Source of the DNA: a bacterium | Lineage (GTDB): Bacteria > CG2-30-53-67 | DNA length: 32,369 nucleotides | Assembly (NCBI GenBank): GCA_919901565.1 | Contig: CAKKPE010000134.1 | Span: 1 to 32,369 of the forward strand | Direction of reading: 5' to 3' | Shown here: in pieces, positions 1 to 32,369 of the stretch | How positions within the stretch are numbered: the first letter of the stretch is position 1 | How the letters are laid out: every line of letters starts with the position of its first letter | Program-made: the position numbers and the translations under genes | Notes under the pieces: model-generated | The model's input: only the letters and a program-made list of their open reading frames with translations | What the model was told of the DNA's origin: nothing | Databases searched by the model: none

Positions 1-1607
1 TTATGGATATTGCCTCCAGTTCAGCGGACTCGGGTGGGGTCAGGGTCTGGCTTGGTGGAAAGGCCGGGGGGTGGCTCTCCATGGACAAAGGCATCCCGCA
101 TTCAGGTAGTTTTTATGGTCTCGCCGCGTCAGATCTGGATGGAAACGGGGTCAATGATCTGATTGCTGCAAGTTATAGCGAAGGTGTGCAGGTCTGGTTT
201 GGAGGACATGGAGAAAAGCAGGCCGTAAAGGATATTCAGGCCGTTCCTACCGACAAAGAAGCCAAAGAGGAGCCGAAACCTTTCCTGACGCGTTTTGTGG
301 TTCCGTTTGAACCCAACGGGGAGGATCTGTCCGGGACATCTCAGAACGTGATTACGGAAATCGTGAAGATGCTGCAAGATTCATCCTATGAGACGATCCG
401 CATTGAGGGACATACAGGCCGTCTTGAGAAACCAAAGAACCAAGGGTCATTGATGGCGCTTTCGGAGGCTCGGGCGGAAAAGGTGGAAGAGATCTTGAAA
501 GAGAGCATTCAGCTCGAACCCGGCAGGATATCCGTGACCGGTTTTGCCGACAGCAAGCCTGCTGACGGATCCGACCGGGAGGAAGTTAAGAACTCCGTCG
601 TGGAAGTCATCATCTCCCGCATGGCAAGCGTGGATGCAGATCTGGTTCCGAACGAAGAGGAAAAGACGAAGCAGCAAGAATTCTTGAAGAGTCAATCCAT
701 GCCTGAATACAAGATCGGTCCGGGGGACATCCTGAAGATCGTTTTCTGGAAACAGTTCAGTGCCGATGAGTACGAAGTCCTGATCCGCCCTGACGGGACC
801 CTTTCATTATTCATGGTGGATGACCTGCCTGTGGGCGGGCTGACCCTTCCCGAACTGGATCGGCTCTTGACGGAGAAGTTAAGCCGTTATTTTAAGAATC
901 CCAGGATTGATATTATGATTAAGGAGTTTCACAGCCAGGAGGTTATGATACTGGGTGCAATCAATTCCCTGGTGCGGCAGCCTACCGGGCCCGGGATTTA
1001 TGTTCTCAGAAAGCCGACAAATATTGTGGAACTGCTGACCATTGCAGGGGGCCCTCTTCCTACGGCCAACCTGAAAAGGGTAACGGTTACCCGTAAAAAC
1101 GGGACTACTTTTTCGGTCAATCTCTACAAGGCTATTTTTCAGGCAAATGCCTCGGAGGATATCCCTATTTATCCAGGGGATTCGATTTTTGTCCCTGAAA
1201 CCTCTGAAGGGATGAGCAAAATATATGTTTTTGGAGAAGTCAAAACTCCGGGAATCTACGATTTGAAAGAGGGGATGAGCGTTCTGGATGCTGTGGGCAA
1301 GGCCGGAAGTTTCACCGAGGATGCCGTGATGCAGAGTACGCATCTCATCCGCGGAGATCTGTCCAAACCCGAAGTCATTCCTGTAGACATCAAACGGTTC
1401 TTCCAGAAGGGAGATCTCTCCGGCAATCTGGTTCTGCAGAATAATGATATTATTTATGTTCCCAAAACCAGGATTGCAAGTGTTTCTTATCTCTTGACTA
1501 AAATAAAGCCCATGCTTGATTTTGTGCTTTTCCCGTATCAGTTTGAGTCGATGCGTACCACCATCGATCTGAACAGGGATAATGTCAGGCCATTGACTAC
1601 ACCATGA
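1..1607 (+). CDS. FG-GAP/OmpA/polysaccharide-export (Wza-type) fusion protein, 5' truncated
   Basis: Only the C-terminal 534 or so residues are in the window. The frame is open from base 1, and the first ATG (base 3) falls inside a repeat, so the true start lies upstream. From that ATG: residues 1-70 hold one and a half FG-GAP/VCBS beta-propeller repeats (DLDGNGVNDLIAASY followed by GVQVWFGG). Residues 95-207 look like an OmpA-family peptidoglycan-binding domain (IRIEGHTG, then SEARAEKVEEIL, then VTGFADSKP). Residues 235-320 are the Poly_export domain (YKIGPGDILKIVFW), followed by two SLBB-type segments near 315-395 and 407-487 (VFGEVKTPGIYDL). Wza-family proteins form the outer-membrane exit channel for capsule or exopolysaccharide. 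Here the exporter carries its own probable cell-wall anchor and a propeller. It heads the polysaccharide genes and lies 86 bases before the co-polymerase/kinase. The domain calls are by motif; the combined role is inference. Confidence 0.85.
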   Translation, partial: MDIASSSADSGGVRVWLGGKAGGWLSMDKGIPHSGSFYGLAASDLDGNGVNDLIAASYSEGVQVWFGGHGEKQAVKDIQAVPTDKEAKEEPKPFLTRFVVPFEPNGEDLSGTSQNVITEIVKMLQDSSYETIRIEGHTGRLEKPKNQGSLMALSEARAEKVEEILKESIQLEPGRISVTGFADSKPADGSDREEVKNSVVEVIISRMASVDADLVPNEEEKTKQQEFLKSQSMPEYKIGPGDILKIVFWKQFSADEYEVLIRPDGTLSLFMVDDLPVGGLTLPELDRLLTEKLSRYFKNPRIDIMIKEFHSQEVMILGAINSLVRQPTGPGIYVLRKPTNIVELLTIAGGPLPTANLKRVTVTRKNGTTFSVNLYKAIFQANASEDIPIYPGDSIFVPETSEGMSKIYVFGEVKTPGIYDLKEGMSVLDAVGKAGSFTEDAVMQSTHLIRGDLSKPEVIPVDIKRFFQKGDLSGNLVLQNNDIIYVPKTRIASVSYLLTKIKPMLDFVLFPYQFESMRTTIDLNRDNVRPLTTP

Positions 1608-1693
1608 TTCTGCAACGAATGTTTTGGGCGGTCTGTTTGACTCAGGGGGAAGAATACAAGATCATGGATCTTGTCCATCGATGAAAGGGAACC

Positions 1694-4027
1694 ATGAAAG
1701 CTATTGATACATCACAGTATGAATTTGACTTAAGAGACTACGGCATTATCCTCTTAAAGAGGAAACGCCTGATTGTGGCGACCACACTCCTAATCGGCTG
1801 CTTAAGTTTCCTGTTCTCCTTTTCAAAAGAGGCGATCTATGAGGCCACCTCCAGTGTGAAAATCGAGCAGAGCAAAACCGTCGCCGGTCTTTTTCTGGAG
1901 GCATTTAGCTGGAACAACTGGGACAATATAGCCAGTGAATCCGAGGTCATCCGGAGCACACCGGTTGTAGCGAGGGTCTGTAAATCCCTTGGATTGATCC
2001 CGCAGGACGTCTCCTTCGATGAGATCAAGGAAACGGACAAGTATTCCGGAATCGTCCGGGGAATACAGGGGAAGATACGGACCGCGCAGGAGGGGAACAC
2101 CAACATCATCAATATCATCGTATCTTCCAACGACCCGGCCCAGGCCAAGATCATTGCCAATACCATTGCAGAGGAATACAAGTCTTATCATGTCTATGCA
2201 AAGACCAACGAGGCGCGCAGGACAAGGGAATTTATCGAAAAGCAGCTGGTGGAGACCCAGAAGGTTCTTGCTGTATCGGAAAACAAACTGCGGGACTTCA
2301 AAGAAGAGCACAAGTTCATTACCCTTGACGCGGAAGTGAACGCAACGCTGAACAGGCTCCAGTCTGTCCAGACAGAACATGAGCAGGTCAAAAGACAGGC
2401 TCAGGAAACCGACATGATGATTAAACGGCTGGAAGAAACGCCTATTGCAGCCCTGGACAAGATGCTTGCGGATCGACCTTATGTGGAGTCGGGTACTTCT
2501 GTACTCGGCCAGTTGAACGGAAAACTGATGGAACTGATCCTCAGCAGGAATGACCTGATGGTCGATTATACCGTGGAGCACCCGCAGGTCAAGGCCATCG
2601 ATGAAAAGATCATGGATATCAGGAGAGAGATGCTCAAGGAGCTGAAAAGCCAGTATACAGTCTATTCCGAAAGAGAGAAGGCCCTTGCAGACCAGATCTC
2701 GGGGATACTTGAGAAGAACAAGAACCTTCCGGAATACGAACTGCAGCTAAGTCAGATCCAGAGAGATGTTCATGTCAATGAGGAACTCTTCTCCCTTCTA
2801 AAGACTAAATATCAGGAGGCACAGATCAGGGAGAAAGAACAGGCCGACGAGGTCTCGGTTATCCGTACGGCAGATATGGGTAACCGGATCAATGACAGGC
2901 TCTGGTCAACCACCTTCGTGGGGCTGATTATCGGTTTGATGCTGGGTCTGATCATTGCACTGGTCCGTGAGACCCTTGATACATCAATCGGGACCATCGA
3001 GGACGTGGAGAGGTATCTCCAGATTCCTGTGCTGGGTGTCATCCCGCATATCGACATGTATGAGATCAAGGAGGTCATCTCACAGAAGGAGGGGAAGGAG
3101 GCCCGTTTTGAGGATCTGCTCGGAAGCCAGGCACATCTCATCACCCAGCTCAAACCAAAATCATCTGTGGCTGAAAGCTACCGGACACTGAGGACCAATA
3201 TCCAGTTTACCAACCTGGAAAAGACTGGGCAGATCATTCTTTTTACAAGCTCGTCACTCAAGGAAGGGAAGAGCACGACGGTAGCCAATCTTGCGATTAC
3301 CAAGGCTCAGGAAGGGAACAAGGTCCTGTTGGTCAATTGCGATCTCCGGAAACCCTCCATCTATAAGATATTCGGTTTGGATAAAGAGGTGGGACTCACG
3401 GATATCATCCTCGGGAAGGTCAAATGGAAAGAGGCCGTCAAGGACATCACCGACCTGATGATGGGAAAGATCCGGATGGACGATATTATGAAGACGCCTG
3501 GCCTGGAGAATCTCCATATCGTCACTTGCGGTGGTATTCCGCCCAACCCTGCTGAACTTTTAGGTTCAAAAGGGATGAGCGACTTCATGAAGGAGGTAAA
3601 GAAAGAGTATGATATGATCATAATGGACTGCCCGCCTCTTCTCCCCGTGACCGATGCGGCGATACTCGCTCCCAGGGTGGACGGAGTGGTTCTGGTCTAT
3701 CAGGCCGGAAGGATTCCGAGAAATGCACTCAAGCGTGCAAAGACGCACCTGGAGAATGTCCGGGCCAACATCCTCGGTATTGTTCTGAATGATATTACGG
3801 CTGAAATCAGCGGATATTATCCGATGTCCCAATATCAAACCAAGTACTATGGTGAAGACAACAGCCGTGAGCAGGACAAGAAGAAGGAATGGATGACCGT
3901 ACTGGAGAAATCTCTTCAAAAGGCAAAAGCCCGACTCATGAAGACCAATGTCTCCATGTTTCAATTTTTTATTCTGACCCTTTCAGCCATATTGATTCTG
4001 GTCGGGTTCTTATGGCAAAAGAAGTAA
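1694..4027 (+). CDS. Wzz/GumC-type chain-length regulator fused to BY-kinase (polysaccharide co-polymerase)
   Basis: This 777-residue inner-membrane protein should set polysaccharide chain length and drive export with the Wza-type protein just upstream. The Wzz domain has a first membrane helix near residues 25-43, a long periplasmic coiled coil (about 170-385) and a second helix near 404-424. The cytoplasmic tyrosine autokinase follows. Its Walker A is SLKEGKSTT (Lys526), its A' motif is VLLVNCDLRKP (545-553) and its Walker B is MIIMDCPP (641-648). A tyrosine cluster, the usual autophosphorylation site, lies at 708-719 (YYPMSQYQTKYY). Unlike the typical family layout, the chain continues through a charged helix to a third hydrophobic helix at about 756-773, ending WQKK. 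The start has a good Shine-Dalgarno (AAAGGGAACC then ATG). The family assignment is firm; the sugar substrate is unknown. Confidence 0.92.
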   Translation: MKAIDTSQYEFDLRDYGIILLKRKRLIVATTLLIGCLSFLFSFSKEAIYEATSSVKIEQSKTVAGLFLEAFSWNNWDNIASESEVIRSTPVVARVCKSLGLIPQDVSFDEIKETDKYSGIVRGIQGKIRTAQEGNTNIINIIVSSNDPAQAKIIANTIAEEYKSYHVYAKTNEARRTREFIEKQLVETQKVLAVSENKLRDFKEEHKFITLDAEVNATLNRLQSVQTEHEQVKRQAQETDMMIKRLEETPIAALDKMLADRPYVESGTSVLGQLNGKLMELILSRNDLMVDYTVEHPQVKAIDEKIMDIRREMLKELKSQYTVYSEREKALADQISGILEKNKNLPEYELQLSQIQRDVHVNEELFSLLKTKYQEAQIREKEQADEVSVIRTADMGNRINDRLWSTTFVGLIIGLMLGLIIALVRETLDTSIGTIEDVERYLQIPVLGVIPHIDMYEIKEVISQKEGKEARFEDLLGSQAHLITQLKPKSSVAESYRTLRTNIQFTNLEKTGQIILFTSSSLKEGKSTTVANLAITKAQEGNKVLLVNCDLRKPSIYKIFGLDKEVGLTDIILGKVKWKEAVKDITDLMMGKIRMDDIMKTPGLENLHIVTCGGIPPNPAELLGSKGMSDFMKEVKKEYDMIIMDCPPLLPVTDAAILAPRVDGVVLVYQAGRIPRNALKRAKTHLENVRANILGIVLNDITAEISGYYPMSQYQTKYYGEDNSREQDKKKEWMTVLEKSLQKAKARLMKTNVSMFQFFILTLSAILILVGFLWQKK

Positions 4028-4088
4028 ATCCATTTGCCGATCTCCACTTGATTCAGCTGACAGAACAGAACCCATCTATGAGCTCTAT

Positions 4089-5483
4089 ATGATTGCCGCT
4101 GACCGGACGAAAATCCATATCTTCTATATTATTCTGCTGTCAATGGCCGTCCTGGTTACACACTTCCTGACACAGCTTTCGACAAGTACCGCCCTTCAGA
4201 TTACAGCAGGCTGTCTGATCCTGGTTATCTCCATACTCAAAACCGAGGCTGCGCTCTACATTCTAATCTTTTCCATGCTTCTTTCTCCGGAGATCAAGGT
4301 TGCAGGCGGAGGCGGACGGGATGTGGTCCTGAGGGTGGATGATCTCCTTCTCGTGATTATCGGCTTGTCCTGGCTTGCCAAGACAGCCATCTTCAAGGAG
4401 ATGGGGATATTCAGGAAGACTCCGCTTAACCGCCCCATCCTGATCTATGCCATGGTCTGCGCATTCTCCACAATTTTTGGCGTCCTCTTCGGCCGGGTCA
4501 AACCTGCCGCAGGTTTTTTTTATGTGCTGAAATACGTGGAATATTTCCTGGTCTATTTTCTCATCGTCAACCATCTCCGGAATGAGGACCAGATACGCAG
4601 GTTTATCTGGGCGATTCTGCTCACAGGGGTTCTGCTCTCTGTCTACGGCATGCTTCAGATCCCTTCCGGGGTCCGGGTATCGGCACCCTTTGAAGGGAAG
4701 AACGGGGAACCCAACACCATGGGAGGATATCTGCTTCTTCTGATCTCCCTGGTTTCCGGGCTTTTTCTGACTGCCCGGACCCAGAAAGAGAAACTTGTTT
4801 TTCTGGGCCTCGCGGCATTCTTTTCGGTTCCATTTATCTATACCCTTTCCCGTACCTCCTGGTTCGCCTTGATCCCCATGATTGGAACCCTTATCTATTT
4901 CAGTTATCGAAAGACGGTCCTGATCTATTTTGTTATCCTGGCCATTGCCCTGACCCCCATGGTTGCCCCCAAGAGTGCAAAAGAACGTTTTTTATATACC
5001 TTTCAAAAAACCCAGACGAAATCCATCAAAGTAGCAGGAGTCGCCCTCGACCCCTCGTCTTCGGACCGCATTACGAGCTGGGGGAGATGCCTCAATGATT
5101 TTGTCAATCACCCGATCCTGGGATACGGAATCACCGGGTACGGTTTCATTGACGGGCAGTACTTCAGGACCCTGGTGGAACTCGGCCTGGTCGGCATGAT
5201 TGCATTGCTTTATCTGATGGTCGTAATCTTCCGGGAGGTTCTGAGGGTCTATCGGGCTTGTGCCCAGCCTTATTACAAGGGGCTGGCCCTGGGCATGCTG
5301 GCCGGGTGTTCGGCCATGTTCATGCACTCTGTAGGGGCCAATACGTTTATCATTGTGCGTATCATGGAACCGTTCTGGTTTCTAGTCGGAGTGGTAGTCA
5401 TGATGCCGTCTCTGGAGCAGGATAATCCTGAAAATGAACAAGGTCGACCTGGTCAACTGAGAAAGAGTGGGGTGCGAAAATGA
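4089..5483 (+). CDS. O-antigen polymerase/ligase family membrane protein (Wzy/WaaL-type)
   Basis: This 464-residue polytopic membrane protein has about ten or more hydrophobic segments. It carries the Wzy_C-type signature of a large loop with a conserved Arg (TLSRTSWFALIPMIG) followed by HPILGYGITGYG and a C-terminal pair of helices (LVELGLVGMIALLYL). Members of this family polymerise lipid-linked repeat units (Wzy) or ligate polymer to an acceptor (WaaL). The two cannot be separated from sequence alone. The Wzz-type regulator immediately upstream and the Wzx-type flippase downstream favour Wzy. The Shine-Dalgarno is weak. The stop overlaps the next methyltransferase start (ATGA), so the two are translationally coupled. 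Confidence 0.85.
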   Translation: MIAADRTKIHIFYIILLSMAVLVTHFLTQLSTSTALQITAGCLILVISILKTEAALYILIFSMLLSPEIKVAGGGGRDVVLRVDDLLLVIIGLSWLAKTAIFKEMGIFRKTPLNRPILIYAMVCAFSTIFGVLFGRVKPAAGFFYVLKYVEYFLVYFLIVNHLRNEDQIRRFIWAILLTGVLLSVYGMLQIPSGVRVSAPFEGKNGEPNTMGGYLLLLISLVSGLFLTARTQKEKLVFLGLAAFFSVPFIYTLSRTSWFALIPMIGTLIYFSYRKTVLIYFVILAIALTPMVAPKSAKERFLYTFQKTQTKSIKVAGVALDPSSSDRITSWGRCLNDFVNHPILGYGITGYGFIDGQYFRTLVELGLVGMIALLYLMVVIFREVLRVYRACAQPYYKGLALGMLAGCSAMFMHSVGANTFIIVRIMEPFWFLVGVVVMMPSLEQDNPENEQGRPGQLRKSGVRK

Positions 5484-6178
5484 GGCCGCATATTCGCTCT
5501 CTTGTGAGAACCTCGGAACTGATCTTTGATTTTCCTCAATCAATTGTCGAAATCGGATCCTATCAGGTCTCTGGTCAGGAGGATATTGCGGATATGCGCT
5601 CGTTTTTTGATGGTAAGACATATATCGGTTGCGATATGAGGAAGGGGAAGGGTGTCGACAGGATAGAAGATATTGAGAAACTATCGTTCGGAAATGAGAC
5701 GGTAGGTACGGTCCTTCTGCTTGATACGCTTGAACATGTAAAAGATCCTTTATGTGCCATGGAAGAAGTATCGAGGGTTTTATTGCCGGATGGATATGCT
5801 ATATTAACCTCTGTGATGGATTTCCCAATACACGACTTTCCTTTTGACTACTGGCGTTTTACGCCGGAAGCATTCAATCATCTATGCAGTAAGTTTCCCA
5901 AGAGGGCTGTTGTCAGTTGGGGGAACCCGGAGTTTCCTCATACCTTGATATCCATTGCTTCCAAGTCCGGAAAAAAAAATCATTTTGATGAAGATATCGA
6001 AGAGCTTATTAAAACTCTGCCCACGTTCAAGCCGTACACCATGAAAGTCAAAGCGAAACTTATCTTGGCGAAGAGATTAAGGATGTACGAAACGATTGAG
6101 AAGCTAAAGCACATAAACCGGATCAGCTTTAATGTTTATTATGAGGAAAAGATTGTTAAATCGGGGGAAAGAGCTTGA
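5480..6178 (+). CDS. class I SAM-dependent methyltransferase (glycan-modifying, probable)
   Basis: This 232-residue protein has a Rossmann methyltransferase core: motif I SIVEIGSY near residue 22, an acidic residue at the end of the next strand (IGCDMRKGKG), and motif LLLDTLEHVKDP, typical of the Methyltransf_11 group. The C-terminal third is lysine-rich and lacks a recognisable domain. It lies between the polymerase and flippase genes and overlaps both, so it probably methylates a sugar of the repeat unit; that role is inference. A run of nine A bases at 5971-5979 encodes Gly-Lys-Lys-Asn and could be a slippage site. Base composition is noticeably more A+T-rich than in the flanking export genes. 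Confidence 0.8.
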   Translation: MRPHIRSLVRTSELIFDFPQSIVEIGSYQVSGQEDIADMRSFFDGKTYIGCDMRKGKGVDRIEDIEKLSFGNETVGTVLLLDTLEHVKDPLCAMEEVSRVLLPDGYAILTSVMDFPIHDFPFDYWRFTPEAFNHLCSKFPKRAVVSWGNPEFPHTLISIASKSGKKNHFDEDIEELIKTLPTFKPYTMKVKAKLILAKRLRMYETIEKLKHINRISFNVYYEEKIVKSGERA

Positions 6179-7686
6179 GTGGTCGTTCTCAATTATTGAT
6201 AAAAAATGTTTTCTATAACTATTTCTCAGAAGCATGGTTTTTATTGCTGGTATTCGTAACAACACCGTATATTGTAAACACCTTGGGCGTTGAAAGTTAC
6301 GGGATACTTTCCATTGTGAATGTTCTTGTAGGCTACCTGACGATGATGGAAATGGGATTTGGAGACAGTATTGTCAAATATGTAGCCGAATACCATGTAA
6401 AAAAAAATGAAGGGATTCTATCGGCCATTATAGGGAATGCATTTTTCGTTCTTTTTATAGCAGGTCTTACAGGCACAGCTCTTCTTACCTTATTAAACGG
6501 TTTTATCGTTAACCGCGTACTGCATATTTCTGCACCCATGGTCCATACTGCGCGTGTGGTTTTCTACATTACAGCCGTAGGTTTTTTCTTCACCATGATC
6601 ACAAGCACATTTACTGCAATTCCCAAAGCCCTTCAACGTTTTGATATCACCAATAAAGTTATTATCGTGATGGGAACAGCTCAGACTCTCCTGGCTGTTT
6701 TTCTTTTATATTTAGGCTATGATTTAGAGAGTATTGCCCTCCTGAATTTTTCTGTGACTGTTATTAGTTTTTTAACATATCGTACAATATCGACGAGATT
6801 GCTGCGCTGTAAATCTTTGCGGCCTGTTTTTAACAAAGAAACATTTACCAAGATGATCTCGTTCGGTTCTTACATTGCGATCAGCAATATCGCTGCAAAA
6901 GTGGCGACATATACCAACCAGTTACTCATCGGGATTTATCTTCCGATTGCCAATGTCAGTTATTATGTCATTCCGCAGAGCCTCGCCTTCAAGCTGTGGG
7001 TTATCCCATCATCTATAAGCAAGGTTATCTTTCCAGCCTTCAGCGAACTGCAGGGACTTGATGACGTGGAGAATGTCAGGAAGCTTTATCTCAGGACAAC
7101 AAAATACGTTATGATACTGGTTACATCACCGATGATCCTGATGATTTTGTTTGCAAAAAAGTTTTTGGTCTTATGGATTGGTAAAGAGTTTGCCATACAC
7201 GGGGCGATTGTCCTGCAAATATTGACATTCAGCGTTTGGCTGAGCAGTTGTGCATGGGTTTCCATGGTGGCGGCACGCAGTTTCGGCAGGGCCGATTTTC
7301 CAGCGAAGTTGAATGTCATGCAGGCTTTTATGAATATTGGTTTTTCTATCTTGCTGATTCCCATATGGGGGGTAAAAGGAGCTGCCATTGCATGGGGACT
7401 GCATCACGTGATTGCTGTTCCGGTGCTGATCTGGTGGACGACTAAAAAACTTATCAGTATTTCTGCGAAGCACTACTACTGGAAAGGATATGCGCAGCCT
7501 ATTCTGATCTCCGTTCTTTTTACCTTTCCGGTATATTTGTTAAAAGAGCTGTCCTGGTTTAATAATATTTATTATCTGCTGGGGGTTTGTTTCCTTGTGT
7601 ATCTTCTAAATCTTTTTGCAGCCTATCTTCTGTTATTTGATCTGGATGAGAAAAGAGCGTTTGGTTTCTCATATCGCTATGTCTGA
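6175..7686 (+). CDS. Wzx-type lipid-linked oligosaccharide flippase
   Basis: This 503-residue polytopic protein has about twelve to fourteen hydrophobic helices and the layout of the polysaccharide transporter/MATE-like superfamily. Its N-terminus (FYNYFSEAWFLLLVFVTTPYIVNTLGVESYGIL) and the GDSIVKYVAEYH segment after helix 2 are typical. Wzx proteins flip undecaprenyl-diphosphate-linked repeat units to the periplasm for Wzy. The start is TTG, overlapping the stop of the preceding methyltransferase (6175-6178), with GGGGAAAG as Shine-Dalgarno. The gene is A+T-rich and contains an A9 tract at 6399-6407. Flippases are often the most divergent and exchanged genes of such loci, which fits the composition. 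Confidence 0.88.
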   Translation: MSGRSQLLIKNVFYNYFSEAWFLLLVFVTTPYIVNTLGVESYGILSIVNVLVGYLTMMEMGFGDSIVKYVAEYHVKKNEGILSAIIGNAFFVLFIAGLTGTALLTLLNGFIVNRVLHISAPMVHTARVVFYITAVGFFFTMITSTFTAIPKALQRFDITNKVIIVMGTAQTLLAVFLLYLGYDLESIALLNFSVTVISFLTYRTISTRLLRCKSLRPVFNKETFTKMISFGSYIAISNIAAKVATYTNQLLIGIYLPIANVSYYVIPQSLAFKLWVIPSSISKVIFPAFSELQGLDDVENVRKLYLRTTKYVMILVTSPMILMILFAKKFLVLWIGKEFAIHGAIVLQILTFSVWLSSCAWVSMVAARSFGRADFPAKLNVMQAFMNIGFSILLIPIWGVKGAAIAWGLHHVIAVPVLIWWTTKKLISISAKHYYWKGYAQPILISVLFTFPVYLLKELSWFNNIYYLLGVCFLVYLLNLFAAYLLLFDLDEKRAFGFSYRYV

Positions 7687-7713
7687 TCCATACTTTATTG
7701 AAATGTCTGACTT

Positions 7714-8466
7714 ATGCAAGACGGTAAGATACTAAAAGTGAAGTATGATGCATACGATGATTCTGAATATTCGTCGGTCGGCAGGATTTCCCGTTTTGTT
7801 CCGGATAATAAGACCGTATTGGATGTCGGATGTTCCACTGGGTATCTCGGGCGCCTGCTGCTGAAGAAGGGGTGTACCCTGTATGGCATCGAAGGGAACC
7901 CGTTGGCTGCGGGAAAAGCCGCTGAAATCTACCGGGAGGTTTGGGTGTTGGATCTTGATGGATTTGCAGGCATCAAGGGCACCCATCCGCTTTTTGACAT
8001 CATTGTATTCGGCGATATCCTGGAACACCTGAAAGATCCGAAACGTCTCCTGCAGCAAATGCGGGGGCTCCTGAAGGACGATGGGCGGGTCATCATCTCC
8101 TTGCCGAATGTGGCCAACTGGTCGATGCGGTTTCATGTCCTGCGGGGCAAGTTTGATTATGTACCTTACGGGGTTCTGGACGAGACCCATCTGAGATTCT
8201 TTCATCCGGATTCTGCCGGTGAGATGCTCGAAAATGCCGGATTCCTGATTGTGGATATGGATGTGACGCCAGGGGTTGACAAACTGGTTCCATACAAACG
8301 GTTTATTCATCCCTTGTTCGGGCGGTTTGCCTGGTACAGGCATCTGGAATACCGGCTATCCAGGTGGCGGCCAGGACTCTTCGCTCATCAGATGATCTTT
8401 GTGGCGGTGAAAGCGGATCGGAGTGACGGTACGGGCAAGTCACCATTCATGCAGGAATCGGGATAA
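7714..8466 (+). CDS. class I SAM-dependent methyltransferase
   Basis: This 250-residue protein opens with a short region and then a clear methyltransferase core: motif I VLDVGCSTGYLGRLL (about residues 36-50), YGIEGNPLAA with the ribose-binding Glu, and IVFGDILEHLKDPKRLL. The section LPNVANWSMRFHVLRGKFDY, followed by THLRFFHPDSAGEMLENAGF, is characteristic of UbiG/Methyltransf_23-like enzymes found in glycan loci. It follows the flippase by 27 bases and is closer to the locus average in composition. A role in methylating a sugar or lipid-linked glycan is inferred from context. The Shine-Dalgarno before the ATG is poor. Confidence 0.82.
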   Translation: MQDGKILKVKYDAYDDSEYSSVGRISRFVPDNKTVLDVGCSTGYLGRLLLKKGCTLYGIEGNPLAAGKAAEIYREVWVLDLDGFAGIKGTHPLFDIIVFGDILEHLKDPKRLLQQMRGLLKDDGRVIISLPNVANWSMRFHVLRGKFDYVPYGVLDETHLRFFHPDSAGEMLENAGFLIVDMDVTPGVDKLVPYKRFIHPLFGRFAWYRHLEYRLSRWRPGLFAHQMIFVAVKADRSDGTGKSPFMQESG

Positions 8467-8544
8467 CGGGCGAAGATTCTGATTTTGATTGTATCTCTGT
8501 AAGAGAAGAGATTATCAGATCATACAAAAAGAGATTCTATTTCG

Positions 8545-9429
8545 ATGAACGATACGGTGACTATTATTATCGTTAATTATAATGGCGAAAAGTTCCTGGT
8601 TGATTGCATGGATTCAATCAGAGAACAAACATATAAGAAATTACAGGTCATTGTTTTTGACAATGACTCTGCTGACGGTTCTGTGGAATTAATAAGAAGG
8701 AAATATCCTGAGGCAAAGCTCATTGATGGTGATAAGAACATCGGATATTGTGCGGCAAACAATTATTGTCTCAATGAATTTTTAGAGTCGCAAAGAAAAT
8801 ACGCTTTGCTGTTAAATGCTGATATGATCCTTCAAAAAGATTGTCTGGAGAGCTTGATCAATACCGCGGACAATCAAAAGGAGTTTGGTATTTTTTCGCC
8901 GAGAATATTGCGATTTCCTGAGACAGACAAAATATGGTATGCAGGCGGTAGCATTGATTTCAAACGGGGAATCACTCGCTTTGGTACAGGAAAAATAGAT
9001 GCAGCGTTTATCCATGTGCCTGGTAAAACAGAGTTTGTTTGTGGTTGCAGTATGTTGATCCGACGAACGTTTATGGAAAAGATTGGATTATTTGATCCGG
9101 ACTTCTTCGCCTATTACGAAGATGCTGATCTATCGGTTAGAGCGAATAACGCCGGGATGGGATGTTATTATGAACCGCGAGCGATTGCTTATCACAAAGG
9201 CGGAGATATTGAGTCACCTTATTCGGCTTATTATTATCATCGAAACCGTTTTCTTTTTGTCAGCAAGCACGCTACGTTTCTTCAACGGCTTTATTTCTAT
9301 CCGTTCATAATAAAAAATCAGGTGATGCACATCTTGAAATTTAGAAAGCAGGGTAAACTTTTGATGGCCGAGTCCCTCTGGAAGGGTCTGGTTGATGGGT
9401 TGCTCAACCGGGTAGGAAAAATTGTTTGA
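8545..9429 (+). CDS. family 2 glycosyltransferase (rhamnosyltransferase-like)
   Basis: This 294-residue GT-A fold enzyme starts with TIIIVNYNGEKFL and VIVFDNDSADGS, the nucleotide-sugar binding strands of GT2. The DxD position reads LLLNADMI, the variant common in WbbL/WsaE-like rhamnosyltransferases. FFAYYEDADLSVRA gives the catalytic-base region (ED motif). A basic, aromatic C-terminal segment (residues 230-290) could lie at the membrane face. It should transfer a sugar to the growing lipid-linked repeat unit in the cytoplasm; donor and acceptor are unknown. One hand-counted 60-base line of this gene (8641-8700) is 38 percent GC, against 52 percent for a line of the GT9 gene (14401-14460). 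Confidence 0.87.
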   Translation: MNDTVTIIIVNYNGEKFLVDCMDSIREQTYKKLQVIVFDNDSADGSVELIRRKYPEAKLIDGDKNIGYCAANNYCLNEFLESQRKYALLLNADMILQKDCLESLINTADNQKEFGIFSPRILRFPETDKIWYAGGSIDFKRGITRFGTGKIDAAFIHVPGKTEFVCGCSMLIRRTFMEKIGLFDPDFFAYYEDADLSVRANNAGMGCYYEPRAIAYHKGGDIESPYSAYYYHRNRFLFVSKHATFLQRLYFYPFIIKNQVMHILKFRKQGKLLMAESLWKGLVDGLLNRVGKIV

Positions 9430-9450
9430 TGTAGATTAAGGTGAAGCCTG

Positions 9451-10488
9451 ATGGATATGCATGCGGTCTCAGTGATCATACCCATTTACAACGGGGAAGA
9501 GACGATCAGAGGGTGCCTTGAGAGTCTGCTCCGCCAGACCTCCATTCCGGCGGAGGTTATCGTTGTTGATAATGGTTCAAATGACGGAAGCCGGAGGGTC
9601 GTAGGTGATTTTGCAGTTCAACATCCGGAACTTCACGTGATATTGGGAACTGAAGAGATAAGGGGACCTTCAGCCTGCCGGAACCGAGGTGTGTCGGCAA
9701 GCCGTGGAGACATTCTCTGTTTTACGGACGCGGATTGCGTAGCCGACAAGGATTGGATCAAGGATCTGTTGCAGGTGTTTGGCCAGTCGGAAGTAGGTGC
9801 TGTGGCTGGGAATATATACGGCTTTGAGCCGTCGAACCTCATCCAGAAGTTTCTCTCCGTGTATACACTTCGGGGGTTGCAGGAGGAAATGACTTTTGAG
9901 CGCTATACATTGACGGGCGGGGGATTCGCGACGGCGAATCTTTCGGTTCGGCGGGAAGTTTTTCACACAATTGGCGGTTTTGATGAAACGATGCGCTATG
10001 GGGAAGACCACGATCTTTGTTCTCGTATTATGCAGAAGGGCTACAAGATCAAATATATCCCTAAGGCCGTTGTGCGGCATATTCACCGTAGAAGTTTTCG
10101 CGGCCTCATTGGCCAGAGTTATGCGGCAGGCATCGGTCACGCACACCTTCTTCGGAAATACGGCCATGGTGTTTTAATCCTCCAGAGCAGCGGCAAGATC
10201 TATCGGAAAGAGCCCTTTCCCTTGCGGGTTTGGATTAGCATAATTTCGGCAGAGAAGAAACTGATTGCTCTGGTGCTCATCGGAAGTTGTCTTCCCTGGG
10301 GTTGGCTGTTTCCCGGATTCTATATGCTCCATCTTGCCATGAGTACATTCAGGAAAGCAAGACTTTCAGGGGTGACTCTGGGATATGCGAGTTCGGTGGT
10401 TCTGGCCGGCCTGCTCATCGTCAAGTCCTTCTTCCTCACTTTGGGCCGGTGGGCGGGTTCTCTTGAATTTAGGGTCTTATGCCTTTGA
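9451..10488 (+). CDS. family 2 glycosyltransferase with C-terminal membrane segments
   Basis: This 345-residue protein has an N-terminal GT2 domain: SVIIPIYNGEETI, VIVVDNGSNDGS, the RGPSACRNRGV turn, and the metal-binding DxD in FTDADCV near residue 93. The acceptor/catalytic section is GEDHDLCSRI near 186. Beyond about residue 265 the chain becomes hydrophobic, with two or three predicted membrane helices (LIALVLIGSCLPWGWLF and VVLAGLLIVKSFFLTLG), so the enzyme is probably membrane-attached. It starts 21 bases after the previous glycosyltransferase with Shine-Dalgarno AAGGTGA, in the same operon. The donor sugar cannot be told from the sequence. Confidence 0.87.
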   Translation: MDMHAVSVIIPIYNGEETIRGCLESLLRQTSIPAEVIVVDNGSNDGSRRVVGDFAVQHPELHVILGTEEIRGPSACRNRGVSASRGDILCFTDADCVADKDWIKDLLQVFGQSEVGAVAGNIYGFEPSNLIQKFLSVYTLRGLQEEMTFERYTLTGGGFATANLSVRREVFHTIGGFDETMRYGEDHDLCSRIMQKGYKIKYIPKAVVRHIHRRSFRGLIGQSYAAGIGHAHLLRKYGHGVLILQSSGKIYRKEPFPLRVWISIISAEKKLIALVLIGSCLPWGWLFPGFYMLHLAMSTFRKARLSGVTLGYASSVVLAGLLIVKSFFLTLGRWAGSLEFRVLCL

Positions 10489-10607
10489 GCACCGGGCGGA
10501 ATTCATGGTGCCGCTGAATCCAGTTGGGGGAAAACAGTCAGGGAAACGCTCAGAACTGTTGTGGAAGCAGCGCAGTCATCTTCAAGGTCAAGAGGTGAGG
10601 ACACGTT

Positions 10608-11750
10608 GTGAAGGTATTGATGATCGACACCAGCCCGAACGGAGGGATCGCGCACTACACCTACAATTTGTGCCAGGCGCTTTCAGCGGCAGGGGTTGAG
10701 GTGATTCTTCTGACCCATCGGGATTATGAGTTAGGCGCTTTCCCTTGTTCCTTTGCAGTCAAAAGGAGGTTTTACAAAGAGGAGACGTATCTTGTGAGCT
10801 GGAATTTCGTTATGAGGGAAATATCAGCTTTTGGACCGGATGTGGTGCATTTTCAAACGCTCATTGCTCCAAGAAAAGACTGGTTTTTCTTTCTTCTCCT
10901 GAAATTATTGGGCAAAAAAGTTGTCTTTACCGCGCACAATGTCCTTCCTCATGAAACACGTTTTCTCGAGCGCAGCACCTATGGCTGGATCTATGGGCTG
11001 GCCTCAGCGGTCATTCTCCACGCAGAACAGAATAAAACGGACTTTCTAAAAATCTTTCCGATATCCCAGTCGAAGTTGTGGGTGATCCCCCACGGTTCAT
11101 ATGCTTTTTTCTCAGCGGGACATTCCGTCTCAAAAGAGGAGGCCAGGAAACGGCTGCGGATCCCTTTAGATGCCGGGGTCATCCTTTTCTTCGGTGCGAT
11201 CAGACCCTATAAAGGGCTGCACGAACTGATCCGGGCCTTTTCGGAACTCCTTCGCAGGGGGAACGACGCGTTCCTGGTGATTGCCGGGAAAGTCATGGTC
11301 GGCACAGAGGAGGAATATTGGAAGTCTATCCGGGATCACGGCGTCGAGAATCGGGTTGTTTTCCGTCCCGAATACATTCCCTTCGAGGAGGTCGCGCCTT
11401 ATTTTTCCGCATCGGATATGGTTGCGTTGCCCTACGATCATATCTATGACAGCGGGATTCTGCATATCGCTCTTGCCATGGGGGTTCCGGTGGTGGCCAC
11501 GAAGGTGGGGAGTTTTATCGATCACGTTCAGGAGGGGGAGACGGGGCATCTTGTTCCGGCAGGGGATGCCCATGCCCTGGTCAATGCCCTGGAGTCGCTC
11601 CTGAAAAATAAAGCCTCTCGGCTTCGCATGGGAGAGAATGCCATGAGATATGACCGGCAGCATTTTGGCTGGGAGCGCATTGCGTTGAAGACAGAGGGGC
11701 TTTACAAAAACATTTCAGGACAGAAGAGCCGGGATGGAGGGGCAGGATGA
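10608..11750 (+). CDS. family 4 glycosyltransferase (GT-B)
   Basis: This 380-residue GT-B enzyme begins with a glycine-rich loop (SPNGGIAHYTYNLCQAL). Its C-terminal nucleotide-sugar domain contains FFGAIRPYKGLHELIRAF and the E/D-x7-E-like region DSGILHIALAMGVPVVATKVGS, as in Glycos_transf_1. The first glutamate of the usual EX7E pair is replaced by Asp/Ser-Gly here, a substitution seen in some GT4 subgroups. The start is GTG (valine codon read as Met), preceded by AGAGGTGAGG. It lies 119 bases after the GT2 gene, and its stop overlaps the next methyltransferase start (ATGA, 11747-11750). Confidence 0.87.
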   Translation: MKVLMIDTSPNGGIAHYTYNLCQALSAAGVEVILLTHRDYELGAFPCSFAVKRRFYKEETYLVSWNFVMREISAFGPDVVHFQTLIAPRKDWFFFLLLKLLGKKVVFTAHNVLPHETRFLERSTYGWIYGLASAVILHAEQNKTDFLKIFPISQSKLWVIPHGSYAFFSAGHSVSKEEARKRLRIPLDAGVILFFGAIRPYKGLHELIRAFSELLRRGNDAFLVIAGKVMVGTEEEYWKSIRDHGVENRVVFRPEYIPFEEVAPYFSASDMVALPYDHIYDSGILHIALAMGVPVVATKVGSFIDHVQEGETGHLVPAGDAHALVNALESLLKNKASRLRMGENAMRYDRQHFGWERIALKTEGLYKNISGQKSRDGGAG

Positions 11751-12262
11751 TCCTAAATCTGGGCTGCGGCCTGAAAAAGAAAGAGGGATGGGTCAATGCG
11801 GATATCAACCCATCCGCCGGGCCGGATGTGCTGATGGACATGGATGCTGCCCATTTACCATTCAGGGACAATGTGTTCCACCAGGTCATCTGTGACAATG
11901 TGATCGAACATCTGGGGGATGTCCTGGGCGTGATGGAGGAGATCCACCGGGTCTGCAGCCACCGGGCCGTCGTGGAGATCTACACGCCCCATTTTTCTTC
12001 GGACGATGCCTATACCGACATCACCCACCGGCATTATTTCGGATACAGGTCCTTTCATATCTTCGAAGAAGGCAAAAGCCAGTTTCATTATTATACAAAG
12101 GCAAAATACCGGATCCTCTGGACAAGGATTCATTTCGGGCGGTTATGGAGGGGAGCGGGGATCGAATACCTGGCCAACAAATTCCCGTCCTTTTATGAGT
12201 CACACTGGGCATTTATTTTCCGGGCGCACCAGCTAAGTTTGCATCTGGAAGTCCTGAAGTAA
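11747..12262 (+). CDS. small class I SAM-dependent methyltransferase
   Basis: At 171 residues this is a compact methyltransferase of the kind often annotated as a predicted SAM-dependent methyltransferase in glycan loci. It opens directly with the motif I strand ILNLGCGLKKKEGWVNADINP, then DMDAAHLPF and CDNVIEHLGD, with no N-terminal extension. The C-terminal half is rich in His and aromatic residues (THRHYFGYRSFHIF). The start is coupled to the upstream GT4 by a 4-base overlap and has a strong Shine-Dalgarno (GGAGGGGCAGG). It is the third methyltransferase of the locus. The modified sugar is unknown. Confidence 0.8.
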   Translation: MILNLGCGLKKKEGWVNADINPSAGPDVLMDMDAAHLPFRDNVFHQVICDNVIEHLGDVLGVMEEIHRVCSHRAVVEIYTPHFSSDDAYTDITHRHYFGYRSFHIFEEGKSQFHYYTKAKYRILWTRIHFGRLWRGAGIEYLANKFPSFYESHWAFIFRAHQLSLHLEVLK

Positions 12263-12272
12263 AAGAGGCGGC

Positions 12273-13376
12273 ATGGTGAAGAAAATATTATATATCGAAT
12301 TGTCCGGAGAGATCCAGGGCGGCGGACACCGAAGCCTGCTTCAGCTGCTGAAATTTATAGACCGGACAAAATATCTGCCTCATGTCCTGTGTGCCGGGAG
12401 CGGTTCCCTGGTCGAAGCGTTAAAGGCCATTCATGTGGATGTTGATATCATTGATATGAAACCCTTGAGCGGAGCAGCTGCTCTGTTCAGGATGTCAGGA
12501 TACGTACGGAAGATATTCCGGGTGATCAAAAGCAGACAAATAGATCTTATTCATGTGACCGCACCGAGGGCTGTCCTGATCGCCGGGCTTGCCGGGCGCA
12601 TGGCCGGGGTGCCTCTGATCTGGCACGTACGCATTGAAGAATCAGACAAACTTTATGACCGGCTGAATCTATGGCTCTCCGATGAGCTGATCGTTATTTC
12701 GCGGGCCGTGCAAAAGCGGTTTCAGTGGTCTGCAACCCGGAAGAAGATACATCTGATTTACAACGGGGTCGATACGGAAGATTTCTGTCCCGGGAACCAT
12801 TCCCATCCGTTCCGGGAACAATTTAATTTGGAGCAGGAATTCGTGGTCGGGATATTGGGCCAGATTCTTGAGATCAAGGGCCATGGTGAACTGATTCAGG
12901 CGGCCTTCCGGATTCACCCCGAACTCCCGCGGGTTCATTTTCTCATCGCAGGAGAGGAGAATCCTTACAAACAGGCGCTGCAGAGACAGGTAGAAGCCAT
13001 GGGGCTCACGAATACGGTCCATTTTTATGACTTCTGCACCGATGTGGTCAGTTTAATCCGGTCATTGGATCTTATCGTGGTCCCTTCATATAGCGAGGCT
13101 TTTGGCCGTGTAACCATTGAATCCATGGCATGCGAGAAGCCCGTGATTGCCACCTATACAGGTGCAGGGCGTGAAATTATTCACCATGGCGATAATGGCT
13201 ATCTGATTCCCCCCCGGGACCCCGAGGCACTGGCCTGCGCCGTCAGGGACCTGGTTAACAGCGATTCAATTAGAGAAAGCTTGGCCCGAAAGGGGAGGGA
13301 AACAGTCGTGACCTTTTTTGACATCCGTGAGCATGTGCGTAAGGTAGAAGAGGTCTATCGTGGAATTGCCGGGTGA
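12273..13376 (+). CDS. family 4 glycosyltransferase (GT-B)
   Basis: This 367-residue GT-B enzyme has the N-terminal acceptor-domain glycine loop SGEIQGGGHRSLLQLL and the linker strand HLIYNGVDTEDFCPG. The C-terminal donor domain includes VVGILGQILEIKGHGELIQA and the EX7E motif SEAFGRVTIESMACEKPVIA, whose two glutamates bind the nucleotide sugar. This is a textbook Glycos_transf_1 member that should retain the anomeric configuration of its donor sugar. It follows the small methyltransferase by 10 bases with Shine-Dalgarno AAGAGG. It probably adds one residue of the repeat unit; specificity is unknown. Confidence 0.9.
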   Translation: MVKKILYIELSGEIQGGGHRSLLQLLKFIDRTKYLPHVLCAGSGSLVEALKAIHVDVDIIDMKPLSGAAALFRMSGYVRKIFRVIKSRQIDLIHVTAPRAVLIAGLAGRMAGVPLIWHVRIEESDKLYDRLNLWLSDELIVISRAVQKRFQWSATRKKIHLIYNGVDTEDFCPGNHSHPFREQFNLEQEFVVGILGQILEIKGHGELIQAAFRIHPELPRVHFLIAGEENPYKQALQRQVEAMGLTNTVHFYDFCTDVVSLIRSLDLIVVPSYSEAFGRVTIESMACEKPVIATYTGAGREIIHHGDNGYLIPPRDPEALACAVRDLVNSDSIRESLARKGRETVVTFFDIREHVRKVEEVYRGIAG

Positions 13377-13403
13377 ACCGTTGAAAAGAAGGTTGGGCGT
13401 GGC

Positions 13404-13437
13404 GGCTTCATAAAAAATCAAGGTGCCCGATGAAGCC
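13404..13437 (+). repeat. intergenic inverted repeat inside the glycan operon
   Basis: Arms GGCTTCAT (13404-13411) and ATGAAGCC (13430-13437) pair perfectly over 8 bp with an 18-base loop. It lies in the 96-base gap between the GT4 stop and the acetyltransferase start. It has no T-tract, so it looks more like an RNA stem that protects or delimits transcripts than a terminator. It could be chance. Confidence 0.35.
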
Positions 13438-13472
13438 CCGACAAGACATAACACGGATCAGGAGCGATGATC

Positions 13473-14093
13473 ATGATGATGGACATGCAGAGAATCCTGC
13501 GCGACCCCGCTCATGCAGTCTGGTGGAGCCTCAGAAAACCCTATACCTTCTATCAGCTCTGGATGCTCCGCAGGACTGCGCTGGTCGGCCGTCATGTCCG
13601 GCTTTATGTTCATGCGGAATGGACGAACGCCCGGAATGACCAGCTCGAGATTGGAGATCATGTTATCCTGGGAGATGTGATTTTTCATATCCATGGGCAT
13701 GGGAAGGTCTCTATTGGGGAGTACACAGCTATTTCCGGGGTCCGGATCGAATGTGGAACGGGTGTGACCATCGGGAAGTATTGCCAGCTATCCTACAATG
13801 TGGATATCCATGACAACAATGGGCACCCTGTTGAACCGGAAGAGAGAAAAAAGCAGATTCTTTCACTCCATCATAAAGGCATGGACCCGCCGTCCGTCTA
13901 TGAATCCGAGATGGCGCCGGTCATCATCGGGGATAACGTATGGATCGGTCACGATGTCACGATTATGAAAGGAGTCATGATCGGGGATAATGCCATCATT
14001 GCCACCGGCAGTGTAGTGACTCACCATGTCCCCGCAAATACCCTCGCAGCCGGAAATCCGGCGCGGGTGGTCAAGGAGTTGGGAGAGGTCTGA
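13473..14093 (+). CDS. left-handed beta-helix (hexapeptide repeat) O-acetyltransferase
   Basis: This protein of about 206 residues belongs to the xenobiotic/maltose acetyltransferase-like (WbbJ/NodL) group. An N-terminal helical region (about 40 residues) is followed by hexapeptide repeats: LEIGDHVILG, VSIGEYTAISG, VTIGKYCQLS, then VIIGDNVWIGHDVTIMKGVMIGD and NAIIATGSVVTHHVPANT. The conserved catalytic His is probably that in DIHDNNGHP. It ends with the family's GNPARVVKEL. Several in-frame ATGs cluster at 13467-13485. AGGAG at 13460-13464 gives proper spacing to the ATG at 13473, while the ATG at 13467 is too close. It probably O-acetylates a glycan sugar using acetyl-CoA. Its stop overlaps the next gene's ATG by one base. 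Confidence 0.88.
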   Translation: MMMDMQRILRDPAHAVWWSLRKPYTFYQLWMLRRTALVGRHVRLYVHAEWTNARNDQLEIGDHVILGDVIFHIHGHGKVSIGEYTAISGVRIECGTGVTIGKYCQLSYNVDIHDNNGHPVEPEERKKQILSLHHKGMDPPSVYESEMAPVIIGDNVWIGHDVTIMKGVMIGDNAIIATGSVVTHHVPANTLAAGNPARVVKELGEV

Positions 14094-15241
14094 TGTCCTG
14101 GCTGTTTTTACGGCAGATCCTGAAGAAATCCTATCTTATGGTCCGGCGCACCCTATTGGCCGGATGGTCGGGTTTGTTCCAGAGGCGTTGCAGTACCGGC
14201 ATCCCTTCTTCCCCGAAAAACCTTCTCATACTGTCTCAGCGCAGACTGGGGGATGCGGTACTTTCGACTCCGATTTTCCCGCTCCTTCGGAAGAGGTTTC
14301 CAGGCTGCACGATCAGTGTACTGGCGAACCCGTATATCCGGGAGATCTTTGAATTCTGTCCCGAAGTGGATCATATCCTGGAATACGGGAAAGGCTATGG
14401 GATCAGGGAAATTTTACGGGTGATCCGGGAGATCCGCAGACACCCATTCGATCTCCTCATTGATCTCAACACGGACGGTTCCCTCATCTTTGCCTTGATC
14501 GCCGGCCTCTCCAGAGCAGGGTATTCTGTGGGCTACGACCAGGATGGGCGCGGGGTCTTTTATGATTCTGCTCTGCCGTTCCCTGAAAAAGGGGATAAAC
14601 ACATGCTGGATATGATTGTACAGACACTCTCGCCCCTGGGAGTATCTCCTTCAAAAGAACCGCCGCGGTTAACCGTTCCGGAGCCGCTTCTGCAGGAGGT
14701 CCGGGCAAAGCTGCCGGAGTCGGGGATCGCCCAGGGTCAGGTGCTTGTCGGATTGCACTCCGGTGCAGTTCACCCCACGCAGCGCTGGCCTGTGGAATAC
14801 TTTGCTGAACTGGGGGATAGGATCATCGGGTCAGGATGTGGGAGGGTGATCCTCTGCGGTGGTGATCGTGAAAGCGATATGATTCTCCGTATTGTTGACC
14901 GGATGAAGGAGACGCCCCTTTATGTCCGGACCGTCTCGTTAAAACATCTGGCTGCACTTTTATCTGAGCTCGATCTGCTCGTCTGCAACAATTCCGGCCC
15001 TCTGCATCTGGCAGCAGCGGTTGGCACACCAACCCTGTCCTTTATGGGCCCAACAAAACCGGCGCAATGGTGGCCTCTTGGTCAAGGCCATACAGTCCTC
15101 CGAAGGGATGACCTCGCTTGTATCGGGTGTAATATGGGGACCTGTCCGGTTAAAACGCATGCGTGCATGTACGGAATCTCGCCGACAGAGGTCTTTGACA
15201 CCATCCGAAATCGCCTGCTGCAAGACTCCAAGATGGTATAA
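14093..15241 (+). CDS. family 9 glycosyltransferase (ADP-heptose:LPS heptosyltransferase-like)
   Basis: This 382-residue GT-B enzyme carries the GT9 signature LILSQRRLGDAVLSTPIFPLLRKRFPG near residue 45. Its donor-binding region is VLVGLHSGAVHPTQRWPVEYFAEL, and the C-terminal motif is NNSGPLHLAAAVGTPTLSFMGPTKPAQWWP. A cysteine-containing stretch follows (CIGCNMGTCPVKTHACM), as in many GT9 proteins. A basic N-terminal segment of about 40 residues precedes the fold. Characterised members add heptose to lipid A core. In a polysaccharide locus the donor may be another sugar. It is the last + strand gene of the locus and converges with the peptide-modification operon 126 bases on. No convincing terminator is visible in between. 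Confidence 0.88.
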   Translation: MSWLFLRQILKKSYLMVRRTLLAGWSGLFQRRCSTGIPSSPKNLLILSQRRLGDAVLSTPIFPLLRKRFPGCTISVLANPYIREIFEFCPEVDHILEYGKGYGIREILRVIREIRRHPFDLLIDLNTDGSLIFALIAGLSRAGYSVGYDQDGRGVFYDSALPFPEKGDKHMLDMIVQTLSPLGVSPSKEPPRLTVPEPLLQEVRAKLPESGIAQGQVLVGLHSGAVHPTQRWPVEYFAELGDRIIGSGCGRVILCGGDRESDMILRIVDRMKETPLYVRTVSLKHLAALLSELDLLVCNNSGPLHLAAAVGTPTLSFMGPTKPAQWWPLGQGHTVLRRDDLACIGCNMGTCPVKTHACMYGISPTEVFDTIRNRLLQDSKMV

Positions 15242-15367
15242 TTTACCATTTTCAGGAAAAAGTTTTTCACTTTCAGAAATGTACAGAGAGCGATCTTGGG
15301 AGGGGACATGGTTCAATCTGCGGGTGGTCTAAGCCTGAGCAGAGGGATGTGTGCGCATGGATTTACC

Positions 15368-15649
15368 TCAGCCCGCGCTGAGTTCGAGGAGTTTTTTCTC
15401 AACGAGGTCCTGGATCAGGTCCATGGCCTGCTTTTGGATGACGGTCGTATCCCCCTCAAACTCCTGGGGGAGAAGCGAGAGGATCTCTCCCAACGGCACG
15501 TCTTCATTGCAGAGTTCCCAGATCCTAGCGCCGGTCTCGTTCAGAAGGTAAGGTTCCCCGTTTTGCTCATCGAACAGAACGGTATTACCGTCCTCCTCTC
15601 TCCAGAGCACGTTGGATGGAATGCTGGGTTTCCGATGATCCGTTGTCAT
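15368..15649 (-). CDS. PqqD-family peptide chaperone (RiPP recognition element)
   Basis: This 93-residue protein matches the PqqD fold. It opens with the N-terminal strands VLWREEDGNTVLFDEQNGEPYLLNETGARIWELC, followed by helices with VPLGEILSLL and QKQAMDLIQDLVEKKLLEL. PqqD domains bind the leader of a ribosomal peptide and present it to a radical SAM enzyme. Here the candidate precursor is the gene immediately upstream (22 bases) and the radical SAM gene the next one, so the pairing is natural. The start ATG has Shine-Dalgarno AAGGGTG, partly inside a small hairpin. Stand-alone PqqD proteins of similar size also occur beside HPr-kinase-related proteins in exosortase-type loci. Family confidence is high; partner identity is inferred. 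Confidence 0.88.
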   Translation of the reverse strand: MTTDHRKPSIPSNVLWREEDGNTVLFDEQNGEPYLLNETGARIWELCNEDVPLGEILSLLPQEFEGDTTVIQKQAMDLIQDLVEKKLLELSAG

Positions 15650-15652
15650 ATA

Positions 15653-15670
15653 TCACCCTTGTGTTGGTGA
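15653..15670 (-). promoter_or_regulatory. small hairpin over the PqqD ribosome binding site
   Basis: Between the precursor stop and the PqqD start, arms TCACC (15653-15657) and GGTGA (15666-15670) pair over 5 bp around an 8-base loop. Read on the minus strand, the second arm overlaps the PqqD Shine-Dalgarno. Such stems can favour precursor over maturase expression, but this one is short and may be fortuitous. Confidence 0.3.
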
Positions 15671-15671
15671 A

Positions 15672-15845
15672 TCAACTGAATACGGTATTCTTGTTGCTTT
15701 GTTGGCACGGAGTTGACCCGATTGGCACACTATTGCCGCTGCAAACGGCTGCCCGGGACCAGCCGGGGTTACATTGTGGCGGTACGCCAATGGTAAGGGA
15801 TCTGATCTCGGGTTTTGTCCATGTTCTTTTCGGTTTTGTTATCAT
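15672..15845 (-). CDS. candidate RiPP precursor peptide
   Basis: This 57-residue ORF has an excellent Shine-Dalgarno (AAGGAGT, 9 bases before ATG 15845). It sits between the radical SAM and PqqD genes, in their orientation. A longer frame runs back through the radical SAM gene but is a shadow; the ATG with the ribosome site decides the start. Residues 1-20 form a basic leader with WTKPEIRSL, close to the YxxPxL motif that PqqD/RRE domains bind in lasso leaders. The remaining 37 residues are core-like: Cys25, Cys35 and Cys47, single Trp29, five prolines, many Ser/Gly/Asn, and a C-terminal Ser57 (ending NTVFS). No signal peptide or double-glycine cleavage site is evident. I know no named family that it matches. 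The precursor role is inferred from size, leader motif and position. Confidence 0.75.
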   Translation of the reverse strand: MITKPKRTWTKPEIRSLTIGVPPQCNPGWSRAAVCSGNSVPIGSTPCQQSNKNTVFS

Positions 15846-15867
15846 GTTGTTTACTCCTTGCTTTTCT

Positions 15868-16875
15868 TTACTTTGTTTGAGAAAGCCGGATACAGGGGGT
15901 ATATTCCCCCCAGACATCGTTGGTGTGGAGATAGGCCTCGGCCCTGCATCCCCCCTTGCATTCATGCAGGAGGTCGCAGGATCGGCACCGGCCGTGAAGA
16001 TTTTCCTCCTGCAGGAACTGGGCATAAAGCGGGATTTGTTCCCAGGCCCCCTGGATCCCGTATTCCAGGACATTGTTTGAGAGCCCCCAGACGTGGGCCG
16101 GTGTGCAGGGGGTCATATTCCCGTCCGGCATGATCAGGCAGGTGGAGGCGGTTTCGCTCCCCACGGTGCAGGTGCTGGGCCTTCCGGTCTCAATAAAATG
16201 AAGTGTATGGTTTCTGAATGAAACCTTTACGACCAGTTTATTCAGGGACTGGATCATCTCCATGGTCTCATGCAGCTCTTTTTCGAGCGGCCGTAAGGAT
16301 TCGTAATTTGCAAAACCCCTGCCGGTTGCCATGACCTCGGAGGCATTGATCAGGGAAGGTTCAAATGGGATAAGTCTATGGACCAGCCGGGGCAGGTCAT
16401 GGATATTCTCCTGGGTGATGGTCACTTTGATATGCAGGTCCAGGCCTGCATCATGAATCCAGCCGAGGGCCTTGATGATCCGCTCAAAGGCATGTCCTCC
16501 CATGATGGCATCGTTGATCTCCGGTCTGGAGCCGTGGATGCTTACCTGGATCCGGTTCAGGCCATGGTCAGACAGGGTCCGGATGGATGCCGGGTCCAGT
16601 AAAACGCCGTTGGTGGTCAGGACCGTGAAGATACCGTTTTCCCGGAGGCGCTTCACATACCACAGGGTTTCCGGGATCAGGAGGGGCTCCCCTCCTGTGA
16701 GATAAACCTTCAGTATTTTGCATTGGATCAGGTCTTCGAGAATCAGGGCCCGTTTTTCGTCATCCAGTTCATTGTCCCGGATTTCCGGGCCCGATTCGCT
16801 GAGGCAGAAATTGCAGCTCAGGTTGCACCGGTCCGTGAGACACCAGTAGACTTCTATGGGGGTTTTCAGGAGCAT
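15868..16875 (-). CDS. radical SAM/SPASM peptide maturase
   Basis: This 335-residue protein has the radical SAM cluster motif CNLSCNFC (Cys17, Cys21, Cys24) and the GGEP SAM-binding motif at 61-64. Its C-terminal SPASM domain has eight cysteines (236, 246, 257, 297, 300, 306, 310, 328), enough for auxiliary Fe-S clusters. This layout is shared by PqqE, sactisynthases, ranthipeptide and cyclophane-forming enzymes, which form C-S, C-C or related bonds on a ribosomal peptide. Unlike many sactisynthases it has no N-terminal leader-binding (RRE) domain, which fits the separate PqqD protein. The start lies 3 bases after the HPr-kinase-like stop. Substrate and bond type are not determinable from sequence. 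Confidence 0.9.
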   Translation of the reverse strand: MLLKTPIEVYWCLTDRCNLSCNFCLSESGPEIRDNELDDEKRALILEDLIQCKILKVYLTGGEPLLIPETLWYVKRLRENGIFTVLTTNGVLLDPASIRTLSDHGLNRIQVSIHGSRPEINDAIMGGHAFERIIKALGWIHDAGLDLHIKVTITQENIHDLPRLVHRLIPFEPSLINASEVMATGRGFANYESLRPLEKELHETMEMIQSLNKLVVKVSFRNHTLHFIETGRPSTCTVGSETASTCLIMPDGNMTPCTPAHVWGLSNNVLEYGIQGAWEQIPLYAQFLQEENLHGRCRSCDLLHECKGGCRAEAYLHTNDVWGEYTPCIRLSQTK

Positions 16876-16878
16876 GCT

Positions 16879-17865
16879 TCAGACTGCCTTTAAAATGTTC
16901 ATTATGATACCGGGCAAAAAGGGAAAATCCCTTATAATATTATATTTTAACCGGGTTATGGCTATGCTGTCAACGATCGATTGTGAGACGTTAAAAGCAG
17001 CCCGGTTATGGCGGACCAGGTCTTCCCGGGCCGTGTCCGGAGACTCCTGGATCCTGACCGTCTCCAGGGAGGCAAGCAGGGAGAAAAAGGCCTCGGCTTT
17101 ATCCATTTTATCCGAATAAATGGATAAGTGCTTGATATCATTGTCTAAAAAAATCACTTGTTTTAATGGGGCACTTTCCGGAAGCGGTTCTCTGGAGTCG
17201 ATCCGGAAAACCTCTTCGTCCATGCTTTGCACCCGGGCCTTTTCATGCGCCATCAGGCCGAGTTCCGGATGTAGATTCATCACATCACGGGTGATCCGGA
17301 TCCTGCGGGGGTAGGGAAGGATCTGGAACGACCCGTTGCTTTCCATACGGATGAAGCTGTCCTCTTCGGAAAGATAACTGAATCCGTATTTCGTCAGGAG
17401 GCAGGAAAGGGAGGTCTTGCCTGAGTTGGTCTTGCCGAGGAGAAGGAAACCCATCCCGTCCTTGTAAAGGGATGCCCCGTGAAACACGGCCAGGTCTCCC
17501 ATAAGAGAAAGTTCCAGGTGGACCAGGAATCCTGTGGTCCCGAAAAGGATGACCACGGCAGCGTCCACCGGACAGAGTTTGCTGATATAGAGATGTACAG
17601 TTCGGTTCGGGATGTTCAGGACTGAGACGGTATCTTTACGGATCCAGTAGATCTCGTCTCCGGGATCTCTCTGAAGCGTTTCCATCGGTGTTTTGTCCTC
17701 ATTGAGGTCTTCTTTCTGTGTCAGGGTGATATGGATCCGCGGCGATGGGACCGGGCCGCATCCGAAGAAGCGCCACTCCTGGGCCAGTTGTTCCATGATC
17801 TCCGGGTGGTCGCCTTTCACACTGACGGAAATCCCGTGGATCTGAAAGAAATATTCGATGACCAT
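16879..17865 (-). CDS. HPr kinase-like (HprK-related) protein
   Basis: From ATG 17865 this is 328 residues. It resembles the C-terminal catalytic half of HPr Ser kinase/phosphorylase: LAVFHGASLY (His129), Walker A LLLGKTNSGKTSLSCLL (144-152), then an acidic pair in YLSEEDSFI. The N-terminal 100 residues are a divergent domain, and no HPr protein is encoded nearby. HPr-kinase homologues in lasso clusters (PadeK, ThcoK, PsmK) phosphorylate the C-terminal serine of the precursor. A similar HprK-related/PqqD/nucleotidyltransferase set is known beside exosortase loci. An upstream in-frame TTG at 17874 falls inside the AAGGAGTTG ribosome site and is less likely. The kinase fold is convincing; the substrate is inferred to be the nearby peptide. 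Confidence 0.82.
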   Translation of the reverse strand: MVIEYFFQIHGISVSVKGDHPEIMEQLAQEWRFFGCGPVPSPRIHITLTQKEDLNEDKTPMETLQRDPGDEIYWIRKDTVSVLNIPNRTVHLYISKLCPVDAAVVILFGTTGFLVHLELSLMGDLAVFHGASLYKDGMGFLLLGKTNSGKTSLSCLLTKYGFSYLSEEDSFIRMESNGSFQILPYPRRIRITRDVMNLHPELGLMAHEKARVQSMDEEVFRIDSREPLPESAPLKQVIFLDNDIKHLSIYSDKMDKAEAFFSLLASLETVRIQESPDTAREDLVRHNRAAFNVSQSIVDSIAITRLKYNIIRDFPFLPGIIMNILKAV

Positions 17866-17896
17866 TCGGATCAACTCCTTGCAGGGTAGTGCGGCG

Positions 17897-18973
17897 TTAT
17901 TCCAGATCCCTTCTCAACACGTCCCAGGTGAACCTCAGCCGGTCAGACATCCGGTCAATACAGGAGAAGGCAAAGAGCCGCTTGATGTGCCAGCTGTTTT
18001 TGACCATGGGGTGGAACATGTCATACTCACCAAGATACCAGTCGAGGATCCTTTTGCGGACCGGGCCGATGTGAAGGATTTCCCCGGGCCTTACCGGAAT
18101 CGTCATTTGGTAGAACCTCTCCAGGATGATCAGGGTGCAGGCCAGAAAGGTGGCGATGGATTGAGACCTTGCTCTTTCGACGACCCGGTCCCAGTGGATC
18201 TCCTTCTGCTGGATCCACTCGTGAATATCGCAAAGCCAGCTTAAGCGTTTAAAAAGGAAATGTTTGAAGAAATGAAGCGAGAGATAGAGGATTGTGTCGT
18301 CATTCGACATCTCAAGATACGTGCCGTACGGGCTCTTTTGGGCACTGGCCCAGATCCCAGACTCATCTATGCCGTAGCGGTTTTTCTCGCCCAGACTCCA
18401 GTGGACCTCCAGGATAACGGGAGCGGCCGAATCCTTGATATAGTGCGTATGGTATTGGTATTTTTGCACCTTGTCCGGGCGTTCATTCTTCAGGGGTTGG
18501 TATCCCAACTCCCGTACGATCGCGCCCACGGCATGAAGGTCCTCTTCTTTAACCAGGATATCGATGTCAAACATGGGACGGAGGGCGATGCTCGGGTAGA
18601 TTTCTCTGGCCAGGACAATCCCCTTGAGCCCGATGCAGGGGATGCCATGTCCGAAGAACTTTTCGGCCATCTTGTCCAGTTCATGGCCGAAGTAGAGATT
18701 GTTGGCCATGACCAGATGATATTGTGTTTTAAAAGATTCCATGAGGGGGGTATCCTGAAGATCGACCGGTCTTAAATTCCTGAGATGGTGGTAAAAGAGC
18801 GGGGCGACACCGAGCAGGCAGGCGGTCTCATAGATATAATTCCAGTCCAGCGACACGCTGGAGGCCCTCTGGATGGCGTTCAAGTCAAGCTGTGAAACGC
18901 GGGTGAGAAGGGCCATCAACTGGTGTTCATCGTGGTGATGATCCGGGTGTTCAGTTATTTTTTCAGATTTCAA
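17897..18973 (-). CDS. nucleotidyltransferase family protein (PF14907-type)
   Basis: This protein of about 358 residues has the MinD-like nucleotidyltransferase hallmarks of the uncharacterised NTP_transf_5 group. They are GIPCIGLKGIVLAREIYP, the metal-binding RPMFDIDILV (two Asp), and EVHWSL as the third acidic strand. A helical C-terminal half follows. Homologues sit in lasso peptide clusters (for example the pseudomycoidin PsmN gene), where they act with the HPr-like kinase on the C-terminal phosphoserine, and in HPr-rel-A/exosortase cassettes. It is the first gene of the operon, 22 or 31 bases before the kinase gene. Two TTG starts compete: 18985, with no ribosome site, and 18973, six bases after GGAG. 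I chose the latter. The N-terminus is His-rich (HPDHHHDEH). Confidence 0.82.
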   Translation of the reverse strand: MKSEKITEHPDHHHDEHQLMALLTRVSQLDLNAIQRASSVSLDWNYIYETACLLGVAPLFYHHLRNLRPVDLQDTPLMESFKTQYHLVMANNLYFGHELDKMAEKFFGHGIPCIGLKGIVLAREIYPSIALRPMFDIDILVKEEDLHAVGAIVRELGYQPLKNERPDKVQKYQYHTHYIKDSAAPVILEVHWSLGEKNRYGIDESGIWASAQKSPYGTYLEMSNDDTILYLSLHFFKHFLFKRLSWLCDIHEWIQQKEIHWDRVVERARSQSIATFLACTLIILERFYQMTIPVRPGEILHIGPVRKRILDWYLGEYDMFHPMVKNSWHIKRLFAFSCIDRMSDRLRFTWDVLRRDLE

Positions 18974-19008
18974 GAACTTCTCCAAGAAAAGCTTGTAACT
19001 ATAATAGA

Positions 19009-19037
19009 ATTATAAGATATTAGCCATAACAGGTCAA
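19009..19037 (-). promoter_or_regulatory. sigma-70 type promoter of the peptide-modification operon
   Basis: On the minus strand TTGACC (19032-19037) is separated by exactly 17 bases from a perfect TATAAT (19009-19014). This predicts transcription from about 19002, roughly 20-30 bases before the nucleotidyltransferase start. It is the best consensus promoter noticed in the window and reads into all five operon genes. Confidence 0.7.
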
Positions 19038-19115
19038 CATATTTGTCCATGTTTTATTTGGCTTTACATCACGATACAGGAAAGGGTAGAATCATCGCCG
19101 GAGGTTCTCCGGCTC

Positions 19116-19280
19116 ATGGAAGAAAAGCTCAGAAAACAGGGGAAGACGGTCCAGGCATGGGTGATCGAGGCCCAGAAAAGGCCGAGTTGTTCCCTCAAGG
19201 TTCAAAGTCTCGGCCTCCCCATGCGGGACCAGGACGAAATCATCGCAAGAATCCTCAAGAGGAACCGGGAGACGCCATGA
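19116..19280 (+). CDS. small protein of unknown function
   Basis: This 54-residue ORF (MEEKLRKQGKTVQAWVIEAQ..., ending ARILKRNRETP) is too short for usual gene cut-offs. GGAGG lies 11 bases before the ATG, and the stop overlaps the next ATG in an ATGA junction, as in coupled gene pairs. The amino-acid make-up is ordinary: charged, helix-forming, one Cys. The other frame across this stretch gives a Gly/Pro/His-rich sequence that looks non-coding. The frame stays open upstream to 19008 without a normal start codon, so a rare start further up is possible. I recognise no family. Confidence 0.55.
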   Translation: MEEKLRKQGKTVQAWVIEAQKRPSCSLKVQSLGLPMRDQDEIIARILKRNRETP

Positions 19281-19543
19281 AGACCTACCAGGGTGGTATC
19301 GTGATCGGACACAAAAAGAGATTTGGCATTGTCCGGGTGGACAAGGCGGTCATCGACAACAGGGAAGAGGCTGTCAAGACCATGCAGTCCCTTCTCCCTC
19401 TGTTCCAGGGTCTGCCCGTGGTCCTGGTGGCCGAGGAAGAAAAAGACAAACCCCTTTATTTTGCCCGGCCCGATCTCATGAACTTTCTAATGGATTTTCA
19501 TCTTCCCAGCGTGGAGTGGAAGGAATATACCCTTGCAGAATAG
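19277..19543 (+). CDS. small conserved-looking protein of unknown function
   Basis: This 88-residue protein starts at ATG 19277 (GGGAG seven bases before it) and overlaps the preceding small ORF by four bases. The sequence alternates beta and alpha stretches (YQGGIVIGHKKRFGIVRV, then EEAVKTMQSLLPLFQGLPVVLVAE, then LMNFLMDFHLPSVEWKEY). It suggests a small soluble alpha/beta domain. No cysteine or metal motif is present. It converges tail to tail with the molybdopterin oxidoreductase, only five bases away. I do not recognise a family and assign no function. The longer frame starting at 19043 is the same frame but its extra N-terminus looks non-coding. Confidence 0.6.
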   Translation: MKTYQGGIVIGHKKRFGIVRVDKAVIDNREEAVKTMQSLLPLFQGLPVVLVAEEEKDKPLYFARPDLMNFLMDFHLPSVEWKEYTLAE

Positions 19544-19548
19544 TCTTC

Positions 19549-21600
19549 TTATTTTTCCACCTGGACCAGGCTGAAGTGAAAGGTCGGTCCGTGACCCATG
19601 TCCGCTTCACGCTCCGAGGTCAGACAGTTGATCCCGCACCGGTTGTGCATGTCCTTGGGCCGCCAGATCGATTCTGCAACCACCACCCCGGCCTGAGTTT
19701 CCTCGGACACAAGTGCCGTAAGCCTGCATTCTCCCCTGTCATTGAATACCCGGACCTCTTCACCGTTTTGGATCTCCCGAGGAAGCGCATCAGACGGATG
19801 GATCAGCAGGGTGGGGCGCTTTTCCAGAGCGAGGACCGAGGGGAGTGAACTGAAGGTTGTGTTCAGGAAGTTATGTGCCGGAGGTGTCATGAGGGTCAGC
19901 GGGTAACGTTTCAAACGTTCCGGTTCCTCTGAGACCTCGGCTGGGGGTGTATATTCGGGGAGCGGAGGAAGGCCGTCCTGTTTCATCCTTTCCGAATAGA
20001 ACTCAAGCTTTCCGGAAGGAGTGAAGAACCCGTTCCTGAAGGGGTTCCCGAACCTCTCCACGTTCAGGCGGACAAAACGTTTTTGTTTCAATGTCTGAAG
20101 ATCGATCCCCTCTCGGAATAAAGATGCCGGCGAAAGCAGATCCTCAATGATCTGGTCCTGGCTTTTCCGGAAGAAGGGATCATCAAAGCCGAATCTCCCG
20201 GCCAGGAGCGTGAATAATTCCCGGTTGGATTTGGCTTGTCCGACAGGTGGGATGACCGGTTCAGCCCACTGCAGATAACACTGGCCGTAGCTCTTGTAGA
20301 TGTCGGCATGCTCCAGCGACGTGGTGGCCGGGAGTACAATATCGGCGTAATCCACGGTATCGGTATGCAGCTGTTCGTGGACCACGGTGAAGAGGTCCTC
20401 CCTCATGAGCCCTTTGACCACAAGGCCCTGGTTGGGGACCACCGCGGCCGGGTTGGAATGGTAGACAAAAAGACCCTGGACCGGAGGGTCATCCAACACT
20501 GTTAACGCATGGCCCAGGGAGATCATGTTGATCATGCGGGGCTTCTTGTCTCCGAGCAGGGATTCTCCAACAACCGCCTCCATGTTCAGCTCGAAAAATG
20601 AACCGGTCATCAGGGTTATCCCGCCACCTCGCTTTTCAAAGGCGCCCACGATGGCAGGGAGGCACGCAACGGTCCGTATGGCCATGCCGCCGCCGCTCTG
20701 TCTGGACATGCCCATACCCAGGCGGATGAACGGAGCCCGGGCATGACCGTACCTTTGCGCAAGGTCCTCGATATGTTCTTCAGGGACGCCGGTGATTTTC
20801 GAGACCCGTTCAGGCGGGTATTGTCCCAGCTTTTTTTCGAGCTGGTCAAATCCGTATGTCCATTTGTTGATGTAGTCCTTGTCGATCCATTGGTTACGGG
20901 TTAGAAGATGCATGATGCCTAAAGTTAGGGCCGTATCGGTCCCGGGTTTCAGACGGATGTGGATGTCTGCGATTTTTGCCGTCCTATTACGGTAGGGATC
21001 GATGACGATGAGGGTTGCCCCCTTGTGTCTGGCTTCTTTGATCAGTGGCAGGATATGCACGTTGGTGGATGCTGTATTGATACCCCAAAGGATGATGAGG
21101 TCCGAGTCGGTCATGCTCTCGGCATCATGGCTGATCCCACGGCCGATGGTATAATCCCAGCCGGCTTCGGCCGTGGTGGAACAGATGGTCCGCATGAGAC
21201 GGCTTGCGCCGAGACGGTGGAAGAAGGGATGTCCGGCATTGCGGTTGATCAGCCCCATGGTCCCGCCGTAGGAAAAGGGGAGGATGGCTTCTGCGCCGGA
21301 TCTCCGGATGATTCCGCTGAACCGTTCAAAGATCTCATCCAGGGCCTCTTCCCAGGAGATCGGCTGAAAGGCGCCTTCCCCTTTTTTACCTGTTCGCCTC
21401 AGGGGGGTTTTGATGCGGAGCGGGGAATAGATTCTCTCCGGTAGGCTGCGCATCTTTCCGCAGATGAATCCTCGTGTGTAGGGATGTTCCGGGTTCCCGT
21501 CCACTGCGGCCACACGTTTTTCTTTTACCGTAACCACGAGGCTGCAGCAGTCAGGGCAGTCATGCGGGCAGACCGAAAGATATTTTTGTTCATCCATCAT
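19549..21600 (-). CDS. molybdopterin-dependent oxidoreductase (DMSO reductase superfamily), catalytic subunit
   Basis: From ATG 21600 this is 683 residues. An upstream TTG at 21636 would add 12. The N-terminus has a 4Fe-4S site CPHDCPDCC with a fourth Cys in GFICGK about 27 residues on. The Molybdopterin domain follows (YSPLRIKTPLRRTGKKGEG, ISWEEALDEI, LIILWGINTASTNVH, TDTALTLGIMHLL). The C-terminal dinucleotide-binding domain starts near PTLLIHPSDALP. It binds a bis-MGD molybdenum or tungsten cofactor. The residue that coordinates the metal is unclear; the TICST segment is the likely area. There is no Tat signal and no iron-sulphur or membrane partner gene nearby, so it appears to be a cytoplasmic stand-alone enzyme. 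The substrate is unknown. A perfect CRP/FNR-type palindrome lies in its promoter. Confidence 0.9.
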   Translation of the reverse strand: MMDEQKYLSVCPHDCPDCCSLVVTVKEKRVAAVDGNPEHPYTRGFICGKMRSLPERIYSPLRIKTPLRRTGKKGEGAFQPISWEEALDEIFERFSGIIRRSGAEAILPFSYGGTMGLINRNAGHPFFHRLGASRLMRTICSTTAEAGWDYTIGRGISHDAESMTDSDLIILWGINTASTNVHILPLIKEARHKGATLIVIDPYRNRTAKIADIHIRLKPGTDTALTLGIMHLLTRNQWIDKDYINKWTYGFDQLEKKLGQYPPERVSKITGVPEEHIEDLAQRYGHARAPFIRLGMGMSRQSGGGMAIRTVACLPAIVGAFEKRGGGITLMTGSFFELNMEAVVGESLLGDKKPRMINMISLGHALTVLDDPPVQGLFVYHSNPAAVVPNQGLVVKGLMREDLFTVVHEQLHTDTVDYADIVLPATTSLEHADIYKSYGQCYLQWAEPVIPPVGQAKSNRELFTLLAGRFGFDDPFFRKSQDQIIEDLLSPASLFREGIDLQTLKQKRFVRLNVERFGNPFRNGFFTPSGKLEFYSERMKQDGLPPLPEYTPPAEVSEEPERLKRYPLTLMTPPAHNFLNTTFSSLPSVLALEKRPTLLIHPSDALPREIQNGEEVRVFNDRGECRLTALVSEETQAGVVVAESIWRPKDMHNRCGINCLTSEREADMGHGPTFHFSLVQVEK

Positions 21601-21668
21601 GATGGAAACAGGGGCTGAATAGGGTGTTGAATGCAATCAATCATGAGCATGGATCGATCTTTTTATTA

Positions 21669-21711
21669 ATTATCACGTGTCATGGCGGAAGGGTTGTGAT
21701 ATACGTCACAA
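21669..21711 (-). promoter_or_regulatory. HcpR/CRP-type operator with -10 element upstream of the oxidoreductase
   Basis: TTGTGATATACGTCACAA at 21694-21711 is a perfect 6-N6-6 inverted repeat. It is identical to the published HcpR consensus half-sites (TTGTGA-N6-TCACAA) and compatible with CRP. On the minus strand a GATAAT -10 element lies at 21669-21674, predicting a start near 21662. The operator centre (21702.5) then falls at about -40.5, the class II activator position, with no separate good -35 box. This suggests activation of the oxidoreductase by an FNR/CRP-family regulator. Confidence 0.7.
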
Positions 21712-21726
21712 TTTAATTACAATTTA

Positions 21727-21774
21727 ATCCAGCGATAACTTCCAGTCTATGAAGACGGGGAGTTCTCGCTGGAT
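21727..21774 (-). terminator. stem-loop after the response regulator gene
   Basis: Arms ATCCAGCGATAACTTCC (21727-21743) and GGAGTTCTCGCTGGAT (21759-21774) pair with a 9-bp perfect outer part and one bulge plus one mismatch inside. The stem begins at the stop codon of the response regulator. An A/T-rich stretch without a strict T-run follows on the minus strand. It probably ends the upstream transcript before the operator-controlled promoter. Confidence 0.6.
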
Positions 21775-22361
21775 CAAGAAGGATCGTCCTGGCATCCGGG
21801 ACAGACAAAATGGCCGGTGAACCATGGTTCGTCATAAGAGTAGTCCGGGACCAGATCGAGACACATGGAATGCCCGCATATCCTGCACTTGAACAGATTC
21901 AGCTTGAAATCCGACGAAAGGCTTAAGGCGTCCCCCGACTCATCCTGGATGGCGATCCGGTAGCTTTTCACATGCTGATGTTCTTTTTTCGAACTGAGGA
22001 TCTGATTGATCTTGTCCAGCACATCGTTCGGCTTGGTCATGGATTTGACCAGATAGTCCTCGGCGCCGAGTTTCATGGCCTTTTCGATCTCTTCGTGCTG
22101 TCCCTTGGCAGATAAGACGATGATCGGGATCTTTGCGGTTTTGGGGTTGCTCTTGACAACCTGAAGGACCTTGAACCCGTCCACAATGGGCATCATGAGG
22201 TCGAGCAGGACCAGATCGAACTCATGCTCGGATGATGCCTTGATGGCCTCCATGCCGTTTTTGGCCGTGACCACGTCATATTTTGCCGTAACCAGTTTGG
22301 TCTTGTAGATATTGAGGATCGTCTCAGAATCTTCTACCAGGAGGATCTTATTTTTCTGCAC
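21774..22361 (-). CDS. response regulator with C-terminal zinc-ribbon-like extension
   Basis: This 195-residue protein has a complete receiver domain at 1-125: acidic pocket VEDSE, phosphoacceptor Asp54 in VLLDLMMP, Ser/Thr switch in IIVLSAKG, and Lys106 in EDYLVKSMTKP. No DNA-binding or enzymatic output domain follows. Instead a linker leads to a tail with CRICGHSMC (159-167) and CPGC (187-190), a CxxC...CxxC pair that should bind zinc. The start is GTG preceded by GGGGTGG. A weak promoter (TTTACA, 17 bases, TAAACT) precedes it at 22412-22440. No kinase is adjacent; the nearest is the sensor kinase 3.5 kb away. The partner and role of the zinc tail are unknown. Confidence 0.85.
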   Translation of the reverse strand: MQKNKILLVEDSETILNIYKTKLVTAKYDVVTAKNGMEAIKASSEHEFDLVLLDLMMPIVDGFKVLQVVKSNPKTAKIPIIVLSAKGQHEEIEKAMKLGAEDYLVKSMTKPNDVLDKINQILSSKKEHQHVKSYRIAIQDESGDALSLSSDFKLNLFKCRICGHSMCLDLVPDYSYDEPWFTGHFVCPGCQDDPS

Positions 22362-22478
22362 CGGGCCACCCCATCAGGAATATGTGATCGTAAATTAGAA
22401 ATATATTGTATAGTTTAACAAATTTTGAAAAATCTGTAAAGTCCAGAGAGATTCCGGTTATTGGCCGGATGCCTTGCC

Positions 22479-23225
22479 TTAACCCATTCCCTTGCCCATA
22501 AACGGCTTGAACAGATCAATGGGGATCGGAAACAGGATGGTGGAGTTGTTCTCCGATGCGATCTCACTCAAGGTCTGCAGGTAGCGAAGCTGCAGGGCCA
22601 TGGGATGTGACTCGATGATCTTGGCTGCTTCGGCCAGTTTGTTCGCAGCCTGGTACTCGCCTTCCGCGTGGATGACCTTGGAGCGCCTCTCCCGTTCCGC
22701 CTCGGCCTGTTTGGCCATGGCCCGCTGCATTTCCTGGGGGAGGTCGATGTGTTTGACTTCCACCAGGGAGACCTTGATCCCCCAGGAGTCGGTCTGCTTA
22801 TCGATGACCTGCTGGAGTTCATGGTTGATCTTATCCCTCGCCGACAGGATTTCATCCAGTTCCGCCTGTCCCAGGATGCTGCGGAGTGTGGTCTGGGCGA
22901 GTTGGGAGGTGGCATAGAGGTAGTCCTCTACTTCGATGATCGCCTTTTCCGACTGAATCACGCGGAAATAGAGGACCGCATTTACCTTTATGGAGACGTT
23001 GTCCTTGGTAATGACATCCTGAGGGTCTATATCCATGGCCACGGTTCGGAGGGAAACCTTGACCATCCGGTCAATGAGGGGGATCAGGATGATGAGACCC
23101 GGTCCCTTTACCGAGAGAAATCGGCCCAAACGGAAGACCACGGCCCTGTCGTACTCCCGGATGACCTTGATGGCCGAAGAGAGGAAGAAAAGGATCAATA
23201 CTAAAATAGGCAAAAGCTGTATCAT
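22479..23225 (-). CDS. slipin/stomatin-like SPFH-domain membrane protein
   Basis: This 248-residue protein starts with a membrane segment ([18 protein letters not shown]). The band-7/SPFH domain follows ([37 protein letters not shown], then [20 protein letters not shown]). A coiled region ([19 protein letters not shown]) and a C-terminal hydrophobic stretch ([10 protein letters not shown]) complete it. Slipins oligomerise at the inner membrane and organise lipid/protein microdomains. The NfeD-type protease 20 bases upstream is its usual partner; in Pyrococcus the corresponding protease PH1510 cleaves the stomatin PH1511. The Shine-Dalgarno AAAGGAG is strong. The last residues, GKGMG, follow the usual end. 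Confidence 0.92.
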
Positions 23226-23245
23226 AATGGTTCTCCTTTTATGGT

Positions 23246-24535
23246 TTAAGGTTCTTTTCGCCTGACTAAAAGGATGAGTCCTTTTATGCCGGTGACTTCC
23301 ACCTCTTCTCCTTTTTCAATTAGCACCTCGCTCCTGGCGTTCCATATCTCACTGTGAACGAAGACGGACCCCTCCGGGTCGATATCGGTTTCGGCCTTGC
23401 CGGTTGTTCCAATGAGTGCTTCGGGACCCGTGGAAGTCTTTTTGCTCCGCATGCTTACGGCCATGCCGACGACCCAAAAAAAGAACAGGGCCGTTACCAG
23501 GACCGTGGGGTAGATGACCGCCTTGGAAATTTTGAGGTAGGGTTCCGGTGATTCGATAAGGAGGAAGGAACCCAGGATCATGGAGATGACCCCTCCAATG
23601 GAGAGGATTCCATGGCTGACCACCTTGATCTCGGCGATAAAAAGGATAATGGCAAAGATGATCAGGAGAAGTCCTGCATAGTTGATCGGCAGGGACTGGA
23701 AGGCATAGAACGCCAGGATCAGGCAGATCCCTCCCACAACCCCGGGGAGAACGGCACCCGGGCTTGTGAGTTCGAAAAAGAGCCCGTAGAATCCGAGGAT
23801 CATGAGGATGTAGGCTACATTCGGGTTGGTGATGGTATCCAGTATCCGGTAACGGACCCCTTTGGGGAGTTCCCTGACCGGGATCCCCCTGGTGTGCAGG
23901 ATGACCTCTTTGCTGTCTACCATGACCTTCCGGCCATCGGCCTGTTCAAGGAGGTCTGTAAGGTCCCCGGCAATCAGATCGATGACCTTGAGCTTGAGCG
24001 CCTCGTCCGCCGTGATGGAGACGCTCTCCCGTACCGCTTTTTCAGCCCATTCCTGGTTGCGTCCCCGCTGTTTTGCAATAGAACGGATGTTGGCGGCAAA
24101 GTCGTTCGCAATCTTCTTGGACATTTCCTCGTCCATGGCCTGGCCCCCGATATTCACAGGGTGGGCTGCCCCGATGTGCGTTCCCGGAGACATGGCGGCC
24201 ACGTGTGCGGCAAGGGTGATAAAGACCCCGGCGGATGCGGCACGGCCGCCGTCCGGGGCTACGTACACGATCACGGGGACCTTGGATGCGAGAATGCCTT
24301 TAACGATCTTCTGCATGGATTCTGCAAGACCGCCGGGTGTGTCGAGTTGAAGGATGAGGCACTCCGCCTGGTCGATTTCGGCCTTATGGATGGATTTGAG
24401 GATGAAATCCATGGAGACCGGATTGATGATGCCGTCAATCTCGATAAGATAGGATTCTCTGAGGGTCGTTGATCCAGTGGAGGAAATCCAGAAAACCAAT
24501 CCCAACAGCCATATGAAAAAAAACAGACGCTTCAT
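23246..24535 (-). CDS. NfeD-family membrane-bound ClpP-class serine protease
   Basis: This 429-residue long-form NfeD has an N-terminal signal/anchor ([18 protein letters not shown]) and a ClpP-like protease domain at about 30-200. The nucleophile Ser101 sits in [11 protein letters not shown], and the general-base Lys is probably Lys140 or Lys141, matching the Ser/Lys dyad described for PH1510. Four to five membrane helices (about 240-370) follow. The C-terminal OB-like NfeD domain (about 375-425) reads [21 protein letters not shown], then [17 protein letters not shown]. It is predicted to act at the inner membrane on slipin-associated substrates. It is the first gene of a two-gene operon with the slipin and has a recognisable promoter. 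Confidence 0.92.
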
Positions 24536-24563
24536 AGTCAGTTCCTTGTGGATGATCTTTGTT

Positions 24564-24592
24564 TATATACTGCAAAAAAAATGTTTTGTCTA
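24564..24592 (-). promoter_or_regulatory. sigma-70 type promoter of the nfeD-slipin operon
   Basis: On the minus strand TAGACA (24587-24592) and TATATA (24564-24569) are 17 bases apart, with an A/T-rich spacer containing eight T residues. The predicted start near 24557 lies about 20 bases before the NfeD ATG. Each element differs from consensus by one base. Confidence 0.55.
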
Positions 24593-24741
24593 TTCATAAA
24601 TCATGTTTATTGAAGGATTTACTCTGCAGACGGATACTATACGCCCAGGAGGAAACCTTATGATCGAAGGTGCGGGGAGAGGAGAAGGGATGACCGGCGG
24701 TCGGGAATCTCTGTATGCAGAGGATTTCCTGCAGATCAGGA

Positions 24742-25869
24742 TTAGACGCTTAAAGGTAAATCCGCTTCGTCCATGGATTCTCTTATCCAGCCCGCAAAGA
24801 TATCCTTTTCTTTTTTGAGGATGTTTATGAAGATGTCCGCAACCATGGGATCAAAATGGGTTCCTCTGCATTTTTTGATTTCCTCAACGGCTTCCTCGAT
24901 GCTCTTCTTTTTCTTGTAGCAGCGGTCTGAGGTCATGGCATCAAAACTGTCGGCGAGGATCAGTATGCGGGTCAGGCCGTCAATCTCCTCTTCTTTGAGC
25001 CCGTCCGGGTAGCCCTTGCCGTCCCAGCGTTCGCTGTGGTGGCGGATGATTTCGACTTCACGCTCAAGGAACTTGATCGGAGAAAGGATGCTCGCCGCAA
25101 TGCCCGGATGTAGTGATATGCGGGTCCACTCTTCTGTGGTCAGAGGTTCTTCCTTGTTCAGGCAGGCCAGATCAATAACGAGTTTGCCTATGTCGTGAAG
25201 CATGGCGGACCTCTTGAGGATCTGGATGTCATCTTCCGGGAGTTTCATTTTTTCAGCGATTCGCAGGGCATATCTGGTGACCCGTTCAGAGTGGCCCGCC
25301 GTATAGGGGTCTTTCTCCTCGATGGCACGGGTCAGTGAGCTGATCACATTCAGGCAGATCTCCTGCATCTCCTGGGTATGTTTCTCCAGCTTTAGATTTT
25401 TGTCCCTCAGTTCCAAGATATTCTTTTCAAGCTGCTGGACCAGTTTCTGACTGTATTCCTTGAGATAGTAGGGTTCATCCGTGGCGGATACATATTCCCT
25501 CTTGCCGTTCAGAAACGACAGGATCAAATCAGGGAAGCTCCGGACGTCTATGGGCTTGGAGATGTAGCCATCGCATCCCGCGGCAAGTGACCGTTCCCTG
25601 TCTCCATCCATGACCCTCGCCGTCAGGGCCACTACGGGAGTCTGTCTGAGTTCCGGGATGGCCTTGATCAGCGTGGTGGCCTCATATCCGTTCATGCCGG
25701 GAATGCCGATGTCCATCAGAACCAGATCTGGCTTCTCCTCCTGTGCAATACGGATTGCACTCAGTCCGTCATCGGCTTCAGCCACGATGTAGTGGTTTGC
25801 CTCAAGGATCCTGCGTACCAGTTTTTTGTTCTCCAGATTGTCTTCTACATAGAGGATTTTGTATGGCAT
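24742..25869 (-). CDS. response regulator with HD-GYP domain (cyclic-di-GMP phosphodiesterase-type)
   Basis: This 375-residue protein joins a receiver domain (1-120; YVEDN pocket, phosphoacceptor Asp53 in [13 protein letters not shown], Lys105 in ISKPID) through a coiled-coil linker (about 135-172) to an HD-GYP domain (175-350). Key residues are intact: HDIGK at 225-229, [14 protein letters not shown] at 277-290, and [20 protein letters not shown] domains hydrolyse cyclic-di-GMP to GMP (or pGpG), lowering the second messenger that promotes polysaccharide and biofilm formation. This is notable given the glycan locus in the same window. It lies 30 bases after the sensor kinase gene with Shine-Dalgarno AAGGGA, so the two probably form a pathway. 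Confidence 0.93.
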
Positions 25870-25899
25870 AAGGTTCCCTTCACCGATTCGGAAAAGTTA

Positions 25900-28086
25900 T
25901 CATACGGTTTCGGCTATTTCGGCATTCTTCGAAGATGCGGGTACAGTGAAATGAAAACGGCTGCCCCCTTTATATTGCGGATCAATCCAGATTTCTCCTC
26001 CGCACAACTCCACAAGCTTCCTGGTGATGCTCAGCCCCAGACCGGAGCCCTCCCGGTTTCTCGATGAGAGGTCTATCTGTATAAATTCATTGAAGATCTC
26101 CTGGAGATCCTGTTCTCTCATCCCGATTCCGGTGTCTGATACCGTGAACTGTATGAATTCTTCGGAAGCATTGTCCTCCGGGATATGCCGTAAAACGGAG
26201 AGGGATATTTCTCCTCTGTCCGTAAACTTAACGGCATTTGAAATGAGGTTGAGAAAGATCTGGATGATTTTGTTCTCGTCCGAGTAAAAGAAGTGGATCT
26301 CGTCTTCAATGTCGGTCCGGAAAACGATGGGTTTTTCTCCGATCATGCTTTTTGCAACAGGATACAGCTCTTGAACAAGGGTATGGACATCAATCTTCTT
26401 CCTGTTCAAACAGACCTTTCCGCTTTCAATCCTGGATAGGTCCAGTATGTCCTTGATCAGATGGAGAAGGTGCTTGCCGCTGCGGGAAATGGATTCCAGA
26501 TCCTCTCTCTGCTTGTCATTGACCGGTCCGTCGATCCCGGTGAGGATTACATCGGAGAAACCAATGACGGCATTCAGGGGCGTTCTGAGTTCATGGCTCA
26601 TGCTCGCCAGGAATTCAGTCTTCATCCGGTTGGCCTTGATGTTCTCATCGTTGGATATCTTCAGGGCCTCGCTTGTCTTGTACAATTCCCTGTTTGTAAT
26701 ATGAAGGTCCTCAATGGTCTGCCTGAGCTTTTCATTGGTATGCAGGATTTCCTGGGACCGTTCATGAACGGCCCTTTCCAGGATCAGGTTGGTCTCCTTG
26801 AGTCGGTCTTCCAGATCTATACGCTTCGTGATATCCACGAAGGTCAGAAGAGAACCCTGGATGGATTGCCGCTCGTTCAGGAGCGGAACGCCTTTCATGG
26901 AAAAAATCCTCTTTTCTCCGGTCGGGAGGGATATGATAAATGTTTCTTCCTCCACAATGTTTCCGGACATGATTTCTTGAATCAACTTATGGATACTTGT
27001 TCCCTGGAGGGCCTTGATATCCCCGACTTTTATTGTTCCATCTGTTGAACTGACCGTGAAGTTCTGCAGCATCTCGCAGAGTGCGAAATTTCCGAAAGCC
27101 ACGGTTCCATCCTGATCCACGGTCATGATACCCACAGGGGCATTTGAGATGATCGAGTTGTAGTAGTCCTTGATGTTCTGGATCTGCTCGTAACTTTTCA
27201 ATAACCGCTTGTCACGGTAATTCAGGGAGGCCGCCATCTTGTTGAAGTTCACAGCCAGGAGGCCGATCTCGTCATTGGATTGGACAGGAATCCGCTTTTC
27301 GAAAAGGCCGCCGGAGATTTTTATTGAGGCATCCGTAACGTTCCGGATAGGTTGTACCACCCATTTTTGCAGAAAGTGGATGATGGGAAAACTGAGGAGA
27401 ACCACGACAAAGGTGATCATCAGGAAGACATTCTTGCGTTCTGCATTGATTCTCTGCTCGATGAGATCTTTTGAAATGGCCACGGCGATGACCGCTGCAG
27501 GCGTCCCCTGATCGGTGAGAATAGATCGGGAGCGTGTAAAGAGGCGGCCGTATTCCTGCCAGGCAAGACTTGATGAGCTGATCCCTGTTTTTATGGCCTC
27601 TTCGCATCTTTTGTGCAGGAAAGCCGATATATCAGAGGTTCCCCTGGTTGTGAGAAATGTTCCCTGCGCGGTGAGGAGGGCGATCGCAGCGATATCTCCC
27701 CCGGTCTCATCCTCCAGGATGTTTTGTTCCAGGTTTGCCCTGGACTGTTCCATCAGGGCCAAGATCCGGCTTTGATAGATGGCTGGTCCGGCCGTTTCTG
27801 ATAAAGAGGACGGATCTTTATCAAGAAGCGGCTTCATGCGTTCTTCAAGTTTGAGAAAGGCGTCATATCTTTCGAAGACATGCTGAATACTCCTCTCTCC
27901 CTGGGAAAAGAGTTCATTTTTCAGTTCCATGGACTGATGGCGGATGATGAAAAGGGCCAGGACAAACATCAGCAGCATCAGTGTCCACAACACAACCCCG
28001 GTCATTTTGGTCAGGATACTCGTAGTCCAGTGGAGTCCTGTGCCGCTGGAAGGGGGTTGGGTCAGTTCTTTGTTGTTCAGTTCCAT
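25900..28086 (-). CDS. membrane sensor histidine kinase (extracytoplasmic sensor, HAMP, PAS, HisKA, HATPase_c)
   Basis: This 728-residue protein has membrane helices at about 29-48 and 219-239 bracketing a 170-residue periplasmic sensor with no motif I recognise. The HAMP linker is at 240-292 (QPIRNVTDASIKISGG, then NDEIGLLAVNFNKM), and a PAS domain spans about 305-420. A coiled region (425-488) leads to HisKA with His498 in EFLASMSHELRTPLNAVIGF. The ATPase domain has its N box in FLNLISNAVKFTD (611-623), G1 in DTGIGM (651) and G2 in GSGLGLSI (680). There is no receiver or HPt domain. The following gene encodes a REC-HD-GYP protein, its probable phosphorylation target. The ribosome site is weak. 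Confidence 0.93.
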   Translation of the reverse strand: MELNNKELTQPPSSGTGLHWTTSILTKMTGVVLWTLMLLMFVLALFIIRHQSMELKNELFSQGERSIQHVFERYDAFLKLEERMKPLLDKDPSSLSETAGPAIYQSRILALMEQSRANLEQNILEDETGGDIAAIALLTAQGTFLTTRGTSDISAFLHKRCEEAIKTGISSSSLAWQEYGRLFTRSRSILTDQGTPAAVIAVAISKDLIEQRINAERKNVFLMITFVVVLLSFPIIHFLQKWVVQPIRNVTDASIKISGGLFEKRIPVQSNDEIGLLAVNFNKMAASLNYRDKRLLKSYEQIQNIKDYYNSIISNAPVGIMTVDQDGTVAFGNFALCEMLQNFTVSSTDGTIKVGDIKALQGTSIHKLIQEIMSGNIVEEETFIISLPTGEKRIFSMKGVPLLNERQSIQGSLLTFVDITKRIDLEDRLKETNLILERAVHERSQEILHTNEKLRQTIEDLHITNRELYKTSEALKISNDENIKANRMKTEFLASMSHELRTPLNAVIGFSDVILTGIDGPVNDKQREDLESISRSGKHLLHLIKDILDLSRIESGKVCLNRKKIDVHTLVQELYPVAKSMIGEKPIVFRTDIEDEIHFFYSDENKIIQIFLNLISNAVKFTDRGEISLSVLRHIPEDNASEEFIQFTVSDTGIGMREQDLQEIFNEFIQIDLSSRNREGSGLGLSITRKLVELCGGEIWIDPQYKGGSRFHFTVPASSKNAEIAETV

Positions 28087-28125
28087 GTCCGGATAACCAG
28101 AAGAATGAAAACAGCGTCCAGGAAA

Positions 28126-28296
28126 TTATTTTATTCCGATTTTGTGCAAGAATGAAATGATCAGGCAGATATTCGTTATACCGGCAAATGTCAGCATGAT
28201 CCCGACAAACCATGGGATCCACCAGAGCGGCTCATTAAAATAGAGTCCGGAAGCTAGTACCGATCCTGCCATGATGCGGAACAGTCTTTCAGCCAT
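28126..28296 (-). CDS. small DUF2892-like inner-membrane protein
   Basis: This 56-residue ORF has a clear Shine-Dalgarno (GGAGG, seven bases before ATG 28296). It reads MAERLFRIMAGSVLASGLYF, then two hydrophobic helices ending in FAGITNICLIISFL and HKIGIK. Short two-helix proteins beginning with a basic amphipathic RLFRxxxG segment resemble the DUF2892 (YgaP membrane domain) family, whose function is not established. It shares the FxGITNI motif with the next gene upstream, so the two are probably paralogues. It lies 39 bases before the sensor kinase in the same orientation. The family call is by resemblance only. Confidence 0.65.
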   Translation of the reverse strand: MAERLFRIMAGSVLASGLYFNEPLWWIPWFVGIMLTFAGITNICLIISFLHKIGIK

Positions 28297-28334
28297 AGCC
28301 TGCCTCCATGAAGTTCAAGGTCTTGCAACCGAGA

Positions 28335-28538
28335 TCAGTCTGCTGGTCCGGCATCCTGAGATGATGGCTGATCAGTGCCAAGACTGATCAGAAGGGGCTC
28401 TAAAATCCTGATATTCGTGATTCCTTCGAAAAAGAGCAGAGCGACAACGCCCCATGAAAGCCACCGGGCGGACGGGTCCAGAAACTGGCTGATCAGAATC
28501 AGAACGCCAAGGATCAAACGCACGAGCCGGGCAGTCAT
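28335..28538 (-). CDS. small DUF2892-like inner-membrane protein
   Basis: This 67-residue protein starts at ATG 28538, seven bases after GGGAGG. An upstream in-frame ATG at 28571 lacks a ribosome site. The sequence is MTARLVRLILGVLILISQFL, then a second hydrophobic helix with GVVALLFFEGITNIRILEPLL and a hydrophilic tail (GTDQPSSQDAGPAD). The pattern of a basic start, an RLVRLILG amphipathic helix and two membrane spans fits DUF2892. It leads a same-strand run with the second small protein, the sensor kinase and the HD-GYP regulator, with gaps of 38, 39 and 30 bases. A perfect 12-bp palindrome (CCCGTATACGGG, 28550-28561) lies in its leader. Confidence 0.65.
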   Translation of the reverse strand: MTARLVRLILGVLILISQFLDPSARWLSWGVVALLFFEGITNIRILEPLLISLGTDQPSSQDAGPAD

Positions 28539-28785
28539 GAAACCTCCCTCCCGTATACGGGTGAATAGCATAATTCGTTAGGGTTGGAATATGCTGTTTT
28601 TTCTTAAATACACTCAATAAAAGCTTTTTATTGATATTTCATGCATTGGTTCTATCTAAATAAATTATATCAAGCAATACCGGAATCTTCAAGCATATAT
28701 TAAACAAACTCCTTGAAAAGTCCAATGATGTAGAGATAGGTATCTTGCCATGGGTTTCAGGCTGGGACGGCGCCAGGATAGTTTC

Positions 28786-28821
28786 CAGGGACGGACCCTT
28801 TTCAACAGGGGTCCGTCCCTG
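28786..28821. repeat. perfect 13-bp inverted repeat (REP-like or terminator-like)
   Basis: CAGGGACGGACCC (28786-28798) and GGGTCCGTCCCTG (28809-28821) pair perfectly with a 10-base loop, TTTTCAACAG. No gene ends next to it and no T-run follows on either strand, so a dispersed palindromic (REP-type) element is more likely than a terminator. No transposase is near. Confidence 0.7.
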
Positions 28822-28972
28822 TTGCGTTATCAAATCAGGATACCCCGTATCTGAGAATCCTTCCCTTTGGCCATGGGTTCTGATAGAATGATGCCGATTT
28901 GGCCCCGCTGTACCGGAAGGCCCCATGCATTTCCGGCCTATCGCAGCCTGTAGGGGCGGGCAGTAACGGTGT

Positions 28973-29002
28973 TTGATCCCGGTGTTCGTACCTCGATATG
29001 AT
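28973..29002 (+). promoter_or_regulatory. candidate sigma-70 promoter of dgt
   Basis: TTGATC (28973-28978) and TATGAT (28997-29002) are 18 bases apart. This would start transcription near 29009, about 33 bases before the dgt GTG. The -10 box differs from consensus at one base, the -35 at two. Confidence 0.45.
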
Positions 29003-29041
29003 TAAGTATGTCATGATTCATAATGATGAAAAGGGGAAATC

Positions 29042-30382
29042 GTGAGTCCAAAGGAACGCACATCGTCACGGAACTTCTGCAACAAGAAAGATCTCGAGGC
29101 GTCTGAGGATCAGAGGCTTGCTGCCTATGCCATGAAGAGTTCTTATGCCGCAAGACTGCACAAGATCATGCCTGAAGGAAGAATGCACGATTACCGTACG
29201 GAGTTCCAGCGGGACCGCGACCGGATTCTTCATTCCAGGGCGTTCCGCAGATTAAAGCACAAGACACAGGTCTTTGTGGCTACCGAGGGGGACCACCAGA
29301 GGACACGGCTGACCCATACCCTTGAGGTCTCTCAGATGGGCCGGACGCTCTGCCGCGCCCTCTCGCTTAATGAGGACCTTGCAGAGGCGATTGCCCTGGG
29401 GCACGACCTCGGGCATACGCCTTTCGGACATATCGGAGAAGAGGTGCTGCACGGGATCATGTCCGGGCAGGATGACCTGGAAGGGCTTCTTGATTTTAAA
29501 AAGCTGGGGAACCCCGGCGGATTCAAGCATAATTGCCAGAGCCTCCGGGTGGTCGACCTCCTGGAAAAGCGGTACCAGGAGGATGGGCTGAACCTCACCG
29601 ATGAGACGCGTATCGGAATTCTGAGGCATACCTCTCTGCCTGACAATATGACGTACCAGGCCTTCGAGTCGGAGAGATTCAGCGTGAAGGGCCCTCTGTT
29701 CCTGGAGGCACAGGTGGTCTCCATGACCGACGAGATCGCCCAACAGGCCCACGATATGGAGGATGGCCTCCGTGCCGGTCTGGTCGACCTCAGGAAGATC
29801 GAGCAGCTCAGGATCATGAAAGAAATGATCCGGAAAATCCACCCTGACTATCATGCGACCCGCAGCCGCTTCCTCAAACAGAATATGCTCGTTCGGGGGA
29901 CCATCCATGTCTTGCTGACCGATATCCTTGTGCATTCATCCGGGAAGATCAGGGAATGGACCGACCGGGAAGGGATCCGATCCTCCAAAGAGTTTTATAA
30001 ACGGCTGAATGATATCCCGCCCGACCTGATTGAATTTTCCCGCAAGGGCAAAGGGCTTTTTCAGGAGCTCAAGGAGTTCGTCTACCGGGAGATCATCAAC
30101 AGCTATGAGGTAAACATCATGGATGGCCGGGCAATCCATTTCATCCGTAATCTTTACAAGGCCTATTATACCAATCCCCGGCAGCTCCAGGACTGGGCCC
30201 TTCTGCCTTACGCCCACAGAAGGAAAGAGCCCTATCTCAGGGACATCCCTCTGAAGGATGTGGGTCAAAAAATTCATGAACTTCGGAATGAGCCGGCCTT
30301 CCTCAGGCTGATCTGTGATCATATCGCAGGGATGACGGACAAGTTCGCTATGGATGAATACCAGAAACTTTACCTTCCATGA
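29042..30382 (+). CDS. dgt: deoxyguanosinetriphosphate triphosphohydrolase-like protein
   Basis: This 446-residue HD-domain enzyme belongs to the dGTPase-like family that splits dNTPs into deoxynucleoside and triphosphate. The HD metal site is complete: RLTHTLEV (His92), GHDLGHTPFGH (His121, Asp122) and the distal Asp of MTDEIAQQAHDMEDG (Asp230). The N-terminal signature TEFQRDRDRILHSRAFRRLKHKTQVF is typical of the type with an intact helical cap. The start is GTG with AAAAGGGG upstream. The length is at the upper end for the short dGTPase-like class. Homologues regulate dNTP pools and some protect against phage. Here the neighbours are housekeeping genes, which favours nucleotide homeostasis. 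Confidence 0.92.
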   Translation: MSPKERTSSRNFCNKKDLEASEDQRLAAYAMKSSYAARLHKIMPEGRMHDYRTEFQRDRDRILHSRAFRRLKHKTQVFVATEGDHQRTRLTHTLEVSQMGRTLCRALSLNEDLAEAIALGHDLGHTPFGHIGEEVLHGIMSGQDDLEGLLDFKKLGNPGGFKHNCQSLRVVDLLEKRYQEDGLNLTDETRIGILRHTSLPDNMTYQAFESERFSVKGPLFLEAQVVSMTDEIAQQAHDMEDGLRAGLVDLRKIEQLRIMKEMIRKIHPDYHATRSRFLKQNMLVRGTIHVLLTDILVHSSGKIREWTDREGIRSSKEFYKRLNDIPPDLIEFSRKGKGLFQELKEFVYREIINSYEVNIMDGRAIHFIRNLYKAYYTNPRQLQDWALLPYAHRRKEPYLRDIPLKDVGQKIHELRNEPAFLRLICDHIAGMTDKFAMDEYQKLYLP

Positions 30383-30441
30383 ATCGGAGCTTTCTGGTTT
30401 GAAAAGCATATGAAATCCAAGGAGTTTACCCGATTATTTCG

Positions 30442-30470
30442 TTGACGCAGATATAGGCATTTGTTAGATT
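30442..30470 (+). promoter_or_regulatory. candidate sigma-70 promoter upstream of era
   Basis: TTGACG (30442-30447) and TAGATT (30465-30470) are 17 bases apart in the 178-base gap between dgt and era. Transcription would start about 85 bases before the era ATG. The -35 box matches five of six consensus positions, the -10 four. Confidence 0.4.
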
Positions 30471-30560
30471 GTCCCAGATCCTCGGGGTGGTTCCGGCTCC
30501 GGGATTATTCACTGCCGGTGTTTTCATCGCAACGGGCGCAAGGCAAAGTTGAGGTCTCTC

Positions 30561-31460
30561 ATGTCGGATTCCGGAGTGTACAGTTCAGGGTATGTGGCCC
30601 TGATCGGCCGCCCTAACGTGGGGAAGTCGACCCTCATGAACCGTATGCTGGGGGAGAAACTCTCTATTGTAACAGAAAAACCCCAGACGACCCGCAACAG
30701 GATTCTTGGGATCAAGACCACCGAACGTTTCCAGGCCCTCTTCCTGGACACACCCGGGATCCATACGCCAAGACACCGGCTGAACGAAATCATGCTGAAG
30801 ACCGCTCTTTCAACCCTCGAAGATGCAGATCTGATCCTGTTCCTGGTGGAACCGGTACTGGAACAGGATGAAGAGGACCTGTCCATATGTCATAAACTGA
30901 AAAGAGTCAAGACACCGGTGATCCTGATCATCAACAAAATAGACACCATAAGAAAAGAAAATCTTCTTCCCCTGATCCGGAAATACAAGGATCTTATGGA
31001 ATTCAAGGAAGTCATCCCCATCTCGGCCCTGACCGGGGACGGCGTTGCCGATCTTGAGGTACTGATCCCTTCATTCCTTCCTGAGGGGCCTCGCTACTAC
31101 CCTGGAGAGAGTATAACCGATCTCTCGGAGAGGTTTATCATTTCGGAGATGATCCGGGAGAAGATCATCCGGCAGACCCACAATGAGATCCCTTATGTGG
31201 CGGCTGTGGTCGTTGAGACGGTTAAGAAACGGGAGGGTTCGGACCTGGTCGATGTGGAGGCTGTCATCTATATTGAGAAGGAGTCTCAGAAAGGGATTCT
31301 CATCGGAAAGCAGGGGCAGAGGCTTAAGGAGATCGGCACCATGGTCCGTCCGGAGATCGAGGAGCTTCTGCATTCCAGGGTCTATCTGAAACTCTGGGTC
31401 AAGGTCCGTAAGGCCTGGCGGGATCATTCCGGAATGCTCAAGGAATTGGGGTTTGAGTAA
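30561..31460 (+). CDS. era: GTPase Era
   Basis: This 299-residue protein has the standard Era architecture. The GTPase domain has G1 GRPNVGKST, switch region EKPQTTRNRILGI, G3 DTPGIH, G4 NKID and G5 SALTG. The C-terminal KH domain contains the loop LIGKQGQRLKEIG and ends KVRKAWRDHSGMLKELGF. Era binds the 3' end of 16S rRNA during 30S subunit maturation and acts as a checkpoint in cell division. I chose ATG 30561, six bases after GAGG. A TTG at 30549 in the same frame has no ribosome site. recO follows after 56 bases, a common arrangement. Confidence 0.97.
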   Translation: MSDSGVYSSGYVALIGRPNVGKSTLMNRMLGEKLSIVTEKPQTTRNRILGIKTTERFQALFLDTPGIHTPRHRLNEIMLKTALSTLEDADLILFLVEPVLEQDEEDLSICHKLKRVKTPVILIINKIDTIRKENLLPLIRKYKDLMEFKEVIPISALTGDGVADLEVLIPSFLPEGPRYYPGESITDLSERFIISEMIREKIIRQTHNEIPYVAAVVVETVKKREGSDLVDVEAVIYIEKESQKGILIGKQGQRLKEIGTMVRPEIEELLHSRVYLKLWVKVRKAWRDHSGMLKELGFE

Positions 31461-31516
31461 ATCCCGTTACTCCACACCGTAAGTGTAGTTATTCCCAGCG
31501 TAGAGGTATATAGGAT

Positions 31517-32308
31517 ATGCCGCTTTATTCCACGGAAGCTGTTGTACTCAGGAAGATTGACTACCGGGAATCCGATCAGATCATGACCTTCCTTACGCCG
31601 GATTACGGCAGGATCTCAGGGATGGTCAGGGGGGCAAAACGGATACGAAGCCGCTTCGGGGCCTCCCTTGAAATGCTGACCTACGGGAAGCTCATCTATT
31701 TTGACAGGCAGGGCAAGAACCTGGTTTCCATCAACCAGTTTGATATCCTGAAGTCTTTTCAGCAGATCCGAGAGAACCTGATCAGATCCGGTTCATGTCA
31801 GTATATGGCCGAACTGATCATGGGCTTTGTCCCCGAAAGGGAGTCTGCAGCGGAGGTCTTTAAGCTCTTTGTCCGGAGTATGGAAGGTATGTCTGCCACT
31901 CGTGACCCTGAAGCCGTCCTCAGGATTTTTGAGATCAGGTTCCTCAGTATCATCGGATTCGCACCGAGGATGGATGCCTGTGTTTTTTGTGGGAACAGGC
32001 AGGGCCGCTTTATGTTTTTCATAAAAGACGGCGGGTTGGTCTGCTCATCCTGCCAGGTCCGCTCAACAGAGGCCGAACCCGAATCCGTTCCTGAAGGGGT
32101 CGGATTTTTCTGGAGACAGGCGTTGGCCATGGATCTCACGAAAATGGATCGTGTCCGTTTGCAGGGAAGGCTGAATGTCGGACTCAAAAGGCTTTTGCAC
32201 CGCTACCTTCTTCATCTGCTTGGGCGGGAGATCCGTTCGTTTACGTTCCTGGAAAAGCTGGGCCAGGAGGCGGGAGGTTTGACTCCGGTTTTAGAGCATG
32301 GTAAATAA
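31517..32308 (+). CDS. recO: DNA repair protein RecO
   Basis: This 263-residue protein has the RecO layout: an N-terminal OB fold (STEAVVLRKIDYRESDQIMTFLTPDYGRISGMVRGAKRIRSRFG), a central helical domain, and a zinc finger with CVFCGN and CSSCQ. The expected C-terminal helical end (LLHRYLLHLLGREIRSFTFLEKL) follows. RecO works with RecR and RecF to load RecA on SSB-coated single-stranded DNA at gaps. The ORF is complete within the window. The 61 bases after it contain no recognisable feature. It probably shares a transcript with era. Confidence 0.95.
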   Translation: MPLYSTEAVVLRKIDYRESDQIMTFLTPDYGRISGMVRGAKRIRSRFGASLEMLTYGKLIYFDRQGKNLVSINQFDILKSFQQIRENLIRSGSCQYMAELIMGFVPERESAAEVFKLFVRSMEGMSATRDPEAVLRIFEIRFLSIIGFAPRMDACVFCGNRQGRFMFFIKDGGLVCSSCQVRSTEAEPESVPEGVGFFWRQALAMDLTKMDRVRLQGRLNVGLKRLLHRYLLHLLGREIRSFTFLEKLGQEAGGLTPVLEHGK

Positions 32309-32369
32309 TCAAATATAGAAATTAAAGATAAAGAATCACTACTGTCCGGTTACCGATTGTACGAAGTTT

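Follow-up and report, generated by a model that had tools for sequence, protein, structure and literature searches.

The C-terminal serine of paeninodin-type lasso precursors is phosphorylated by HprK-like kinases, PadeK, ThcoK and PsmK, lasso kinases of this kind requiring His-Lys-Asp-Asp, and an annotated nucleotidyltransferase, PsmN, is needed for placing hexoses on the phosphoserine (PMC9266682). The RREs of paeninodin clusters read WxxP leaders. Linear polyphosphorylated peptides (LPPs) of RRE/HprK/NTP-transferase clusters occur in capsule loci, and the HprK kinase of the characterised LPP acts on an internal serine, S3. Like the locus described below, paeninodin and LPP clusters are located in polysaccharide loci, where their role is an open question (PMC13381572).

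The window analysed here, a stretch of 32,369 nucleotides, is one contig of a 2.96-Mb genome (G000) that is 97% complete. It contains an operon of five genes, all on the minus strand and separated by gaps of 22, 3, 22 and 22 bp, which encode, in order from the promoter-like site, an NTP transferase, an HprK-like kinase, a radical SAM enzyme, a short peptide and a PqqD protein (Table 1). An earlier note, made from the letters of this DNA, had described five tightly spaced genes on one strand; all are present in the order it gave. The single promoter that it proposed can be endorsed only as a promoter-like site, recognised by its consensus match and not from functional evidence, immediately ahead of the first start codon. 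The alternative TTG start of the NTP transferase gene at 18973 is preceded by GGAGAAG. The operon is convergent with a glycosyltransferase family 9 gene, the end of a surface-polysaccharide locus in which a Pfam scan identified an SLBB exporter, a Wzz/tyrosine-kinase protein, an O-antigen ligase, a flippase and glycosyltransferases.

Table 1. Features of the operon, with positions in the whole window.
Feature	Position	Strand	Evidence and remarks
Promoter-like site TTGACC-17-TATAAT	19009..19037	-	Consensus scan, 11/12; consensus match only
PF14907 nucleotidyltransferase (NTP_transf_5)	17897..18985	-	Pfam 1.8e-51; TTG start 18985 or 18973
HprK-like serine kinase	16879..17874	-	HprK_rel_A 5.7e-5; PDB profile; structure model; family alignment
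Radical SAM/SPASM enzyme	15868..16875	-	Radical_SAM PF04055 1.8e-25; PqqE 6c8v 4.4e-35, full-length
Precursor peptide, 57 aa, MITKPKRTWTKPEIRSLTIGVPPQCNPGWSRAAVCSGNSVPIGSTPCQQSNKNTVFS	15672..15845	-	Cross-genus profile 3.8e-14; alignment; dN/dS
PqqD-family RRE protein, lasso-type PqqD nearest	15368..15649	-	PF05402 4.1e-14; NF033536 2.8e-10, below cut-off

Among roughly 400 genomes searched, the radical SAM gene was found in nine, belonging to three phyla, with 39–86% identity to that of the window. Within the window's family it is present in every one of the six genomes (G000–G005), at 86% identity in G001, 66% in G002, 62% in G004 and 40% in G005, with a partial copy in G003; the loci of G002 and G003 are interrupted by contig ends. 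In the second phylum it is present in G049 and G326, and in the third in one Candidatus Schekmanbacteria genome (locus L056, G386). A scan of genome contigs with the radical SAM profile and strict patterns returned only three true relatives, and further matches of 1e-55 to 1e-70 (L070–L073) were excluded for having no HprK neighbour by phmmer. A short ORF with W, P, two or three cysteines and a C-terminal Phe-Ser adjoins the radical SAM gene in all nine genomes. The order of genes is CPBP protease, NTP transferase, HprK, radical SAM, peptide, PqqD and B2-like protease in G004; CPBP protease, HprK, PqqD, radical SAM, peptide and B2-like protease in G005; and HprK, PqqD, radical SAM, peptide, B2-like protease and NTP transferase in the Schekmanbacteria genome. 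Since the order varies while the set is constant, a functional link between the genes is indicated. Of these genes, the one for the radical SAM enzyme is conserved best; the NTP transferase gene adjoins the cluster in L021 (9.4e-123), is absent from the operon in G005 and apparently G003, and lies elsewhere in those genomes. No exporter is conserved across the clusters. Genes for an ATPase and an HD-domain protein were also seen near the cluster in two same-family loci (L021:13630-15671, L043:3969-6004) and in Schekmanbacteria (L056:1985-3953), hinting at the transfer of a larger block.

The 57-residue ORF is, judged from its sequence conservation, a real gene. It matches no family in Pfam or NCBIfam, and its ATG is preceded by AAGGAG, a Shine-Dalgarno sequence. 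A precursor profile made from five sequences, all from outside the window's genus, recovered it among 463 window ORFs at E 3.8e-14 (47.2 bits); the runner-up ORF reached E 0.54 (5.1 bits), and the best score in ten shuffled windows was 8.5 bits. The G326 precursor was found by profile at the expected spot in a genome-wide search (5.4e-5). W, P, two cysteines and the C-terminal Phe-Ser are invariant in an alignment of eight precursors, and the ninth, from G326, fits this pattern; the W-x-x-P leader motif, with W first, is present in all nine. Seven precursors have three cysteines, and both from the second phylum have two. Values of dN/dS of 0.47 (G000–G001), 0.09 (G004–G002) and 0.22 (G001–G004) indicate that the ORF is under purifying selection. 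In the G000–G001 comparison dN is 0.42 for the precursor and 0.086 for the radical SAM gene, a roughly fivefold difference as expected of a RiPP precursor. The locus thus has the marks of a RiPP cluster, namely a short precursor gene, a conserved leader motif, a more variable core and adjoining modifying enzymes. The earlier note placed all five genes in a single pathway directed at the short ORF, and this view is supported by the recurrence of the ORF, with its WxxP leader and C-terminal Ser, beside the cluster at every recovered locus; homologous loci devoid of such an ORF, which the note had named as grounds for rejecting its proposal, were not encountered. The conserved cysteines, the C-terminal Phe-Ser and the relatives' B2-like and CPBP proteases had gone unmentioned there. 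The two second-phylum precursors (L023:7614-7817, L069:1394-1603) begin with a Tat-like stretch, MKRREFLEKGKK..., placed before KKW[IV]SP and an AYAD site, a start that suggests export before or during maturation.

By sequence the kinase is weakly identified (NCBIfam HprK_rel_A, 5.7e-5), with no match to any Pfam family. Its AlphaFold model is confident (pLDDT 87.5), and the 50 best structural matches in the PDB are all PEPCK (best E 7.2e-9), a known structural relative of HPr kinase, while the family profile matches HPr(Ser) kinase 3tqf and HprK/P 1ko7. As modelled, the protein has the HprK/PEPCK fold. In the 3tqf profile alignment H132, K153 and E170-E171 fall on the catalytic His-Lys-Asp-Asp residues; His132 and Lys153 are invariant in the family, and at the acidic pair the family has [DE]-E, with Glu-Glu rather than Asp-Asp in the window protein. 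Phosphorylation of the C-terminal serine, as claimed in the earlier note, is favoured by the invariant serine next to an HprK-like kinase and by the analogy with PadeK, ThcoK and PsmK, and the Glu-Glu pair counts against it. By that analogy the kinase likely phosphorylates the C-terminal Ser of the precursor, and this is the most economical reading because Ser is invariant whereas most residues ahead of the Phe vary, because a suitable kinase is found at every locus whose contig extends far enough to show it, and because the peptides of three other PqqD–peptide–radical SAM–HprK loci (L025, L027 and L029) do not end in Ser, which makes the residue a trait of the present precursor family. The presence of a kinase does not by itself fix the site, since that of the LPP system modifies S3, and since the penultimate Phe is invariant too, the conserved C-terminus may be there for the radical SAM enzyme rather than the kinase.

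The best NCBIfam match of the window PqqD protein is lasso_PqqD_Bac, below the curated cut-off, and in all five PqqD proteins sampled the lasso RREs are the nearest, their models scoring best but below curated cut-offs. By analogy with the paeninodin RREs, the protein would bind the precursor leader. The resemblance to the paeninodin and pseudomycoidin lasso systems extends to a discrete PqqD-type RRE, the WxxP leader, the C-terminal Ser, the HprK-like kinase and the nucleotidyltransferase, and, in most relatives of the window cluster, to a B2-like protease. The recovered clusters differ in having a radical SAM/SPASM enzyme and no macrolactam synthetase, and in the conserved cysteines and C-terminal Phe-Ser of their peptides. 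Pfam detected no macrolactam synthetase (lasso C protein) among the window genes, and none was evident in the relatives' flanks read as ORFs; a lasso peptide was rejected for want of the cyclase.

The B2-like protein, a putative cysteine protease with invariant Cys, His and Asp, is encoded in G001–G005 and G386, and was not found in G000, G049 or G326 by searches with a single sequence and then with a family profile, which replaced PF13471 as a marker that was too insensitive and gave nothing over cut-off. The protein scores 0.0012 against NCBIfam lasso_biosyn_B2, below the cut-off. Its model is of moderate confidence (pLDDT 71), and most of the best structural matches, at E about 0.02, are transglutaminase-like cysteine proteases, which is suggestive of a protease of this type. 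In G001 the gene lies on a different contig from the cluster, beside a CPBP gene and near the contig end, and its apparent absence from G000 may therefore reflect an assembly gap. Four same-family genomes encode a membrane protease of the CPBP family (Rce1-like) next to the cluster or next to the B2-like gene (L021:6600-7259, L022:9210-9869, L024:15823-16482, L053:3510-4208); the window has none.

HPr-rel-A systems (TIGR04352, TIGR04353), which are reported to lie beside exosortase loci, likewise combine an HprK-related kinase with a PqqD-related chaperone. The window proteins fall short of these models, the kinase with 22 bits (cut-off 200) and PqqD with 28 (cut-off 35). Exosortases are encoded in seven of the nine genomes, on other contigs or, in G049, about 165 kb away, and with scores under cut-off and no exosortase nearby this system was rejected. 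The SynChlorMet cassette (TIGR04248–TIGR04251) shares a PqqD-like protein, a radical SAM/SPASM enzyme and ScmC, which the window kinase matches weakly (E 0.0033), but differs, judging from the family names, in having two radical SAM enzymes, ScmE and ScmF. The window proteins reach 16.8, 22.1, 87.7 and 71.9 bits against ScmC, ScmD, ScmE and ScmF, far below the respective cut-offs of 125, 100, 400 and 400. No curated family of Pfam or NCBIfam names the window radical SAM enzyme, kinase or peptide. In the literature covered, which lay mostly outside the subscription journals, no paper was found on a radical SAM enzyme combined either with an HPr kinase and PqqD or with a lasso peptide and a nucleotidyltransferase, and none named SynChlorMet; given this coverage, the absence of a description is weak evidence of novelty. 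The parts are of known kinds, and their combination with a defined precursor family appears to be new.

The radical SAM enzyme carries CxxxCxxC (C17, C21, C24) and seven invariant C-terminal cysteines in a SPASM pattern (C236, C257, C297, C300, C306, C310, C328); the SPASM domain score in the window protein is just under cut-off. Both patterns are invariant columns in the family alignments, as is characteristic of a SPASM peptide maturase. It resembles the PqqE/SPASM peptide maturases over its full length and in the SPASM cysteine pattern, and PqqE (6c8v) is its closest relative of solved structure; its best NCBIfam scores, for PqqE (144.7 bits, cut-off 381) and the mycofactocin maturase (131.3 bits), are far below the cut-offs, and no sactipeptide or ranthipeptide maturase model reaches its cut-off. 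The conserved cysteines of the precursor are compatible with a thioether of the sactipeptide or ranthipeptide type, and with three of them beside a SPASM enzyme a thioether or other cross-link is the foremost candidate reaction. A different reaction is conceivable: the enzyme might act at the C-terminus like MftC or PqqE, by decarboxylation or by forming a C–C bond near the Phe-Ser, to give a small redox cofactor or signal, with the kinase in a regulatory role. The solved and curated relatives just named and the invariant Phe-Ser speak for such a product; we nevertheless judge it unlikely, as the conserved cysteines would not be needed for the reaction, no further cofactor-pathway gene recurs in the loci, and tailoring by HprK-like kinases and NTP transferases is known from lasso and LPP clusters (PMC9266682, PMC13381572). 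The core would be modified, most likely by a cross-link through one or more conserved cysteines.

LPP clusters, too, combine an RRE, an HprK kinase and an NTP transferase without a lasso cyclase, often in capsule or polysaccharide loci, but their leader is YxxP, the Ser they use is internal, their leader peptidase is SpI-type and their exporter MsbA-like, and their described core has no radical SAM enzyme (PMC13381572). The shared module and partly shared polysaccharide neighbourhood would accord with a linear polyphosphorylated peptide of LPP type, modified mainly by phosphate, with the radical SAM enzyme in a secondary tailoring role. Such a product is nonetheless quite improbable: neither an SpI-type signal peptidase nor an MsbA-like exporter was detected by Pfam scan among the window genes, the LPP leader YxxPxVLxHQ is not matched (W replaces Y in all nine precursors), and the radical SAM gene occurs in all nine genomes while the NTP gene is sometimes outside the operon. 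That the short ORF arose by chance, the enzymes having a different protein as their substrate, is, in spite of its small size and the lack of a family match, exceedingly improbable and was rejected on the cross-genus profile and the shuffled controls (all below 9 bits), with the purifying selection, the Shine-Dalgarno site and the nine-genome adjacency against it as well.

It is near certain that the operon encodes a RiPP pathway. Probably it represents an undescribed RiPP family with RRE-guided precursor binding, serine phosphorylation, NTP transfer where that gene is present, a radical reaction on the core and cleavage of the leader, and it is best read as the RRE, HprK and NTP-transferase module of paeninodins and LPPs combined with a radical SAM enzyme that stands where the lasso cyclase would be. 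As we infer the steps, the PqqD-type RRE would bind the 57-residue precursor at its WxxP motif and pass it to the modifying enzymes; the kinase would (poly)phosphorylate the invariant C-terminal Ser; in clusters that have it, the PF14907 transferase would attach a nucleotidyl or sugar group to the Ser phosphate; and the radical SAM/SPASM enzyme would modify the core, most likely through cysteine cross-linking. The leader would be removed last, in most relatives probably by the lasso-B2-like cysteine protease, which in the window genome would be missing from the assembly or replaced. Against this reading stand the Glu-Glu pair of the kinase, the position of the NTP gene outside the operon in G005 and apparently G003, the failure to find a B2-like protein in G000, G049 or G326, and the lack of a conserved exporter.

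Polysaccharide-related genes surround the cluster in four of the nine genomes (G000, G001, G386 and G326, the last three judged from ORF sequences) and are not evident around it in G002–G005 or G049; in the Schekmanbacteria genome genes of SLBB export type and of Wzz type follow immediately downstream of the cluster. Covalent attachment of the peptide to glycan is speculation, and a hybrid class in at least three phyla, with a radical-SAM cross-link and a C-terminal Ser that is phosphorylated and then nucleotidylated or glycosylated, permitting covalent joining to surface polysaccharide, is rather unlikely. If the preferred RiPP reading is true, the C-terminal tailoring module of RRE, HprK and NTP transferase is portable beyond lasso peptides and linear phosphopeptides onto a radical-SAM product. 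The system is compact and naturally varied, with the NTP gene inside or outside the operon, the B2-like protease present or absent and leaders plain or Tat-like, and this variation lets one ask what the C-terminal phosphate does and why the clusters occupy polysaccharide loci, questions shared with paeninodins and LPPs (PMC13381572).

Related arrangements were also seen elsewhere. G002 has a second PqqD–peptide–radical SAM–HprK cluster (L025:9608-9808), encoding a peptide with a YVKPII leader and a core rich in Trp and Cys, SNCWPDLCWPIWTCMPDFCWPWVCPP, and in distant genomes short ORFs with YxxP leaders lie beside PqqD, radical SAM and HprK-like genes (L027:8055-8201, L029:4736-4912). A four-gene operon of NTP transferase, HprK, PqqD and radical SAM genes, with no obvious precursor ORF, is present at L034:7133-10185, and Tat-like peptides with YxAPx[IV] are encoded near HprK/NTP genes in L026 and L031.
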